From Pedobacter cryoconitis (GTDB lineage: Bacteria; Bacteroidota; Bacteroidia; Sphingobacteriales; Sphingobacteriaceae), in NCBI RefSeq assembly GCF_014200595.1, contig NZ_JACHCG010000002.1, positions 372,001-436,000 on the forward strand: DNA of 64,000 bases, read 5' to 3'. The notes under the pieces are model-generated. The model ran no database searches and was not told where the DNA came from. It saw only the letters and a program-made list of their open reading frames with translations. The first letter of the stretch is position 1. Every line of letters begins with the position of its first letter. Positions 1 to 64,000 of this stretch are shown in pieces. Made by a program: the position numbers and the translations under genes.

Positions 1-879
1 GAAATTGCAAGGATCAGGTTAGTGAAAGAAGGATTTGACGTGATTTCCCCACCTGCACACTCCGCATTCTCAACGCCTTTAGAGTTGCTTGCTTTTGTGA
101 AAAAACTCAGAGAATTATCAGGTGGAAAGCCGATTGGTTTTAAACTATGTATTGGCCGTAAAAGTGAATTCTTCGCAATCTGCAAGGCGATGGTAGAAAC
201 TGGTATTTATGTTGACTTTATTACCGTTGATGGTGGTGAAGGCGGTACTGGTGCATCTCCGCAAGAATTCTCAAACGCAGTAGGTATGCCTTTAAGAGAA
301 GGTGTAGCTTTTGTTTATGATGTACTTTCAGGTTTCGATTTAAAGAAACATATTAAAATTATTGCTTCCGGTAAAGTTTCATCAGGCTTTGACCTGGTTA
401 AAAATATCGCGCTTGGTGCAGATTTATGTAATTCTGCAAGGGCGATGATGTTTGCGCTGGGTTGTATCCAGGCCTTGGAATGTAACAGTAACACCTGTCC
501 TACAGGAGTAGCTACACAAGATCCAAGTTTGATGAAAGGATTAGTTGTAGAAGATAAGAAGGTACGTGTATTTAACTATCACCGTTTAACAGTAGCAAGT
601 GCAGTTGAGCTTTTAGGTGCGGCAGGTTTACGCCATACTTATCAATTGAGCAGAGCTTATATCAACAGAAGGATTGCACCAAATGTAATGCAGTCTTATA
701 TGGAGACTTTCCCATATATTCCGGAAGGAAGTTTGTTGAACACCCCTTATCCGTTAAGATTTGAACTGGGAATGGCATTAAGTACTTCTTCCAGCTTTGC
801 ACCTACAGATTACAGGGTAACTGCAATTGATTATGCGCATGCGAATTCATTTACAGATACGCAGCAATCAAACAACTAG
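1..879 (+). CDS. FMN-binding glutamate synthase family protein, 3' part
   Basis: The reading frame is open from the first base and ends at TAG 877-879, so only about 292 C-terminal residues are present. It carries the (beta/alpha)8 FMN domain of the glutamate synthase large subunit family: a VDGGEGGTGASP glycine-rich stretch, the phosphate-binding IIASGKVSSGFD segment, and a cysteine cluster (ALECNSNTCPTGVATQ) like the iron-sulfur region of GltB. The family moves ammonia onto 2-oxoglutarate or is an uncharacterised relative. The stand-alone type without the amidotransferase domain is common in Bacteroidota. The missing 5' part prevents deciding whether it is true GltB or the shorter single-domain form. 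Confidence 0.85.
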   Translation, partial: EIARIRLVKEGFDVISPPAHSAFSTPLELLAFVKKLRELSGGKPIGFKLCIGRKSEFFAICKAMVETGIYVDFITVDGGEGGTGASPQEFSNAVGMPLREGVAFVYDVLSGFDLKKHIKIIASGKVSSGFDLVKNIALGADLCNSARAMMFALGCIQALECNSNTCPTGVATQDPSLMKGLVVEDKKVRVFNYHRLTVASAVELLGAAGLRHTYQLSRAYINRRIAPNVMQSYMETFPYIPEGSLLNTPYPLRFELGMALSTSSSFAPTDYRVTAIDYAHANSFTDTQQSNN

Positions 880-895
880 TTTATAATCAAAACAT

Positions 896-935
896 AAAAA
901 AAGGGGATGTGTCTTAACAGATACATCCCCTTTTT
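896..935. terminator. Bidirectional hairpin terminator
   Basis: An 8 bp stem GGGGATGT/ACATCCCC (903-910 with 923-930) is flanked by an A-run before and five Ts after, so it can end transcription of the convergent genes on both sides (glutamate synthase-like and M13 peptidase). Confidence 0.85.
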
Positions 936-953
936 ACTATCAGAATATATAGT

Positions 954-2999
954 TTACCAAACACCTACACGGTTAGCAGGCGCAACATACATCTTCGCAG
1001 TTGCTGGTATATTAAATGCTTTATAGAAAGCTTCCAGGCTGTAAACAGCACCGTTAACTCTGAACATCTCAGGAGAGTGCGGATCAGTTTTTAAACGAAC
1101 GCGCATGGATTCATCTCTGCTCTTAATACGCCAAACCTGTGCAAAGCTCAAAAAGAAACGCTGATCAGGAGTAAAACCATCGATCTTCTTATCGCTTTTA
1201 CCATCTGGCGTTAACTTGAAGGCCTGGTAAGCAATCGCTAAACCACCAATATCTGCCAGGTTTTCTCCTAAAGTCAGCTCACCATTTACATGTTGGTTAT
1301 CAAGTAACGTAAAACCGTTGTACAGTTCTACTACCTTTTTAGCTTTCTCTTTGAATTTCGTCGCATCTATTGCTGTCCACCAGTCTTTAAGGTTTCCATC
1401 TTTGTCGTATTGTTTACCCTGATCATCAAAACCATGTGTCATTTCATGGCCAATAACAGCACCAATAGCTCCATAATTGATCGCATCATCAGCATTGACA
1501 TCAAAGAAAGGAAACTGAAGAATTCCAGCCGGGAAAACAATCTCATTAATAGAAGGATTGTAATAAGCATTTACCGTTGGCGGAGTCATTCCCCATTCTG
1601 TTTTGTCTACAGGTTTACCCATTTTTTCTACCATTTCTTTGTAAGCATGTTTATCTGCCGACTGAAGGTTTGCGAAATATGTGTTTTTTGAAATCTCTAC
1701 ATCATCATATTTTTTCCATTTATCAGGATAACCGATCTTTTTAATGAATGCATTCAGTTTCTCCAGTGCTTTTTGTTTAGTAGCAGGAGTCATCCAATCC
1801 AGTTTCTCGATTCTTGATTTGTAAACCTTTTGAAGATTATCAACCAGCTCCAGCATTCTTTTCTTCGATTCTGGTGTAAAATGTTCCTTTACATACAATT
1901 GTCCAAGCAATTCACCGATGTTTCCATCTGTGCTGCTTACAATAGCTTTCCAGCGTTCTTTTGGTTCTTTTAGTCCTTGTATTGTTTTACCAAAGAAATC
2001 AAACCTGGCGGTACGGAAATCTTTGCTCAACGCGTTTGTTGCATTATTGATCGCGTCAAACTTTAACTTTTCTTTCCAGATAGCGATTGGCTCTGATTTC
2101 AATAAGTTATTCAGTGCCTGGTAGTATTTTGGCTGACCAACAATGATTGTATCTGTTTTAAGCTCCAATTTGCCTAATACTGATTTCCAATCAATATCCG
2201 GAGTCAGTTTCTGGAAGTCCGCAATGTAATATTTGTTGTAGTTTTTTGGGATATCACGCAACTCAACAGGAGTGGAGTGAGAATTTGCAATACTTGTTTC
2301 CAGTTTAAGAATATGGTCAGCAGATTTTGCTGCATCTTCTTTTTTTGAACCAGTTAATACAAAAAGCTGTGTGATGTAATTCAGGAAACCTGCTCTGATT
2401 TTCTTGGTTTCTGCATCGTTATTGAAGTAATAACTGCGCTCCGGTAAGGTAATACCAGACTGGCCAAAGTTAACTGCATTTTTATTGCTGATTTTATCAT
2501 CCGGTCCTACATGGAAATCTAATAAATCTCCATTACCATTTTTATAACCATCGGCAATAAAATTGATCACTTCTTTATAATCTTTAAGCCCGTCAATCTG
2601 TGCAAGTAATGGCTTTAATGGCGTGTAACCTAATTTTTCAATGGTTACAGTGTCCATCCCACTAGCATAGAAATCACCTACTTTTTGTTCCAGGCTACCT
2701 TTGCTATGTTCTTCTTTTGCAGCATTGGTCAGGATCTGTTCCAGATTTTTTATATTATCATTATATAATGTATAGAAAGAGCCCCAACCAGTTTCCGTCT
2801 TCGGGATCTCTGTGTTTTTCATCCATTTACCATTGGCATACTGGAAGAAGTTGTCTCCCGGTGTAACCGTGGTATCCATACCAGACTTATCAAAGAATTC
2901 TGTCCTGGCCTCTTTATTAGCGGTGCTGCCTTTGTCTTTGTTCTGACAAGCAGCAAGCAGTGCCAATCCAGCTAATGGTAAAATTATTTTTGCTTTCAT
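954..2999 (-). CDS. M13 family zinc metallopeptidase, lipoprotein (PepO/neprilysin type)
   Basis: This is a 681 aa secreted endopeptidase. I start it at the ATG ending at 2999, because from there the protein opens with a lipoprotein signal peptide (basic MKAK, hydrophobic core, lipobox LLAAC with Cys18); the longer frame to 3044 would bury it. The zinc motif HEMTH followed by GFDDQG lies near residue 518, with the third zinc ligand region GENLADIGG about 60 residues later. The chain ends in VGVW, as M13 enzymes typically do. It should cut oligopeptides at the cell envelope. It is transcribed alone, between two hairpin terminators. Confidence 0.93.
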   Translation of the reverse strand: MKAKIILPLAGLALLAACQNKDKGSTANKEARTEFFDKSGMDTTVTPGDNFFQYANGKWMKNTEIPKTETGWGSFYTLYNDNIKNLEQILTNAAKEEHSKGSLEQKVGDFYASGMDTVTIEKLGYTPLKPLLAQIDGLKDYKEVINFIADGYKNGNGDLLDFHVGPDDKISNKNAVNFGQSGITLPERSYYFNNDAETKKIRAGFLNYITQLFVLTGSKKEDAAKSADHILKLETSIANSHSTPVELRDIPKNYNKYYIADFQKLTPDIDWKSVLGKLELKTDTIIVGQPKYYQALNNLLKSEPIAIWKEKLKFDAINNATNALSKDFRTARFDFFGKTIQGLKEPKERWKAIVSSTDGNIGELLGQLYVKEHFTPESKKRMLELVDNLQKVYKSRIEKLDWMTPATKQKALEKLNAFIKKIGYPDKWKKYDDVEISKNTYFANLQSADKHAYKEMVEKMGKPVDKTEWGMTPPTVNAYYNPSINEIVFPAGILQFPFFDVNADDAINYGAIGAVIGHEMTHGFDDQGKQYDKDGNLKDWWTAIDATKFKEKAKKVVELYNGFTLLDNQHVNGELTLGENLADIGGLAIAYQAFKLTPDGKSDKKIDGFTPDQRFFLSFAQVWRIKSRDESMRVRLKTDPHSPEMFRVNGAVYSLEAFYKAFNIPATAKMYVAPANRVGVW

Positions 3000-3042
3000 A
3001 TTTGAAATTTGGAATAAAACTAACAAATAGCGGCGAAAAAGC

Positions 3043-3079
3043 ACAAAAAAAAGAGGATGCCGCCTGACATCCTCTTTTT
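3043..3079 (-). terminator. Rho-independent terminator of asnS
   Basis: Stem GAGGATG/CATCCTC (3053-3059 with 3068-3074). Read on the minus strand it ends in a run of eight Ts, placed 18 bp after the asnS stop and in front of the M13 peptidase gene. Confidence 0.85.
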
Positions 3080-3096
3080 AAAATAATTTATATCGC

Positions 3097-4545
3097 TTAA
3101 AACTCTGCGTTTTTCGGAAAACGAGGGAAAGCAATGACATCCCTGATGTTAGTCATGCCAGTAACAAACAGTACTAAACGCTCAAAGCCTAAACCAAAAC
3201 CAGCATGTGGTGCAGTACCAAATCTTCTGGTGTCCAAATACCACCACAATTCTTCCTGTGGGATATTCATCTCCTCCATACGCTGTGTTAATTTGTCCAT
3301 TCTTTCTTCTCTCTGCGCACCGCCGATCATCTCGCCGATACCAGGGAATAAAACGTCCATCGCAGCAACAGTTCTCCTGCCTTCAGCATCCGGCTCATTC
3401 TGACGCATATAGAAAGCTTTAATATCTGCCGGATAATCTGTTAAGATTACTGGTTTCTTAAAGTGTTTCTCTACTAAAAAGCGCTCATGTTCAGATTGCA
3501 AATCAGCACCCCATTCATTGATCAGGTATTTAAATTGTTTCTTCTGGTTAGGTTTCGATGAACGCAGAATAGCAATCGCCTCTGTATAGGTTAAACGTAC
3601 AAAGTCATTGTTCACACAGAAATTCAGCTTTTCTATCAGTGATAATTCACTGCGTTCTTGCTGAGGTTTAGTTTTTTCGTCCTCTAATAAACGGTTATTT
3701 AGGAATTCGATTTCTTCTTTACAGTTATCCAGTGCATAAGTGATGATATATTTCATCATATCTTCTGCAAGCTGCATGTTATCTTCCAGGTCAGCAAAAG
3801 CAATCTCTGGCTCAACCATCCAGAATTCTGCAAGGTGACGTGTAGTATTTGAGTTTTCGGCTCTGAAAGTAGGGCCGAAGGTATAGATCTGACCAAAAGC
3901 CATTGCTGCTAATTCACCTTCCAGCTGACCGGAAACAGTTAAGTTTGTAGCACGGCCAAAGAAATCTTCTGAAAAATCTACTTTTCCGTCTTCAGTTCTT
4001 GGTGTTTTATCAAAATCAAGAGTGGTTACCTTAAACATTTCTCCGGCACCTTCAGCATCAGATGCTGTGATTACAGGAGTATGCATATAAACGAAACCTC
4101 TTTCATTATAAAATTGGTGTATTGCAAACGATAATGCATGGCGCACTTTAAAAACAGCATTAAAAGTATTGGTACGGAAACGCAGGTGTGCAATTTCTCT
4201 TAAAAATTCAAGACTGTGTTTTTTTGGCTGCAAAGGGAATTTTTCCGCATCACTGTCTCCAAGAATTTCGATAGAAGCTGCTTTTACGTCAACACGCTGA
4301 CCTTTACCTAAAGATTCTACCAATTGTCCGGTTACAGCAATTGCTGCGCCTGTGGTGATCCTTTTCAATAATTCCTCCGCTGTATTTTCAAAATCAACAA
4401 CTATCTGAATATTTCCCATGCAGGAACCATCATTGATGGCAATAAACTGGTTGTTACGGAACGTTCTTACCCAACCCATTACGGTCACTTCTCTGTTAAA
4501 ATCAGTCGTTTCTAACAGGCTTTTTATTTTTTCTCTTTTAATCAT
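3097..4545 (-). CDS. asnS: Asparagine--tRNA ligase
   Basis: A 482 aa class IIb aminoacyl-tRNA synthetase that charges tRNA-Asn. The N-terminal 100 residues form the OB-fold anticodon-binding domain ([20 protein letters not shown]). Motif 2 is seen as [21 protein letters not shown], cut here to its key part TTRHLAEFW, and motif 3 as [10 protein letters not shown] near the C-terminus followed by [13 protein letters not shown]. Length and motif order match AsnRS rather than AspRS, which would be longer with a GAD insert. It is a single gene with its own terminator. The upstream stretch has a -7 box at 4565-4572. Confidence 0.96.
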
Positions 4546-4564
4546 GATTTTTTTGTGGAGCGCT

Positions 4565-4572
4565 CAAAAATA
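4565..4572 (-). promoter_or_regulatory. Candidate -7 element for asnS
   Basis: On the minus strand this reads TATTTTTG, a full match to the Bacteroidota -7 consensus TAnnTTTG, 19 bp before the asnS ATG. No clear -33 TTTG is seen at the usual spacing. Confidence 0.45.
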
Positions 4573-4947
4573 ATGATTTCAATTTAGAAATTACAGGGTT
4601 AAAATTGAAGATTTAAGTTTTTAGCAAGGAGAGATGAAATTGCAGATCATCTTATTTTGGTGTAAAATGAGTTAAGCTAAATTATTTTAGTGTTATTTTG
4701 ATTTAAATAATTTAAATATTGAATTTTTATCCTGTTTTTTAACATTTTTTGATGTTAATTTTGGTTTATTTGTGTTTAAATATGTTTTTCACTTAAATAT
4801 TGACGTTTTTAGGTTGTATTATTTAATTTTATTTGGTGTTTTGGTGTTTTTAATTGAATTTATTCCTTTTTATTTGTTATTTTATGTCTAATAATCAGTT
4901 GTTTATGATTTATTTATAGTTTTTATCGATTAAAAAGGTTTAAATGT

Positions 4948-4977
4948 TTTGTTTTTTCATAAAAGTCCCTATATTTG
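4948..4977 (+). promoter_or_regulatory. Consensus Bacteroidota promoter (TTTG-N18-TATATTTG)
   Basis: TTTG at 4948-4951 and TATATTTG at 4970-4977, 18 bp apart, fit both boxes of the Bacteroidota housekeeping promoter. No gene follows on the plus strand: a hairpin terminator ends about 60 bp downstream. The unit could make a very short RNA. Confidence 0.6.
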
Positions 4978-4981
4978 TATT

Positions 4982-5039
4982 GCTCGTTTAAATTATATTT
5001 GGTTAAAAACCTCTGGCGTAATTGCTGGAGGTTTTTTTT
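4982..5039 (+). ncRNA. Candidate short RNA between promoter and terminator
   Basis: The expected transcript from the 4948-4977 promoter would start near 4982 and stop at the T-run ending at 5039, giving about 55 nt. It consists of an unstructured AT-rich 5' part and a terminator hairpin (5005-5017 with 5024-5036). No reading frame of note is present. It could be a small RNA or the leftover start of a lost gene. Confidence 0.3.
5005..5039 (+). terminator. Hairpin terminator
   Basis: Stem AAAAACCTC/GAGGTTTTT (5005-5013 with 5028-5036), extended inward by TGGC/GCTG with wobble pairs, followed by a run of Ts. Confidence 0.75.
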
Positions 5040-5096
5040 GTTTAAGACAATTGAGATGGGCCCTGAACCGGAATAGCTTTTTAGAAATTAAAAGGC

Positions 5097-5133
5097 ACAA
5101 AAAAATGCCAACTGCTTTAACACAATTGGCATT
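5097..5133 (-). terminator. Terminator of sucC
   Basis: Stem AATGCCAA/TTGGCATT (5104-5111 with 5126-5133) followed on the minus strand by seven Ts. Between it and the sucC stop is a second, imperfect hairpin around 5148-5168 without a T-run. Confidence 0.75.
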
Positions 5134-5197
5134 CCTTATATAATAAGCCTCTGCTTTAAGCGAAGGCGAAGAGTTTCCTCTTTTTTATCTGTATAGA

Positions 5198-6388
5198 CTA
5201 AGCTAAAACCTGAGTAACTAAGGCAGCAGCATCTTTCAAAGCAATTGCAGAGAAAACTTTCAAACCAGACTCATCAATTAGTTTTTTCGCTTCTACAGCG
5301 TTTGTACCTTGTAAACGACAGATAATTGGAACAGGAATATCTCCGATTTCTTTATAGGCGTCAATCACACCCTGAGCAACACGGTCACAACGAACGATAC
5401 CACCAAAGATGTTGATTAAGATAGCCTTAACATTAGGATCTTTTAGGATGATGTTGAAACCTGCTTTTACAGTTTGTGCGTTAGCTGTTCCACCTACGTC
5501 AAGGAAGTTAGCCGGCTCACCACCTGCAATTTTGATAATATCCATAGTTGCCATAGCTAAACCAGCACCGTTAACCATGCAACCAACGTTTCCGTCTAAT
5601 TTTACATAGTTTAAGTTTGATTCGCTCGCTTCAACGTCAGTTGGATCTTCTTCCAGTTTATCACGCATTGCTGCATAATCAGGATGACGGAATAAAGCAT
5701 TCTCGTCTAAATCTACTTTCGCATCAACAGCAATAATTTTATCGTCTGATGTTTTTAAAACCGGGTTGATTTCAAACATTGAAGAATCAGTGTTGTCATA
5801 AGCTTTGTAAAGCGCAGTAACAAATTTCACCATTTCTTTAAAAGCAGCACCGCTTAATCCAAGGTTGAAAGCAATTTTACGTGCCTGGAATCCCTGAAGA
5901 CCAACTTTAGGATCGATCTCTTCTTTGAAAATTAAGTGAGGAGTGTGTTCTGCAACTTCTTCAATATCCATACCACCTTCGGTAGAATACATGATGATGT
6001 TTCTTCCGCTGGCACGGTTTAATAAAACACTCACATAGAATTCTTTTGTTTCAGAAGCTCCTGGATAGTAAACATCCTGAGCAACAAGAATTTTATGTAC
6101 TTTTTTACCTTCTGCACTAGTTTGAGGTGTGATCAATTGCATACCTAAAATATCGGTAGCTCTCTGTTTAACCTCGTCAAGGTTTTTAGCCAACTTAACA
6201 CCACCACCTTTTCCTCTTCCACCAGCATGTACTTGTGCTTTAATTACTACCCAGTCAGAGTTGTAGTCTGCTTTCATTTTTTTAGCAGCTTCTACAGCCT
6301 GCTCAACAGTTTCGGCAACTATGCCTTCTTGTACGGCAACACCAAAACTTTTAAGTATTTCTTTACCTTGATATTCGTGTATATTCAT
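5198..6388 (-). CDS. sucC: ADP-forming succinate--CoA ligase subunit beta
   Basis: A 396 aa subunit of succinyl-CoA synthetase, the TCA-cycle enzyme that makes ATP or GTP from succinyl-CoA. It begins [13 protein letters not shown], the family's standard start. The ATP-grasp domain fills the first 240 residues ([20 protein letters not shown]), and the CoA-ligase domain follows with [18 protein letters not shown] and [10 protein letters not shown]. Length is normal. The alpha subunit gene sucD is not adjacent, which is usual in this group. A consensus -7 box lies 20 bp upstream. Confidence 0.97.
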
Positions 6389-6407
6389 TTGCTGAAAAAA
6401 TTTGATC

Positions 6408-6415
6408 CAAATCTA
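6408..6415 (-). promoter_or_regulatory. Candidate -7 element for sucC
   Basis: On the minus strand TAGATTTG, a full match to TAnnTTTG, 19 bp before the sucC ATG. Confidence 0.45.
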
Positions 6416-6605
6416 CAATTTCATATTGGTTTTAAAAACTTAGAGTCAGTTTAAATTTATAAAATAACCTTGTTTATTGCTTATTTTTCAGTGAAAGCGG
6501 GCAAATGTTAGGGGCTTAACATTTTCTATACGCTCTTAGCCATGGTTTTACCTGAATATAAAAAACTGCAATTTTTGCGTTCACTGAAATTAATCTCAAA
6601 TTTTG

Positions 6606-6613
6606 TAAGTTTG
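6606..6613 (+). promoter_or_regulatory. Candidate -7 element directly in front of the ABC ATPase gene
   Basis: TAAGTTTG ends only 4 bp before the ATG at 6618. A start of transcription 4-6 bp downstream of the box would fall on the start codon, giving a leaderless mRNA. No TTTG is present at the usual -33 distance. Confidence 0.4.
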
Positions 6614-6617
6614 CTGC

Positions 6618-7268
6618 ATGCTAAAAGCCACAGGTATCAGAAAAGCTTATGGAAGTCTGCCTATTCTAAAAGGAGTGGATTTTGAAGTTGTCAAAGGAGA
6701 GATTGTCAGTATCATCGGGGCTTCAGGTGCAGGTAAAAGTACTTTACTGCATATTTTAGGTACACTGGATAAACCGGATGAAGGAACCGTTGAACTAAAT
6801 GGAACCAAACTGGCGCAGCTTTCTGGTGAACCCATGAGTATATTCAGAAATCAAAATATTGGTTTTGTGTTCCAGTTTCACCATTTGCTACCGGAATTTA
6901 CTGCGCTTGAAAATATCTGTATCCCTGCTTTTATCGCCAAAAAAAGTAAAAAAGAAGCGGAAGCCCGTGCACTGGAACTTTTAGAACTTTTGGGTCTAAA
7001 AGACCGCGCATCACATAAGCCAAACCAACTTTCGGGAGGGGAGCAGCAGCGTATTGCAGTAGCCAGGGCTTTAATTAATAATCCTGCCATTATATTGGCC
7101 GATGAGCCATCAGGAAACCTTGATTCAGCAAATGCTGAGTCTTTACACCAGTTTTTTATTACGTTACGTGATAATTTCCAACAGACATTCGTAATTGTTA
7201 CCCATAATAAAGACCTTGCCTCGATTAGCGACAGGGTTGTCACCATGAAGGATGGTTTAATTGTATAA
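6618..7268 (+). CDS. ABC transporter ATP-binding protein, LolD/MacB-like
   Basis: A 216 aa nucleotide-binding subunit. Walker [10 protein letters not shown] is at residues 34-42, the signature LSGGEQQR near 138, Walker [14 protein letters not shown] next, and the switch His in VTHNKDLA. The [17 protein letters not shown]-loop region and overall length are typical of the LolD/MacB/FtsE group that powers lipoprotein release or periplasmic export. No permease gene is next to it, so the partner must be elsewhere. It heads a unit with two genes: the next starts 3 bp after its stop, and the third overlaps the second by 1 bp. Confidence 0.9.
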
Positions 7269-7271
7269 AAT

Positions 7272-7763
7272 TTGAAAACACTGATTACCGGGGGCAAATC
7301 TGCCCAGGCACAAAAAATATTAAAGGCATTTACCGGCGACCAAATCTTATTAGGAGATTATGGCGATATGCCTTCTTTTGCATCCGCCCAATACCAGTTT
7401 GTAAGTTTAGGTGAACGGAATGACGATACAATCGCACATACCTTATTAAATGCCTGTTTAGATCAGCAAGCAGACCGTTTATTGCCATTATATAACTTCG
7501 AGCTGGAGGCTGTCATGAGATCGGCTGTTTTATTTGAAGAGTTCAATATCCACGTTTTATTACCTGACTTGCTTCATTTCCCGCTTTATCTGTCTGAAAA
7601 GATTACGGATAAAAATAACTGGGCGGTGTTTGATAAAGGAGAGTTGCTTTATGCAGCTGTACCGGCAGATAACCTGGCTGTACTGGGAAAAGAAAAAACA
7701 TTAAACGGGGTTTTTTATATGAATGAAGCTCCGCAGGAACAAGCACTATTTACGATTGCGTAA
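7272..7763 (+). CDS. Hypothetical protein, possible orphan pre-ATP-grasp (Rossmann-like) domain
   Basis: A 163 aa cytosolic protein with a TTG start at 7272, three bases after the ABC gene stop; the spacing and the stop overlap with the next gene support it. The N-terminus KTLITGGKSAQAQKILKAF, then ILLGDYGDMP, then a segment DRLLPLYNFELEAV resemble the Rossmann-like domain that precedes ATP-grasp domains in CarB/PylC-type ligases, but the ATP-grasp part itself is absent. No catalytic motif is visible. Its function is unknown; a nucleotide- or ligand-binding role is only an inference from this resemblance. Confidence 0.7.
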   Translation: MKTLITGGKSAQAQKILKAFTGDQILLGDYGDMPSFASAQYQFVSLGERNDDTIAHTLLNACLDQQADRLLPLYNFELEAVMRSAVLFEEFNIHVLLPDLLHFPLYLSEKITDKNNWAVFDKGELLYAAVPADNLAVLGKEKTLNGVFYMNEAPQEQALFTIA

Positions 7764-8350
7764 TGAAATACCAAGATTATATTAATCCCAGACAGGCTTT
7801 TGTTTTTGGTCTGGATGATGTTTTATATCCTGTAAAGGATTATCAATTACAGGTTTATTATCTTTTTGCACAGTTTATAGAGTATGGAGAGCAAATGGAT
7901 GCGCAGGAAATTGTGCAGTTCATGACAGATACTTATCTGAAAGACGGTGCTGCGGATATCTTTACTAAAACGGCTGCAAAGTTTAATTTGCCGCAGAAAT
8001 ACATCATTAACTTTGACTTGCTGCAACAGAATGCAAAGCTTCCTTTAAAGTTATTACTTTTTGCACCTGTCCTGGATTTTCTGAAAGAGATCCATGCAGC
8101 TGGCAAACCTATCTTTTTATTGGTAGACGGCGATCCGGTACAGCAATTAAATAAAATCAGGCAAATGGAATGGAACGGTTTAGAGAAATCTCTGATTGTC
8201 TATTTTAGTGCGGAAACAGGGACTTTTGAACAGACGCTGGATATGATTATTTTGAAGCATGATTTAAAGAAGAAAGAAGTTTTAGTGATTGGTAAAAGTC
8301 TGTGTGTCAGTGAAGATAAAATTGAATTTTTAGCTGTAGATCAACTTTAA
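7763..8350 (+). CDS. Degenerate HAD-superfamily protein (probable pseudoenzyme)
   Basis: A 195 aa protein shaped like a subfamily I HAD hydrolase (pyrimidine 5'-nucleotidase/YjjG type), but lacking its active site. Motif I reads VFGLDDVLYP: the nucleophile Asp of FDLDDTLY is Gly16, while the acid/base position Asp18 remains. Motif II is LLVDGDP where TNG or SNG is expected, the motif III Lys is missing (AETGTFEQ), and motif IV reads IGKS instead of GDS. The ATG overlaps the previous stop by one base (TAATG), so the two are probably translationally coupled. It is likely a binding or regulatory protein. Confidence 0.75.
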   Translation: MKYQDYINPRQAFVFGLDDVLYPVKDYQLQVYYLFAQFIEYGEQMDAQEIVQFMTDTYLKDGAADIFTKTAAKFNLPQKYIINFDLLQQNAKLPLKLLLFAPVLDFLKEIHAAGKPIFLLVDGDPVQQLNKIRQMEWNGLEKSLIVYFSAETGTFEQTLDMIILKHDLKKKEVLVIGKSLCVSEDKIEFLAVDQL

Positions 8351-8397
8351 TCCTTATTCTTTCTTTACCTTAATTGCATATTTCATATTGCCTATTT

Positions 8398-10032
8398 ATG
8401 AGGATAAATTTATCAAACAATCGTTTAGCGATTTTGACGCTATTTCTTTTAATCGTGATTTCAAGTTCATGTAAAAAGAGTCCTAAGCCAGATATTACAG
8501 ATAACCCAACAGACAGAAACGGAGGATCACCGGCTACCGGTACGCGTACGCAGTTGACGCTCGACTCTCTGTTTTTGTATGCTAAACAGATTTATTACTG
8601 GAGTGATGCAATTCCTGCATACGATGTTTTCAATCCAAGGCAGTATTCCAGCAAATCAAAGCCAATTGATAATTATGATGATGAGTTATTTGCCATCAGC
8701 AATCTGAAAATCAATCCTGCCACTGGTAAACCTTTTGAATATAATGGTTATGGGTATCCAAAATATTCAAGAATAGATGACCTGACCCAGGCAAACCCAA
8801 GTGCTACCTCTGCAATAAAAACTGCAAATGTTGATGTAGACAATAACGGATATGATGTTGGGATCAGACCTATTTTCTATCTTTTCAGAAATTCTGATAA
8901 ATATCAATTATTTGTAACTGCTGTTTATCCGGGCTCTCCGGCAGAAACTGCTGGTGTAAAAAGAGGCTGGTTAATTACCAAAGTGAATGGTCAGACTGTA
9001 GGTGCGAGTTACACGAATGAAAATGAAACTGTATTTAACTCGTTCTCGGCAGCTTCCATAACTATTGAAGGTTATAACGCTATTGATAAAGTTCCATTTA
9101 GTTTAACGCTGAACAGAGCTTCTTATAAGAGTAATCCGGTCTACACTTCTAAAGTTATTGCCCGTTCAGGTAAAAAAATAGGTTATTTAGCTTACGCAAG
9201 ATTTGCGAGGTTATCAAGCAGTACCGGAGCGAGCGATGCCAGTTTAGATCCTGTATTTGCAGATTTCAGCGCACAGGGTGTGACTGATCTGATTGTTGAT
9301 TTAAGGTACAATGGAGGGGGCTATGTAAATACAGCTTCCTATCTGACCAATCTGATTGCACCATCAGGTACTTCAGGGCAGACCATGTTCACTGAGCTTT
9401 ATAATCCATTGATGCAGGCTGGTAATGCGACCATTCTGGCGAATCAGCCTCTTCTTGATGGAGACGGTAAGATTATACGTCAAAACGGAAAAATACTGAC
9501 TGCGGCCGATGATAATTATTCAGTAGCAGCCAACACGATTACCTTTAGTAAAAAAGGAAGTTTGGGTGGAATTAATAATATTGTATTCATTGTGACCCGC
9601 AATACCGCGTCTGCGAGTGAAATTGTAATTAACAGTCTTAAACCTTATATGAATGTGAAACTGGTAGGGGATACCACTTACGGTAAGCCTGTTGGGTTTT
9701 TCCCTATCTTACTGGAAAACAGATACCAGGTTTATATGCCGATATTTGAAACCAGAAATTCGAAAAATGAAGGTGGATATTATACAGGGATGGTACCTGA
9801 CGTATTGGATGAATATGATGATCCTGAATACGTTTTTGGCGATGTCAGAGAGAATTACCTGGCTAAAGCATTGAATGTGCTGGCACCTTCAATAACCGCT
9901 ACTCAAGGGGTTGCCAATACGGAAACCAGAAGGGCAAGTACAGTAGATTTCAAAAGTCAGCAAATCAGGAAAGTTAATCCGAATAGCGAATTTGTAGGGA
10001 TGATTGAAACCAGACACTCCCTGAAAAAATAA
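8398..10032 (+). CDS. S41 family peptidase with PDZ domain, lipoprotein
   Basis: A 544 aa C-terminal-processing-type protease. I start at ATG 8398, which opens a lipoprotein signal (lipobox SSSC, Cys25); the in-frame TTG at 8374 only adds a non-signal stretch. A PDZ domain (YPGSPAETAGVKRGWLI) precedes the S41 core (DLIVDLRYNGGGYVN), with the nucleophile in TASASE (Ser405) and a following YGKPVGF segment. It should be anchored to the envelope and degrade or process secreted proteins. The C-terminus after about residue 480 is low-complexity. It is a single gene with its own terminator. Confidence 0.92.
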   Translation: MRINLSNNRLAILTLFLLIVISSSCKKSPKPDITDNPTDRNGGSPATGTRTQLTLDSLFLYAKQIYYWSDAIPAYDVFNPRQYSSKSKPIDNYDDELFAISNLKINPATGKPFEYNGYGYPKYSRIDDLTQANPSATSAIKTANVDVDNNGYDVGIRPIFYLFRNSDKYQLFVTAVYPGSPAETAGVKRGWLITKVNGQTVGASYTNENETVFNSFSAASITIEGYNAIDKVPFSLTLNRASYKSNPVYTSKVIARSGKKIGYLAYARFARLSSSTGASDASLDPVFADFSAQGVTDLIVDLRYNGGGYVNTASYLTNLIAPSGTSGQTMFTELYNPLMQAGNATILANQPLLDGDGKIIRQNGKILTAADDNYSVAANTITFSKKGSLGGINNIVFIVTRNTASASEIVINSLKPYMNVKLVGDTTYGKPVGFFPILLENRYQVYMPIFETRNSKNEGGYYTGMVPDVLDEYDDPEYVFGDVRENYLAKALNVLAPSITATQGVANTETRRASTVDFKSQQIRKVNPNSEFVGMIETRHSLKK

Positions 10033-10051
10033 GGGCACAATATCCCCTCTG

Positions 10052-10081
10052 AAAATGCCGGAATTTATTCCGGCATTTTTT
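10052..10081. terminator. Hairpin terminator between convergent peptidase genes
   Basis: Stem AATGCCGGAA/TTCCGGCATT with a short loop and a T-run on the plus strand, with a shorter T-run on the minus strand. It serves the S41 gene and possibly the M28 gene. Confidence 0.85.
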
Positions 10082-10116
10082 AGGCCTTAAAAGCCAATTT
10101 AATTTGTAAATTTTCC

Positions 10117-11058
10117 TTATCTTCTTTTAGACTGTAATCTGTCACGTAGTATTTTTTCTACGGTACGCTCTTTATCAAAGTTATCCGTGATCTCTAAAAT
10201 ACCATTTGCAGCATTGATGAAAAATGCCTGGTTGATATTCTCGAATTTATCTGAAGATTTGTGGTAATCTTTATGATCTTCCACCCCAAAGTAGATGAAC
10301 GGGATGTTTTTGGCGTTGAAAGCAGACTGGTCGCTTTGATCTGTCCAGTCATCTGCTGCCAGTCTTGAATTGTCATGGCCAAAAAGGATTTTTAAATCAG
10401 GAATGGTCGTAGCGATATAGTTTTTGAGCTGTGGATATTTATAGGTTCCGGCAGCGTAAAGTTCTCCTTTATCATTGTGGCTGATCATGTCAAGATTGAG
10501 GTTCAGCTTGATTTTATCCAGGTTAACCGGGGGATGGTTTACAAAATACTCAGAGCCCTTTCTGCCAAATTCTTCCGCATCAAAGGCTACAAAAATCATT
10601 GTATACATCGGTTTATTCTTTGCATAGTGCGTTGCTATTTTCAGCAGGCCTGCCACGCCTGAAGCGTTATCGTCTGCACCATTATAGATCGTTCCGTTAA
10701 TCACACCCAGATGATCATAGTGAGCCGAAATAACGATGACCTTGCTGGTTGTCCCTTTGATATAGCCAACCATGTTCTTACCCGTTATTTTTGGATCATC
10801 AATTCCTGAGAAAGTAAAGGACTGCTGATAGCCATTACAGCTTTTATAAGCCTTCAGGCCAATTTCTTTAAAGCGTTTGCCAATATATGTTCTTGCTAAT
10901 TCGGCACCTTTTGTTCCTGTTTTTCTGCCTTCATAGGCATCAGAAGAAAGAACCTTGACGTCATTGATTAACTGATCAGCGTGAGCGGGTTGATTGGATG
11001 TTTTTACTGCATTGCAACCCAGTGTAAATGCCAGGGGTATTAGCAAATATAATTTCAT
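10117..11058 (-). CDS. M28 family zinc aminopeptidase, lipoprotein
   Basis: A 313 aa secreted exopeptidase with a lipoprotein signal (lipobox FTLGC, Cys15). Zinc ligands and catalytic residues of family M28 are visible in order: HYDH, GADDNASGVA, FDAEEFGRKGS, NLDMISH, and the last His in DYHKSSD. It should remove N-terminal residues from peptides at the cell surface or in the periplasm. It stands alone, convergent with the S41 peptidase gene, so two secreted peptidases share one terminator region. Confidence 0.92.
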   Translation of the reverse strand: MKLYLLIPLAFTLGCNAVKTSNQPAHADQLINDVKVLSSDAYEGRKTGTKGAELARTYIGKRFKEIGLKAYKSCNGYQQSFTFSGIDDPKITGKNMVGYIKGTTSKVIVISAHYDHLGVINGTIYNGADDNASGVAGLLKIATHYAKNKPMYTMIFVAFDAEEFGRKGSEYFVNHPPVNLDKIKLNLNLDMISHNDKGELYAAGTYKYPQLKNYIATTIPDLKILFGHDNSRLAADDWTDQSDQSAFNAKNIPFIYFGVEDHKDYHKSSDKFENINQAFFINAANGILEITDNFDKERTVEKILRDRLQSKRR

Positions 11059-11280
11059 AGCGCCAGGGTTTTATTAATAGGTCGTACTGTTGATATCCCT
11101 AATATATTACAAATTAGTGACACATCAATGGGCTATCGTAAAAACTTAAGTAAAGGGCTCCTGTTCTTATTTTATACATTTAGCTTATTTGTCAACAGGA
11201 AAATCGGTATTCCTTTTATTGAGGTAGTACTGATCAAAGATGTGATTGGAAAATAGCTGACATTTAAAATTCATATAAAA

Positions 11281-12264
11281 ATGGAATACAGACGTTTAGG
11301 AAAATCGGGATTACAATTGAGTGCGCTTTCTCTGGGAAGCTGGTTAACATTTGGCAATCAGATCAGTGATAAAGTTGCGGATGAACTGATGGGAATTGCT
11401 TACGATGCTGGTGTAAACTTTTTTGATAATGCAGAAGGTTATGCAGCAGGAAAGTCAGAAGAAGTAATGGGTAAGATCATTAAAGCACATCAATGGGAGC
11501 GTGAATCATATGTAGTTTCCAGTAAAGTTTTTTTTGGAACTGAGAATAAAGGACCCAACAGAACAGGTTTATCACGGAAACATGTGATTGAGGCTTGTCA
11601 TGGCGCGTTAAAGAGATTACAGGTTGATTACCTCGATTTATATTTTTGTCATCGTCCTGATAAGAACACGCCTGTTGAGGAAACTGTCTGGGCAATGAAT
11701 ACTTTATTGCAGCAGGGTAAAATCTTATACTGGGGAACTTCAGAATGGAGTGCTGCCGAGATCATGGAAGCTATCCGCGTGGCACGTCAGTACAATCTGA
11801 TCGGGCCAACTATGGAACAGCCTCAATATAACCTGCTTGAGCGAAATAAACTGGAAAAAGAATATCTGTTGTTATTTAAAGAATATGGACTGGGGACTAC
11901 CATCTGGTCACCTTTAGCTTCAGGCTTACTTTCTGGTAAATATACTTCGGGAGATGCGAAAGATACACGTCTGGACATGAAAGGGATGGAATGGCTTAAA
12001 GAAGCTGCGCTGGCAGAAGAAAAGCTGGCAAAGGTTAAGAAATTACAAACACTTGCTGACGAACTGAATGTGCCTCTGGCTAAGTTTTCATTGGCCTGGT
12101 GTTTGAAAAATCCAAATGTAAGTACGGTTATTTTAGGTGCTTCAAAAACGGAGCAATTAAAAGAAAACCTGACTACTTTAAACGTCCTGCCTTTATTGAC
12201 AGCTGAAGTCATCGAAGAGATTGAGGGAATTATGGAAACTAAACCTGTGTTATCTGAGTTCTAG
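11281..12264 (+). CDS. Aldo/keto reductase, voltage-gated K+ channel beta-subunit family
   Basis: A 327 aa NADPH-dependent oxidoreductase with the (beta/alpha)8 fold. The catalytic tetrad can be placed: Asp in FFDNAEGYA, Tyr five residues later, Lys in VVSSKVFF, and His in YLDLYFCHRPD. The N-terminus MEYRRLGKSGLQLSALSLGSW and the C-terminal cofactor loop VILGASKTEQLKENL match the Kv-beta/YghZ branch (AKR6/AKR14). It probably reduces small aldehydes or methylglyoxal; the substrate cannot be told from sequence. It is a single gene closed by a strong terminator. Confidence 0.92.
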   Translation: MEYRRLGKSGLQLSALSLGSWLTFGNQISDKVADELMGIAYDAGVNFFDNAEGYAAGKSEEVMGKIIKAHQWERESYVVSSKVFFGTENKGPNRTGLSRKHVIEACHGALKRLQVDYLDLYFCHRPDKNTPVEETVWAMNTLLQQGKILYWGTSEWSAAEIMEAIRVARQYNLIGPTMEQPQYNLLERNKLEKEYLLLFKEYGLGTTIWSPLASGLLSGKYTSGDAKDTRLDMKGMEWLKEAALAEEKLAKVKKLQTLADELNVPLAKFSLAWCLKNPNVSTVILGASKTEQLKENLTTLNVLPLLTAEVIEEIEGIMETKPVLSEF

Positions 12265-12282
12265 ACAAATATCTTTTAATAT

Positions 12283-12316
12283 AAAAAGGGCCGGAAAGTT
12301 AATGCCGGCCCTTTTT
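12283..12316. terminator. Strong bidirectional terminator
   Basis: A 12 bp perfect stem, AAAAAGGGCCGG with CCGGCCCTTTTT (12283-12294 with 12305-12316), between the convergent aldo/keto reductase and GAPDH genes. Confidence 0.9.
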
Positions 12317-12333
12317 ATTTCTTTTACACGGAT

Positions 12334-13782
12334 CTAGTAATAAGTTAAACGAACAACACCAGCTAGTTTTTTAGCCAGGCGGATTACTTGTCTGGTATAG
12401 CCGTATTCATTGTCGTACCAGGTGTAAATTACGACAGACTTATTGTCCTTTGCCATAATCGTAGCCGGTCCGTCAATAATTGAAGCATGGCTGTTTCCGA
12501 TTAAATCAGAACTTACCAGTTCATTAGAGATAGAAAACTCTATTTGTTCAGACAAATCACCAAAAAGGGAAGCTTGTTTGATCATTTCTATAACTTCATC
12601 TCTTGAAGTCACTTTATTTAATGATAAATTAAGGATAGCCAGCGAAACATTAGGTGTAGGAACACGTACTGCATTACCTGTCAGTTTCCCACCCAGATGA
12701 GGGATTACTTTAGCTACTGCCTTATCTGCTCCGGTTTCAGTAATGACCATATTTAAAGCCGCAGATCTGCCGCGACGATATTTTTTATGATAGTTGTCTA
12801 ATAAATTCTGGTCGTTTGTATAAGAATGTATGGTTTCTATATGTCCCTTTTCAATACCAAAGGCCTGATCAATAACTTTTAAGACCGGAACAATAGCATT
12901 GGTGGTACAGGAAGCATTCGATACAATCGTTTCTTTTGTAAAATCAAAATCTGTATCATTGATTCCAGCTACTATGTTTGGAATGTCTCCCTTGGCTGGT
13001 GCGGTTAATAATACTTTAGCTATACCTTTAGCTGCAAGATGGCGGCTAAGTCCTTCACGGTCACGGAATACGCCTGTATTATCAATTAATAAAGCGTCTG
13101 CAATGCCGTAAGTTGTATAGTCTATATCTTCAGGGTTATTAGCTTCAATGAAATAGATAGTTTGTCCATTGATGATCAATGCCTTATTGATGAAATCTTC
13201 AATAATAATTCCATTAAAAGTTCCATGAACTGAGTCTGTGCGTAATAATTCTGCGCGTTTGATCAGTTCCTCATCACTATAAGTCCGGGTGACGATAGCA
13301 CGCAGTCTGAGCTGTTCACCTTTACCGGCTTGCAGGATTAATTCTCTTGCTGCCAGTCTGCCAATTCTTCCGAAACCAAACAGTACGACATCTTTCGGTA
13401 AAAGGCTGATTTTGTCTTTGCCGATGTGACGGCTGAGTTTGCTGATGACAAAATCGTGCATTGTTGCAAAATCATTGTTTTCATCCAGCCATTCTGCTGC
13501 AAGTCTTCCAATGTCAACACGGGAAGGGGCAAGGTTGCATTTGGCAATTTCATTTGCGAGCTCCAGTGTCTCATAAATGTTAATGTCTTTGCCTGAAATT
13601 TCTTTAGCGTACTGGTGGTGAGCAAGGATTTCGCTGCTGCCTACGTCGAATAATGGTTTGCGAAAAAGCACAAGTTCAATAGATCTGTCGAACCATAACT
13701 GTCCAACAACATTTAGTAATTCAACTGCTTTTTTCTCTTTTTCAATCCAGTTCTGAAATTCGGATTGGTATTTATTAAACAT
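12334..13782 (-). CDS. Glyceraldehyde-3-phosphate dehydrogenase, long form
   Basis: A 482 aa GAPDH with about 125 extra N-terminal residues that precede the Rossmann domain (LFGFGRIGRLAAREL). The catalytic Cys is in NASCTTN near residue 291; the partner His is in the region HTIHSYTNDQ, visible as IETIHSYTNDQNLLDNYHKK. At the end of the second beta strand, where NAD enzymes have ND (AVNDP), this protein has AIVTRTYS, so the adenosine-ribose Asp is missing. This suggests NADP use and a gluconeogenic role, as an inference. The extension is the known long GAPDH subtype found in Bacteroidota and some Proteobacteria. Confidence 0.93.
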   Translation of the reverse strand: MFNKYQSEFQNWIEKEKKAVELLNVVGQLWFDRSIELVLFRKPLFDVGSSEILAHHQYAKEISGKDINIYETLELANEIAKCNLAPSRVDIGRLAAEWLDENNDFATMHDFVISKLSRHIGKDKISLLPKDVVLFGFGRIGRLAARELILQAGKGEQLRLRAIVTRTYSDEELIKRAELLRTDSVHGTFNGIIIEDFINKALIINGQTIYFIEANNPEDIDYTTYGIADALLIDNTGVFRDREGLSRHLAAKGIAKVLLTAPAKGDIPNIVAGINDTDFDFTKETIVSNASCTTNAIVPVLKVIDQAFGIEKGHIETIHSYTNDQNLLDNYHKKYRRGRSAALNMVITETGADKAVAKVIPHLGGKLTGNAVRVPTPNVSLAILNLSLNKVTSRDEVIEMIKQASLFGDLSEQIEFSISNELVSSDLIGNSHASIIDGPATIMAKDNKSVVIYTWYDNEYGYTRQVIRLAKKLAGVVRLTYY

Positions 13783-13808
13783 ATCGGGATTATTTGGTTA
13801 GAGTGCCA

Positions 13809-13816
13809 CAAAAGTA
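13809..13816 (-). promoter_or_regulatory. Candidate -7 element for GAPDH
   Basis: On the minus strand TACTTTTG, a full match to TAnnTTTG, 26 bp before the GAPDH ATG and just after the rpoD terminator. Confidence 0.45.
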
Positions 13817-13845
13817 AAAAAGATTGGGGGAAACCCAATCTTTTT
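13817..13845 (-). terminator. Terminator of rpoD
   Basis: Stem AAGATTGGG/CCCAATCTT with a short loop and T-runs on both sides. Read on the minus strand it lies about 55 bp after the rpoD stop, behind a second hairpin at 13863-13894. Confidence 0.85.
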
Positions 13846-13862
13846 CTATCCGATATTTAACC

Positions 13863-13894
13863 TGAGTGTCTATTTAAATTTTAAATGACACTCA
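13863..13894 (-). repeat. Near-perfect hairpin at the 3' end of rpoD
   Basis: TGAGTGTC (13863-13870), one bulged T, ATTTAAA (13872-13878), one loop base, then TTTAAAT and GACACTCA up to 13894. This is a 15 bp stem with a single bulge and almost no loop, starting 6 bp after the rpoD stop. It has no T-run, so it may protect the mRNA 3' end rather than terminate. Confidence 0.7.
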
Positions 13895-13899
13895 AGGTA

Positions 13900-14760
13900 T
13901 TAACCTAAGTATGATTTTAATATTTTGCTACGTGAGGTATGGCGTAAACGTTGTAGCGCTTTGTCTTTTATCTGACGGACACGCTCACGGGTTAAGTTAA
14001 ATTTCTCTCCGATTTCTTCCAGAGAAAGCGGGTGGTTAGTACTTAAGCCAAAGAAAAGAACGATGATTTCACGTTCACGTTCAGTCAGGGTAGATAATGA
14101 ACGTTTGATCTCTTCAGAAAGGGATTCGTTAATTAAACTACTGTCTGTATTTGGCTCATGGTTTTCTAAAACATCCAGCAAAGTATTTTCTTCACCCTGA
14201 ACAAAAGGAGCATCCATTGATACGTGTCTTCCTGAGTTACTTAAAGTATCAGAAATCTTATCAACAGTTGTTTCCAGGATGTCAGCTAATTCTTCAGGAG
14301 AAGGCTCACGTTCAAATTCCTGCTCTAATTTAGAGAATGCCTTACTGATCTTACTCAATGAACCAACCTGATTTAATGGAAGACGTACAATACGGCTTTG
14401 TTCTGCAATAGCCTGTAAAATTGACTGACGGATCCACCATACTGCATAAGAAATGAATTTGAAACCTTTGGTTTCATCAAAACGTTTAGCAGCTTTGATT
14501 AATCCAAGATTACCCTCATTAATTAAATCACCTAAAGTTAATCCCTGATTTTGATACTGCTTAGCTACAGAAACAACAAAACGTAAGTTTGTTTTTGTCA
14601 GACGCTCTAATGCGGCCTGATCACCTTCACGTATCTTTCTTGCCAGTATTACTTCTTCTTCTGCGGTGATTAAATCTACTTTACCAATCTCATGAAGATA
14701 TTTGTCTAGAGATTGACTCTCGCGATTGGTTATGGATTGGGTAATTTTGAGTTGTCTCAT
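13900..14760 (-). CDS. rpoD: Primary RNA polymerase sigma factor (sigma A)
   Basis: A 286 aa group 1 sigma factor of the short Bacteroidota type, lacking region 1.1. Region 1.2 is at the start ([22 protein letters not shown]), region 2 contains [22 protein letters not shown] and the melting segment [17 protein letters not shown], region 3 follows, and region 4 has the helix-turn-helix [24 protein letters not shown]. It directs RNA polymerase to TAnnTTTG promoters, which are seen throughout this window, including one in front of this gene. It is transcribed alone, with two hairpins after its stop. Confidence 0.96.
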
Positions 14761-14793
14761 TTATGTGCTTTGGTGCTCTTTATGTGTTAGAAC

Positions 14794-14857
14794 GTGCAAA
14801 AGTAAGGATTAAAAGGCAATTTAAAAACATAAATTCCTGAAAATGTTACTTTTGCAC
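14794..14857. repeat. 12 bp perfect inverted repeat made of two divergent -7 boxes
   Basis: GTGCAAAAGTAA at 14794-14805 is repeated inverted as TTACTTTTGCAC at 14846-14857, with a 40 bp spacer. Each arm contains TACTTTTG, a full -7 match, pointing away from the centre: one towards rpoD 36 bp away, the other towards the YozG-like regulator. It could be a pair of divergent promoters or an operator with promoter function. Confidence 0.6.
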
Positions 14858-15220
14858 TGCTTAATTGTATGATAATTTAACAGCAATAATTATTCCAAAA
14901 TACATTTGACAGGCTGCCTGTCTTATATCGATAAATGTATATTATTTATTGCTTATCAATGATAAATGCTTGTTATTTAATAATTCATGTTTTAGTTGGC
15001 TCAATTTTTTTTATAAAAACCATGGCGTTTTATTGATTTAATATGATAAATTAATTGAAAAAATGTTTCTCACTTAACAGATGTCTGTCAGTATTGTTTG
15101 ATATTGTCACGCTGATTTTTTATAATTTTTTCTTAAAATCCTATCATTTTAGAAAAGATGTCTGCAAAAGCCGACAATTTTACCGATTATTATAGCTGTA
15201 ATTTCAATAACAAATCGCAT
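14858..15220. promoter_or_regulatory. Gene-free region with several palindromes upstream of the YozG-like regulator
   Basis: No coding sequence is credible here. A -7 match TACATTTG is at 14901-14908 and runs into the palindrome GACAGG-CTG-CCTGTC (14908-14922), itself framed by ATACATTT/AAATGTAT (14900-14907 with 14933-14940). A second dyad, ACAGATGTCTGT, is at 15077-15088. The half-sites ACAG and CTGT are shared by both dyads. The region is otherwise AT-rich. Confidence 0.5.
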
Positions 15221-15433
15221 ATGCCTATAGTCATTAATTTAGATGTAATGCTCGCGAAACGCAAAGTATCGCTTACGGAATTGAGTTTGAAGGTTGGGAT
15301 CACCTTATCTAATCTTTCTATTTTGAAAACCGGAAAAGCAAAAGCGATCCGTCTGGAAACCTTAGAGGCTATTTGTAAGGCACTGGACTGTCAGCCGGGA
15401 GATATCCTGGAATACAATCCAATGCCTGTCTGA
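15221..15433 (+). CDS. Small XRE-family transcriptional regulator, YozG-like
   Basis: A 70 aa single-domain DNA-binding protein. The start at ATG 15221 gives MPIVINLDVMLAKRKVSLTE, the usual start of this family; the frame is open back to an ATG at 15158, but those 21 extra residues are not family-like. The helix-turn-helix is SLTELSLKVGITLSNLSILK followed by RLETLEAICKALDCQPGDILEY. The usual neighbour of such regulators, a DUF2975 membrane protein, is absent. Its likely targets are the palindromes in its own 360 bp upstream region, as an inference. Confidence 0.85.
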   Translation: MPIVINLDVMLAKRKVSLTELSLKVGITLSNLSILKTGKAKAIRLETLEAICKALDCQPGDILEYNPMPV

Positions 15434-15462
15434 GTTTATATTATCCTTGATTAATGGTCAGG

Positions 15463-16302
15463 TTATAAGTCAGCGAGTTTCAAAGTATCTTTTAACCGGA
15501 TACCTTTTTCAGTCTGCTGTACGGTACAGCATTCATTCACGGAATCATGCTCTAAATAAAGAATGTAGTTTTTAGCAGCTGCTTCTTCTAAAAATGCTTT
15601 TTTCTCTTTTAAGGTCTGTAGGGGAAACATGTCATAAGACATGACATAGGGTAGGGGAATATGACCGGTAGAAGGCAGCAAATCTGCTGTATAAATAATA
15701 GTATGGTCTTTGTAAGTCAGTTCAGGTAACATCATCGCATCGGTATGGCCAAATGCAAAACGTACTTTAAAGCCGGATTGAAATTCAATTCCTTCCTGAT
15801 CATCAATGAATTTCAACTGACCGCTTTCTTGTAATGGCAGGATATTATCTTTCAAAAATGAAGCTTTTTCTCTGTCATTGGGATGAACTGCCCAGTTCCA
15901 GTGTTTTTCATTACTCCAGTAGGTAGCTTGCTTAAATGCCGGAACCAGTTTTTCGCCTTCACGGACAATCGCTCCCCCGCAATGGTCAAAGTGTAAATGG
16001 GTCAGAAATACATCTGTAATATCAGCAGGACTGAACCCTTTTGCTGCCAGTGATTTTTCCATCGTATCTTCGCCATGCAGGTAATAATGACTTAGAAATT
16101 TTTCATCCTGTTTATTACCGATGCCTGTATCAATCAAAATCAGGCGGTTGCCGTCTTCTACTAATAAGCAGCGCATCGCCCAGGTACACATATTATTTGC
16201 ATCTGCGGGATTACTTTTTTGCCAGATAGATTTTGGAACCACGCCAAACATTGCACCACCATCCAGTTTAAATAATCCGGTATCTATAGTATGTAAGTTC
16301 AT
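15463..16302 (-). CDS. MBL-fold metallo-hydrolase, lactonase-like
   Basis: A 279 aa binuclear zinc hydrolase. The metal motif HLHFDH is at residues 102-107, with the further ligands His in FGHTD, Asp in YTADLLPS, and His in YLEHD. The N-terminal arrangement (LIDTGIGNK before HxHxDH) and size resemble the AiiA/quorum-quenching lactonase branch of the metallo-beta-lactamase fold, but the substrate cannot be assigned. No signal peptide, so it is cytosolic. It is separated from lpdA by a hairpin and ends 29 bp from the convergent YozG-like gene. Confidence 0.85.
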   Translation of the reverse strand: MNLHTIDTGLFKLDGGAMFGVVPKSIWQKSNPADANNMCTWAMRCLLVEDGNRLILIDTGIGNKQDEKFLSHYYLHGEDTMEKSLAAKGFSPADITDVFLTHLHFDHCGGAIVREGEKLVPAFKQATYWSNEKHWNWAVHPNDREKASFLKDNILPLQESGQLKFIDDQEGIEFQSGFKVRFAFGHTDAMMLPELTYKDHTIIYTADLLPSTGHIPLPYVMSYDMFPLQTLKEKKAFLEEAAAKNYILYLEHDSVNECCTVQQTEKGIRLKDTLKLADL

Positions 16303-16334
16303 CTGAATAAAATTTGGTATGCTGTAAAAATAAG

Positions 16335-16360
16335 AAACCCGCTGAGTTATCAGCGGGTTT
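16335..16360 (-). terminator. Terminator of lpdA
   Basis: An 11 bp perfect stem AAACCCGCTGA/TCAGCGGGTTT with a 4-base loop. The T-run on the minus strand is interrupted (TTTCTTATTTTT), so it may be a moderate terminator with read-through into the MBL gene. Confidence 0.75.
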
Positions 16361-16382
16361 CCATTTATTATATAAGTTATTT

Positions 16383-17771
16383 TTACAAGTGAATTACTTC
16401 TCCGTAAGCATCAGCAGTAGCTTCCATAATCGCTTCACTCATTGTTGGGTGAGGGTGGACAGCTTTTAACATTTCGTGACCAGTAGTTTCTAATTTACGG
16501 GCAACAACGATTTCTGCGATTAATTCAGTTACGTTGGCACCAATCATATGTGCGCCTAAAAGTTCACCGTATTTAGCGTCGTAAATCATTTTGATGAAAC
16601 CATCTTTCGCGCCAGCTGCACTAGCTTTACCTGAAGCTGAGAATGGGAATTTACCAATTTTCAGTTCGTAACCAGCTGCTTTTGCTGCTTTTTCTGTATA
16701 ACCTACAGAAGCAATTTCCGGTGAGCAGTAAGTACAGCCCGGGATATTGTTGTAATCTAATGGCTCAGGAGACTGACCAGCGATTTTCTCTACACAGATA
16801 ATTCCTTCAGCAGAGGCAACATGCGCTAAAGCTTGTCCGCCAACGATATCACCAATTGCATAATATCCTTTTACAGAAGTATTATAGAATTCATCAACTA
16901 CTACTTTACCTTTTTCAGTTTTGATCCCTGTTTCTTCCAGACCTATATTTTCAAGGTTAGCCACTACACCAGCAGCAGAAAGAACGATATCACATTCGAT
17001 GGTTTGTATACCAGCAGCAGTTTTAACCTGAACTTTACAGCCTGCGCCAGTAGTATCAACTGACTCAACGCTTGAGGAAGTCATCACTTCGATACCAACT
17101 TTTTTGAAGCTGCGCAGTAATTGTTTCGAAACGTCTTCGTCTTCTACAGGAACGATGTTATCCATGAATTCAACAACAGTTACTTTTGTTCCCATTGTTG
17201 CATAGAAATAAGCAAATTCTACTCCGATAGCTCCAGAACCAACGATAACCATTGATTTAGGCATTTCAGGTAAAACCATTGCTTGTCTGTAACCGATGAT
17301 TTTTTTACCATCTTGTTTTACACTTGGCAATTCTTTTGAACGTCCGCCTGTAGCAAGGATAATATTTTTTGCAGTTAATTCTGAAGTAGAACCGTCTGCA
17401 CCTTTAACTTCAACCTTATTACCGGGTTTAACTTTACCGGTACCCATTACTACGTCAATTTTGTTTTTTTTCATTAAAAACTGAACGCCTTTGCTCATTC
17501 CTTCAGCTACACCACGGCTGCGTTTAATCACAGCTGCGAAATCAGCTTCAGCTTCGGCAGTTTTAATACCGTATTCTGCTGCGTGATTGATATATTCAAA
17601 TACCTGTGCACTTTTTAATAAAGCTTTGGTTGGGATACAGCCCCAGTTAAGGCAGATTCCACCTAAGGATTCACGTTCTACAATTGCAGTTTTTAAACCT
17701 AATTGTGACGCTCTGATTGCAGCAACGTATCCGCCGGGACCGCTACCTATTATAATTACATCGTAGTTCAT
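16383..17771 (-). CDS. lpdA: Dihydrolipoyl dehydrogenase
   Basis: The 462 aa E3 component of pyruvate and 2-oxoglutarate dehydrogenase and of the glycine cleavage system; it reoxidises lipoamide with NAD. The FAD-binding GSGPGGYVAA is at residues 9-18, the redox disulfide Cys40/Cys45 in GGICLNWGCIPTKALL, the NAD-binding VIVGSGAIGVEFAYFY mid-chain, and the catalytic His-Glu in VHPHPTMSEAIMEA at the C-terminus. No E1 or E2 gene is adjacent. A 7+7 bp palindrome sits in its short leader. Confidence 0.96.
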   Translation of the reverse strand: MNYDVIIIGSGPGGYVAAIRASQLGLKTAIVERESLGGICLNWGCIPTKALLKSAQVFEYINHAAEYGIKTAEAEADFAAVIKRSRGVAEGMSKGVQFLMKKNKIDVVMGTGKVKPGNKVEVKGADGSTSELTAKNIILATGGRSKELPSVKQDGKKIIGYRQAMVLPEMPKSMVIVGSGAIGVEFAYFYATMGTKVTVVEFMDNIVPVEDEDVSKQLLRSFKKVGIEVMTSSSVESVDTTGAGCKVQVKTAAGIQTIECDIVLSAAGVVANLENIGLEETGIKTEKGKVVVDEFYNTSVKGYYAIGDIVGGQALAHVASAEGIICVEKIAGQSPEPLDYNNIPGCTYCSPEIASVGYTEKAAKAAGYELKIGKFPFSASGKASAAGAKDGFIKMIYDAKYGELLGAHMIGANVTELIAEIVVARKLETTGHEMLKAVHPHPTMSEAIMEATADAYGEVIHL

Positions 17772-17787
17772 ATCTTTTAATAGGGGA

Positions 17788-17802
17788 CTTTACTTAGTAA
17801 AG
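17788..17802. promoter_or_regulatory. Palindrome in the lpdA leader
   Basis: CTTTACT-T-AGTAAAG, perfect 7 bp arms around one base, lying between the -7 box (17805-17812) and the lpdA ATG. Its position at the expected start of transcription suggests an operator. Confidence 0.4.
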
Positions 17803-17804
17803 CC

Positions 17805-17812
17805 CAAAATTA
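17805..17812 (-). promoter_or_regulatory. Candidate -7 element for lpdA
   Basis: On the minus strand TAATTTTG, a full match to TAnnTTTG, 33 bp before the ATG. Confidence 0.45.
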
Positions 17813-18117
17813 AAAAAAAATGTTCGTTAAATAGCGTATTTGATTTTTGTGACGTGAATTTGTAGTAAGGGTTTGCCTGATTCGGGTTTTCAGGAAATAA
17901 CGCCATTTGCTGATATTACAAATAATTATCTGATAAACTGTAGGTTAAGCATGTATTATAAATGTTAAATGTGGATAAAAAACATATATAATTAATGATT
18001 TATTAACATTGAAAGCTAAAACGTTGTATTTTTTATCTATACTTTTGTCCCTGCAAACTATTATGTAACTAAACGCATTGCGTTTAAAACAAAACAAAAT
18101 TCATTAACAAAGAAAGT
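17813..18117. other. Gene-free region between lpdA and the TonB receptor
   Basis: About 300 bp without a gene. It holds the two divergent promoters (the plus-strand -7 box TACTTTTG at 18040-18047) and an AT-rich leader of about 65 nt before the receptor ATG. I see no other repeat or RNA structure. Confidence 0.6.
18040..18047 (+). promoter_or_regulatory. Candidate -7 element for the TonB receptor
   Basis: TACTTTTG, within TATACTTTTG, is a full match to TAnnTTTG; it predicts a leader of about 65 nt ending in AAAGAAAG just before the ATG at 18118. Confidence 0.5.
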
Positions 18118-21100
18118 ATGAAGAAATCTTTACTATTTAAAATTGTAGTAATCATTCTGTCAGTTGTGGGAACCATCTTCTCCGCAAATGCTCAGGTTAC
18201 TACTTCAGCGATGACGGGTGTCGTGAAAGACGCAAAAGGCCCGTTACCTGGTGCAAGCGTTAAAGCTGTCCACGTACCAACGGGATCTGTTTATACGACT
18301 ACTACTAACAGTGATGGCCGTTTTACAATCGCTAACATGCGTGTTGGTGGTCCTTACTCAGTAACCATTACTTTTATTGGATTTCAGGCTGCTAAATATG
18401 ACAACCTTAATCTTAAATTAGGTGGTTCTTATCCGTTAAACGTTGTTTTATCAGACGGAGCGCAACAATTAAGCGACGTTGTAATTACAGGAAACAAAAG
18501 CAAAATTATTAACAGTTCAAGAACTGGTGCTGCGACTAACGTATCACAGAAACAAATTGAACAGCTTCCGGCAGTTTCCAGAAGTATTACTGATTTAACG
18601 AAATTAACTCCTCAGGCTAATACTAAAGGCGATGGTTTCTCTTTTGCGGGTAGAAACAGTTTGTTTAACTCACTGACTTTAGACGGTGCACAAATGAACA
18701 ACGTTTTCGGTTTATCATCATTACCTGGTGGTGGAACGGGAGCTCAGCCTTTCTCTTTAGATGCATTGGAAGAATTACAAGTCAACCTTGCACCTTATGA
18801 TGTAAAACAAAGTGGTTTTACTGGTGCTGGTGTGAATGCAATTACTAAAGCAGGTACAAATAAATTCTCAGGTTCGATTTATACTTATTATAAAGATCAG
18901 AACTTACAAGGTTATGATGTTGGTGATACAAAACTTGATAAATCAACTCAGACATTTTTAAATAAACAATTTGGTTTCAGATTAGGTGGAGCAATCGTTC
19001 AGAATAAATTATTCTTCTTTGTGAATGGTGAGATTTCAAGACGCGTTTCTCCAGGAACTAACTTATTAGCTAATCCAAATGCAGTGGCGAATAAATTGAC
19101 AGATCCTAAAAATATGTCAAGAGTATTAACCAGAGATTTAGATCTGGTTAAAAGTACTGTATTGAATAAGTTCGGATATGATCCGGGAGTATATTCAGGA
19201 TACAGCAATCAACAAAATGCAGATAACGTTACTGCACGTTTAGACTGGAATATCAACGATGCAAACAGATTAACTGTACGTTATAATTATCTTAAATCTT
19301 TCAAGGATGCAGGTGTAAGTACTTCGAACTCTAACACAGGACGCGGACCTTCATTAACTTCCATGATTTATGATAACATGAGATATACACAATATAACAA
19401 TATCAACTCCGTAACTGCGGAATTAAACACGCGTTTCAGTGATAAATTTGCAAATAATCTGCAATTGGTATATACTGGCTTCCGTGATTACCGTAAAGCA
19501 AAAGGGAATCCTTTCCCTGTAGTGGATATTGAAGACGGAAATGGTTCTAACTATATTTCATTAGGTACAGAGCCTTTCAGTGGTTTAAATACCTTAAATC
19601 AGGATATCTATACTTTAAATGAAAACTTTAACATTTTTGCAGGTAACCATACCATCACTGTTGGTGGTTCTGTAGGATATCAGAAATTTCAAAATGCATT
19701 TGCTCAGTTCTTATATGGACAGTTCAGATATAAAAGTGTATCAGATTTCGTTGCAGCAGCAAATGGTAATACCTCTATCAATCCTCTTTTATACCAGTTA
19801 ACTTACTCAACTGATAAAAATAACCCACTACCTGCGGCGGCTGTTTTCAGCCAGATGCCGGTTGCAGTTTATGCACAGGATGAGTGGTACATCAAACCTA
19901 ACTTTAAACTGACTTACGGTTTAAGATTTGATATGCCAATCTATACTTCAACAATTCAATCTAATCCATTGGTTACTGCGGCAACTTTCCGTGATGGCGA
20001 AAAATTAGATGTTGGAAAATTACCTAAAACTCAGATCTTGATTTCTCCACGTGTTGGATTCAACTGGGATGTTAAAGGTGATGGTACTGTTCAGGTTCGT
20101 GGTGGTTCTGGTATCTTTACTGGTGCTGTTCCTGCGGTATGGTTAACTAACCAGGCTGGAAATACAGGTTTAGGATCTGGTAACGACTTTTTAACTAATC
20201 CAAAAAATCGTCCGTTCAGCCCTGATCCTTCAGCTTATATTCCTGCTAATCCAGCAAACCCTGCAACATTTGCAATCAACCAGGCTGCTAACAACTTTAA
20301 AGTTCCACAAATCTGGAGATCAAGTTTAGCTGTTGATTATAAGTTACCGGGCGGTTTAGTGGCTACTGTTGATGGATTATATACTAAATCATTGAATGAG
20401 GTATTCCACAGAGATGCGAACTTAGTTAACCCAACGGCTAATCTTACAGGTTCAGGCGATACACGTCCTTACTTCCCGGGTGGTAATGCAAACAGAATTA
20501 ATCCATTCCTAACGAATGCTATTGTGTTTGATAACACAAACAAAGGTTATGCATGGAGTTTAACTGGTCAGATTCAAAAGAGTTTCGGATCATTTGCTGA
20601 CATCATGGTAGCTTATACCAGAAGTGATGCACGTGATATTACTTCAACTCCAGGTTCACAAGCTGCTTCTGCTTTTAATGGTAACCAGGTTGCTGGTGAC
20701 CCAAATAAACCAGTATTGGCTTATAGCAGTTTCTTAGTTAAAAACAGAATCATTGCAGCTGTTAATTTCAACTTCTCTATTATCCCTAAATTACCTACAT
20801 CAATTGGTGTAGTATATGAAGGTTCTCCTTATGGTGATGCTTTTGGTAACACAAGGTTCTCTTATGTTGCTTCAGGAAACATTAACAATGACAACTCTAC
20901 TTTTAACGATTTAATGTACATCCCTAAAGACCGTAATGATATTCGTTTAGTAGATATTCCAGCTGTTGCAGGCAGAACTACAGCAGAAACTGCTGATCAG
21001 CAATGGGCAAGGTTAGATGCTTATATTAATCAGGATAAATACCTGAGCAAACACAGAGGTCAGATTGCTGAAAGAAATGGTGCTGAATATCCTTGGGCAA

Positions 21101-21399
21101 ACCGTTTTGATATCAGAATCTTGCAACAGATCAAAACTGTTTTTGGTTCAAAATCTAATAGCAGATTCGAAATCTCTGTTGATATCATCAACTTTGGTAA
21201 CTTGTTAAACAAAAACTGGGGTTCAACAAAAATCCCTTCTTTAACAAACTTTATGCAATATAAAGGTGTAGTTAGTCCTACAAACCTGATTCCTACTTAT
21301 ACTGTAAGTCAGGATTTATCTCCATCTACTTTCAGAGTGAATACTGATCTTCCTTCAAGATACCAGATTCAGGTTGGCGCAAGATATAGCTTCAACTAA
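18118..21399 (+). CDS. Oar-like TonB-dependent outer membrane receptor
   Basis: A 1093 aa outer membrane protein. It has a signal peptide (MKKSLLFKI, cleavage after SANA), a carboxypeptidase-regulatory-like/CarboxypepD domain at about 28-115 (TGVVKDAKGPLPGASVKAV, then GFQAAKYDNL), a plug domain at about 135-250 (QIEQLPAVSRSITDLTKLTPQA, SLTLDGAQMNNVFG), and a long beta-barrel ending in a terminal Phe-Asn (RYSFN). The layout fits the Oar-like receptors rather than SusC, and no SusD partner follows. The cargo is unknown. Its own promoter and terminator show it is transcribed alone. Confidence 0.9.
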   Translation: MKKSLLFKIVVIILSVVGTIFSANAQVTTSAMTGVVKDAKGPLPGASVKAVHVPTGSVYTTTTNSDGRFTIANMRVGGPYSVTITFIGFQAAKYDNLNLKLGGSYPLNVVLSDGAQQLSDVVITGNKSKIINSSRTGAATNVSQKQIEQLPAVSRSITDLTKLTPQANTKGDGFSFAGRNSLFNSLTLDGAQMNNVFGLSSLPGGGTGAQPFSLDALEELQVNLAPYDVKQSGFTGAGVNAITKAGTNKFSGSIYTYYKDQNLQGYDVGDTKLDKSTQTFLNKQFGFRLGGAIVQNKLFFFVNGEISRRVSPGTNLLANPNAVANKLTDPKNMSRVLTRDLDLVKSTVLNKFGYDPGVYSGYSNQQNADNVTARLDWNINDANRLTVRYNYLKSFKDAGVSTSNSNTGRGPSLTSMIYDNMRYTQYNNINSVTAELNTRFSDKFANNLQLVYTGFRDYRKAKGNPFPVVDIEDGNGSNYISLGTEPFSGLNTLNQDIYTLNENFNIFAGNHTITVGGSVGYQKFQNAFAQFLYGQFRYKSVSDFVAAANGNTSINPLLYQLTYSTDKNNPLPAAAVFSQMPVAVYAQDEWYIKPNFKLTYGLRFDMPIYTSTIQSNPLVTAATFRDGEKLDVGKLPKTQILISPRVGFNWDVKGDGTVQVRGGSGIFTGAVPAVWLTNQAGNTGLGSGNDFLTNPKNRPFSPDPSAYIPANPANPATFAINQAANNFKVPQIWRSSLAVDYKLPGGLVATVDGLYTKSLNEVFHRDANLVNPTANLTGSGDTRPYFPGGNANRINPFLTNAIVFDNTNKGYAWSLTGQIQKSFGSFADIMVAYTRSDARDITSTPGSQAASAFNGNQVAGDPNKPVLAYSSFLVKNRIIAAVNFNFSIIPKLPTSIGVVYEGSPYGDAFGNTRFSYVASGNINNDNSTFNDLMYIPKDRNDIRLVDIPAVAGRTTAETADQQWARLDAYINQDKYLSKHRGQIAERNGAEYPWANRFDIRILQQIKTVFGSKSNSRFEISVDIINFGNLLNKNWGSTKIPSLTNFMQYKGVVSPTNLIPTYTVSQDLSPSTFRVNTDLPSRYQIQVGARYSFN

Positions 21400-21418
21400 G
21401 TTTCTAAATCTTTTAATC

Positions 21419-21453
21419 AAACCCCATTCTGATGAATCAGAATGGGGTTTTTT
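21419..21453 (+). terminator. Terminator of the TonB receptor gene
   Basis: A 15 bp perfect stem (AAACCCCATTCTGAT with its complement) around a 2-base loop, then Ts. Confidence 0.9.
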
Positions 21454-21468
21454 CGTTTCTGCCTTTTT

Positions 21469-21484
21469 AGTGATCCGGATCACT
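21469..21484. promoter_or_regulatory. Perfect 16 bp palindrome upstream of the TetR/RND operon, candidate TetR operator
   Basis: AGTGATCCGGATCACT is its own reverse complement. It lies 63 bp before the tetR start codon, between the preceding terminator and the coding region. TetR-family dimers bind palindromes of this length in their own promoter, so this is the best operator candidate for the efflux operon. Confidence 0.6.
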
Positions 21485-21547
21485 TTTCTGTCATATTAGG
21501 TTAAACAATAAAATTGGTATATTTAATTTGTGTTTATTTGCAACCGA

Positions 21548-22132
21548 ATGAACGTTCAATTAGAAGATACTTCCGGAAAACGTGTCGCTGTCCTAAACAG
21601 TACACTCGCTCTGATCAAAGAGCATGGCTTCCATGGCGCCCCCATGAGTTTAATTGCTAAACATGCTGGTGTTGCTGCTGGCACTATATATCACTATTTC
21701 GATTCCAAAGAAACCCTCATTTTAGAGCTTTATGTTCATGTGAAGGATAAGCTGGCATTAGCGATATCTGCTGGTGATGACCCTGAAAAGCCCTATAAAG
21801 ACCGGTTTTTCAATTTGATGATCAATCAGTTTAATTTCTATGTAGAGAATGAGGACTCTCTTTTTTTTCTCGAGCAGTATATGAGTTCTCCTTTTGCCAA
21901 GAACTTTCCTGAGTGTGATAGTCAACTATTTGCAGACAAGGTGATTACATTGTTTCAATATGGCATAGAAAATGCTCACTTCAGAAATATTGACTCGAGG
22001 CTGCTTGCCCCGACGATCAAAGGGACGCTTGTTGCCGCTGCAACTTTCCAGTTATCTGAGCAAATTGTGTTTTCTCAGGAAGATATTCTCGAAGTAGTCA
22101 GCATCATATGGGATGGAGTTAAAAGGCAATAA
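21548..22132 (+). CDS. TetR/AcrR family transcriptional regulator
   Basis: A 194 aa repressor controlling, most likely, the efflux operon that it heads. I start at ATG 21548; an in-frame GTG at 21530 would add six residues. The N-terminal helix-turn-helix is GAPMSLIAKHAGVAAGTIYHYFDSKE, in the family's standard form (YHYF...KE). The C-terminal ligand domain is variable and gives no clue to the inducer. The tolC-like gene begins 1 bp after its stop. A perfect 16 bp palindrome lies 63 bp upstream. Confidence 0.92.
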   Translation: MNVQLEDTSGKRVAVLNSTLALIKEHGFHGAPMSLIAKHAGVAAGTIYHYFDSKETLILELYVHVKDKLALAISAGDDPEKPYKDRFFNLMINQFNFYVENEDSLFFLEQYMSSPFAKNFPECDSQLFADKVITLFQYGIENAHFRNIDSRLLAPTIKGTLVAAATFQLSEQIVFSQEDILEVVSIIWDGVKRQ

Positions 22133-22133
22133 C

Positions 22134-23519
22134 ATGAATAGTAAAACAAATACCCTTAATATATATATGAAACCTCACAAATTAATTTTAATGATGCTCG
22201 TCTGCATACCAGCTCTTCTGCCAGGACTGGGATTCGCCCAGACGACAGTTAGAGAGCAGCCGACGCTGAGCAATGCAACCTTGCAGGAATGTATTGATTA
22301 CGCTTTAAGCAATAAGCCTGGGGTACAACAAGCACTGATTGACGAAGAGATTGGAGAGCGGGATATCAAATCAGCGTTATCTGGTTGGTTGCCTCAAATT
22401 AATGGTACTGGAACAGCAAACCATAATTTTAAGCAGCAGTCTCAGATATTGACTACAAACGGACAGTCTTCTTTACTAACTTTTGGTGGTAAGAACACTT
22501 CATCTTTTGTATTGCAGGCTGATCAGCAGTTTTTAAATGCCGGATTGATCCAGGCCTCGAAATCTGCTAAGTTTTACAGACAACAGTATAAGCAAAGTAC
22601 AGAAAATACAAAGATCAGTACTATTGTTGATGTTAGTAAAGCGTTTTATGATGTACTGACCAGCAAAGAGCAATTGAATATCATTGCAGAGAATATTGCC
22701 AGACAGGAAAAACAGTTAAAGGATGCTAAGGCGCAGTATGATGCTGGTCTTGTTGATAAAACTGATTTTCAAAGAGCTCAGATTAGTTTAAGCAACTCTC
22801 AGGCTGACAGAAAAAGGACCGATGAGTTATTGAAATATAAGTATGCTTACTTAAGAGAGTTAATTGGGTACAGCGCTGAGAAGCCTTTCGGTCTATCTTT
22901 TACTTCAAGAGATATGGAGAATGATGTCATGATAGACACTACTCAATTGTTAAACTATCAAAACCGTGTGGAATACCGTTTGCTGGAAACACAGAGAAGC
23001 TTGCAAAAGATTACAACAAGTTATAATAAATGGGCCTATTCTCCTACACTTTCTGGTTTTATCAATTACGGATGGAATTACCAGAATAACTCGCTGAGCA
23101 ATTTATATGATCAGAATTTCCCAAGTTCGGTTGTTGGATTGAAATTATCGGTGCCAATCTTCCTTGGAGGAAAACGGACGCAGGAAATCAGAAAATCGCA
23201 GTTACAAGAGCGTAAGATTGATCTTGATTTAGTGAATACGAAAAACAAGATCAATACGCAGTATGAGCAGGCAATCGCTACATATAAAGCAAATCTGAAC
23301 GATTTAAATACGAATAAAGCGAATGTTGAAATTTCAAAACAGGTTTACAACACGATCAAGCTTCAGTATGATGAAGGGATTAAAACCTACCTGGATCTGA
23401 CAACATCAGAAACTGACCTTCGTACTGCACAAATTAATTATCTGAATTCATTATATAACCTCCTTTCGTCAAAATTAGACGTAAAACAAGCATTAGGGAT
23501 AATCACCGTAAACCAATAA
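22134..23519 (+). CDS. TolC family outer membrane efflux protein
   Basis: A 461 aa outer membrane channel subunit. ATG 22134 follows AAAAGG by a normal distance and starts one base after the tetR stop; the signal peptide proper (MKPHKLILMMLV..., cleaved after GFAQ) begins at an internal Met, so ATG 22167 is an alternative start. Two OEP repeats are seen as long coiled-coil helices, e.g. NIIAENIARQEKQLKDAKAQ followed by AGLVDKTDFQRAQ, and in the second half NVEISKQVYNTIKLQYDEG. It completes the tripartite pump with the next two genes. Confidence 0.93.
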   Translation: MNSKTNTLNIYMKPHKLILMMLVCIPALLPGLGFAQTTVREQPTLSNATLQECIDYALSNKPGVQQALIDEEIGERDIKSALSGWLPQINGTGTANHNFKQQSQILTTNGQSSLLTFGGKNTSSFVLQADQQFLNAGLIQASKSAKFYRQQYKQSTENTKISTIVDVSKAFYDVLTSKEQLNIIAENIARQEKQLKDAKAQYDAGLVDKTDFQRAQISLSNSQADRKRTDELLKYKYAYLRELIGYSAEKPFGLSFTSRDMENDVMIDTTQLLNYQNRVEYRLLETQRSLQKITTSYNKWAYSPTLSGFINYGWNYQNNSLSNLYDQNFPSSVVGLKLSVPIFLGGKRTQEIRKSQLQERKIDLDLVNTKNKINTQYEQAIATYKANLNDLNTNKANVEISKQVYNTIKLQYDEGIKTYLDLTTSETDLRTAQINYLNSLYNLLSSKLDVKQALGIITVNQ

Positions 23520-23524
23520 AAGAC

Positions 23525-24682
23525 ATGGACATTAAATACATAAAATTAGGCATCTTAATCCTTGGTTCAGTAACATTAGCATCTTGCGGTGGCAAACCTG
23601 CACCGCAGCAAGGACCTCCTCCGGCTACTCCGGTAACAACTTATACGGTCGATGAACAACCTGTAACTACTGTGGATACTTATCCTGGTGTAGTTGTGGC
23701 CCTGAACGAGGTTGAACTTCGTGCGCAGGTTGGTGGTTATATTACAGCGATCTATGTAAAAGATGGTCAGCGTGTAACTAAAGGACAAAAACTATATGAA
23801 ATTGACCGTACTAAATATCAGGCGGCTTATAACTCAGCTCAGGCGAATGTAGCGGTGGCGAAAGCAAACCGTGATAAAGCGAAGAAAGATGCTGACCGTT
23901 ATACTAAATTAGCACAGCAGGAAGCAATTGCTAAACAACGTGTGGATTATGCATTGACTGACTTAGCGAATGCTGAATCACAAATTGCTGCTGCTAAGGC
24001 AAACCTTGCTTCGGCTGCGAATGATTTACAACGTTCAATTATTGTTTCCCCATTAAATGGAACGATTGGTATTTCACAGGTAAAACTGGGCGCTTTAGCT
24101 TCTCCGGGTACTACACTATTAAATACGGTTTCTACAAATGATCCGATTGCAGTTGATATTCCTGTAAATCAGGGAGAGATCCCTCGTTTTATCCAGTTGG
24201 AGAAAAACACAGCTGCGGTTAAGGATTCTCTTTTCAGCATTCAGCTTCAGGATAACAGTATTTACAAACGTCAGGGCAGAATTATTGCGATTGACCGTGC
24301 AGTTGACCCTCAGACAGGTACCATCAAAGTAAGAATCAGCTATCCTAACGAAGGTGGCAGACTTATTTCTGGTATGAACGTGAATTTGCAGGTATTGAAT
24401 AAAGCTGCTGGTAATCAATTAGTGATTCCTTATAAAGCTGTTACAGAGCAATTAGGTGAGTTCAACGTTTATGTGGTTGGTGACAGCAGTAAAGCAGCGC
24501 CAAGAGTAATTAAAGTTGGTACACAGGTAGATCAGAATATCGTAGTGAAAAGCGGTCTGAAAAAAGGTGAAGTTATTGTAGTGGATGGTGTTCAGAACGT
24601 AAGACCGGGTGCAGTAGTACACGCAGGAACAGCAGCAGAAGCAAACGGACAGCAACCGGCAGCGGCTGCACCAAAGAAATAG
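23525..24682 (+). CDS. RND efflux periplasmic adaptor (MFP), lipoprotein
   Basis: A 385 aa membrane fusion protein that links the RND pump to the TolC channel. The lipobox TLASC places the lipid anchor at Cys21. The lipoyl half-motifs flank an alpha-hairpin: VELRAQVGGYITAIYVKDGQ, then the Ala-rich coiled coil (ANVAVAKANRDKAKKDADRY), then SPLNGTIGISQVKLGALASPG. The beta-barrel and membrane-proximal domains follow (GMNVNLQVLNKAAGNQLVIPYKAV). It begins 5 bp after the tolC-like stop. The C-terminal tail is Ala/Gln/Pro-rich. Confidence 0.94.
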   Translation: MDIKYIKLGILILGSVTLASCGGKPAPQQGPPPATPVTTYTVDEQPVTTVDTYPGVVVALNEVELRAQVGGYITAIYVKDGQRVTKGQKLYEIDRTKYQAAYNSAQANVAVAKANRDKAKKDADRYTKLAQQEAIAKQRVDYALTDLANAESQIAAAKANLASAANDLQRSIIVSPLNGTIGISQVKLGALASPGTTLLNTVSTNDPIAVDIPVNQGEIPRFIQLEKNTAAVKDSLFSIQLQDNSIYKRQGRIIAIDRAVDPQTGTIKVRISYPNEGGRLISGMNVNLQVLNKAAGNQLVIPYKAVTEQLGEFNVYVVGDSSKAAPRVIKVGTQVDQNIVVKSGLKKGEVIVVDGVQNVRPGAVVHAGTAAEANGQQPAAAAPKK

Positions 24683-24704
24683 TTATTATAAGAATTTCAA
24701 GAAT

Positions 24705-27700
24705 ATGATATCAGAAGTATTTATAAAACGACCGGTCACGGCGATCGTCATTTCCATATTAATTGTACTGATAGGAGCGATTGTGATCACCACATTGCCG
24801 ATCAGTCAGTATCCGAGTATTGCCCCGCCTACGGTTACCGTTACTGGTACGTATACAGGAGCTGATGCGCAAACGGTAGAACAAACGGTAACTACACAAA
24901 TAGAGAGTCAGATTAACGGTACGCCGGGCATGAAGTATCTTTCTTCAAATAGTACATCAGATGGTCGTTCGGCGATTACTGTAACTTTTGATGTAGGTAC
25001 GAATATCGACATTGCTGCACTTGATGTGCAGAACAGGGTAGGTATCGCACAGCCGGGTTTACCTGAAGCGGTTCAGCGTTTAGGTATTACGACTAAAAAA
25101 GCAAACAATGATATTTTAATGGTTATTGGTCTGTATTCTCCAAATGGAACGTATGACCAGAAATTCATTTCAAATTATGTCAACTTATATGTAAAGGATG
25201 CGTTATTGCGTATCAAAGGTGTGGGTGATGTGCAAGTGTTCAGTCAGCCGTTTAGTATGCGGGTTTGGTTGGATGCAGGTAAATTAGCGAGATTAGGTTT
25301 AACGCCAGCACAGGTTTCTGCTGCGATTGCAGAACAGAATACACGTGCTCCGGGGGGTAGTGTAGGTGGACCGCCTCAGCAGAATTCACAGACTTTTGAA
25401 TTTTCAGTGGTCATGGATGGTGATTTAAACTCTGAAGAGCAGTTTAGAAATATCGTAGTTAAAACTGGTCAGGATGGCTCTCCTGTTTATCTGAAAGATG
25501 TAGCGCGTGTAGAGTTAGGTGAGTTTGCTTATTCTACAACTGCAAAGGTAAATGGTAAAGTAGCCTCTTTAATGGCTGTTAACCAGACTCCGGGTGGAAA
25601 TGCGGTTCAAACTGCTGATGGTATTGATCAGACAATGGCCGAGTTAAAGAAATCTTTCCCTAAGGATTTAGATTTCAAGATCAGTTATGAAACGGTTTCT
25701 ATTATTAAAGTATCAATCAGTGAGGTAATTCACACGCTGGTTGAAGCGCTTATCTTAGTAACAATTGTGGTATTCTTCTTCTTACAGAGTTGGAGAGCGA
25801 CCTTGATTCCTGTATTGGCAATCCCGGTTTCTATTATTGGTACTTTCATCTTCTTTACATTATTAGGATTCTCGATCAACGTATTAACGATGTTTGGATT
25901 CGTCCTCGCCATCGGTATTGTGGTGGATGATGCGATTGTGGTGGTGGAAGCGGTGCAGCATTATATGGACCATGAAGGACTTTCTGCTCCTGATGCTACC
26001 CGTAAAGCGATGAAGGATATCACAGCTCCGGTAATTGCGATTGCATTGATTCTTGCGGCGGTATTTATACCGGTAGGGTTTATCCCGGGTATGGTTGGTC
26101 AGTTATATCAGCAGTTTGCGATTACGATTGCTGTATCGGTATTGATTTCAGCTTTTATCGCTTTATCATTAACTCCGGCGTTGTGTTCGTTGTTGTTAAC
26201 GCCAATGAACCTGACAAAAGATTCAAGAGGATTGAACAAGTTCTTCTTTAAATTTAACGGGTGGTTTGCAAGAGTAACCAACAGGTATTCGAATGGGGTT
26301 AAATGGGCTTTGAAAAAAGCACCTTTAGTGATGATTATCCTGGCTTGTATTTATGTAGGTACAGTTGGTTTATTTATTAAAAAACCTTCAGGATTTATTC
26401 CGAATGAGGATGCTGGTATTTTTATTATGGGGGTGACCTTGCCAGAAGGTGCATCAGCGGTTCGTACCAATGCGTTTATCAAAAGGATTACTGATTCTAT
26501 ACAAACAAACATTCCTGAGGTTAAGAATATCACTTCTGTAAGTGGTATTAATATTCTGAACAGGTCATTCAAATCGAATGCGGGTACTTTCTTTGTACAG
26601 TTGAAAAACTGGGATGATCGTAAAAAGGACGTAGCTACAGTTTTAGGCGAAGTTTCTAAAACATTTGCTGGTGATAAGGACGGAAGTGTGCTTGCAGTGA
26701 CACCGCCACCAATTCCTGGTTTGGGTATCAGTGGAGGTTTCTCGATGCAGATTCAGGAAAAACAAGCTGGTGATATCAAGAAGTTTGAGGGGGTTGTAGG
26801 TAAGTTCCTGGCTGCTGCGAACCAGCGTCCGGAAATTGGATTTGCTTATACGCTGTTTAATGCGAGAACGCCGAATTATCAGCTTCATGTTGATCGTGAT
26901 AAGGTGAAAAGGATGGGCGTTTCTATCGGAGCGGTATATAGTACGATTTCTGCTTATCTGGGTAGTAGTTATATCAATGACTTCACGAAATACGGACGTA
27001 GTTTCCGGGTAGTTTCTCAGGCGGATACGAATTTCCGTAGCAGCATTGAAAACTTAAATCAGATTTATGTAAATAATAGTGTTGGAACACCTGTACCTCT
27101 AAGTGCTTTTGTTTCTTACAAGATGACTGAAAATGCGTCTATTATTAATCACTATAATATGTTCAGGTCGATTGAGATTGGGGGAGCTGCAAGACCTGGA
27201 AGAAGTTCTGGTGATGCGTTACAAGCCTTAAGAGAGGTTGCTGCACAGACTTTACCACAGGGTTATACTTATAACTTCTCTGGTTTAAGTTTGGAGGAAA
27301 CTGAGGCTGGTAACAGTACGACACTTATTTTCGGTTTGATTGTGGTGTTTGTATTCTTATTATTGGCTGCATTATATGAGAGCTGGTCAGTTCCTTTCTC
27401 TATTTTATTAGCGGTTCCACTGGGACTATTCGGAGCGATCCTTGCCTTGATATTCTTACCAAAACTGGATAATAATATTTATGCACAGGTTGGTCTGATC
27501 ACGCTGATTGGTTTATCTGCTAAGAATGCGATTCTGATCGTCGAGTTTGCAAAGGAACGTGTGGATTGGGGTATGGAGTTAATTGCTGCGACTATTGAAG
27601 CGGTTAAGTTAAGGTTACGTCCGATTATCATGACTTCATTAGCATTTATTTTAGGGGTTATTCCTTTGATTATCTCTTCGGGTGCTGGTGCGGTATCTCG

Positions 27701-27878
27701 TATGACTATTGGATGGACGGTAGCTGCGGGTATGCTTTCGGCAACGATTCTTGCTTTGTTTATTGTTCCTGTACTGTTTGTACTGATCACTAAGCTGGCT
27801 TATGGTAAAAAGAAATTAGCCGAGTTAGAGGCGAATTATAAACCAGAAGAACATGCGGATGTGCTGCATGCGGATTAA
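24705..27878 (+). CDS. RND family efflux permease, HAE1/AcrB type
   Basis: A 1057 aa inner membrane pump driven by the proton gradient, with twelve transmembrane helices in two repeats and two large periplasmic loops. The N-terminus MISEVFIKRPVTAIVISILI is family-typical. The proton-relay acidic pair in TM4 is intact (GIVVDDAIVVVE), and the TM10-11 region shows LIGLSAKNAILIVEFAKE with its conserved Lys. The periplasmic segment GMKYLSSNSTSDGRSAITVTF matches multidrug exporters rather than heavy-metal (HME) pumps. Last gene of the tetR-tolC-MFP-RND operon. Confidence 0.95.
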   Translation: MISEVFIKRPVTAIVISILIVLIGAIVITTLPISQYPSIAPPTVTVTGTYTGADAQTVEQTVTTQIESQINGTPGMKYLSSNSTSDGRSAITVTFDVGTNIDIAALDVQNRVGIAQPGLPEAVQRLGITTKKANNDILMVIGLYSPNGTYDQKFISNYVNLYVKDALLRIKGVGDVQVFSQPFSMRVWLDAGKLARLGLTPAQVSAAIAEQNTRAPGGSVGGPPQQNSQTFEFSVVMDGDLNSEEQFRNIVVKTGQDGSPVYLKDVARVELGEFAYSTTAKVNGKVASLMAVNQTPGGNAVQTADGIDQTMAELKKSFPKDLDFKISYETVSIIKVSISEVIHTLVEALILVTIVVFFFLQSWRATLIPVLAIPVSIIGTFIFFTLLGFSINVLTMFGFVLAIGIVVDDAIVVVEAVQHYMDHEGLSAPDATRKAMKDITAPVIAIALILAAVFIPVGFIPGMVGQLYQQFAITIAVSVLISAFIALSLTPALCSLLLTPMNLTKDSRGLNKFFFKFNGWFARVTNRYSNGVKWALKKAPLVMIILACIYVGTVGLFIKKPSGFIPNEDAGIFIMGVTLPEGASAVRTNAFIKRITDSIQTNIPEVKNITSVSGINILNRSFKSNAGTFFVQLKNWDDRKKDVATVLGEVSKTFAGDKDGSVLAVTPPPIPGLGISGGFSMQIQEKQAGDIKKFEGVVGKFLAAANQRPEIGFAYTLFNARTPNYQLHVDRDKVKRMGVSIGAVYSTISAYLGSSYINDFTKYGRSFRVVSQADTNFRSSIENLNQIYVNNSVGTPVPLSAFVSYKMTENASIINHYNMFRSIEIGGAARPGRSSGDALQALREVAAQTLPQGYTYNFSGLSLEETEAGNSTTLIFGLIVVFVFLLLAALYESWSVPFSILLAVPLGLFGAILALIFLPKLDNNIYAQVGLITLIGLSAKNAILIVEFAKERVDWGMELIAATIEAVKLRLRPIIMTSLAFILGVIPLIISSGAGAVSRMTIGWTVAAGMLSATILALFIVPVLFVLITKLAYGKKKLAELEANYKPEEHADVLHAD

Positions 27879-27895
27879 GCATTACTAATTTTATA

Positions 27896-27937
27896 AAAAG
27901 GCCTTCTCACAATAATTAGTGAGAAGGCCTTTTTTTG
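27896..27937 (+). terminator. Terminator of the efflux operon
   Basis: A 16 bp perfect stem with GGCCTTCTCAC/GTGAGAAGGCC at its core, an 8-base loop and seven Ts after it. Confidence 0.92.
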
Positions 27938-27997
27938 TGGGGTTTAGTTTTTTATTAAATACAATAGACTGGGATTTAATTTTTTGGAACTATCTAA

Positions 27998-28081
27998 ATT
28001 TGGGAAGAAGGAAAGGAAGAAGAGAAACATGAAATTGCCGGATTTACTGCGCTATCCATTGAAGAAATAGAAAGCGTGTAA
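27998..28081 (+). pseudogene. Possible remnant of a gene end
   Basis: A 27-codon open stretch without a start codon ends in a TAA that abuts the large palindrome at 28081. It reads WEEGKEEEKHEIAGFTALS and then IEEIESV, which looks like a charged C-terminal tail. No upstream coding region fits it. It may be the tail of a deleted gene or chance. Confidence 0.2.
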
Positions 28082-28122
28082 ATAGAAGTGGCTGTATCGT
28101 TAACGATACAGCCACTTCTATT
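28081..28122. repeat. Perfect 42 bp palindrome
   Basis: The 21 bases 28081-28101 are exactly repeated as reverse complement in 28102-28122, centred on GTTAAC. No T-run follows on either strand, so it is not a classic intrinsic terminator, although it lies 15 bp after the DUF4198 gene stop and could end or protect that mRNA. Confidence 0.85.
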
Positions 28123-28136
28123 AAGTATATATCTTC

Positions 28137-28847
28137 TTATTTTACTTCAAAGCTGTAAGTAGCACCTTGCCAGATCGCTTCATAAGCTTTACCCTGATGC
28201 TCACCTTTTACCTTTTGGAATTCGGCTACTTCGATCACATATCTTCCTGGCCAGATCGGCGTAAACTGAACATTACCATTTTCATCTGTTTTGGTTTCTT
28301 TAGCCCATCCTGAAGGAGAGAATATCGTAACTGTTTTAGCTTTTGCAGCCTCTTTGTTTAAAGATGCAGTTAATTTAATAGTTTGGTTCACTTTTACTGG
28401 CGCATTGTTATCCAGTTTTAAATTCAATACGTTAGTGTTTGCCGCAGGGGTACTGATTTTTCCAACGTTAACATTGGTACTCGCCAGAAAGTGATACTTA
28501 GTGGTACCGCCAAGTTCTTTGGCTTCATGGCTGACTTCTAAATTGTATGCGCCATTTTTATCAGGTGTAAAGCTGCTTGTAAATGAATTGCTATCTGCCG
28601 TAAGCTTCAGCTGAGTTCTTTGCTGATCGGGGCCTACAAGCCATAAAGTGAAGTCTTTGACATCAGAGTACCATTTAGATACATTTTCTCTTTCGTTAGA
28701 CACATATTCACCATAATAGACTTTTACGGTTTGCGACTGACCGATTTTTCCGGTATTACCGGTTTCTATCCAAAGTGCATGTGCAGAAACTTTGCTGGTG
28801 ATTAAGCAGAATAAAATGCTCAGGGTTAAAAAGGCTAGTTTTTTCAT
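28137..28847 (-). CDS. DUF4198 domain-containing secreted protein
   Basis: A 236 aa exported protein with a signal peptide (MKKLAFLTLSILF..., cleavage near KVSA) followed directly by HALWIETGNTGKIGQSQTVKVYYGE, the opening of DUF4198 proteins, which relate to the NikM/CbiN-type metal uptake accessory family. Two Ig-like beta-sandwich parts are apparent; the second resembles a carboxypeptidase-regulatory fold (PGRYVIEVAEFQ). Conserved His residues near the mature N-terminus may bind metal. It follows the PepSY gene by 21 bp on the same strand, suggesting a joint role in iron or haem handling. Confidence 0.8.
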   Translation of the reverse strand: MKKLAFLTLSILFCLITSKVSAHALWIETGNTGKIGQSQTVKVYYGEYVSNERENVSKWYSDVKDFTLWLVGPDQQRTQLKLTADSNSFTSSFTPDKNGAYNLEVSHEAKELGGTTKYHFLASTNVNVGKISTPAANTNVLNLKLDNNAPVKVNQTIKLTASLNKEAAKAKTVTIFSPSGWAKETKTDENGNVQFTPIWPGRYVIEVAEFQKVKGEHQGKAYEAIWQGATYSFEVK

Positions 28848-28868
28848 CTTTATATAATTAATAGGGTT

Positions 28869-30155
28869 TTAAATTGTCTCCTGTAATTCTGGTTTTGATA
28901 TTTTAAGAGGTTTGATTTCTTTGACTGAAGCTGATTGCGCAGGCTTCGTATTTTTAGTCCCCTTTTTCTTGAATTTGCGACCATACCAGATCAGAAAACC
29001 TGTGATTGGAAGGGAGGCACCAATTAAGGAGGCCAGGAAGGCCAGTACTTTACCAGGAAAGCCAAGAATACTGCCTACATGAATATCGTAATTCATTTTA
29101 CGGATCTTGCCACCCATTCCGGCATCTGCATAAGATGAGGAATAGATATCATCAGATTTCAGCTCTTTTAAAGTGTGCTGGTCAAAGGTATAGCCTACGT
29201 TGTTGTAAAACTGACCTGCACTAGGGTATACTGTAATATTTATAGCAGATTTTGCCTCAGAAGTATCAGGGAAACTGTAATAGAATCCAATTGACTTCGG
29301 ATGTTTAGCGGCGACTTTCTGCCATGCTAAATCCATCGCTTTTTCCGGGGTGTAAAATTTGTTTGCCTGTAAGGAATCAGACTCCAGCCTTTTGAATTCG
29401 GTTAGTTTTTCTCCCGTAGTAACCCAGTATAAACCTTCGCTATACCATTGAATACCATAAACCATACCTGTAAGTGCTATAGCCAGCAGGAACAGCAGGG
29501 AGTAAAATCCAAGCACATTATGAAGATCAAGGTTTACTCTTTTAAAAGAAGCCCCCCATTTAATCTTAAAGCTTTTATCGCGGGTAGATTTGTTCCATTT
29601 TTTAGGATACCACCAGATCATTCCTGTAATCAACAGTACTACAAATACCATTGTACCATAGTTTACGATAGGTCTTCCGATTTTATAGGGCATCCATAGA
29701 AAGCGGTGGCCGTTCAGTATAAACCTGAAAAAATCAGCTTCCCCTTTTTTACGTTCTACTGAACTAACTACCCTTCCTGTGTAGGGATTAATCTTTAAGG
29801 TCACTCCACCACTTCTGCGTTCTTTGGATTTTGGGTCTTTCAGAGCGAGTGTGATGACACGCCCTTGCTGATAGGTAGCATAAGAAGCGGTCAGCTTCGG
29901 GTACAAACCTTTTGCAATGGTGGTCAGCTGAGTAGGAGTGAGAACGGCCTTATCTTGTTTTTCTACTTTAGTCTCTGGCTCAAGCAGCGCAGTAATCTCT
30001 TCATTGAATACCCATATACAGGCAGTAATACAAACTATTAAAACGATAACTCCGGAAGCAAGGCCCAGCCAAAGGTGCAGCCATTTATTGATCCTTGTAA
30101 AGAGTGAATCCGTTTTTTTCTTTTTTTGAGGGGTTTGCTTAGTTCCGGTAATCAT
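28869..30155 (-). CDS. PepSY-associated TM helix protein
   Basis: A 428 aa inner membrane protein. ATG ending at 30155 is chosen because the frame upstream to 30248 is not family-like and runs through the promoter region. Four transmembrane helices can be seen: near the start (LHLWLGLASGVIVLIVCIT), at VNYGTMVFVVLLITGMIWW, at LGFYSLLFLLAIALTGMVYG and at the end (VLAFLASLIGASLPITGFLIW), with PepSY-type periplasmic parts in between. Conserved His residues in the helices (NKWLHLWLG, NLDLHNVLG, YDIHVGSILG) fit haem or metal binding. This family often acts with siderophore or haem receptors in ferric reduction. Confidence 0.85.
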   Translation of the reverse strand: MITGTKQTPQKKKKTDSLFTRINKWLHLWLGLASGVIVLIVCITACIWVFNEEITALLEPETKVEKQDKAVLTPTQLTTIAKGLYPKLTASYATYQQGRVITLALKDPKSKERRSGGVTLKINPYTGRVVSSVERKKGEADFFRFILNGHRFLWMPYKIGRPIVNYGTMVFVVLLITGMIWWYPKKWNKSTRDKSFKIKWGASFKRVNLDLHNVLGFYSLLFLLAIALTGMVYGIQWYSEGLYWVTTGEKLTEFKRLESDSLQANKFYTPEKAMDLAWQKVAAKHPKSIGFYYSFPDTSEAKSAINITVYPSAGQFYNNVGYTFDQHTLKELKSDDIYSSSYADAGMGGKIRKMNYDIHVGSILGFPGKVLAFLASLIGASLPITGFLIWYGRKFKKKGTKNTKPAQSASVKEIKPLKISKPELQETI

Positions 30156-30235
30156 TATTTGTTGTATGTTATAAAAAAGAATAAAGTTGCCTGATAAAAA
30201 TTTGCATGTGTTATTTCTTTTGTGTTTATTTAGAC

Positions 30236-30248
30236 TTGTTATTAACAA
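30236..30248. promoter_or_regulatory. Small palindrome in the PepSY/AraC divergent region
   Basis: TTGTTA-T-TAACAA, 6 bp arms around one base, about midway between the divergent PepSY and AraC genes. It is a candidate operator site. Confidence 0.3.
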
Positions 30249-30312
30249 TAGGCAAAAATAACGTATTCGAACTACGAGTTTTGCAGCAAAGTGTACGAAA
30301 TCAGCAGTCGGA

Positions 30313-31035
30313 ATGGTAGAAGTTTATATTAAACAAGGGGAAGATATATTGATTGAGTCAATCAGTATCAGTAAACGAGCACATGTTTCTGTGCATAAAG
30401 CAAGTGTAAAATCAATAGACTCAGGAACTTTATTGTTTCTTCCGGATACTACTTTTGATAATAATTTTGCTGCTACTTTACCTGTTGAGCTTTCTGGTCA
30501 TCAGTTGTATAAAATTGGATATGATATTCAGAAAGTATTGAATGAGCTTACCGGCCGCAGTTTGGGTAAGTATGCTAATTTTTATACGAAGCTTAAGATC
30601 TGCGAGATTATTGTGATGGTTATTGAATCGCAGGAAGAGGCTGCCGATCCTGTGCATAAATGGAGTAAAAAGGATATCGCCAGTTTTGAAATGGTTTCCA
30701 AAGTAATCAGCCAGAATCTCTCTAAGAATATTTCTATCGCAGGCTTAGCTGAAAGGGCAGGGATGAACCGTACTAAACTTCAGGCAGGCTTTAAAGAGAT
30801 CATGGGGCAGACGATTAATAGTTATGCTTCTGAGCTTAAAATGCAAAAGGCGAAGGCATTATTGCTTAATAAACCTGGCTATAGTTTGAAACAGATTGCA
30901 GCTGTAGTAGGGTATAGCTGTGGCAATCATTTTTCTGCCGCGTTTAAGAAAAAATTCAATTTCTCCCCGTCTTCTTTGAAGAATACAGCAAATCTGATGT
31001 TCTCCTTATGGTTATGGGATTTTATGTTACTTTAA
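30313..31035 (+). CDS. AraC family transcriptional regulator
   Basis: A 240 aa regulator, shorter than the usual 290-330 aa of PchR-like AraC proteins because the N-terminal sensor part is reduced. The C-terminal double helix-turn-helix is complete: ISIAGLAERAGMNRTKLQAGFKEIMG and, for the second, YSLKQIAAVVGYSCGNHFSAAFKKKF. The weak N-terminal domain shows no known ligand motif. It is divergent from the PepSY/DUF4198 pair with 157 bp between, so it probably controls them; PchR-like regulators in such loci respond to siderophore or iron status, an inference here. Confidence 0.88.
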   Translation: MVEVYIKQGEDILIESISISKRAHVSVHKASVKSIDSGTLLFLPDTTFDNNFAATLPVELSGHQLYKIGYDIQKVLNELTGRSLGKYANFYTKLKICEIIVMVIESQEEAADPVHKWSKKDIASFEMVSKVISQNLSKNISIAGLAERAGMNRTKLQAGFKEIMGQTINSYASELKMQKAKALLLNKPGYSLKQIAAVVGYSCGNHFSAAFKKKFNFSPSSLKNTANLMFSLWLWDFMLL

Positions 31036-31041
31036 AAAAGG

Positions 31042-31079
31042 GCATAAAAAAAGAGCTTGTTTAAAACAAACTCTTTTTA
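31042..31079. terminator. Bidirectional terminator between the AraC gene and purM
   Basis: An imperfect stem (AAAAAGAG.TTGTTT with AACAAA.CTCTTTTT) and A/T runs on either side serve the two convergent genes. Confidence 0.75.
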
Positions 31080-31096
31080 GCTATATCGTATAAAGG

Positions 31097-32278
31097 TTAC
31101 TCGTAGTTGAATTGTCCTTTTTCACTGGTAATGGTTACTTGTTTATGCGTAGATTCTTCTACACGACCGATGATTTGTGCATCGATGTTAAAGCTTTTAG
31201 AAATTGCTATAATATCATCAGCGATTTCCTGAGGTACATATATTTCCATACGGTGACCCATATTAAATACTTTGTACATCTCTTTCCAGGCCGTTCCTGA
31301 TTGTTCCTGAATCAATTCAAAAAGTGGCGGAACGGGAAATAAGTTATCTTTAATTACATGTATATTATCATTGATAAAGTGAAGCACTTTAGTTTGTGCG
31401 CCACCACTGCAATGTACTAATCCGTGGATTTGGTTTCTGTGTTTTTCTAATACTTTTTTGATAACAGGTGCATAGGTACGGGTAGGAGAGAGTACCAGTT
31501 TTCCAATAGTGATCTCTGTGTTTTCATCAATACGGATTTTATCGGTCAGTTTTTTACCACCTGAGAAAACAAGATCGTAAGGTACAGCTGGATCAAAGCT
31601 TTCAGGGTAGCTGTCTGCTACTGATTTATCAAAAACATCATGACGGGCAGAGGTTAAGCCATTAGAACCCATACCCCCATTATATTCTGTTTCATAGGTT
31701 GCCTGACCTGAAGAAGATAGTCCAACAATAACATCTCCATTTTGAATGTTGTGATTACTGATCACTTCATCACGCTTAATGCGGCAGGTGACAGTTGAAT
31801 CTACAATGATGGTACGTACCAGGTCACCTACGTCGGCAGTTTCACCGCCTGTAGAATAAATGGAAATACCCATTTCTCTGAGTTCGGCAAGAATTTCTTC
31901 TGTTCCATTGATAATAGCAGCGATAACTTCTCCTGTAATCAGGTTTTTATTTCTGCCAATTGTTGATGATAGTAAAATATGATCTGTAGCGCCAACACAA
32001 ATTAAATCATCAAGATTCATAATGATCGCATCTTGTGCAATGCCTTTCCATACAGAAATATCACCGGTTTCTTTCCAGTATACGTAAGCTAAAGAGGATT
32101 TAGTACCTGCACCATCAGCGTGCATAATATTACAGAAAGTATCGTCATTACCCAATATATCAGGGATGATTTTACAAAATGCTTGTGGGAAAATACCCTT
32201 ATCTATGTTTTTGATGGCTTGATGCACATCTTCTTTCGAAGCCGAAACGCCACGCTGGTTGTACCTGTTATCACTCAT
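31097..32278 (-). CDS. purM: Phosphoribosylformylglycinamidine cyclo-ligase (AIR synthase), long form
   Basis: A 393 aa purine biosynthesis enzyme closing the imidazole ring of AIR with ATP. It belongs to the PurM/PurL/HypE/SelD fold: the N-terminal half has the ATP-binding parts (NIMHADGAGTKSSLAYVYW, then MNLDDLICVGA), the middle TGGETADVGDLVRTIIVDST, and the C-terminal half HCSGGAQTKVLHF and VFNMGHRMEIYV. It is about 45 residues longer than E. coli PurM, as is normal in Bacteroidota. Its -7 box ends 7 bp before the ATG, so the mRNA should be nearly leaderless. Confidence 0.9.
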   Translation of the reverse strand: MSDNRYNQRGVSASKEDVHQAIKNIDKGIFPQAFCKIIPDILGNDDTFCNIMHADGAGTKSSLAYVYWKETGDISVWKGIAQDAIIMNLDDLICVGATDHILLSSTIGRNKNLITGEVIAAIINGTEEILAELREMGISIYSTGGETADVGDLVRTIIVDSTVTCRIKRDEVISNHNIQNGDVIVGLSSSGQATYETEYNGGMGSNGLTSARHDVFDKSVADSYPESFDPAVPYDLVFSGGKKLTDKIRIDENTEITIGKLVLSPTRTYAPVIKKVLEKHRNQIHGLVHCSGGAQTKVLHFINDNIHVIKDNLFPVPPLFELIQEQSGTAWKEMYKVFNMGHRMEIYVPQEIADDIIAISKSFNIDAQIIGRVEESTHKQVTITSEKGQFNYE

Positions 32279-32285
32279 ATTGCTG

Positions 32286-32293
32286 CAAAGATA
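32286..32293 (-). promoter_or_regulatory. -7 element of purM, next to the start codon
   Basis: On the minus strand TATCTTTG, a full match, with only 7 bp to the ATG. Start of transcription is expected within 0-4 bases of the ATG. Confidence 0.5.
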
Positions 32294-32325
32294 GAGAAAC
32301 GTCCGAATGTAGACGATTCAAACAA

Positions 32326-32362
32326 AAAAAAATAACCTCTGCGTTTTAAGCGCAGAGGTTAT
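32326..32362 (-). terminator. Terminator of glnA
   Basis: A 12 bp stem ATAACCTCTGCG/CGCAGAGGTTAT (32332-32343 with 32351-32362), followed on the minus strand by nine Ts. Confidence 0.9.
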
Positions 32363-32382
32363 ATCAATAAATTAATGGAATT

Positions 32383-34566
32383 CTATTTTAAAAATAATAA
32401 CTCTCTGAATTTTGGTAATGGCCAAACGCTGTCGTCTACAATTTGCTCTAATTTGTCAACGTTGTAACGGATGGTATCAAAATGAGATTTAACTTTCTCA
32501 TCGTAAGCGATAGCTTTCTCTCTTGAATCTTCAATGGTATTGGCAACTTTACGAGCTTCTAACATTTCATCAATTGTAGTTTTTACGATTGACAAGTGAT
32601 CAGATAATTTGTTGATGATTGCCAATGGCGCAACTAATGCTTCTTTTGGTAAGCCTAATTCTTTAATGCTTTTTGCATTCTCCAATAAGGTGTTCTGGTA
32701 AGCAATACAAGCCGGAATAATCATGGTATTCGCAACTTCACCCATTACTCTGGCTTCAATCTGTAATTTTTTGTAATAACTTTCTAAAAGAATGTCATGA
32801 CGTGCATGCAGCTCACGTTTAGTGAAGATGTTTGCTCTTTCAAATAATTCAGTTGATTTCTCAGAGATATAAGCATCTAATGCTAATGGAGTAGTTTTGA
32901 TGTTCGCAAGACCACGTTTAGCTGCTTCATCTTCCCAGTCCTGGCTGTAACCATTTCCTTCGAAACGAATATCTTTTGATTCTTTGATGTATTTTTTGAT
33001 GATGGTTAAAAGAGCGATGTCTTTTTTCTCACCTTTTTTGATCAGTTTATCTACTTCAACTTTAAATTTAACCAGCTGATCTGCCATGATAGAGTTCAGA
33101 ACTGTCATCGGTGCTGATGAGTTTGCTGAAGATCCTACGGCACGTAATTCAAATTTATTACCTGTAAAGGCAAATGGTGAAGTACGGTTACGGTCAGTAT
33201 TATCTAATAAGATTTGTGGGATTTTAGGGATACCTAACCACAATGCGTTATCTTCTTTAATTTTTTTGCTGATACGTGAGTGTTCGATTTCATCTAATAC
33301 TTCGTTCAATTGCTGACCTAAGAAGATAGAAATGATTGCCGGTGGTGCTTCATTTGCGCCTAAACGGTGGTCATTACTTACTGAAGCAATACTCGCTCTT
33401 AATAAATCTGCGTGTTCATGTACGGCTTTGATTGTATTCACAAAGAAAGCAAGGAACATCAGGTTGTTTTTAGGCGTTTTACCTGGAGCTAGCAGGTTTT
33501 TACCTGTATTGGTGATTAATGACCAGTTGTTATGTTTACCTGAACCGTTGATACCTGCATATGGCTTCTCATGTAATAATACTTTGAAGTTATGACGTCT
33601 GGCAACTTTTTCCATCAGATCCATCAATAATTGATTGTGATCGATAGCCAGGTTGATTTCTTCGTATAATGGTGCACATTCAAATTGCAATGGTGCAACC
33701 TCGTTGTGACGTGTTTTTAAAGGAATACCTAATTTAAAGGCTTCATTTTCAAAATCTACCATGAAAGTGAATACACGCTCAGGGATTGATCCGAAATAAT
33801 GATCGTCTAATTGTTGTCCTTTAGCGGACATATGACCAAATAAAGTACGGCCTGTTAAAGCTAAATCCGGACGTGCGTTAAATAAAGCAAGGTCAACCAG
33901 GAAATATTCCTGCTCAATACCTAAAGAAGCGGTTACTTTGTCAATTCCTTTATCGAAATATTGACAAACGTCAACTGCTGCTTTGTCTAATGCGTTTAAT
34001 GCTTTTAATAAAGGAGCTTTATAATCTAATGCTTCACCTGTATAAGCTACGAATACAGTTGGAATGCATAAGGTTTTTCCTGCTTTACTTTCCATAATGA
34101 AAGCTGGAGAAGAAGGGTCCCACGCAGTGTAACCTCTGGCTTCAAAAGTATTTCTGATACCACCATTCGGGAAACTTGATGCATCTGGTTCTTGTTGTAC
34201 TAATGCGCTACCTGCAAATTTTTCTACCGGACCATCAATCGTAGGTTCGAAAAAAGAGTCATGTTTTTCAGCTGTTGAGCCTGTTAATGGCTGAAACCAG
34301 TGTGTATAGTGTGTAACTCCTTTAGACATCGCCCAATGTTTCATCGCTGTAGCGATCTGATTGGCATCATCCTGATTAATTAATTCACCCTGATCGATTG
34401 CTGAGATTAGTTTTTCATAGACTTCTTTAGATAAGAAATCTTTCATTTTCTTTTTATCGAACACGTTTGAGCCAAAAAACTCAGAAATTTTGACTGATGG
34501 AGCCTTAACTTCTGGTGAAACTCTGGTTTGTGCCTCTTTTAATGCGTTTGTCCTTAAGCTTTTCAT
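32383..34566 (-). CDS. glnA: Glutamine synthetase type III
   Basis: A 727 aa GSIII (GlnN) that makes glutamine from glutamate, ammonia and ATP; this large type is the main glutamine synthetase of Bacteroidota. The N-terminal GSIII domain holds GVTHYTHWFQPLTG and KHDSFFEPT. Catalytic-domain motifs follow: SLGIEQEYFLVD (metal-binding Glu), ENEAFKLGIPLKTRHNEVAP, and KPYAGINGSGKHNNWSL, with the C-terminal coiled-coil region after residue 600. It is transcribed alone with its own terminator. Sensing of nitrogen status cannot be read from the 330 bp upstream region. Confidence 0.96.
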   Translation of the reverse strand: MKSLRTNALKEAQTRVSPEVKAPSVKISEFFGSNVFDKKKMKDFLSKEVYEKLISAIDQGELINQDDANQIATAMKHWAMSKGVTHYTHWFQPLTGSTAEKHDSFFEPTIDGPVEKFAGSALVQQEPDASSFPNGGIRNTFEARGYTAWDPSSPAFIMESKAGKTLCIPTVFVAYTGEALDYKAPLLKALNALDKAAVDVCQYFDKGIDKVTASLGIEQEYFLVDLALFNARPDLALTGRTLFGHMSAKGQQLDDHYFGSIPERVFTFMVDFENEAFKLGIPLKTRHNEVAPLQFECAPLYEEINLAIDHNQLLMDLMEKVARRHNFKVLLHEKPYAGINGSGKHNNWSLITNTGKNLLAPGKTPKNNLMFLAFFVNTIKAVHEHADLLRASIASVSNDHRLGANEAPPAIISIFLGQQLNEVLDEIEHSRISKKIKEDNALWLGIPKIPQILLDNTDRNRTSPFAFTGNKFELRAVGSSANSSAPMTVLNSIMADQLVKFKVEVDKLIKKGEKKDIALLTIIKKYIKESKDIRFEGNGYSQDWEDEAAKRGLANIKTTPLALDAYISEKSTELFERANIFTKRELHARHDILLESYYKKLQIEARVMGEVANTMIIPACIAYQNTLLENAKSIKELGLPKEALVAPLAIINKLSDHLSIVKTTIDEMLEARKVANTIEDSREKAIAYDEKVKSHFDTIRYNVDKLEQIVDDSVWPLPKFRELLFLK

Positions 34567-34894
34567 TAGTTTCTTTAAAATTTGATCAAAAATATAATTT
34601 TTATAATTAATTATTGAATAATTCTGACTAAAAAATCAATTATCAATATGTTAATTAATGGTATTTCAGGTTTTTTAATCCTTTTGATTACGGTTTTGTT
34701 CCTTTAATCCTGCTTTTTAGGCTTTAATGCTGGTTTAAAGAAGGATTGCTTTTTTTATTAAATTGATGTTATTTTTTGGAATTTAGTCATTTCTATCCTT
34801 ATTATTTGAAGATAATCTTGTTTTTATGTTAAATTTCTGCTCAAAGGCTTAGAATATTTACATTTGATCAGAATTTAAAACACGAAACGACATT
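34567..34894. other. Gene-free AT-rich region between glnA and the VOC gene
   Basis: A 328 bp divergent promoter region. A -7 box TACATTTG (34859-34866) fits the plus-strand gene. The word TTTAATCCT and its inverse AGGATT recur at 34704-34747 without forming a clear dyad. Nothing else stands out. Confidence 0.55.
34859..34866 (+). promoter_or_regulatory. Candidate -7 element for the VOC-trmN6 unit
   Basis: TACATTTG, a full match to TAnnTTTG, 28 bp before the ATG at 34895. Confidence 0.5.
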
Positions 34895-35278
34895 ATGTTC
34901 AAAAGAATTCATCACGTTGCTATTATTTGCACCGATTATACGGTTAGTAAAAATTTCTATGTTAATATATTAGGTTTAACAGTCATTCAGGAAGTATACA
35001 GGGCTGAACGGAAATCTTATAAATTGGATTTGTCGGTAAACGGGCTTTATCAGATAGAATTGTTTTCTTTTGAAAATCCTCCTGAAAGACCATCCAGACC
35101 CGAAGCAGCAGGTTTGAGGCATTTGGCTTTTGAGGTTGATGATGTAGCTGCTGTTGCGGCTGCATTGAATGCTAAAGGAGTGGTGACAGAAGAACTGAGA
35201 ATTGATGAGTATACGGGTAAGAAATTTACTTTCTTCACTGATCCTGACGGATTGCCGCTTGAAATTTATCAAAGCTAA
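34895..35278 (+). CDS. VOC family protein, YaeR/SMU1112c-like
   Basis: A 127 aa glyoxalase-fold metalloprotein with two beta-alpha-beta-beta-beta units. Metal ligands fit His in IHHVAI, Glu in IELFSFE, His in GLRHLAFEV and Glu in PLEIYQ. The order and length match the YaeR subgroup, whose reaction is unknown, not the canonical glyoxalase I. It is joined to trmN6, which starts on the base after its stop, and so shares one mRNA with it. Confidence 0.88.
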   Translation: MFKRIHHVAIICTDYTVSKNFYVNILGLTVIQEVYRAERKSYKLDLSVNGLYQIELFSFENPPERPSRPEAAGLRHLAFEVDDVAAVAAALNAKGVVTEELRIDEYTGKKFTFFTDPDGLPLEIYQS

Positions 35279-35983
35279 ATGGGTAGCATTTTCAGATTTA
35301 AACAGTTTGCAGTTGATCAGACTGGTTGTGCGATGAAAATAAATACAGATGGTGTCCTTTTAGGAGCTGTAGCAGAACACCCGGCTCCTGTAAATATTTT
35401 AGATATAGGTACTGGAACTGGCGTAATTGCGCTGATGATGGCACAACGTTTTTCATCCTCTCTTGTTCATGCGGTTGAAATTGACGAGTCTGCTGCATTA
35501 GCGGCATCAAAAAACTGCCTGAACTCTCCGTTCGCTGACAGGACGGATGTGTTTCATTCTTCCTTCGAAGAATTTGATACTGATTTGAAGTATTCACTGA
35601 TTGTTTCCAATCCTCCTTACTTTGTAAATGATTTAAAGAACCCGGAAAAGCGGAAGGAGATTGCCAGGCATGCGGATGAGGATTTTTTCGGCTTATTGTT
35701 GAAAAAGGCTGCGGGGATGCTGACTGAGGATGGATTACTTTGGCTCATTCTTCCGGTGAAACAGGCAGAGTCTGTGGTGGTAAATGCGGTACTTCAAAAA
35801 CTTTTTCCTTCAAAGATCGTTCATGTGTATTCGGATCAGACCAAGACTTCTTTCAGACAGATTATTTGCCTTGGTTTTTCTGATAAGCCAGTTTTAGAAG
35901 AACATTTATATATATATGAAGGACAAAATATATATACGGATCAGTATAAATATTTGCTCAGGGATTTTTTACTGGCCCTTTAA
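35279..35983 (+). CDS. trmN6: tRNA1(Val) (adenine(37)-N6)-methyltransferase
   Basis: A 234 aa SAM-dependent N6-adenine methyltransferase (YfiC family) modifying A37 of tRNA-Val. Motif I is NILDIGTGTGVIALMMAQRF; the catalytic motif IV is SNPPYF, the N6-adenine type. The N-terminus FRFKQFAVDQTGCAMKINTDGVLLG is characteristic of TrmN6. Its ATG follows the VOC stop codon with no gap. The metallophosphoesterase gene follows after 32 bp. Confidence 0.92.
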   Translation: MGSIFRFKQFAVDQTGCAMKINTDGVLLGAVAEHPAPVNILDIGTGTGVIALMMAQRFSSSLVHAVEIDESAALAASKNCLNSPFADRTDVFHSSFEEFDTDLKYSLIVSNPPYFVNDLKNPEKRKEIARHADEDFFGLLLKKAAGMLTEDGLLWLILPVKQAESVVVNAVLQKLFPSKIVHVYSDQTKTSFRQIICLGFSDKPVLEEHLYIYEGQNIYTDQYKYLLRDFLLAL

Positions 35984-36015
35984 ACAGTTTTTAATAAATT
36001 TTAACGGCATTCTAA

Positions 36016-36507
36016 ATGAAAAAAATTGGATTAATTTCAGATACGCATGGTTACCTGGATGATGCGGTTTATAAGCACTTTGAAGATTGTGATGAGATCT
36101 GGCATGCAGGAGATTTTGGGCCTGATGTTGCGGAAAAGTTAAAAGCATTTAAACCATTAAAAGGAGTGTACGGAAATATCGATGATAAAGAGATCAGAGC
36201 GGAGTTTCCAGAGCATCTGCGTTTTAACTGTGAAAATGTGGATGTTTGGATGACTCATATTGGTGGATATCCCGGAAAATATGCTCCAAATATAAAGGGT
36301 GAAATATACACTAACCCCCCGAAGCTTTTCATCACTGGTCACTCTCATATCCTAAAAGTGATGTTCGATCCTAAAATTGGCTGTTTACATATAAACCCGG
36401 GTGCAGCGGGTAAATCTGGCTGGCATAAAGTTAAAACTTTAATTCGTTTTTGTATTTCGGAAGAAAAAATCCATACCTTAGAGGCCATAGAAATAGGTAA
36501 TAGGTAA
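36016..36507 (+). CDS. Metallophosphoesterase, YfcE/MJ0936 family
   Basis: A 163 aa phosphodiesterase with the complete metal site: SDTHG (residues 8-12), HAGDFG, YGNIDD (Asn of the GNCD motif), and the two histidine motifs seen as WMTHIGG and TGHSH. The small size and motif spacing match the YfcE/MJ0936 group that hydrolyses simple phosphodiesters. Cytosolic. It lies in a plus-strand row with trmN6 and fbp, 23 bp before fbp, and may be co-transcribed with them. Confidence 0.9.
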   Translation: MKKIGLISDTHGYLDDAVYKHFEDCDEIWHAGDFGPDVAEKLKAFKPLKGVYGNIDDKEIRAEFPEHLRFNCENVDVWMTHIGGYPGKYAPNIKGEIYTNPPKLFITGHSHILKVMFDPKIGCLHINPGAAGKSGWHKVKTLIRFCISEEKIHTLEAIEIGNR

Positions 36508-36530
36508 CGTATAAAGTACACTAAGTATAT

Positions 36531-37562
36531 ATGTCGGGTATAAAAACATTAGGGCAATTCATTATTGAGAAACAGGCTGATTTCTCTTACGCAAAAGGAG
36601 AACTTTCAAGATTATTGAGAGATATTGGGATCGCCGCAAAAATTGTTAACCGGGAGGTGAATAAAGCAGGGTTAGTAGACATTCTCGGGGATGCAGGGAC
36701 AGTGAATATCCAGGGGGAGGGGCAGAAAAAGTTAGATGTTTTTGCAAATACCCAGTTTATTTCTGCGCTGACCAGCGGAGGAGAGTGCTGTATCGTTGCA
36801 ACTGAGGAGGAAGATGATTTCGTCCCTATTGATTCGCCGGTATCTAAAAATGCAAAATATATTGTGTGTATTGATCCTTTGGATGGTTCTTCAAATATTG
36901 ATGTCAATGTAGCTGTTGGAACTATCTTTTCTATTTACCGCAGAAAATCTGTGGAAGGGATGGCTACTTTGGCTGATGTGCTTCAAAAGGGTACAGAGCA
37001 GGTGGCAGCAGGTTATGTAATCTACGGTTCTTCAACGATGCTGGTTTATACCACTGGTAAAGGGGTGAATGGTTTTACGCTTGATCCTTCTATCGGTGAA
37101 TTCTGTTTATCTCATCCGAATATGAAAGTGCCTAAGGATGGTAGTATCTATTCGATTAATGAAGGAAATTATGTGCATTTCCCTATGGGGGTAAAGCAGT
37201 ATCTGAAATATGCGCAGGTTCATGATGAGGCAACTAACAGACCTTATACTTCGAGGTATATTGGTTCTATGGTCGCTGATATTCACCGCAATTTAATTAA
37301 GGGTGGTATTTATATCTATCCAACTACAGCAAGTTCTCCAAATGGAAAGCTGAGGTTATTATATGAATGTAATCCAATGGCATTTATTATAGAGCAGGCT
37401 GGTGGTACGGCTTCTGATGGTTTCAGAAGGATTTTAGAGATACAGCCTGAGGAATTACACCAGAGATCATCTATTTTTATTGGTTCGGAGAAAATGGTGA
37501 AAATGGCAGAAGAACTGATGGCAACTTATGCGGTAACTGATTCGAAAATTAAAACTGCTTAG
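36531..37562 (+). CDS. fbp: Class 1 fructose-1,6-bisphosphatase
   Basis: A 343 aa gluconeogenic enzyme hydrolysing fructose-1,6-bisphosphate. The metal and substrate motifs are intact: ATEEEDDF (acidic metal ligands), [14 protein letters not shown], and near the C-terminus [21 protein letters not shown]. Length and motifs are typical of FBPase class 1. Together with the NADP-like long GAPDH at 12.3 kb it fits a gluconeogenic lifestyle. A terminator that overlaps the convergent rnhA stop codon follows. Confidence 0.96.
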
Positions 37563-37577
37563 TTTTATTGTAATATA

Positions 37578-37611
37578 AATAGGGACAGATTTAAGCTGTC
37601 CCTATTTTTTT
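37578..37611. terminator. Terminator between fbp and rnhA
   Basis: Stem AATAGGGACAG/CTGTCCCTATT (37578-37588 with 37596-37606) and a run of Ts. The T-run overlaps the rnhA stop codon at 37610-37612. Confidence 0.88.
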
Positions 37612-38083
37612 ATAATAAGGTTGCTCTGTTTTTTTCTGCTTCGAATTCTGTATCGATTTGCTGCGTTGCTTTGTCTTTGGAGGCTGCGACAGCTAATACG
37701 TCACATCTTTCGTTTTCAGGATGTGCATTGTGTCCTTTGATCCAGATGAATTTGATATCATGTAATTTGTGTACTGCCAGGTAACGAATCCAAAGGTCTT
37801 TATTCTTTTTATCCTTGAATCCTTTTTTAACCCAGCCGAATACCCATTTCTTTTCTACGGAATCTACAACGTATTTAGAGTCTGAGTAAATGGTAACCTG
37901 TGCGCCTGGTTGTTTGATGGCATTGAGTCCTTCGATAACTGCGAGTAGTTCCATTCTGTTATTGGTTGTCATGCGGAAGCCTCCGCTTAATTCTTTGTAA
38001 TGACTACCTGAACGCAATATTACGCCGTATCCTCCTGGTCCTGGGTTTCCGCTTGCTGCACCGTCCGTGTAAATTTCAATCAT
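37610..38083 (-). CDS. rnhA: Ribonuclease HI
   Basis: A 157 aa enzyme that cuts the RNA strand of RNA-DNA hybrids. The four catalytic acids can be placed: Asp in EIYTDGAASGNPGPGGYG, Glu in NNRMELLAVIEGL, Asp in TIYSDSKYVVD and Asp in NERCDVLA. The basic protrusion (KKWVFGWVKKGFKDKKNKDLW) of type 1 RNase HI is present. The C-terminal tail of about 20 residues beyond the fold is charged. It stands alone. Confidence 0.95.
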   Translation of the reverse strand: MIEIYTDGAASGNPGPGGYGVILRSGSHYKELSGGFRMTTNNRMELLAVIEGLNAIKQPGAQVTIYSDSKYVVDSVEKKWVFGWVKKGFKDKKNKDLWIRYLAVHKLHDIKFIWIKGHNAHPENERCDVLAVAASKDKATQQIDTEFEAEKNRATLL

Positions 38084-38244
38084 TATAATTTCTAATTACT
38101 ATAAACAAGGTTATAGTGTTTAATTTGTGTAGAGGGCTAAATTAACAAAAGAAAATGTAAAAGGGGGTAAGGAGAGTTTGTTTTAAGAAGGAGATAAGGA
38201 TAGTCTATTAGGGAGAGCCCTTATGCTGCCGAAAAATTGAAGTC

Positions 38245-38275
38245 AAAAAAAAAGCAGTCCCGAAAGACTGCTTTT
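38245..38275 (-). terminator. Terminator of tRNA-His
   Basis: Stem AAAGCAGTC/GACTGCTTT (38251-38259 with 38266-38274), followed on the minus strand by a T-run, 16 bp beyond the tRNA 3' end. Confidence 0.85.
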
Positions 38276-38290
38276 ATACTGATTTTATAA

Positions 38291-38368
38291 TGGGGTGGAA
38301 TATGGGGCTCGAACCCACGACCCTCGGTACCACAAACCGATGCTCTAACCAACTGAGCTAAAACCACC
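38291..38368 (-). tRNA. tRNA-His (GTG anticodon)
   Basis: The minus strand folds into a cloverleaf: D-arm TAGCTCAGTTGGTTAGAGC, anticodon stem TCGGT/ACCGA with loop TTGTGGT (anticodon GTG), T-arm GTGGG-TTCGAGC-CCCAT, and an encoded CCA. The extra G at -1 faces C73, the hallmark of tRNA-His. The acceptor stem is odd: 5' GTGGTTT faces 3' ATTCCAC, leaving two neighbouring T-T (U-U) mismatches at 5:68 and 6:67. Confidence 0.95.
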
Positions 38369-38698
38369 GTGTTTTTCAGTTTGACAAAAGTACGAATTAT
38401 AATAACGTTAGCAAATTATTCTGAACTAAAATCTGAATTATTTTTTAAACTATTCATAGACAGTAATTTAAATTTTAATAAAATTTTAAAATATATGTTT
38501 GATTTGAGGACGTGAGGGTAGATAAATGACTTTTTTGGGAATTTTCAAGCATTAGATATAACGCTTCTTGTGTCAGATAACTGAAACCCGAAGGTTTTTT
38601 GTATTACCTTCAAAAAAAATAAATGGCTTTATCATAGTGTAAAAGGTACAATTAACATCATTGTATCATAAATACTTAAAAAGTGTTAAAATTTTCTT
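38369..38698. other. Gene-free region right of tRNA-His
   Basis: About 330 bp of AT-rich sequence. It should carry the tRNA promoter on the minus strand, but I see no clear boxes. No coding frame, repeat or mobile element is visible. Confidence 0.5.
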
Positions 38699-38716
38699 TT
38701 TGTTAGAAAAGAATAT

Positions 38717-38724
38717 TACATTTG
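38717..38724 (+). promoter_or_regulatory. -7 element in front of a short transcribed unit
   Basis: TACATTTG, a full match; a TTTG lies at 38699-38702, closer than the usual spacing. A hairpin and then a terminator follow within 75 bp. Confidence 0.45.
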
Positions 38725-38727
38725 AGC

Positions 38728-38795
38728 TTACCCTTTCGAGGGTATGTTTTTCATAGGTAGATGTAGGGCCGGAAATTTATTTTCGGCCCTTTTTT
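38728..38795 (+). ncRNA. Candidate small RNA or attenuator upstream of ubiX
   Basis: From the -7 box at 38717-38724 a transcript of about 68 nt would begin near 38728. It holds a first hairpin TACCC-TTTCGA-GGGTA (38729-38744) and ends in a strong intrinsic terminator (38766-38795). ubiX starts 33 bp later and has its own -7-like box, so this could be a free small RNA or a terminator-controlled leader. Confidence 0.4.
38766..38795 (+). terminator. Intrinsic terminator upstream of ubiX
   Basis: GGGCCGGAAA pairs with TTTCGGCCC with one bulged G, followed by six Ts. Confidence 0.8.
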
Positions 38796-38811
38796 GTTTC
38801 TATAGGTTCCG

Positions 38812-38819
38812 TATCTTTA
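38812..38819 (+). promoter_or_regulatory. -7-like element of ubiX next to the start codon
   Basis: TATCTTTA matches seven of eight positions of the consensus pattern and ends 8 bp before the ubiX ATG; a TTTG is at 38793-38796. The mRNA would be nearly leaderless. Confidence 0.4.
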
Positions 38820-38827
38820 CCGCCTCT

Positions 38828-39403
38828 ATGAAGAAGAAGAAAATCATCGTCGCGATCACCGGAGCCAGCGGTTCTGTATATGCTAAACTCTTATTGAATA
38901 ATTTGCTCCAGTTGACTGATCAGATTGAAACGGTAGGTGTAGTGATGTCTGACAACGCAAAAGAGGTTTGGCGTTTTGAATTAGGCAATAGTGATTATGA
39001 GCAGTATCCTTTTACTTTTTATCCAAAAATGGATTTCAATGCTCCTTTTGCTTCCGGGTCTGCAAAATTTGATACGATGATTATTATTCCTTGTTCTATG
39101 GGGACTTTAGGAAGAATTGCCCATGGTATTTCTAATGATTTAATTTCAAGAGCTGCTGATGTCATTTTAAAAGAGCGCAGGAAACTGATCGCTGTAGTGA
39201 GAGATACGCCCTTTAGTCTGATTCATATTAATAATATGAAAACAGTGACTGAAGCAGGAGGGATTATCTGCCCGGCCAACCCATCTTATTATAGTATACC
39301 TACAACGATCGAGGAAGCAGCACAAACTGTTGTAAGCAGGATTATAGACCTTGCAGGATTAGAACAGGATAGTTACAGGTGGAATGAAAACCAGGATTCC
39401 TAG
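38828..39403 (+). CDS. ubiX: UbiX family flavin prenyltransferase
   Basis: A 191 aa enzyme joining dimethylallyl phosphate to FMN to give prenylated FMN, the cofactor of UbiD decarboxylases; a UbiD gene is present at 61.1 kb. I start at ATG 38828 (MKKKKIIVAITGASGSVYAK); the longer frame from 38744 reads through a terminator. FMN-binding and active-site segments are visible: ITGASGSVYA, PCSMGTLGRIAHGISNDLISRAADVILKERRK in part as PCSMGTLGRIAHG, and VVRDTPFSLIHINNM. Confidence 0.95.
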   Translation: MKKKKIIVAITGASGSVYAKLLLNNLLQLTDQIETVGVVMSDNAKEVWRFELGNSDYEQYPFTFYPKMDFNAPFASGSAKFDTMIIIPCSMGTLGRIAHGISNDLISRAADVILKERRKLIAVVRDTPFSLIHINNMKTVTEAGGIICPANPSYYSIPTTIEEAAQTVVSRIIDLAGLEQDSYRWNENQDS

Positions 39404-39478
39404 CATAAAGATAACCCGCAGTACATAATTTGACAATGAACAAATGTTTGGGGTTAGGTAAACATTAATCTAAAAACT

Positions 39479-39486
39479 TATCTTTG
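39479..39486 (+). promoter_or_regulatory. Candidate -7 element for mtaB
   Basis: TATCTTTG, a full match to TAnnTTTG, giving a leader of about 75 nt before the ATG at 39565. Confidence 0.5.
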
Positions 39487-39564
39487 CACCTCAAATGAAT
39501 GCTGATATATTCGGCGTTATGCAATAATGTATAATGTTTATTAGCCTCATAACAATATATTTCA

Positions 39565-40884
39565 ATGAAGAAAGTAGCATTTTATACACTGGGTTGCAAG
39601 TTAAATTTTTCGGAAACTTCAACTATCGGACGTCTTTTTACTGATGCAGGTTATGCTGTAGTAGATTTTACTGACGCCGCGGATGTATATGTCATCAATA
39701 CCTGTTCTGTAACAGAGCATGCGGATAAGAAGTGCCGTAAGGTAGTGAAGGAAGCTCTTAAATATGCGCCAAACGCTTATATTACTATTGTAGGTTGTTA
39801 TGCGCAGTTGAAACCTGTTGAAATCGCTGAAATTGAAGGTGTGGATATGGTACTGGGTGCGGCTGAGAAATTCCGGATTGTAGAGTATATCTCAGATCTG
39901 ACCAAATTGCCAAAAGCTGTGATTCATCAGCAAAACATTGAAAAAGTTAATCATAATTTTATAGCTGCTTATTCTATAGGGGACAGAACACGTACTTTCC
40001 TGAAAGTTCAGGATGGTTGTGATTATCCGTGTACCTATTGTACGATCCCGCTTGCAAGAGGTGGCAGCAGAAGTGATACCATCGAAAATGTGGTTAACCG
40101 TGCCAGACAAATTGCAGAAAGTGGTGTAAAAGAAATCGTACTGACCGGCGTAAACCTTGGTGATTTCGGTATCCGCGACGGAAAACGTGAGGATAAGTTC
40201 TTTGATCTGGTTAAAGCTTTAGATGAAGTAGAAGGTATCGAAAGAATCCGCATCTCTTCTATTGAGCCGAATTTATTAAGTAATGAAATTATCAGCTTTG
40301 TAGCTGCTTCTAAAAGATTTGTACCTCATTTCCATATTCCACTGCAATCTGGTTCTGATAAGATCCTGGGACTGATGAAAAGACGTTACCGCAGAGATTT
40401 ATATACGGAACGCGTAGCAACAATTAAAGCATTAATTCCTGATTGCTGTATCGGGGTAGACGTCATTGTTGGTTTCCCGGGAGAAACTAAAGAAGATTTT
40501 CTGGATACGTACCAATTCCTGAACGAACTTGATATTTCATATCTGCATGTTTTTACGTATTCGGAGCGTGAACAGACTGAAGCTGCTGAAATGGCTGGCG
40601 CTGTTGCCGGAAGTACACGTGCTGACAGAAGTAAAATGCTGCATATCTTATCTGATAAGAAACGCAGAGCTTTTTACCAGTCACAAATCGGAACTGTTGG
40701 AGAAGTTTTATTTGAGGATGATCAGAAAAATGGTTTCATGCATGGTTTTACCAAGAATTACGTTAAAGTAAAAGCTAAATATGATCCTGTAATGGTTAAT
40801 GAAATTAAAATGGTTAAACTAATGGAATTAACTGCGGACGGTGAGGTAGAAGTTATGGAAACTGAGCAAGTTTTAGCACATTAA
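39565..40884 (+). CDS. mtaB: tRNA t6A37 methylthiotransferase
   Basis: A 439 aa radical-SAM enzyme that turns t6A37 into ms2t6A37 in tRNAs reading ANN codons. The N-terminal UPF0004 domain has the three cysteines for the auxiliary cluster (TLGCKLNFSE, NTCSVTEHADKKC, VGCYAQLKP). The radical-SAM motif CxxxCxxC is in GCDYPCTYCTIPLARGG. A TRAM domain closes the protein (VKVKAKYDPVMVNEI region). The sequence fits MtaB rather than MiaB or RimO by its GCKLNFSE start. lgt follows 30 bp later and may share the mRNA. Confidence 0.93.
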   Translation: MKKVAFYTLGCKLNFSETSTIGRLFTDAGYAVVDFTDAADVYVINTCSVTEHADKKCRKVVKEALKYAPNAYITIVGCYAQLKPVEIAEIEGVDMVLGAAEKFRIVEYISDLTKLPKAVIHQQNIEKVNHNFIAAYSIGDRTRTFLKVQDGCDYPCTYCTIPLARGGSRSDTIENVVNRARQIAESGVKEIVLTGVNLGDFGIRDGKREDKFFDLVKALDEVEGIERIRISSIEPNLLSNEIISFVAASKRFVPHFHIPLQSGSDKILGLMKRRYRRDLYTERVATIKALIPDCCIGVDVIVGFPGETKEDFLDTYQFLNELDISYLHVFTYSEREQTEAAEMAGAVAGSTRADRSKMLHILSDKKRRAFYQSQIGTVGEVLFEDDQKNGFMHGFTKNYVKVKAKYDPVMVNEIKMVKLMELTADGEVEVMETEQVLAH

Positions 40885-40893
40885 TCTTATATT

Positions 40894-40913
40894 CGCGTAA
40901 AAAAATATACGCG
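40894..40913 (+). repeat. Short hairpin abutting the lgt start codon
   Basis: CGCGTA (40894-40899) and TACGCG (40908-40913) can pair across an 8-base A-rich loop, one base before the lgt ATG, and could mask translation initiation. Confidence 0.4.
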
Positions 40914-40914
40914 T

Positions 40915-42066
40915 ATGTTTCCTACCGTTTCTCATTTTATAGAATATCTCTTCGGTGTTCAGGTTCCCTTGCCTTTTAATACTTTTGGTGTATTTGTTGC
41001 CCTGGCTTTTATTGCAGGTTACTGGGCATTTACGCAGGAGCTGAAAAGAAAAGAAGCTCTGGGTTTATTACATCCTGTAAAAAGGATCATCACAATCGGC
41101 AAGCCTGCAACGACCACCGAATTAATCTCTAATTGTATTTTTGGTTTTCTGATTGGTTATAAACTGGTTTACGCTTTATTAAACTACCGTTTGTTTGTCA
41201 GCGATGCGCAAACTGTATTGTTATCCCTGAAGGGAAACATTCTTGGTGGGTTATTTTTTGCCGGATTATTTGCCTACTGGGATTATAAAGAAAAAAATAA
41301 ATTCAAACTTGCTCAACCTAAAAAAGTAGAAGTTACGGAACATCCTTATGAATTAATGGGGAATATGATCGTGTGGGCTGCGGTATGGGGCTTTCTGGGC
41401 GCAAAAATATTTGATAACCTGGAACACTGGGATACGTTTATTCAAGATCCTATAGGTGGATTATTGTCTTTTAGCGGTTTAACATTTTACGGCGGATTAA
41501 TCTGCGGTGGTGCGGCTGTATTATACATTGCAAAGAAAAATGGAATCAAACCTTTGCATATGCTGGATGTTGGCGGCCCTGGAATGATGCTGGCTTATAG
41601 TGTCGGCCGGATTGGTTGTCACATGTCCGGTGACGGGGACTGGGGTATTGTCAATATGAATCCTAAGCCTTTTGGCTGGTTACCTGATTGGTTATGGGCT
41701 TATACTTATCCAAATAACGTGGCGATGGAAGGTGTGCCTATTCCGGGTTGTGTGGGCAAGTTCTGTAATGTACTGCCTCTTCCTGTATATCCTACGCCTA
41801 TTTATGAGGTGATTGTATGTTTTATCTTATTTCTTATTCTATGGCGTATCCGCCACCAGATTAAGCTTCCGGGAATGATGTTCGGAATTTATCTAATGAT
41901 GAACGGAATGGAGCGATTTTTTGTCGAGCTGATCCGTGTCAATTCAAAGTATCATGTTGCAGGTATCTCTTTTACACAGGCAGAGTTGATTTCTTCTCTC
42001 TTGTTTATTGGCGGCTTGTTATTGGTAGCGTTCTCAATAAAGAATAAAAATACACACACAAGCTAA
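40915..42066 (+). CDS. lgt: Prolipoprotein diacylglyceryl transferase, long form
   Basis: A 383 aa multi-pass inner membrane enzyme that attaches diacylglycerol to the lipobox Cys of lipoproteins; at least seven such lipoproteins are encoded in this window. It is about 100 residues longer than E. coli Lgt. The signature GRIGNFINGE is replaced by GRIGCHMSGDGDWG, keeping the Arg but not the Asn/Glu. The C-terminal essential motif RFFVELIRVN is intact. The substitution pattern seems to be the Bacteroidota form, from memory. An inositol-phosphatase family gene follows after 10 bp. Confidence 0.9.
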   Translation: MFPTVSHFIEYLFGVQVPLPFNTFGVFVALAFIAGYWAFTQELKRKEALGLLHPVKRIITIGKPATTTELISNCIFGFLIGYKLVYALLNYRLFVSDAQTVLLSLKGNILGGLFFAGLFAYWDYKEKNKFKLAQPKKVEVTEHPYELMGNMIVWAAVWGFLGAKIFDNLEHWDTFIQDPIGGLLSFSGLTFYGGLICGGAAVLYIAKKNGIKPLHMLDVGGPGMMLAYSVGRIGCHMSGDGDWGIVNMNPKPFGWLPDWLWAYTYPNNVAMEGVPIPGCVGKFCNVLPLPVYPTPIYEVIVCFILFLILWRIRHQIKLPGMMFGIYLMMNGMERFFVELIRVNSKYHVAGISFTQAELISSLLFIGGLLLVAFSIKNKNTHTS

Positions 42067-42076
42067 ATTTCACAAT

Positions 42077-42871
42077 TTGAATTACGAATTACTGAGTTCA
42101 CAAGTTATCGCAATCGCGCGGTTGGCGGGCAATTTTATACGGAAGGAATCGATGCGTTTTGATGCGGAGGCTATTGAATTCAAAGGATTAAATGACCTGG
42201 TTTCTTATGTAGATAAAACTGCTGAGGAAATCATCGTCGAAAATCTTGATCAATTAATACCGGATGCTGGTTTTACAACCGAAGAACAAACGGTTAATAC
42301 AAAAGGGAAAACATATAACTGGATTATAGATCCGCTGGATGGTACGACCAACTTTATCCATGGTGTACCGACTTATTCTATCAGTATTGCTTTATATGAG
42401 GAAGATAAGCCTGTTTTGGGTGTTGTTTACGAGATTAACAGAGGAGAGATGTTTCATAGTTACAAAGATGCACCTGCTTATTTGAATCACAAGCCTATCA
42501 GGGTTTCTCAGCGGAATAGCCTGGCTGATTCTTTACTGGCTACCGGGTTTCCTTATTATGAGTTTGATAAACAGGCTCAGTATATGCAGTTATTAGCGGA
42601 ATTAATGCAAAAGACGCATGGTTTAAGACGGATAGGTTCTGCTGCGGTAGATTTAGCTTATGTAGCTTGTGGCAGATTTGATGCATTTTTTGAATATAAC
42701 CTGAATTCTTATGATGTGGCTGGCGGTGCTTACCTGGTTCAGCAGGCAGGTGGAAAAGTGATGAATTTTGGCGGGGGGGATGAATTCATTGAGCGCAGGG
42801 AAATTCTGGCTACCAATGGTTTGGTGGATATAGAAATGCTGGAGGCTATTCAGCGGCATTTTGAAAGTTAA
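42077..42871 (+). CDS. Inositol monophosphatase family protein
   Basis: A 264 aa Mg-dependent phosphatase, possibly for inositol-1-phosphate, 3'-phosphoadenosine phosphates or sugar phosphates. It has a TTG start (42077) 10 bp after lgt. The metal site motifs are seen: EEQT (Glu of motif I), WIIDPLDGTTNFIHG and, near the C-terminus, YDVAGGAYLVQQAGG. The N-terminal helices match the family. Cytosolic. Last gene of the mtaB-lgt row, closed by a strong terminator. Confidence 0.9.
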   Translation: MNYELLSSQVIAIARLAGNFIRKESMRFDAEAIEFKGLNDLVSYVDKTAEEIIVENLDQLIPDAGFTTEEQTVNTKGKTYNWIIDPLDGTTNFIHGVPTYSISIALYEEDKPVLGVVYEINRGEMFHSYKDAPAYLNHKPIRVSQRNSLADSLLATGFPYYEFDKQAQYMQLLAELMQKTHGLRRIGSAAVDLAYVACGRFDAFFEYNLNSYDVAGGAYLVQQAGGKVMNFGGGDEFIERREILATNGLVDIEMLEAIQRHFES

Positions 42872-42880
42872 GTATATAAA

Positions 42881-42917
42881 AAAAAACGGTCTGTGAATAT
42901 TCACAGACCGTTTTTTT
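42881..42917. terminator. Strong bidirectional terminator
   Basis: A stem of about 18 bp, with ACGGTCTGTGAAT/ATTCACAGACCGT as its core and A/T runs at both ends, between two convergent genes. Confidence 0.92.
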
Positions 42918-42935
42918 ATGCAGAGCTGGTTGGAA

Positions 42936-43487
42936 TTACAAAGCGTTAGAAACAACTTCTTTTACTTCTGGAACCATACGCTGCAATAAATTCTGAATAC
43001 CAGATTTTAAAGTAATAGTAGAGGAAGGGCATCCGCTGCATGAACCGCGAAGTTCAACGGTAACAACACCTTCTTCAAATGATTTATAACTGATTGCACC
43101 GCCATCCTGTTCAACAGCAGGACGAACGTAATCATGTAAGATCTGCTGAATTTTTACTTCCAGATCAGATCCTTCAAAAGCAGGTGCTTCTTCTGTGGTA
43201 ACTTCTTTGATTTTATATTCTGATTCTACAGCACCTTTAACAAACTCCTTTAAGATTGGCTCGATATCAGGCCATTCAGCATCTTCAGTTTTTGTAATGG
43301 TCACGAAATTACTTGCGAAAAATACACCACTAACAAAATTAAACTTGAATAATTCTTTTGCAAAAGGAGAGTGCTCAGCACTTTCTTTTGTAGCGAAGTC
43401 CTCGCTGCCATTAATCAGAAGTTTATTAACCATAAACTTCATGGTGGCAGGATTCGGGGTTTGTTCTGTATATACGTTAATAGTCAT
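42936..43487 (-). CDS. NifU-family iron-sulfur scaffold protein, Nfu type
   Basis: A 183 aa Fe-S cluster carrier. The ATG ending at 43487 starts MTINVYTEQTPNPATMKF, the Nfu N-terminal domain; the frame upstream to 43523 overlaps the -7 box. The C-terminal NifU-like domain has the cluster-binding CxxC in LRGSCSGCPSSTITLKSG, preceded by IQQILHDYVRPAVEQDGG. It delivers clusters to target proteins such as MtaB-like enzymes. A single gene with a short leader. Confidence 0.93.
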   Translation of the reverse strand: MTINVYTEQTPNPATMKFMVNKLLINGSEDFATKESAEHSPFAKELFKFNFVSGVFFASNFVTITKTEDAEWPDIEPILKEFVKGAVESEYKIKEVTTEEAPAFEGSDLEVKIQQILHDYVRPAVEQDGGAISYKSFEEGVVTVELRGSCSGCPSSTITLKSGIQNLLQRMVPEVKEVVSNAL

Positions 43488-43503
43488 TGTCTCTTTTTTC
43501 TTA

Positions 43504-43511
43504 CAAAAATA
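43504..43511 (-). promoter_or_regulatory. Candidate -7 element for nfu
   Basis: On the minus strand TATTTTTG, a full match, 16 bp before the ATG. Confidence 0.45.
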
Positions 43512-43602
43512 AATAATTCGCAATTCAATTACAGATATCGATGTCTGTTTTAGGTCATTATATATTATCCTGTATGAAGGTACGTTTTAAAGCCGGGTTT
43601 AT

Positions 43603-44949
43603 TTAAAATACGCCTGTATAATTAAATGGTGTGATTTGCTTCAGCTCCTGTTTTAAATTCTCATCAATTTGAAGGCCATCAATAAATGCTGCCATAGTAT
43701 GTGCAGTAATTTTCTGATTGGTACGCGTCAGATCTTTTAAGGCTTCGTAAGGGTTAGGATAAGCTTCTCTTCTCAATACGGTTTGAATCGCTTCGGCAAC
43801 CACAGCCCAGTTGTTTTCCAGATCTGCTGCGATAACTTCATTGTTTAATAAAAGCTTGTTCAGCCCTTTTAAAGTTGAAGAGATAGAAATCATCGTATGC
43901 GCCATAGGAACACCTACATTTCTTAATACTGTGGAGTCTGTTAAATCTCTTTGTAAACGTGAAATTGGCAGTTTTGCAGCAAAGAATTCAAATAATGCAT
44001 TCGCAAGACCAGCATTTCCTTCTGCATTTTCAAAGTCAATAGGATTTACTTTATGTGGCATTGCGGAAGAACCTACTTCTCCTTCTTTAATTTTTTGCTT
44101 GAAGTAGTTTTTAGAGATATAAGCCCAAATATCTCTGTCCAGGTCAATAATAATCGTATTAATCCTTTTTAAAGCATCACATTGCGCTGCAAATTGATCG
44201 TAATGTTCAATTTGTGTGGTATGTTGTGCACGGCTTAAGGTTAAGATCTCATTAACGAAGTGGTTAGAAAAGTCTACCCAGTTAATTCCAGGATAGGCGA
44301 TATGATGTGCATTGAAGTTTCCTGTTGCTCCACCAAATTTTGCACTATGAGGGATGTTTTTAAGGTTATTCAGTTGAATTTCCAGACGTTCTGCGAAGAC
44401 TAAAAATTCTTTACCCAATTTAGTCGGGGATGCTGGCTGACCGTGAGTGTGCGCCAATAAAGGAATATCTTTCCATTCGGCAGCTAATTCCTGAAGTTTT
44501 ACAATCAGTAACTGGATGTTTGGATAATATTCTTCTTCAAGTGAAAGCTTAAAGGTATAAGGGATTGCTGTATTATTGATATCCTGAGAGGTTAATCCGA
44601 AATGGATAAACTCTTTAAAGTCTCCAAGGCCTAAATCATCAAATCTTTTTTTGATAAAATATTCAACGGCTTTGACATCGTGGTTGGTGATTTTTTCTGT
44701 GTCCTTTACTTCCTGCGCATTCTCATCACTAAACTGTTCGAATATACTGCGGAGTTTGCTGTAATTTGTTTTGTCAAAATGGCTTAATCCTGTTAAACCA
44801 GTTTCACATAAAGCGATGAAATATTCAATTTCAACGTATACTCTATATTTGATTAAAGCCGATTCCGAAAAATATTTAGCCAGGTTTTGTGTGGTGTTTC
44901 TATAACGACCATCAACTGGTGATATAGCTTGAAGAGGAGATAAATTCAT
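43603..44949 (-). CDS. purB: Adenylosuccinate lyase
   Basis: A 448 aa fumarase-superfamily enzyme acting twice in purine biosynthesis (SAICAR to AICAR, adenylosuccinate to AMP). It begins NLSPLQAISPVDGRYRNTT, typical of the E. coli-like PurB branch. The flexible catalytic loop is GSSAMPHKVNPIDFENAEGN, and HFGLTSQDINNTA holds the substrate-binding part. Length and motifs are standard. A -7 box lies 23 bp before the start. It is monocistronic. Confidence 0.95.
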   Translation of the reverse strand: MNLSPLQAISPVDGRYRNTTQNLAKYFSESALIKYRVYVEIEYFIALCETGLTGLSHFDKTNYSKLRSIFEQFSDENAQEVKDTEKITNHDVKAVEYFIKKRFDDLGLGDFKEFIHFGLTSQDINNTAIPYTFKLSLEEEYYPNIQLLIVKLQELAAEWKDIPLLAHTHGQPASPTKLGKEFLVFAERLEIQLNNLKNIPHSAKFGGATGNFNAHHIAYPGINWVDFSNHFVNEILTLSRAQHTTQIEHYDQFAAQCDALKRINTIIIDLDRDIWAYISKNYFKQKIKEGEVGSSAMPHKVNPIDFENAEGNAGLANALFEFFAAKLPISRLQRDLTDSTVLRNVGVPMAHTMISISSTLKGLNKLLLNNEVIAADLENNWAVVAEAIQTVLRREAYPNPYEALKDLTRTNQKITAHTMAAFIDGLQIDENLKQELKQITPFNYTGVF

Positions 44950-44972
44950 GTATAGGGATATTTTTACAAATG

Positions 44973-44980
44973 CAAAGGTA
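44973..44980 (-). promoter_or_regulatory. Candidate -7 element for purB
   Basis: On the minus strand TACCTTTG, a full match, 23 bp before the purB ATG. Confidence 0.45.
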
Positions 44981-45002
44981 GCATTTTACTCAAACCTAAA
45001 GG

Positions 45003-45036
45003 CACAAAAAAAAGGCTTTGGAGAACCAAAGCCTTT
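45003..45036 (-). terminator. Terminator of the small lipoprotein gene
   Basis: An 11 bp perfect stem AAAGGCTTTGG/CCAAAGCCTTT (45011-45021 with 45026-45036), then eight Ts on the minus strand. Confidence 0.9.
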
Positions 45037-45054
45037 CTGTAGATTTTATCTAGC

Positions 45055-45276
45055 TTATTTTTTAGCTTCAGCAGCTGGTTTAACTTCAGTAGTAGTAGTT
45101 TTAACCGCTGTATCTTTAACTGTTGAATCTTTAACAGTAGTATCAACGTCAGTAGTAACAACTGAAGAATCAGTTACTGTAGTGTCAGTTGCACCAGCTT
45201 TTTTTTCTGAGTTACATGCTGCTACTGATAAAGAGATTGCTAAAGCTAAAAAGCCGAATTTGAATAAGTTTTTCAT
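45055..45276 (-). CDS. Small low-complexity lipoprotein
   Basis: A 73 aa predicted lipoprotein: signal peptide MKNLFKFGFLALAISLS with lipobox SVAAC (Cys21). The mature 52 residues consist almost only of T, V, D, K, S and A in a loose repeat of the type D(T/S)(T/S)VKDS, with no fold expected. It has its own terminator, and its high-quality signal and stop context argue for a real gene. Function unknown; such tails may act as envelope spacers. It is divergent from the ECF sigma gene with 141 bp between, so both could share regulation. Confidence 0.75.
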   Translation of the reverse strand: MKNLFKFGFLALAISLSVAACNSEKKAGATDTTVTDSSVVTTDVDTTVKDSTVKDTAVKTTTTEVKPAAEAKK

Positions 45277-45334
45277 TTGAATTCTATTTAAAATAATTAA
45301 TTAATTTTACAGATTAATACCACAATGATCAAAA

Positions 45335-45393
45335 GGTAACCCACTATTTTTAAAAAAGATTTAAATAATTTTTTTGTCTAATATTGGGTTACC
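45335..45393. promoter_or_regulatory. Inverted repeat upstream of the ECF sigma gene
   Basis: GGTAACCCA (45335-45343) returns inverted as TGGGTTACC (45385-45393); with one mismatch the arms extend to 14 bp. The 41 bp spacer is AT-rich. It lies 25 bp before the sigma gene and about 60 bp before the divergent lipoprotein gene, so it may control either or both. Confidence 0.55.
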
Positions 45394-45417
45394 ATTCACG
45401 TATAAATGTATTAATTG

Positions 45418-45984
45418 GTGAGTAACAAGTTAAGCGATTCAGTTCCAACAGATAGAGAGGTAGTTTTAGGGATACTAAATAACTCGGAAGATGCACTTAA
45501 TAAGCTGTACGTCGGGTATTTTCCGATGATTTTGCAGTTTATTATAAATAATAACGGTGATGAGGATGATGCAAAAGATGTCTATCAGGAAGCGATTATT
45601 ATTTTATATAATAAAATTAAGAGCGGAGACTTTGAGTTAAGCAGCAAACTTAAGACTTATATATATTCAGTTTGCAGACGTATTTGGCTAAAAAAGCTTG
45701 CACAGCAAAGCAAAAAGACAAATAATGTTTCTGATTTTGAAGATGTAGTGTCAGTAGAGGTTGATTTAGAGTATCATGAAGAGAAGGATCTTCAGTTTGA
45801 AAAGATGGGTTCGGCACTTCAGAACCTGGGGGAACCCTGCAAAACTATTATTCAGGATTTTTATATAAATAATCTCTCCATGCAGGATATCTGTGAGAAA
45901 TTTGGCTACACCAATACGGATAATGCCAAAACTCAGAAATATAAATGTTTGCAGAGATTAAAGAAATTATTTTTTCAATCTTAA
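45418..45984 (+). CDS. ECF sigma-70 family RNA polymerase sigma factor
   Basis: A 188 aa extracytoplasmic-function sigma factor. No ATG is available; GTG 45418 or the adjacent TTG 45415 must serve as start. Region 2 is at about 28-95 (LYVGYFPMILQFI, DEDDAKDVYQEAIIILYNKI, LKTYIYSVCRRIW), and region 4 at about 125-188 with a helix-turn-helix around LSMQDICEKFGY. A linker rich in acidic residues joins them. The downstream gene, 7 bp away, encodes an anti-sigma-like membrane protease, so the two should form a sensor pair. Confidence 0.88.
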   Translation: MSNKLSDSVPTDREVVLGILNNSEDALNKLYVGYFPMILQFIINNNGDEDDAKDVYQEAIIILYNKIKSGDFELSSKLKTYIYSVCRRIWLKKLAQQSKKTNNVSDFEDVVSVEVDLEYHEEKDLQFEKMGSALQNLGEPCKTIIQDFYINNLSMQDICEKFGYTNTDNAKTQKYKCLQRLKKLFFQS

Positions 45985-45991
45985 GTACGGT

Positions 45992-47086
45992 ATGAGGAAC
46001 GACATAGAATTAGATGCTATCATTGAAGATTACCTCAGGGGTAAACTTACAGCCGCAGAAGCAGAAGCTTTTGATAAATTGCGTGCCAATGATCCTGTAA
46101 TTGATCATAAAGTAGTTGCACATAAGGTTTTTATGGACGCAATAAAGCAATATGGTAAAGTCCTTTCTTTGAAAGAGCAGATGGACAGGGCCCATGCCGG
46201 AATAAATGTAACTGCACTGAGCGAAGAGCTTAGACCGCATCCTTCATTTATTATTAATATGTGGCGCAAAAATAAATCGGCAATGGCCATTGCTGCCTCA
46301 TTTATCCTGTTAACTATATTCTCTATTTATTCTATACAGCATAATACCTTGCAAAATGGTAGTTATGAAGTGATGCGAAGAGAGATTACCAATATCAAAA
46401 ACAGTCAGAATAAATTGGTAAGAACTATCAATTCAAGTCCTAAAACTGAAAAGGGGCATGTCCGGTCAGCTCAATTTGGCGGAACAGGGTTTGCTTTAAC
46501 TGCAAATGGATATTTGTGTACAAATTACCATGTGGTAAGAGATGCAGATTCAGTATATGTACAAAATAATAAAGGAGACTCTTATAAAGTAAAGGTTGTT
46601 TACCGTGATCCACAGTATGACATTGCGATCCTGAAAATTATTGATGAGTCATTTACACCACTTTCTGCTATTCCATATAAATTGAAGAAAAATAGTATTG
46701 GAATGGGTGAGAATGTATATACGTTAGGTTATCCAAAGGATGATGCTGTATTGGGTGAAGGTTATATCAGCTCAAAAACAGGCCATGTAGGTGATACTAC
46801 GCAATACCAGGTTTCTATTCCAATTAATCCTGGAAATAGCGGTGGCCCGTTATTGGATAACTATGGTAATATCATCGGTGTGATTACTGCGAAAGAAAAT
46901 CAGGTTGATGGTGCAACATTTGCCATCAAATCTAAATACATTCTGGAAGCTTTAAATGCAATTCCTCAGGATTCATTGGGTAAGAAGGTTGTCTTTGCTA
47001 AAAAGAATCCTTTACAGGGTTTAAACAGAACTAAACAAATAGATAAGATTGAAAACTATGTCTATATGATCAAAGTATATAATTAA
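45992..47086 (+). CDS. Anti-sigma-like N-terminus fused through one TM helix to a trypsin/HtrA-type serine protease
   Basis: A 364 aa membrane protein in three parts. Residues 1-90 are cytoplasmic and resemble the zinc-free anti-sigma starts of Bacteroidota (EDYLRGKLTAAEAEAFDKL, then DPVIDHKV). Residues 96-114 form one transmembrane helix (SAMAIAASFILLTIFSIYS) preceded by WRKNK, which sets the N-terminus inside. Residues 155-335 are a periplasmic trypsin-like domain with an intact triad: His180 in TNYHVV, Asp210 in YDIAILKI, Ser283 in GNSGGPLL. There is no PDZ domain. It follows the ECF sigma gene by 7 bp, so it probably holds that sigma and releases it when the protease part senses a signal (inference). 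Confidence 0.85.
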   Translation: MRNDIELDAIIEDYLRGKLTAAEAEAFDKLRANDPVIDHKVVAHKVFMDAIKQYGKVLSLKEQMDRAHAGINVTALSEELRPHPSFIINMWRKNKSAMAIAASFILLTIFSIYSIQHNTLQNGSYEVMRREITNIKNSQNKLVRTINSSPKTEKGHVRSAQFGGTGFALTANGYLCTNYHVVRDADSVYVQNNKGDSYKVKVVYRDPQYDIAILKIIDESFTPLSAIPYKLKKNSIGMGENVYTLGYPKDDAVLGEGYISSKTGHVGDTTQYQVSIPINPGNSGGPLLDNYGNIIGVITAKENQVDGATFAIKSKYILEALNAIPQDSLGKKVVFAKKNPLQGLNRTKQIDKIENYVYMIKVYN

Positions 47087-47103
47087 GCGAAACGCTTTTT
47101 TAA

Positions 47104-47142
47104 AAAACCCCGAAACATAATGCTTGTTTCGGGGTTTTGTTT
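47104..47142 (+). terminator. Terminator of the ECF sigma/protease operon
   Basis: A 14 bp perfect stem AAAACCCCGAAACA/TGTTTCGGGGTTTT (47104-47117 with 47125-47138), then a T-rich run. Confidence 0.92.
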
Positions 47143-47156
47143 TTAAAGCCAATTTT

Positions 47157-48071
47157 ATGGAATTTGGAAAAGTAAATTCAGATCAGGTTAAGGAGATAGA
47201 TTTTACATTGCCTGAGGATGGACAGCAGACATTGAAAGTCTTAAATGGCCAGCCTGGTAAGGCTGAAGTCTTTATTGGATGTGCAAAATGGGGTCGAAAG
47301 GAATGGGTAGGGTTAATTTATCCGCCTAAAACCAAGGAAGCAGATTTTCTGGATCAATATGCAAAACATTTTAATGCGATAGAATTAAATGCAGCTTACT
47401 ATCAGATTCCTTCTCTTGATTCTGTGCGCAAATGGAGGAAAAAAGCTTCAGACAATGCACCTGGTGATTTTTTATTTTGTCCTAAATTCCCTAAAATTAT
47501 CAGTCATGATCAAAGATTGGTCGGATCGGAGCAGAGTACTGCTGAATATTTGAAAGCAGTTGCTGAATTCGGGGATACATTGGGCGCTTGCTTTTTACAG
47601 CTAAGCGAAAGTTTTAGTGTGAAAAATTTGTCCGTTTTATCAGATTATCTTAAATTCCTGCCCACAGAACCAAGGATCTTTGTTGAACTGAGGCATGAGC
47701 AGTGGTTTGCTGATCCGGTAATCAGAAAACAGGTTTTTGAACTCTTTACGGCTACAAAAAAGGGAGCTGTGATTACGGATGTGAGTGGGAGAAGAGATTT
47801 GGTTCATATGGAGGTTACTGTTCCTGAAGTATTCATCAGGTTTATAGGAAATGGAAGTATGCATAAAAAGAATGATTTCGCAAGAATTGACGAGTGGGGG
47901 GCAAGGCTTAAGTTATGGCAGGAGAAAGGACTTCAGAAGATTTACTTTTTTCTGCATCAGCATGATGAACTGGATACGCCTCTTTTGGCTGCACATACTA
48001 TAAAGGTGTTTAATGAGCAGTTAGGGCTTAATATTCCGGGAATATCATTCCAGCCTACATTGTTTGATTAG
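47157..48071 (+). CDS. DUF72 domain-containing protein, YecE family
   Basis: A 304 aa cytosolic TIM-barrel protein of unknown function. ATG 47157 is chosen; the frame is open back to 47124, but that start lies inside the terminator hairpin. Family marks are FIGCAKWGRKEWVG at the start, the conserved FNAIELNAAYYQIP, FCPKFPKIISHDQRL, and the region VELRHEQWF. These match DUF72 along its whole length. It is separated from the sigma operon by a strong terminator, so it is not part of it. Confidence 0.9.
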   Translation: MEFGKVNSDQVKEIDFTLPEDGQQTLKVLNGQPGKAEVFIGCAKWGRKEWVGLIYPPKTKEADFLDQYAKHFNAIELNAAYYQIPSLDSVRKWRKKASDNAPGDFLFCPKFPKIISHDQRLVGSEQSTAEYLKAVAEFGDTLGACFLQLSESFSVKNLSVLSDYLKFLPTEPRIFVELRHEQWFADPVIRKQVFELFTATKKGAVITDVSGRRDLVHMEVTVPEVFIRFIGNGSMHKKNDFARIDEWGARLKLWQEKGLQKIYFFLHQHDELDTPLLAAHTIKVFNEQLGLNIPGISFQPTLFD

Positions 48072-48109
48072 CATCATTAAATATAAATGTTGGAGATTAT
48101 CAATAATAT

Positions 48110-48126
48110 ACTACTATATTAGTAGT
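48110..48126. promoter_or_regulatory. Palindrome upstream of the peroxiredoxin gene
   Basis: ACTACTA-TAT-TAGTAGT, perfect 7 bp arms, 51 bp before the peroxiredoxin ATG; a possible operator for an oxidative-stress regulator. Confidence 0.4.
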
Positions 48127-48177
48127 GTTTGTAAACAGATATAATTGTTCGATTTAAAATCAAAAAATAATAAGATT

Positions 48178-48813
48178 ATGAGTATCAGAATCGGAGATAC
48201 CGCTCCAAATTTTAAAGCTAAAACATCAATTGGTGAGATCGATTTTTATGAATTTCTTGGCGATAGCTGGGGAGTGATTTTTTCCCACCCTGCTGATTAT
48301 ACTCCGGTATGTACTACTGAATTAGGCCGTACGGCTTCACTTAAGGGAGAATTTGAGAAAAGAGATGTAAAGGTGATTGCTTTAAGCGTAGACTCTGTAG
48401 AGTCACACAAAGGCTGGATACAGGATATCAATGAAACACAAGATACTAATGTAGAGTTTCCAATTATAGCGGATGAGGATAAAAAGATCGCTGATCTTTA
48501 TGATATGATCCACCCTAATGCTTCTGAGACGTTAACTGTGCGTTCCTTGTTTGTGATCTCGCCTGATAAAAAAGTGAAATTAATGCTGACTTACCCGGCT
48601 TCAACAGGTAGAAATTTTACTGAAGTATTAAGAGTTATTGATTCTTTACAGCTGACTGCTAAATATAGCGTTGCTACGCCTGCGGATTGGAAAGACGGCG
48701 ATGATGTTGTCGTGATGAATAGTATCAAAACAGAAGATATTCCTGCTAAATTTCCTAAAGGGCATCAGGTAATTAAACCTTATTTAAGAACTACTCCACA
48801 ACCTAATAAATAA
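48178..48813 (+). CDS. 1-Cys peroxiredoxin, Prx6 subfamily
   Basis: A 211 aa thiol peroxidase reducing H2O2 and organic peroxides. The ATG at 48178 (MSIRIGDTAPNF) is the family start; the open frame back to 48145 is not. The peroxidatic Cys lies in HPADYTPVCTTELG, with the supporting Arg in TVRSLFVISP. No second resolving Cys in the C-terminal half is evident. The long C-terminal domain (PKGHQVIKPYLRTTPQ) marks Prx6 rather than AhpC. A palindrome sits upstream. Confidence 0.93.
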   Translation: MSIRIGDTAPNFKAKTSIGEIDFYEFLGDSWGVIFSHPADYTPVCTTELGRTASLKGEFEKRDVKVIALSVDSVESHKGWIQDINETQDTNVEFPIIADEDKKIADLYDMIHPNASETLTVRSLFVISPDKKVKLMLTYPASTGRNFTEVLRVIDSLQLTAKYSVATPADWKDGDDVVVMNSIKTEDIPAKFPKGHQVIKPYLRTTPQPNK

Positions 48814-48892
48814 TTTTTAAAACTTGTTGCTTTTCTTTAAGTTTGATATAATTGATAATTTAAAGAAATATTAATTTTTATACTTAAATACT

Positions 48893-49090
48893 ATGAGTAC
48901 GGGAAAAGTAAAATGGTTTAATACGCAGAAAGGCTACGGATTTTTAATTTACGAAGGAAACAAGGATATTTTTGTCCATTTCAAAGACGTTATAGGCGGT
49001 ATTGAAAGTCTTCAGGAGAATGATAATGTAGAGTTTGATATCACTGAAGGAAAGAAAGGCTTACAAGCGATAAACGTGAAAAAAATATAA
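48893..49090 (+). CDS. Cold-shock domain protein
   Basis: A 65 aa single-domain RNA chaperone of the CspA type. RNP1 is KGYGFL and RNP2 DIFVHFKDV; the start MSTGKVKWFNTQ is typical. It binds single-stranded nucleic acid and melts RNA structure. The leader of at least 75 nt is AT-rich, as usual for csp genes, but no cold-box can be made out. It is closed by its own terminator. Confidence 0.95.
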   Translation: MSTGKVKWFNTQKGYGFLIYEGNKDIFVHFKDVIGGIESLQENDNVEFDITEGKKGLQAINVKKI

Positions 49091-49115
49091 ATTTAGTCTT
49101 GATGCTAAATGATTG

Positions 49116-49141
49116 AAGCCTCCCATTACGGGAGGCTTTTT
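49116..49141 (+). terminator. Terminator of the cold-shock gene
   Basis: A 9 bp perfect stem AAGCCTCCC/GGGAGGCTT with a 5-base loop and Ts after it; it also faces the 3' end of the convergent methyltransferase gene. Confidence 0.9.
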
Positions 49142-49146
49142 GTGTA

Positions 49147-50328
49147 TTAGTAATGCTGTATAATTGTACTTTTAATAATGATTTTACCTTCAGTGCTGCT
49201 TTGTGTAAAAATGATGAATGCTGTATCATCAGGTTTGATATGATATTTATCAACCAGCGTGGCTGCTTTGTCCGGATAGTTTCTGACAATTACATTTCCA
49301 ACCAGGTTTTTTTCTTTCTTTATTTTTGCCGCAGACATTACTTCGTTAAGCAGGAATATTCTTCCCGGAAACTCCGTATGAATCACAGAAGAAGTATACA
49401 ACTGGGTTTGGTGATGGAATTTTTGTAACTGATATCTTTCTGCAATCAGGTTAAAAGCACCACTTTTTAAAAGTGCGACATCAGGTTCATATAAATATTG
49501 GCCTGGAATAACTGAACCCGTAATAGCGGTTGTTCCTTCTTCGCCCAGGGTAAATCTAAACTGCTTTTGTGTCGTATTTAAAGTAGTGCAAATGATGCTG
49601 GTGGAACCTTCAAAATCTCTTTCGATCACCCAGACCAATTCTTTACATTCGTTTTTAACGCTCACAATATGTATTTCAGCTACATGATCAAGTTCTTTTA
49701 ATCCTGCGCTGAGATCTAAAAGCGGAGCAGTTTTAACAAGTATCCGTTTTGCTTTTGACAATAACAGGCTGAGATTTTCTACAATATCAGGCGTACAGTC
49801 TTTAAGCATAAACACTTTTCCTGAAGTGCTTCTTCTGGCTGGATCAATATAAACGCAATCAAATTCCTGATTGGTGTTTTTTAAGAACTCCAGGCCGTCT
49901 CCCGAGATAAATTGTACGTTATCCTGTTTCAGTAAAACTCCGTTATAACTGGCAATCGCTGACAGTTCTTCATTGATTTCGCAGTGGGTAACGGATTTTA
50001 ATTGCTGCGAGAAGTAGTAACTGTCTACGCCATAGCCACCTGTCAGATCAATGATGGATTTGCCTGTCGCTAATCCAGCTTTATAGGCTGCGGTAATCTC
50101 TGAGGAGCACTGTTCTACAGATAATAGGGGCGGGTAATAAATGAAATCGGTATGAAACCAGGTTGGCAGTTTACGTAAGGACTTTTTTCTGGACGCGATC
50201 TGATTGGCCAGTTCTTTTCCTGTAACCTCTGGAAAAGGGCTTTTGGCCATGGCAATTTTATGCACATCTGCATTTAAATTGTCATGGATATAATCCTGAA
50301 CGGCCGGTTCTGTAAGTCGCTTATTCAA
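49147..50328 (-). CDS. Class I SAM methyltransferase with THUMP-like domain
   Basis: A 393 aa protein with a TTG start that overlaps the aspartate kinase stop by 8 bp. The SAM site is SIIDLTGGYGVDSYYFSQQ at about 90, followed by HCEINEEL and the catalytic-type YIDPARRS. The C-terminal third is the THUMP-like domain of this family. RNA methylation is likely by fold, but the substrate is unknown. Last gene of a four-gene row (yggS-like, GNAT, aspartate kinase, this gene) read on the minus strand. Confidence 0.87.
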   Translation of the reverse strand: MNKRLTEPAVQDYIHDNLNADVHKIAMAKSPFPEVTGKELANQIASRKKSLRKLPTWFHTDFIYYPPLLSVEQCSSEITAAYKAGLATGKSIIDLTGGYGVDSYYFSQQLKSVTHCEINEELSAIASYNGVLLKQDNVQFISGDGLEFLKNTNQEFDCVYIDPARRSTSGKVFMLKDCTPDIVENLSLLLSKAKRILVKTAPLLDLSAGLKELDHVAEIHIVSVKNECKELVWVIERDFEGSTSIICTTLNTTQKQFRFTLGEEGTTAITGSVIPGQYLYEPDVALLKSGAFNLIAERYQLQKFHHQTQLYTSSVIHTEFPGRIFLLNEVMSAAKIKKEKNLVGNVIVRNYPDKAATLVDKYHIKPDDTAFIIFTQSSTEGKIIIKSTIIQHY

Positions 50329-51595
50329 TAGCTGATTTATCTTTCATTACAATCTGGCAGGTATGACGGCTTTTTACTTCCAGCAAAATATCTTTATTGA
50401 CAGTCACTCTATTGATCGTATCCTGGTTATAATAGCGGATGGTTACCAGCTCCAGTCCTTTATTGTATTTTACTTTATATAAAATTGATAAATCCTGAAT
50501 CAGGTTGTTTATCTTTTCTTCTTCATGGTCTACACTCACAGAAAAGCTCAGCGCTGAATTCAGCATGGTATTTACTTTCACTTTGTGTTTATGAAATAAG
50601 CTGAAGATATCACTCAGATTTTCTTCAATAATGAAAGAGAAATCCTTTGGTAAGATAGAAATCAACACCTGATTCACTTTGAAAATGAAGGAGGGTACTG
50701 GCAGTTCACTGTTAATGCCATTGATTGCTGTCCCTTCGCTGGTTGGATGAAGAAATGATTTTACATACAAAGGGATATTCTTATTTTGAAGAGGTTTGAT
50801 GGTCTTCGGATGGATTACTGTTGCGCCGTAATAAGTAAGTTCGATCGCATCGTGATAGGAAAGCTGAGGAATGCGTTCTGTTTCATCAAACCATTTAGGG
50901 TCTGCATTTAATACACCCGGTACATCTTTCCAGATGGTTAGCGCAGTGGCATCCAGACAGGCACAGAAAATGGCTGCGGAATAATCTGAACCTTCTCTAC
51001 CCAGGGTAGTCGTAAAGTTTTCACTGGTGCTGCCAATAAATCCCTGCGTCACTACAATGTTTTTCTTCAATAATGGAACAAGATTACGTTTGATTTCTGT
51101 TTCAGTTTTCTCCCAGTCCACTTGCCCTTCGCGGTAAGTATTGTCAGTTTTAATGAAGTTTCTGGCGTCTGCCCACACTGCGGAAATATTACTTTCATTA
51201 AGGTAAGCGGCTACAATTTTAGTAGAAACTACTTCACCGATCGAAACGATCTGATCATAAATATAATCGGGTGCATCACTTGCTTCTTCTTCTAATAACC
51301 ATTCGATTTCTACGAAAGTATTAGCGACGTCATTAAATATGGGATGATTATGGTTATCAAACAGATCATTTAAAATATTGAAATGATAAGCTTTGACTTC
51401 ATCAAGCAAATCGTGTGTGTTCTCTTGCCCGAAAATATAAGCATTTGAAAGTAATTCTAGTTTATTGGTCATTTTACCCATCGCAGAAACTACGATCAGT
51501 AAATTTTCTTTTTCAGCCTGCTGAATAATAGCAACAAGATTCTTTACTGCTTCTGCATTCACGACAGAAGCTCCCCCGAATTTAAATACCTGCAT
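50321..51595 (-). CDS. Aspartate kinase (monofunctional)
   Basis: A 424 aa enzyme phosphorylating aspartate for lysine, threonine and methionine synthesis. Kinase motifs are KFGGASVVN at the start, VTQGFIGSTSENFTTTLGREGSDYSAA, and KDVPGVLNADP. Two ACT-like parts follow (about 300-424), which usually bind the feedback inhibitor. It is not fused to homoserine dehydrogenase. Part of the minus-strand row with GNAT upstream (19 bp) and the THUMP-like gene overlapping downstream. Confidence 0.93.
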   Translation of the reverse strand: MQVFKFGGASVVNAEAVKNLVAIIQQAEKENLLIVVSAMGKMTNKLELLSNAYIFGQENTHDLLDEVKAYHFNILNDLFDNHNHPIFNDVANTFVEIEWLLEEEASDAPDYIYDQIVSIGEVVSTKIVAAYLNESNISAVWADARNFIKTDNTYREGQVDWEKTETEIKRNLVPLLKKNIVVTQGFIGSTSENFTTTLGREGSDYSAAIFCACLDATALTIWKDVPGVLNADPKWFDETERIPQLSYHDAIELTYYGATVIHPKTIKPLQNKNIPLYVKSFLHPTSEGTAINGINSELPVPSFIFKVNQVLISILPKDFSFIIEENLSDIFSLFHKHKVKVNTMLNSALSFSVSVDHEEEKINNLIQDLSILYKVKYNKGLELVTIRYYNQDTINRVTVNKDILLEVKSRHTCQIVMKDKSAIE

Positions 51596-51614
51596 TGTTT
51601 ATTTAAAATTGTTT

Positions 51615-52073
51615 TTAAAGCTGGTCTTTACTAAAAGACGCATTCAACCATCCTGTTTCAATCTGAGCATTATATTTATTATAGAAATTGATAGCAGGCT
51701 CATTCCAGTCCAATACTTGCCAGGTCATTCCGTTATAGTTTTTATCTCTGGCTTCTTTCATTACTCTTTCAAAAAGAATCTTTCCTAATCCTTTTCCTCT
51801 TTGACTTTCTGTAACAATGAAATCCTCTAAGTATAAACGGCAGCCTTTCCAGGTAGAGTATCTGGTATAATAGAGTGCAAAGCCCAGAATTCCTGTTGTA
51901 TCTTCAGCTACAAAAGCTTTCCAGACAGGTTGCGTTCCGAATCCGGCATCTTCAAATTCGGCTAAGGTAACTGTAACTTCTTCCGGAGCTTTTTCATAAA
52001 CTGCTAATTCATTAATTAGCTCCAATAAACGTGGGCAATCTTCTTTTACTGCGAACCTGAGTTGAATATCCAT
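51615..52073 (-). CDS. GNAT family N-acetyltransferase, SSAT-like
   Basis: A 152 aa acetyltransferase. The acetyl-CoA loop is ESQRGKGLGKILFERVMKEA, preceded by RLYLEDFIVT and followed by GMTWQVLDWNEPAINFYNKYN, the layout of spermidine/spermine or thialysine acetyltransferases (SSAT/PaiA-like). The likely substrate is a small amine, as an inference. It lies 4 bp after the YggS-family gene and 19 bp before aspartate kinase. Confidence 0.9.
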   Translation of the reverse strand: MDIQLRFAVKEDCPRLLELINELAVYEKAPEEVTVTLAEFEDAGFGTQPVWKAFVAEDTTGILGFALYYTRYSTWKGCRLYLEDFIVTESQRGKGLGKILFERVMKEARDKNYNGMTWQVLDWNEPAINFYNKYNAQIETGWLNASFSKDQL

Positions 52074-52077
52074 TAGC

Positions 52078-52764
52078 TTATGCTTTATAATGTTTGATTT
52101 TTCTTACGCCAAAAATGCTGCTTCCTATTCTTACCATAGTGCTGCCTTCTTCGATTGCCAGTTTGTAATCGCCAGACATTCCCATAGATAATTCTTTAAA
52201 TGAATCTTCTTTTCTGAAAAAACTGGTCTTTATACCATCAAAAAATACTTTCAGTTCCTGAAATTCATCTTTAGTTTGTTTTTCAGGTGCATTATTCGTC
52301 GCAATACCCATTAAGCCGGTAATACGAATGTTTTTCATGGCAAGATATTCTTCTGATCTTAAAAGTTCAATCGTTTCTGCATGATCCAGTCCAAACTTGG
52401 TATCTTCATCAGCTATATAAACTTGCAGCAAACAGTCAATTACCCTGTCATTTTTCGCCGCTTGTTTATTGATTTCTGCCAGTAGTTTTACACTATCAAC
52501 GGATTGGATCAATTTGATGAAAGGAGCAATGTATTTAACTTTATTAGTTTGAAGGTGTCCAATCAGGTGCCATTCAATATCTTTTGGGAGCGCTTCTTGT
52601 TTTTCAACTAATTCCTGAACAATATTTTCCCCGAAAATCCGCTGTCCTGCATGGTATGCTTCCAAAACTGCTGCTGCATCATTGAATTTTGATACGGCAA
52701 TTAATTCGACATTTTCCCCTTCTAATTCCTTTTTATATTTTAATAAGTTATCTGCTATGCTCAT
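52078..52764 (-). CDS. YggS family PLP-binding protein (PLPBP)
   Basis: A 228 aa single-domain PLP carrier homologous to the N-terminal barrel of alanine racemase. The PLP lysine is in LIAVSKFNDAAAVLEAYHAG; further marks are IFGENIVQELVEK, WHLIGHLQTNKVKYI and, near the end, LSMGMSGDYKLAIEEGSTMVRIGSSIFG. It helps keep vitamin B6 and amino-acid pools balanced. First gene of the four-gene row. Confidence 0.94.
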   Translation of the reverse strand: MSIADNLLKYKKELEGENVELIAVSKFNDAAAVLEAYHAGQRIFGENIVQELVEKQEALPKDIEWHLIGHLQTNKVKYIAPFIKLIQSVDSVKLLAEINKQAAKNDRVIDCLLQVYIADEDTKFGLDHAETIELLRSEEYLAMKNIRITGLMGIATNNAPEKQTKDEFQELKVFFDGIKTSFFRKEDSFKELSMGMSGDYKLAIEEGSTMVRIGSSIFGVRKIKHYKA

Positions 52765-52835
52765 TTATCAGTATTTTTGGTAAAATTAACAACCTTAGCT
52801 TAAATAGCTACGGAAAAAATAATGTTTTATAAACA

Positions 52836-53405
52836 ATGAGAAATTTTTTGTGCATTTGCCTGCTGTTAATCGGTATAGGAGGATGTAAGCCGGGTATCCC
52901 TTCAGCTATTGTTCAGCCAGAAAAAATGCAGGATGTTTTATTTGACATCCATATGGTGGACGGATATATTTCAACTATTGCCAATATAGATTCAGCAAAG
53001 CGCACGAGTGCGGCTTACTACAAAGGTATTTATAAGAAGTTTGGGATAGATTCTGTAATGTATACTAAAAGTATGAATTACTATTATGATCATCCTGAGG
53101 TTTTAAATACAATGTATGAAAAGATTACAGGTAAATTAAAGAAGGTTAAAGAGAAGGAAGATAAAATCAATGCGAAACGTTTAAAGAAACTTGAAGCTAT
53201 TCAGAAGGCAAAAAAAGATAGCCTGGATAAAGCTGACCCTAAGCGGGTAATCAGAGCGGCAGCCGCTAAAAAAGATAGTCTCGCTAAAGCAGAAGTACTG
53301 CTGAAGAAGACTAAGGCAGATGCTGCAAAAAAAATGAAGAAAGATAGTCTTGCCAGAGTAGCTGAATTGAAGAAGGTGAAAAAGAAAGAGGCTAAAAAGA
53401 ATTAA
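52836..53405 (+). CDS. DUF4296 lipoprotein with Lys-rich repeat tail
   Basis: A 189 aa predicted lipoprotein (lipobox GIGGC, Cys17) with the Bacteroidota-specific DUF4296 domain at about 25-100 (PEKMQDVLFDIHMVDGYIST). From residue 100 on, the chain is very rich in Lys and Ala and repeats KKDSL four times or nearly so, probably one long charged helix. Function unknown. mutS2 starts 6 bp after its stop, so the two share an mRNA. Confidence 0.88.
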   Translation: MRNFLCICLLLIGIGGCKPGIPSAIVQPEKMQDVLFDIHMVDGYISTIANIDSAKRTSAAYYKGIYKKFGIDSVMYTKSMNYYYDHPEVLNTMYEKITGKLKKVKEKEDKINAKRLKKLEAIQKAKKDSLDKADPKRVIRAAAAKKDSLAKAEVLLKKTKADAAKKMKKDSLARVAELKKVKKKEAKKN

Positions 53406-53410
53406 TAGAA

Positions 53411-55783
53411 ATGATATATCCCGATAATTGTTTAGATAGACTTGGCTTCAGTGAAGTCAGACAACTCATCCTAAAGCATTGCCTGAGTCCGATGGGACAA
53501 TATATGGTCAGCAAAATGCAGGTGATGAATAAATTTGATCAGATTAATAAGTTTTTAAGACAGACCAAAGAGTTTAAAAATATCCTGGAAAACCAGGAAC
53601 CGTTACAGATCAGTACTTTTTTTGATATTAAATCACTGGCCGAAAAGGTGCGGGTAGAAGGCAGTTACCTGATGGAAGAAGAGTTATTCCAGATCTACCT
53701 CTCTTTACAGACCGTTTTTTCAGTATTGCGTTTCTTTGAGGAAAGAAAAGATATTTATCCAAATCTGGAAGCTTTATTTGAGCATTTACCAGTGGAAAAG
53801 AACATCCTGCGGAAAATAGAAGCAGTACTTGATCCTAAAGGCAAAATCAAACCAAATGCTTCTTCTAAATTGCAGGAGATCATTGGGGATATTGCCAAAG
53901 GCGAACAGGAAGTCCGTAAGCGGATGGATGTGATCTATAAGCAGGCTGTAGCCAGCAACTGGGTAGCAGACGGAAGTTTAACGATCCGTGATGGAAGAAT
54001 GTGTATTCCTATTCTGGCGGAGAATAAGCGGAAGCTGAAGGGTTTTATTCATGATGAATCTGCGAGTGGGCAAACGGTCTATATGGAGCCTGAAGTTGTG
54101 TTTACGCTTAACAATAAGATAAGAGATCTTGAATTTGATAAGAGAAGAGAGATCATCCGTATTTTAATTGCTTTAACTGATGATTTAAGACCGTTTACGC
54201 CTTTATTACTTTCTTATCATGGCTTCCTTACAAAATTGGATTTTGTGAGGGCTAAAGCTTTATTTGCGATTGAAGTGGAGGCAGATATGCCTGTACTGGT
54301 AGCTGAGCCACGTATTAAACTGATCAATGCGAGACATCCTTTGTTGTACTTATCATTTAAAGAAGATAAGAAAACAGTAGTTCCTCTTAATATTCATATG
54401 AACGAAAATTTAAGGATCGTATTGGTTTCAGGGCCAAATGCGGGAGGTAAATCAGTTTGTATGAAAACAGTAGGGCTTTTACAGCTGATGTTGCAATCGG
54501 GGCTGCTGATTCCTGCGCATGAGTCAAGTGAGGTAGGGATATTTGATAATATCTTTGCTGATATTGGTGATGATCAAAGTATAGAAAGTGATCTGAGTAC
54601 TTACAGTGCGCATCTAACAAAAATGCGTTACTTCGTTGCACATGCTACACCTAAATCATTGGTAATGATTGATGAGTTTGGTACGGGAACAGATCCTCAG
54701 TTTGGCGGGCCTATGGCCGAAGCTGTATTAGAGGTACTGAACAATAAAAAAGTAAGAGGGGTTATGACCACTCACTATTCAAATCTTAAATTATTTGCTG
54801 GTAATACTCCGGGACTGGAAAATGCTTCTATGTTGTTTGATAATGACAAAATGAAGCCTTTATATGTGCTGGAAATAGGTAAACCAGGAAGTTCTTATGC
54901 TTTTGAAATTGCACAAAATATTGGCCTGCAAAAAGAGGTACTGATTCTGGCAAGAGAAAAAACAGGAACGAATCAAAATAGAATTGACAGCTTGCTGGTT
55001 GATTTGGAAAGGGAGAAAAAACAGATTTATGATACTAAAATCCAGTTATCTCTTCAGCAGAATAAAGTAAAGAACCTGGTTAAAGAAAACGAGGAGCTAC
55101 AGCAATTTCTGGAAGAAAATAGAAAAACGCTGATTAAAGAGGCTAAGCTTGAAGCGCAGACGATTATTAAAAATGCCAATAAACTGGTAGAAAATACAAT
55201 TGCTGGTATTAAAGAAAATCAAGCAGATAAAGAAGCAACCAAACAGTTAAGGCAGGATTTACAAAAGAGTCTGGTTCAGCACCAGGTTAAAGAAGAGAAG
55301 AAGCCTGAGAAGGTGGTGATCTCCACAACTGCTATTGAAGTTGGTGATTGGGTACAGCTGGTTAATACGGAAACAATGGGACAGGTGATGGAAATTAACC
55401 GTGGTAATTTAGTGCTGGCACTAGGTGATCTTCGTTCTGTTGTGAAAAAGGACAGGGTACAGAAAATCAGCAATAAGCAGGCGAAGAAGGTTGTACAGAG
55501 TAATTCTTTCTCTGGAAGAATGTCTGAAGCGATCGGGAATTTTACTGCTGAGCTGGATCTTCGTGGAATGCGTGGTGAAAATGCAATTCAGGAAGTTGAA
55601 AAATATCTGGATAAGTCGATTATGCTGGGCTTTCCTTTTATCAAGCTGATTCATGGAAAGGGAGACGGCATCCTTCGGAAATTAATCAGAGAGTATCTGC
55701 GTAAGTACAGCCAGGTTAACAGGGTAGAGGATGAGCATGCGGATAGAGGAGGAGATGGTATAACTTATGTGTATTTCAATTAA
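53411..55783 (+). CDS. mutS2: Endonuclease MutS2
   Basis: A 790 aa MutS-family ATPase with a C-terminal Smr nuclease domain, linked to recombination control or ribosome rescue. The core and clamp run to about 330; Walker A is SGPNAGGKSVCMKT, Walker B LVMIDEFGTGTDP, then a long coiled coil (about 510-640), a KOW-like part, and the Smr domain with LDLRGMRGENAIQEVEKYLD and LIHGKGDGILR. The complete Smr motif suggests nuclease activity. It follows the DUF4296 lipoprotein gene by 6 bp. Confidence 0.95.
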   Translation: MIYPDNCLDRLGFSEVRQLILKHCLSPMGQYMVSKMQVMNKFDQINKFLRQTKEFKNILENQEPLQISTFFDIKSLAEKVRVEGSYLMEEELFQIYLSLQTVFSVLRFFEERKDIYPNLEALFEHLPVEKNILRKIEAVLDPKGKIKPNASSKLQEIIGDIAKGEQEVRKRMDVIYKQAVASNWVADGSLTIRDGRMCIPILAENKRKLKGFIHDESASGQTVYMEPEVVFTLNNKIRDLEFDKRREIIRILIALTDDLRPFTPLLLSYHGFLTKLDFVRAKALFAIEVEADMPVLVAEPRIKLINARHPLLYLSFKEDKKTVVPLNIHMNENLRIVLVSGPNAGGKSVCMKTVGLLQLMLQSGLLIPAHESSEVGIFDNIFADIGDDQSIESDLSTYSAHLTKMRYFVAHATPKSLVMIDEFGTGTDPQFGGPMAEAVLEVLNNKKVRGVMTTHYSNLKLFAGNTPGLENASMLFDNDKMKPLYVLEIGKPGSSYAFEIAQNIGLQKEVLILAREKTGTNQNRIDSLLVDLEREKKQIYDTKIQLSLQQNKVKNLVKENEELQQFLEENRKTLIKEAKLEAQTIIKNANKLVENTIAGIKENQADKEATKQLRQDLQKSLVQHQVKEEKKPEKVVISTTAIEVGDWVQLVNTETMGQVMEINRGNLVLALGDLRSVVKKDRVQKISNKQAKKVVQSNSFSGRMSEAIGNFTAELDLRGMRGENAIQEVEKYLDKSIMLGFPFIKLIHGKGDGILRKLIREYLRKYSQVNRVEDEHADRGGDGITYVYFN

Positions 55784-55838
55784 TTAAACATAATTCATTC
55801 TGGATTGTTTACCTTATTTAACAAAGAAACATCCTGCT

Positions 55839-56936
55839 ATGAAAACAATTTTTACTTCAATCTTTATCTTGTTTTTTCTATCAGCTTGTGAAAAAAGCAA
55901 AAACAATGATAGTCCGGACACTTTGCCGGATGCTGATATCAAAACAGAAGTACTCACGCAATCTTTAAAGTTTCCTTGGGAAATGATATATGGACCAGAT
56001 AATTTTATCTGGTTCACCGAAAGGGCTGGAAAAATCAGTCGTTTAAATCCGCTCAATGGCGTAATTACTTTAGTCCATACAATTACTGAGGTAACGAGCC
56101 AGGGTGAGGGCGGCTTACTCGGCATGGCCTTACATCCGCAGTTCAATACCAATCCTTATTTATATGTAGTTTATGATTACGGTTCGGGAAATAGTTATAA
56201 AGGAAAAGTGGTTCGCTTTACTTTTAACAATGGAGTTTTAGGTGCTCCATTAGTTTTATTGGATCAAATCCCTGCTGCTTCCATTCACAATGGCTCGAGA
56301 TTGCTCATTACTCCGGATCTCAAATTATTAGTGACCACAGGCGATGCCAGTGCTGCTCCTCAGGCACAAAACACCAATAGTTTATCCGGGAAAATTCTGA
56401 GGTTAAATCTGGATGGTTCTATTCCTTCAGATAATCCTTTACCTAATAATCCCTTATGGAGTTATGGTCACCGGAATCCGCAGGGGTTAGTGATGGCAAA
56501 CAATAAATTGTATTCATCTGAACATGGCCCTGATAATGATGATGAGATTAACCTGATTCAAAAGGGTAGAAATTATGGCTGGCCAAATGTAGAAGGATTA
56601 TGTGATCAGGCTGATGAAAAGACATTCTGTGCGCTTAATAATGTTGCAGAGCCTATGATGACCTGGACACCCACAATTGCACCGTCGGGTTTAACTTATT
56701 ACAATTCAGACTATATACCGCAGTGGAAAAACTCTTTATTGGTCGTTGCACTTAAAGGATCAAGGTTATTACAGTTGAAACTGGATGAAAGTGGTACTAA
56801 AATTACTTCCACAAAGGATTTTTTACAAAACCAGTTTGGCAGGCTAAGGGCTATTTGCCAGTCGCCGGATGGCAAAGTATATATCGGGACCAGTAATGGG
56901 ACAAATGATCAGATTATAGAAATCTCTGCACGTTAG
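55839..56936 (+). CDS. PQQ-dependent sugar dehydrogenase (glucose/sorbosone dehydrogenase family), lipoprotein
   Basis: A 365 aa secreted six-bladed beta-propeller with lipobox LSAC (Cys17). Family motifs are QGEGGLLGMALHPQF, YGHRNPQGLVM and EHGPDNDDEINLIQKGRNYGWPNVEG, as in soluble glucose dehydrogenase and Asd/Yli relatives. PQQ and Ca would be bound at the propeller axis; whether PQQ is made or scavenged by this organism cannot be seen here. It is a single gene on the plus strand, 55 bp after mutS2. Confidence 0.88.
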   Translation: MKTIFTSIFILFFLSACEKSKNNDSPDTLPDADIKTEVLTQSLKFPWEMIYGPDNFIWFTERAGKISRLNPLNGVITLVHTITEVTSQGEGGLLGMALHPQFNTNPYLYVVYDYGSGNSYKGKVVRFTFNNGVLGAPLVLLDQIPAASIHNGSRLLITPDLKLLVTTGDASAAPQAQNTNSLSGKILRLNLDGSIPSDNPLPNNPLWSYGHRNPQGLVMANNKLYSSEHGPDNDDEINLIQKGRNYGWPNVEGLCDQADEKTFCALNNVAEPMMTWTPTIAPSGLTYYNSDYIPQWKNSLLVVALKGSRLLQLKLDESGTKITSTKDFLQNQFGRLRAICQSPDGKVYIGTSNGTNDQIIEISAR

Positions 56937-56988
56937 TCATTTAAGATATTTCATTCAGCATATTTTGTTTCTAAACTATTTTACAGAA

Positions 56989-57002
56989 TTGTTTGCAAAC
57001 AA
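56989..57002. promoter_or_regulatory. Perfect 14 bp palindrome upstream of the CoA-transferase genes
   Basis: TTGTTTGCAAACAA is its own reverse complement, 73 bp before the ATG of the CoA-transferase A gene. It resembles LacI/GalR-type operators with a central CG-like core here replaced by GC. Confidence 0.45.
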
Positions 57003-57075
57003 ATCCGTGTAATAAAAAATATTAATATTTTGCCGGGGTGGTTTTTATCTATAATTTAGCAAGCAAACCAAATAT

Positions 57076-57777
57076 ATGATCAATAAGAGAGTAGCGGATG
57101 CCGATGAAGCAATCCGCGATATTATAGACGGACAAACGATTATGTTTGGAGGTTTCGGACTATGTGGTATTCCTGAAAAGTGTATTGCTGCATTAGTAAA
57201 AAAGGGGGTGAAGGAGCTTACTTGTATTTCTAACAATGCAGGTGTAGACGATTTCGGAATTGGCCTTTTACTGAAAACCCGCCAGGTAAAGAAAATGGTT
57301 TCTTCTTATGTAGGAGAGAACGCAGAATTTGAGCGCCAGTTGCTGAGTGGAGAATTAGAAGTTGAACTGATCCCTCAGGGCACATTAGCGACCCGCTGTA
57401 TGGCCGCTGGTTATGGTATGCCTGTAATTTATACCCCTGCTGGTGTAGGTACAGAAGTAGCAGAAGGTAAAGAAACCAGGAATTTTAATGGAAAGGATTA
57501 TCTGATGGAATACGCTTTTGAAGCAGATTTCGCGATCGTGAAAGCGTGGAAAGGGGATACGGCAGGAAATCTTGTTTTCCGCTCTACAAGCCGCAATTTT
57601 AATCCGGTCATGGCTATGGCAGGTAAAATTACAATTGCTGAAGTAGAAGAACTGGTGGAACCAGGTGAACTTGATCCTGACCATATTCATACTCCTGGTG
57701 TTTATGTACACCGTATTTTCCAGGGTTCAGGTTACGAGAAAAGAATAGAGCAGCGCACAGTAAGACCGCGTAATTAA
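57076..57777 (+). CDS. scoA: 3-oxoacid CoA-transferase subunit A
   Basis: A 233 aa subunit of succinyl-CoA:3-ketoacid CoA-transferase, used to activate acetoacetate. The glycine-rich start region [17 protein letters not shown] and the conserved [28 protein letters not shown] mark subunit A. The catalytic Glu is on subunit B, whose gene follows after 14 bp. A palindromic candidate operator lies upstream. Confidence 0.95.
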
Positions 57778-57791
57778 CCAATCAAATATTT

Positions 57792-58451
57792 ATGTTAGAT
57801 AAGAACGGAATTGCGAGACGTATCGCCAAAGAACTAAAAGACGGTTATTATGTGAATTTAGGAATTGGTATTCCTACACTGGTAGCAAATTATATCCCTG
57901 AGGGAATCAATGTTGTTTTGCAATCAGAAAATGGTTTGCTGGGTATGGGGCCCTTTCCTTTTGAAGGTGAGGAAGATGCTGATATGATTAACGCGGGAAA
58001 ACAAACGATTACTACCTTACCCGGATCTTCAATTTTTGATTCAGCAATGAGTTTCGGTATGATCAGAAGTCAGAAAATTGACCTGACCATACTAGGTGCA
58101 ATGGAAGTTTCTGAAAACGGAGACATCGCCAATTGGAAAATACCTGGAAAAATGGTAAAAGGAATGGGTGGTGCAATGGATTTGGTCGCTTCAGCGAAAA
58201 ATATTATTGTAGCCATGCAGCATATCAATAAAGCGGGAGAGAGTAAATTGTTGCCAAAGTGCAGTTTGCCATTAACTGGTGTAAATTGTATCAGAAAAGT
58301 GGTTACAGAACTCGCAGTGCTTGATATTTTACCAGAGGGCGGTTTCAGATTAATTGAAAGAGCACCGGGCGTGAGTGTTGATTTTATTAAACAATCTACC
58401 TCAGGAAAGTTATTCGCTGAGGCAGATGTGAAAGAAATGGATCTAAACTGA
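57792..58451 (+). CDS. scoB: 3-oxoacid CoA-transferase subunit B
   Basis: A 219 aa subunit carrying the active-site Glu in QSENGLLGMGPFP, which forms the CoA thioester. The start GIARRIAKELKDGYYVNLGIGIPTLVANY and the end region RLIERAPGVSVDFIKQ are typical. It forms a dimer of dimers with subunit A. Its stop overlaps the 3' end of the convergent uridine kinase gene by 9 bp, and no terminator separates them. Confidence 0.95.
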   Translation: MLDKNGIARRIAKELKDGYYVNLGIGIPTLVANYIPEGINVVLQSENGLLGMGPFPFEGEEDADMINAGKQTITTLPGSSIFDSAMSFGMIRSQKIDLTILGAMEVSENGDIANWKIPGKMVKGMGGAMDLVASAKNIIVAMQHINKAGESKLLPKCSLPLTGVNCIRKVVTELAVLDILPEGGFRLIERAPGVSVDFIKQSTSGKLFAEADVKEMDLN

Positions 58452-59096
58452 GCGCTGTGAGCTCAGAATAGTTTCTTTTAATTCGTCTGATATCTCTTTA
58501 GAAGTGGCAATAATATCTTCTGCCACATGTTTATTGTTAATGATAATTTTCTGACAAGATTCCTTATAAGGAAGCAGAAATTGTTTGTAAGCAGGCATAA
58601 CGTGGTTAACCCATTGGTACATAATCATATCACGGGTATAACCACGTTCTATCTCATCTCTTGAGATTCTGCGGTTAAGTGTGATTTCTTCATCTGCATC
58701 CATAAATATCTTCAGGTCGAATAACTGAGACAACTCAGGGTAATGAAACACAAATAAACCCTCTACAATAATAATTGGTGCACTCGTTATATTCATTAAA
58801 CGTGCACTTTCCTCATTAATGTTGAAAGTATATTCTTTTCTTGAAATTGACTGACCATCAATAAGTAATTTTAAGTCCTCCAATAATTTGGTGTCATCAA
58901 TTCCTTCCGGCAGGTCAAAGTTGACCCATCCGTTATCATCTACCTTTTGTTCACCAATTGGTTTGTAATAATCATCCTGTGAGATTAAACATACTTCCTC
59001 TGTACTGAAATGGTGGAGAAAACACTTTAAAAAGAATGTTTTTCCTGAACCACTACCTCCAGCAACACCTATTATATAGGGTTTGTTATTGTTCAT
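58443..59096 (-). CDS. udk: Uridine kinase
   Basis: A 217 aa pyrimidine-salvage kinase forming UMP and CMP. The P-loop is GVAGGSGSGKTFFLK near residue 15, followed by SQDDYYKP and, for the base, the region IVEGLFVFHYPEL. I start at ATG 59096, which overlaps the LysM gene stop by 11 bp; an in-frame GTG at 59108 would add four residues. Read after the LysM gene, it may be translated by coupling. Confidence 0.92.
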   Translation of the reverse strand: MNNNKPYIIGVAGGSGSGKTFFLKCFLHHFSTEEVCLISQDDYYKPIGEQKVDDNGWVNFDLPEGIDDTKLLEDLKLLIDGQSISRKEYTFNINEESARLMNITSAPIIIVEGLFVFHYPELSQLFDLKIFMDADEEITLNRRISRDEIERGYTRDMIMYQWVNHVMPAYKQFLLPYKESCQKIIINNKHVAEDIIATSKEISDELKETILSSQRSV

Positions 59097-60366
59097 TCGC
59101 TTGTCCACTGTACGTTAAATTGCACAAAAACCTTTTATCCAATGCGCCCAATGCATCAGCTACCGCTTTTGTGACTACAATAATAACATCTTTTGTGGAC
59201 TCATTCTCAGTAAATTTACCAACAACCTTTGCAAACGTAGATCTGTTACTCATCGGATTGGTAATTTTCATGATAGTTCCTATGGGTGCAGTACGGTGAA
59301 GTACCAGCATTTTTGAAGAGTCTAAATCCTTATCTGTAATCCAGACTCCAGCACCTTTTTCATCCATTTGACTTAGTCCGTAACGGCTGGCTGGTAACCT
59401 TAATGAAGGATTTTTAACAGATTCAATGGTGTCAGCATCTTTTGAGTCTGAATCGCTAGTGCGCTCATTTTTAACGGGATACTGTCCGTTTATTAGTAAT
59501 TTCTGACCAACATAAAGAGAATTGGTCGTTAAATTGTTTTTAGCTTTTAACTGATCAAGTGTCAGGTTGTATTTGGTGGCAATCGAGTACATGGTTTCAT
59601 TAGAAGCCACTATATGTTCTACGAACTGATTCTTGTCTGGAGTACCTTGATGTGCTGGTGTAACTGGTTCAGATTTAACAACAGCTGTTTCTGATTTTTT
59701 TACAATTTCAGGTTTTTTCTCCTGAACCGTAACTGGTGTTGGCGGAGGTGTTGGATGTGCAGGTGTCACTGCTGGTTTGGTCTGAACAGTTTGTACCGGC
59801 GCTGTTTGTACCGGTGTTGAAGAAGTTGTTTCTGCTCCGGGTTTTACAGGCATTTTTAATACCTGGCCAATTTTAAGATTAATAGTCTTCAGCTCATTGA
59901 TCCGTTTAATGTCTGCTACTGTTGTACCATATTGTCTGGCCAGCATCATTAAATTTTCTTTAGGCTGAACTGCATGTTCTGTAAATTCTGAATTTCCCTG
60001 ATCAGGAGCAGCTTCTACTGGCTTATTTACAATTGCGTTCTGTTTAGCAGGTTCAGTTGTATGTTTAGCCGTGGCTGTTTTTACAGCAGGAGCTGTAGCC
60101 GGGCCTGAGAAAGGTACATTCGTTGGTACTTTGATCAAAACTCCGATAGAGAGGAATTTGTTCTCATTGTAAGCGATGATTTCCTTCGGGCTTACATTAT
60201 ATCTTCTCCCAAGGGAGTAATAAGTGTCTTTGGCGGCAACCTGGTGTAAAATTAGTTTTTTGCCATTCAGATTCTCAACACCTATGGAATCTCTTAGATT
60301 ATTAGCCTTAACTGCTGATACGTTCAGGATAAGACCAAATAATAACGGTATATATAATTTTTGCAT
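59086..60366 (-). CDS. Secreted protein with three LysM repeats and a C-terminal double-psi barrel-like domain
   Basis: A 426 aa exported protein: signal peptide MQKLYIPLLFGLIL, cleaved near VKAN. LysM 1 is at about 38-84 (KDTYYSLGRRYNVSPKEI), LysM 2 at about 130-175 (ENLMMLARQYGTTVADI) and LysM 3 at about 250-295 (ETMYSIATKYNLTLDQL), all binding peptidoglycan. A Pro/Thr/Val-rich linker separates repeats 2 and 3. The last 90 residues (GVWITDKDLDSSKMLVLH, then TIMKITNPMSNRSTFAKVVG) resemble the RlpA-like double-psi barrel without an obvious catalytic Asp. It probably tethers or organises cell wall. Confidence 0.85.
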   Translation of the reverse strand: MQKLYIPLLFGLILNVSAVKANNLRDSIGVENLNGKKLILHQVAAKDTYYSLGRRYNVSPKEIIAYNENKFLSIGVLIKVPTNVPFSGPATAPAVKTATAKHTTEPAKQNAIVNKPVEAAPDQGNSEFTEHAVQPKENLMMLARQYGTTVADIKRINELKTINLKIGQVLKMPVKPGAETTSSTPVQTAPVQTVQTKPAVTPAHPTPPPTPVTVQEKKPEIVKKSETAVVKSEPVTPAHQGTPDKNQFVEHIVASNETMYSIATKYNLTLDQLKAKNNLTTNSLYVGQKLLINGQYPVKNERTSDSDSKDADTIESVKNPSLRLPASRYGLSQMDEKGAGVWITDKDLDSSKMLVLHRTAPIGTIMKITNPMSNRSTFAKVVGKFTENESTKDVIIVVTKAVADALGALDKRFLCNLTYSGQANEQ

Positions 60367-60549
60367 TAACGTTCTTGTGAATGATTAATTAGGCAATTAT
60401 ACGAATAATATATAAGAGCCTCAATTCTGAGTATTAAACGACAATTATATGTCTCTATTGTATCATATAGTTTTTTTTCAAAACCATTTATGGCCTGTAA
60501 TTGTTGATTTGATATAGATAACAACCCACAAATTAAATAAAAATACATT

Positions 60550-61029
60550 ATGGACGCAAAAGAAATTAGTTTGAGTGAAAAACAAGTTAAGCCAGTAGTA
60601 GATCTATTGAATGATTATCTTGCAAACTATCATATTCATTATCAAAAGCTAAGGGGATGTCACTGGAATATCAAGGGTCAGAATTTTTTCACACTGCACC
60701 TTAAATTTGAAGAATTATATACTAATGCACAATTGACTATCGATGAAATTGCTGAACGTGTTTTAACTTTAGGAAAGCCACCGCATAGTCGTTTTGAAGA
60801 TTATATTAAAGAATCGGGAATTAAAGAAATCAATACAATAGGCTTGCAGGATTTAGCTATGGTTGATGCAGTACTAGAAGATATGGCACATTTAATTCAA
60901 TTGGAGCGTGAGTTGTTAGATGCTACTTCGGCAGCAGGTGATGATGGTACCAATGATATGGTGAACCGTTTCATGCAATTCAAAGAGAAAAATACATGGA
61001 TGTTACGTTCATTTGCTGGTAAAAAATAA
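60550..61029 (+). CDS. dps: Dps family DNA-protecting ferritin-like protein
   Basis: A 159 aa four-helix protein forming a dodecamer that oxidises and stores iron and shields DNA in starvation. The ferroxidase-site residues are intact: His in CHWNIKGQNFFTLHLKFEELY and the following Asp/Glu of TIDEIAERVLTLG. The start MDAKEISLSEKQVKPVVDLLN matches the family. It is divergent from the LysM gene with 183 bp in between and has its own terminator. Confidence 0.95.
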   Translation: MDAKEISLSEKQVKPVVDLLNDYLANYHIHYQKLRGCHWNIKGQNFFTLHLKFEELYTNAQLTIDEIAERVLTLGKPPHSRFEDYIKESGIKEINTIGLQDLAMVDAVLEDMAHLIQLERELLDATSAAGDDGTNDMVNRFMQFKEKNTWMLRSFAGKK

Positions 61030-61058
61030 TAGGGCATATGCTCTTCGTTTAATAATTG

Positions 61059-61086
61059 AAAAACCATGCTCAGGCATGGTTTTTCT
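61059..61086 (+). terminator. Terminator of dps
   Basis: A 9 bp stem AAACCATGC/GCATGGTTT with a 4-base loop and Ts after it. Confidence 0.85.
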
Positions 61087-61119
61087 GTTTTAATGACCTA
61101 TAGAAATCAGAAATCTTAA

Positions 61120-61127
61120 TACCTTTG
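61120..61127 (+). promoter_or_regulatory. -7 element of ubiD next to the start codon
   Basis: TACCTTTG, a full match, ending 6 bp before the ATG at 61134; transcription would start within a few bases of the ATG. Confidence 0.5.
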
Positions 61128-61133
61128 ATCCAG

Positions 61134-62942
61134 ATGGGATATAAAAGCTTAGCCGAATGTGTGGCTGATTTAGAAAAACATGGTCATTTACTCCGTATCA
61201 AAGAAGAGGTAGATCCTTATTTGGAAATGGCAGCTATACATTTAAGAGTGTATGAGCAGAAAGGCCCTGCATTATTCTTTGAGAATATTAAAGGAAGTCC
61301 ATTTCCGGCAGTCTCTAATTTGTTCGGAACTTTAGAAAGATCCAAGTTTATGTTTCGCGATAGCTTACCCCGTGTAAGCCAGCTGGTAGATTTGCGTTCT
61401 GATCCTATAAAGGCACTTAAGAACCCTCTTAAATTTGCTGGTGCTGGTCTTACCGCTTTTTCAGCGCTGCCATTACAGCAGCGTTTATTTAAGACGGCAT
61501 TTAAAAAAACAACAATTAGTCAGTTACCACAGATTGTGAACTGGCCGATGGATGGCGGGCCTTTTGTTACGATGCCACAAGTTTATACAGAAGATGTAAA
61601 TAAACCCGGGATATTCAATGCTAATTTGGGTATGTACCGGATTCAGCTTGCTGGAAATGATTATATAAAAGATAAAGAGATTGGACTGCATTATCAGATC
61701 CATAGAGGAATAGGAGTACATCAGTCTAAGGCGAACGCCAAAGGGATACCACTGAAAGTAAGTATTTTTGTAGGTGGGCCACCGTCACATCCGCTTGCAG
61801 CAGTAATGCCATTACCTGAAGGTTTGTCAGAAATGACATTTGCAGGTGCATTGGGTAACCGCCGTTTCCGTTATTTCTATGACGAGGAAGGGTTTTGCTT
61901 ATCAGCCGATGCTGATTTTATCATCACCGGAACAGTATATCCGCAAGAAAATAAACCGGAAGGTCCGTTTGGTGATCATTTGGGTTATTATAGTTTAACT
62001 CATCCCTTCCCTTTGATGAAAGTACATAATGTATATCATAAGGAAGATGCGATCTGGTCATTTACGGTTGTTGGCCGTCCGCCTCAGGAAGATACCAGCT
62101 TTGGCGCACTAATTCATGAAATTGCGGGATCTGCGTTGCCACAGGAAATACATGGATTGAAAGAAGTTAACGCAGTAGATGCAGCGGGCGTACATCCATT
62201 GTTATTTGCAATTGGCAGTGAAAGATATACTCCATTTCTTAACGAGCGCAGACCACAGGAAATATTGACAATTGCGAACCATATTTTGGGCAAAAACCAA
62301 TTGAGTTTAGCAAAGTATGTTTTTATAGCAGCGAGGGAAGATAATGAAGCCCTGGATACGCATGATATTGAAGTTTTCTTAACGCATATATTATCACGTA
62401 TAGATTTAAAGAGGGATCTTCATTTCCATACAGAAACAACAATTGATACCCTGGATTATAGTGGTGAAGGTTTGAATAGTGGTTCTAAAGTTGTATTAGC
62501 TGCTGCCGGAGATATTAAAAGAATATTGTCTGAAGAGCTGCCTGCTGACTTTGCATTACCGCCATCATTTGGTACTTATCATTTTGTGATGCCGGGAGTG
62601 CTGGCGATTACTGCTGATCAGTATACTACGGCAGCAGAGGCAGCTACCTCAATAGCGGCACTGAATCTTCAGTTAAAGGATCAGAACCTTGACGGAATCG
62701 CTTTAATTGTACTGTGTGATGATGCCGTATTTACAGCTGAGACTATTAATAACTTTGTATGGGTAACTTTTACCAGAAGTAATCCTGCGGTAGATATTCA
62801 CGGGGTAGGAGAGTTTACGACAAACAAACATTGGGGCTGTACAGGTCCTTTAGTTATTGATGCCAGGAAAAAGCCGCATCATGCACCGGAGCTGATTAAG
62901 GATGCTGAAATAGAGCAAAGAATAAACAGGTTTAAAATCTGA
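61134..62942 (+). CDS. UbiD family decarboxylase, probably menaquinone biosynthesis
   Basis: A 602 aa prenyl-FMN-dependent decarboxylase; the cofactor comes from UbiX, encoded at 38.8 kb. I choose ATG 61134 (MGYKSLAECVADLEKHGHLL) over the in-frame TTG at 61125, which lies inside the -7 box. Family marks are the metal/cofactor region YRIQLAGNDYIKDKEIGLHYQIHRG cut to HYQIHRGIGVHQ, EGPFGDHLGYYSL (catalytic Glu), and WTFTRSNPAVDIHG-like VTFTRSNPAVDIHG at the C-terminus. The 600 aa size fits the menaquinone-linked (MqnL-like) branch rather than 490 aa UbiD. Confidence 0.9.
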   Translation: MGYKSLAECVADLEKHGHLLRIKEEVDPYLEMAAIHLRVYEQKGPALFFENIKGSPFPAVSNLFGTLERSKFMFRDSLPRVSQLVDLRSDPIKALKNPLKFAGAGLTAFSALPLQQRLFKTAFKKTTISQLPQIVNWPMDGGPFVTMPQVYTEDVNKPGIFNANLGMYRIQLAGNDYIKDKEIGLHYQIHRGIGVHQSKANAKGIPLKVSIFVGGPPSHPLAAVMPLPEGLSEMTFAGALGNRRFRYFYDEEGFCLSADADFIITGTVYPQENKPEGPFGDHLGYYSLTHPFPLMKVHNVYHKEDAIWSFTVVGRPPQEDTSFGALIHEIAGSALPQEIHGLKEVNAVDAAGVHPLLFAIGSERYTPFLNERRPQEILTIANHILGKNQLSLAKYVFIAAREDNEALDTHDIEVFLTHILSRIDLKRDLHFHTETTIDTLDYSGEGLNSGSKVVLAAAGDIKRILSEELPADFALPPSFGTYHFVMPGVLAITADQYTTAAEAATSIAALNLQLKDQNLDGIALIVLCDDAVFTAETINNFVWVTFTRSNPAVDIHGVGEFTTNKHWGCTGPLVIDARKKPHHAPELIKDAEIEQRINRFKI

Positions 62943-62953
62943 TTTGCTATTGC

Positions 62954-62991
62954 ATAAAAAAGCCCTTGCTGATTTCAGCAAGGGCTTTTTT
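62954..62991. terminator. Strong bidirectional terminator
   Basis: A 16 bp perfect stem with GCCCTTGCTG/CAGCAAGGGC as its core and A/T runs on both sides, between the convergent ubiD-type and porin genes. Confidence 0.93.
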
Positions 62992-63003
62992 ATGTTTCTA
63001 TAT

Positions 63004-64000
63004 TTAGAATCTTACGCCAACTGTCATGAAGATATTATTTCTTGCCACTTTAGTAGAAGCCAAAGGTTGAGAATTATCATCCAGATAGTAAGGATTAAAG
63101 AAGTTATTAGTTTCTATACGCTGATAAGCTAAATCTATATAATACTGATTGATACGGTAACCGATACCACCAGAATAAGATTTAATAGCAGATAAATTAC
63201 CTGGATCTTCCTTGTAAGGTGTACCGCTGTAACCGTAACCAGCTCTTAAGCTGAACAGGTCGATTTTATATTCTCCACCGACTCTGAAATTAACAGCACT
63301 TGTATAGTTGTTTTTGATGAAGTTGTTATTGCTGATGATAACATCAGGGTAACCATCGCTTTCTGAAAGTTTGGTAGACTTATAATCTACATAGTCAACG
63401 TCAGCTGTTAACAGTGCATTTTGACCAATAATAAAACTTGCGCCTAACGAACCTTTATATGGAGTTCTTACATTGTAATTAAAGTTGGTATTCATGTAGT
63501 CACTTAATAATTCAGTTCCTCCAGAAAAGCGTGCGTCTAATGTCTCAGTTGAATTTACTTCCATATGCATCCAGGTTGGCGCCTGGAAAGTAGCTCCTAG
63601 TCTTACAGCTTCAACAGGTTTATAGATTAAGCCTAATCTTCCTGTTATACCTGCTCCGCTTGTATTGCTATTGACTACATTAAGTAAGTTATAGGTAGTT
63701 CCCGCATACGGATTTGGCTGATTAAATTTGTCGTTAGGATCTGATGGATTTGATACAATAGTTCCTGTTTCAGAATAAGCTGAGCTTGTTTCGTAACGTA
63801 CGTTTACAAAGCCAATACTTGCACCCAGATAAAGGTTATTAGAAATATTCATTGCTCCTGAGAAATTCAGTTCAGATGTTGAACCACGACGAACTTCATT
63901 CTGGCTTTGTGTATTGTTCGTAGCCGATGTAGCTGGTATGTATTGATCTGTAGTACCCTTTACTTTGTCAATCAGGTAATTATCAAACGCTGCCTTTTCG
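63004..64000 (-). CDS. FadL/OmpP1/TodX family outer membrane transport protein, 3' part
   Basis: The frame stays open past the ATG at 63852 to the window edge, so the N-terminal part is missing and about 331 C-terminal residues are present. The beta-barrel strands are clear in the last 200 residues (LGLIYKPVEAVRLGATFQAPTW, SLGASFIIGQNALLTADVDYVDY), and the chain ends in GVRF with the terminal Phe needed for BAM assembly. The arrangement fits the FadL-like hydrophobic-compound channel common in Bacteroidota. Signal peptide and hatch are outside the window. Confidence 0.82.
   Translation of the reverse strand, partial: EKAAFDNYLIDKVKGTTDQYIPATSATNNTQSQNEVRRGSTSELNFSGAMNISNNLYLGASIGFVNVRYETSSAYSETGTIVSNPSDPNDKFNQPNPYAGTTYNLLNVVNSNTSGAGITGRLGLIYKPVEAVRLGATFQAPTWMHMEVNSTETLDARFSGGTELLSDYMNTNFNYNVRTPYKGSLGASFIIGQNALLTADVDYVDYKSTKLSESDGYPDVIISNNNFIKNNYTSAVNFRVGGEYKIDLFSLRAGYGYSGTPYKEDPGNLSAIKSYSGGIGYRINQYYIDLAYQRIETNNFFNPYYLDDNSQPLASTKVARNNIFMTVGVRF

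Follow-up and report, generated by a model that had tools for sequence, protein, structure and literature searches.

The window, by which we mean the whole 64,000-nucleotide stretch of Pedobacter cryoconitis DNA analyzed here (contig NZ_JACHCG010000002.1), contains two adjacent genes that very probably constitute an operon for an envelope sigma factor and its anti-sigma factor, the latter being a one-chain membrane protein that combines a putative sigma brake with a trypsin-type protease (cf. Table 1). This assignment was made because the two genes are neighbors in 86 of 87 loci, are absent together, and because the N-terminal domain of the second product is common to zinc-type anti-sigma factors. 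Two genes with a promoter facing their own operon are the usual layout of sigma/anti-sigma pairs. The gene pair, its domain layout, the conserved catalytic residues, and the conserved promoter with its target genes can all be read from the sequences themselves. Whether the pair is an autoregulated switch of the envelope with a site-1-type protease built into the anti-sigma factor is, in our judgment, an even call.

Table 1. Features of the two-gene unit and its surroundings (positions are those of the window; residues are those of the fusion protein).
Feature	Position	Strand	Basis and remarks
Small Thr/Asp-rich lipoprotein, 73 aa, predicted regulon member	45055..45276	-	signal-like N-terminus
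Same motif as the operon promoter, facing the divergent lipoprotein gene	45314..45342	-	motif search
Predicted sigma-dependent promoter of the operon, GGGTTAC-N15-GTATTAA	45386..45414	+	GTG start 3 nt downstream
ECF sigma factor gene	45418..45984	+	GTG start; in-frame TTG at 45415; 86 orthologues aligned
Anti-sigma/trypsin-type protease fusion, 364 aa	45992..47086	+	ORF, Pfam, homologue alignment
N-terminal cytoplasmic anti-sigma-like domain, residues 1-70	45992..46201	+	hhalign to zinc-type and TPR/other-type partners
Single predicted transmembrane helix, residues 97-115	46280..46336	+	hydrophobicity
Periplasmic linker, residues 116-159	46337..46468	+	least conserved; presumed region of the site-1 cut
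Trypsin-type protease domain, residues 164-297	46481..46882	+	Trypsin_2; H180 46529-46531, D210 46619-46621, S283 46838-46840
Conserved C-terminal extension, residues 315-364	46934..47083	+	alignment; place of the PDZ domain in HtrA proteases
Terminator-like inverted repeat with a T run behind it, end of the two-gene unit	47108..47134	+	judged by eye

Judged by its profile matches, the product of the first gene is an ECF sigma factor. It was recognized by the Pfam model Sigma70_r2 (PF04542; E = 4.3e-8, 33.3 bits at a cut-off of 24) and by the NCBIfam model sigma70-ECF (TIGR02937; 74.9 bits, cut-off 42.9). Region 4 gave no match in Pfam; the TIGR02937 match reaches residue 184 of 189, and the C-terminal block is strongly conserved in the alignment of 86 orthologues. 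The fusion gene follows after a gap of 7 nt, and both open reading frames were found where the preliminary description had placed them. Its product passed the Pfam cut-offs only for Trypsin_2 (E = 1.3e-25, residues 164-297) and Trypsin. A Pfam scan of the whole protein at E ≤ 1 yielded neither PDZ nor FecR nor any anti-sigma model, and the HtrA/DegS-like NCBIfam models listed for it were all under their cut-offs; by sequence, the best solved relatives of the protease domain are DegP/HtrA proteases. The catalytic residues His180, Asp210, and Ser283, already noted in the preliminary description, proved to be unchanged in the alignment of all 87 fetched homologues, which rules out the reading as a pseudo-protease. 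Gly281 and Gly284 are likewise invariant, position 282 is Asn in 83 of the 87 proteins, and position 285 is Gly in 79. The term 'receptor', also used in that description, is unsupported, as the Pfam scan of the fusion protein indicated no ligand-binding domain. The C-terminal extension aligns in many trypsin-only relatives, too. In other Bacteroidota (loci L093 and L095), this trypsin subfamily is joined, extension included, to MORN repeats, with no sigma gene in the fetched stretch.

The anticipated architecture of a cytoplasmic segment, one membrane helix, and an outer trypsin domain was borne out by the homologues. On a hydrophobicity scale, each of the 87 proteins has one candidate membrane segment, scoring above 1.6 in 85 of them (1.46 and 1.59 in L084 and L085), and a second segment above 1.6 was found in none. 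A positive-inside flank had been proposed as well, and it holds for most of these proteins: the charges beside the helix favor an inside N-terminus in 70 proteins, are tied in 11, and point the other way in six. Within the helix, Ala101-Ala102 is invariant across 19 aligned rows. Residues 160-330 have a mean pairwise identity of 0.51 and residues 6-70 one of 0.31; it is 0.23 in the linker, where inspection of the alignment revealed no conserved cut motif.

On profile evidence, the N-terminal domain can be called an anti-sigma domain through its homology to intermediate sequences, not through a direct match, because the profiles of its relatives match and the direct search of the PDB was negative. 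As a single sequence, the N-terminus of the fusion protein reached zf-HC2 only below the Pfam threshold (E = 0.23). When compared by hhalign, the profile of the protease family matched seven cysteine-type proteins (one member was tested by Pfam and exceeded the zf-HC2 cut-off) with E = 8.7e-10 over 69 columns of the N-terminal domain, and the set of tetratricopeptide and other types with E = 3.5e-14 over the domain plus the membrane helix; the E-values of two unrelated controls were 0.13 and 0.16. When N-termini were combined into one profile (24 rows, the cysteine type included), four of its top six PDB hits were anti-sigma factors: 3hug_B, which we take to be RslA (E = 1.9e-4), and, with weak E-values, RsiW (0.021), DdvA (0.033), and RsrA (0.16). 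The profile of 16 protease-type N-termini alone retrieved no anti-sigma factor among the best 60 of 98 PDB hits. Both zinc-motif cysteines are absent from the window protein, for which a likeness to zinc-free anti-sigma factors had been claimed at the outset.

The fusion protein is widely distributed. A match at E ≤ 1e-15 was found in 142 of the 151 genomes of the Sphingobacteriaceae family, five of these being trypsin-only; an orthologue is thus present in 137 genomes (132 covering residues ≤14 to ≥360, five partial) and lacking in 14. Outside the family, the class search (295 genomes, E ≤ 1e-22, up to six candidates scored in each) revealed the orthologue in at least 33 of 285 class genomes, the carriers being spread over nine family codes. 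This distribution rules out a chance reading frame or layout, and the supposition that such pairs are widespread in Bacteroidota was found to be true for part of the phylum. The fetched sigma-type loci comprised 89 rows, two of them duplicates, and therefore 87 distinct genomes, including L059 and L061, for which the best pairwise match begins only at residue 80 or 47. In all 87, the anti-sigma and protease parts share one open frame. In 86 of them, a sigma gene of the same orientation lies directly upstream, the remaining locus (L063) being at a contig end, and the gap between the two genes ranges from -95 to +94 nt across these 86 loci with ORF starts called mechanically. By comparison, no sigma hit (E ≤ 1e-3) was present within the stretch fetched around any of 28 trypsin-only homologues, so that chance adjacency is ruled out. 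The presence of a sigma gene beside the homologues, which had been suggested as a check, was in this way confirmed for full-length proteins. All 15 full-length loci from named records among the best 80 of 581 relatives also have an adjacent sigma gene, though at least two of them (L148 and L151) were already in the set of 87 (as G120 and G051); they originate from Pedobacter, Mucilaginibacter, Sphingobacterium, Chitinophaga, Hymenobacter, and metagenome assemblies of the same groups. None of the 14 family genomes devoid of the protease, six of which are assemblies less than 90% complete, has the orthologous sigma factor, and one has a weaker paralogue (E = 2.6e-29).

A search of 296 phylum genomes for related sigma factors gave a match at E ≤ 1e-25 in 58, and the neighborhoods of a subset of 20 non-orthologous matches were fetched. 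The product of the downstream gene has a similar N-terminus in 14 of them: seven proteins are of a Cys-x2-Cys type (one cut by a contig end), four were read as a tetratricopeptide type, and three belong to another type, with one protein of each type tested in Pfam and no match obtained for the last. No such N-terminal partner was seen downstream in the other six. Since related sigma factors are paired with the same N-terminal domain carrying other outer parts (tetratricopeptide, zinc), the protease appears to fill the sensor position of the anti-sigma partner. At loci L228-L230 (family code f15), an anti-sigma-like protein of about 285 residues is encoded downstream of the related sigma factors, that of L228 having no Pfam match at E ≤ 0.01. 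At L231, L234, and L243, no anti-sigma-like partner was seen downstream of the sigma gene; the genes found there presumably encode two small thioredoxin-like secreted proteins and one YceI-like protein. A quick sigma tree of 56 rows (36 hand-chosen from 86 protease-type sigma factors plus 20 others) placed the protease-type sigma factors on one side of a branch with an SH-aLRT of 86. In a careful tree of 54 rows, from which the long-branch rows L241 and L247 were left out, the protease-bearing sigma factors did not form one clade and the group required two changes. One origin was recovered in 6% of the bootstrap trees, and a single origin of the protease partner is thus unsupported by this tree, the strongly supported branches of which are compatible with one origin. 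In a mirror-tree analysis, the sigma factor correlated with the protease domain (0.86) and with the N-terminal domain (0.81), giving no contrast between the domains.

The predicted promoter is conserved along with the genes. Upstream of the sigma gene, the strict motif was found in 58 and the relaxed one in 76 of 86 loci, being absent in its relaxed form from 10, and GGGTTAC was present in 78, whereas mononucleotide shuffles gave 0.24 on average. A second GGGTTAC...GTATTAA was noticed by eye further upstream in L004, L005, L008, L010, L013, L015, L016, L019, and L020. In 53 of the 76 loci with a relaxed promoter, the -10-like element is followed by the start codon of the sigma gene at a distance of 0, 2, or 3 nt, from which a leaderless or almost leaderless sigma mRNA is predicted. 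The window contains two promoter sites against 0.03 expected. With the strict pattern, searched in 25 genomes, all 16 genomes of the genus had at least one site (41 in total, 2 for a control pattern); the sigma site was present in 15 and the lipoprotein site in 14 of them, and G702 had neither. In 101 genomes of the family (N14-16), about 220 sites were found versus 23 for the control pattern. A site occurred in each of the 89 genomes that have the orthologue and, among the 12 that lack it, in one (G043); this is not an independent test because the operon's own promoter was counted. Twenty sites away from the sigma locus in other genera were drawn from among the matches listed for these 101 genomes: 12 precede a lipoprotein gene of the same family, five precede a gene for a protein of about 205 residues (two were tested, both being DUF4294), and three have no clear target. 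At L264 and L270, the lipoprotein is present in two copies, both of which have a site of their own. The 73-residue lipoprotein of the window has no Pfam match over the cut-off, and its sequence is variable outside the signal region. The genome to which the window belongs has 11 relaxed sites versus 3 control matches. Eight of them are inside ORFs, which rules out a large regulon at the promoter stringency used, and three precede genes, i.e. the sigma-protease operon, the gene for the 73-residue lipoprotein, and that for a DUF4349 lipoprotein; in two other tested genomes, too, a site is followed by a DUF4349 gene. As the promoter faces its own operon and only three of the 11 sites precede genes, the pair may well be a switch for the envelope that regulates itself and has a small predicted regulon.

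In view of the layout, of a promoter that faces its own operon, and of the conservation of the active site, the genes are best read as a sigma/anti-sigma pair with a proteolytic sensor. At rest, residues 1-90 would retain the sigma factor at the inner membrane, and the periplasmic trypsin-type domain would be idle. A disturbance of the envelope would turn the protease on, and it would then cut the weakly conserved juxtamembrane linker, that of a neighboring subunit being a likelier substrate than that of its own chain; trimer formation and cutting of a neighbor are suggested by analogy with HtrA biology and AlgW. A site-2-type protease of the M50 family, for which the genome encodes one candidate (PF02163, Peptidase_M50; E = 4.3e-58), and cytoplasmic proteases would subsequently release the sigma factor. 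If it binds the N-terminal domain and reads the GGGTTAC promoter as we presume, the freed sigma factor would transcribe its own operon, the genes of the small lipoprotein and the DUF4349 lipoprotein, and, in some other genera, that of the DUF4294 protein. That the protease cuts the fusion protein and frees the sigma factor is plausible, and the full self-cutting cascade has at best an even chance. More tentatively, at somewhat short of even, we propose that one polypeptide acts both as anti-sigma factor and as site-1 protease, cutting itself or its neighbor in an oligomer upon envelope disturbance, and that this minimal envelope-stress system is a self-contained switch conserved over Sphingobacteriaceae, Chitinophagales, and Hymenobacter. 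Several findings speak against the autoregulated pair with a built-in protease: the poor conservation of the linker (0.23 versus 0.51 for the protease), in which no cut motif was seen, the finding of no PDZ or other sensing domain, the 10 of 86 loci without a relaxed promoter, the failure of the careful tree to give one clade, and the negative direct PDB search.

An alternative that we consider unlikely is that the N-terminal domain holds the sigma factor, that another site-1 protease or a conformational change frees it, and that the trypsin domain is a periplasmic quality-control effector raised by autoregulation. HtrA proteases are common regulon members of envelope sigma factors, and in 16 of 65 trypsin-only loci, drawn from the best 80 of 581 relatives, the protease gene is a separate one and is preceded at 0.7-2 kb by a weak sigma hit (18-34 bits). 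The missing cut site in the linker and the MORN fusions of the same subfamily, which have no sigma gene nearby, would also suit an effector. Against this, all sigma-linked orthologues fetched have the protease and the anti-sigma part in one covalent chain, the protease takes the place of the different outer parts seen in related systems, and the genome encodes a second, separate Trypsin_2 protein. Distinctly improbable, in our opinion, is a protease that serves as an off-switch or ligand trimmer and destroys an activating envelope component, perhaps the regulon lipoprotein in a feedback loop, with the sigma factor freed by other means: the lipoprotein gene has a strict promoter in 14 of 16 genus genomes and accounts for 12 of the 20 distant sites fetched in other genera, but the lipoprotein varies outside its signal region. 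Finally, it is very improbable that the N-terminal domain is an activator or scaffold of the sigma factor and not its inhibitor, in view of its profile match to zinc-type anti-sigma domains (E = 8.7e-10) with clean controls and of a two-gene, self-promoted layout typical of sigma/anti-sigma pairs, even if the search with protease-type N-termini alone gave no anti-sigma factor and some regulators, such as RskA, have a dual role according to an excerpt of PMC7509140.

The preferred reading, a sigma/anti-sigma pair with a built-in proteolytic sensor, shares with RseA-DegS-RseP and MucA-AlgW a membrane anti-sigma factor, a periplasmic trypsin/HtrA-type protease, a site-2 protease, and an autoregulated ECF sigma factor. 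In the sigmaE system of E. coli, the membrane anti-sigma factor RseA, the separate periplasmic site-1 protease DegS, and the site-2 protease RseP control an autoregulated ECF sigma factor. AlgW of Pseudomonas is described, in the excerpted text of PMC8545111, as a PDZ-bearing site-1 protease separate from the anti-sigma factor. Whereas RseA-DegS and MucA-AlgW are two proteins with a PDZ sensor, the window protein is one chain in which no PDZ was found; it would work like DegS/RseA, and the union of both parts in one chain, with no PDZ found, would be new relative to that system. As a one-chain switch with a periplasmic part proposed to start the cascade, it also resembles RsgI and other SEAL-domain anti-sigma factors of Firmicutes; for RsgI, the available part of PMC12203970 reports autocleavage of the periplasmic part followed by RseP and a cytoplasmic ATP-dependent protease. 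However, these control a different sigma type through an autocleaving SEAL domain, while the window protein has a trypsin-type domain with a catalytic triad and no SEAL. Dma of Bacteroides (ECF21) is likewise a Bacteroidota-specific one-chain anti-sigma factor with an unusual outer part, so the phylum has other unusual one-chain sigma brakes (PMC13088901); in the excerpt of that source, Dma proteins span both membranes and no protease domain is mentioned, in contrast to the one helix plus protease domain of the window protein. With the class I anti-sigma domains of the zf-HC2 type (ASDI), the N-terminal domain has in common the 69 aligned columns and a gene beside that of the sigma factor, but it lacks both of their zinc-motif cysteines. 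The layout of a sigma factor with a one-chain anti-sigma/protease was undescribed in the titles and abstract starts of the literature matches listed, and it may have been mentioned earlier in the 2021 ECF reclassification.

According to the part of a survey available to us (PMC7406223), class I anti-sigma domains are found beside only 6% of Bacteroidetes ECF sigma factors. This figure leaves the control of the remaining ones to be explained, and the fusion would be a well-conserved answer for one sigma group. Since the promoter is defined, the predicted regulon small, and the catalytic serine a single one, the mechanism of sigma release is directly testable. If the proposal is true, a sensing protease and a sigma brake can be fused so that no separate site-1 protease is needed, and the two-protein step of DegS/RseA would be collapsed into one molecule.
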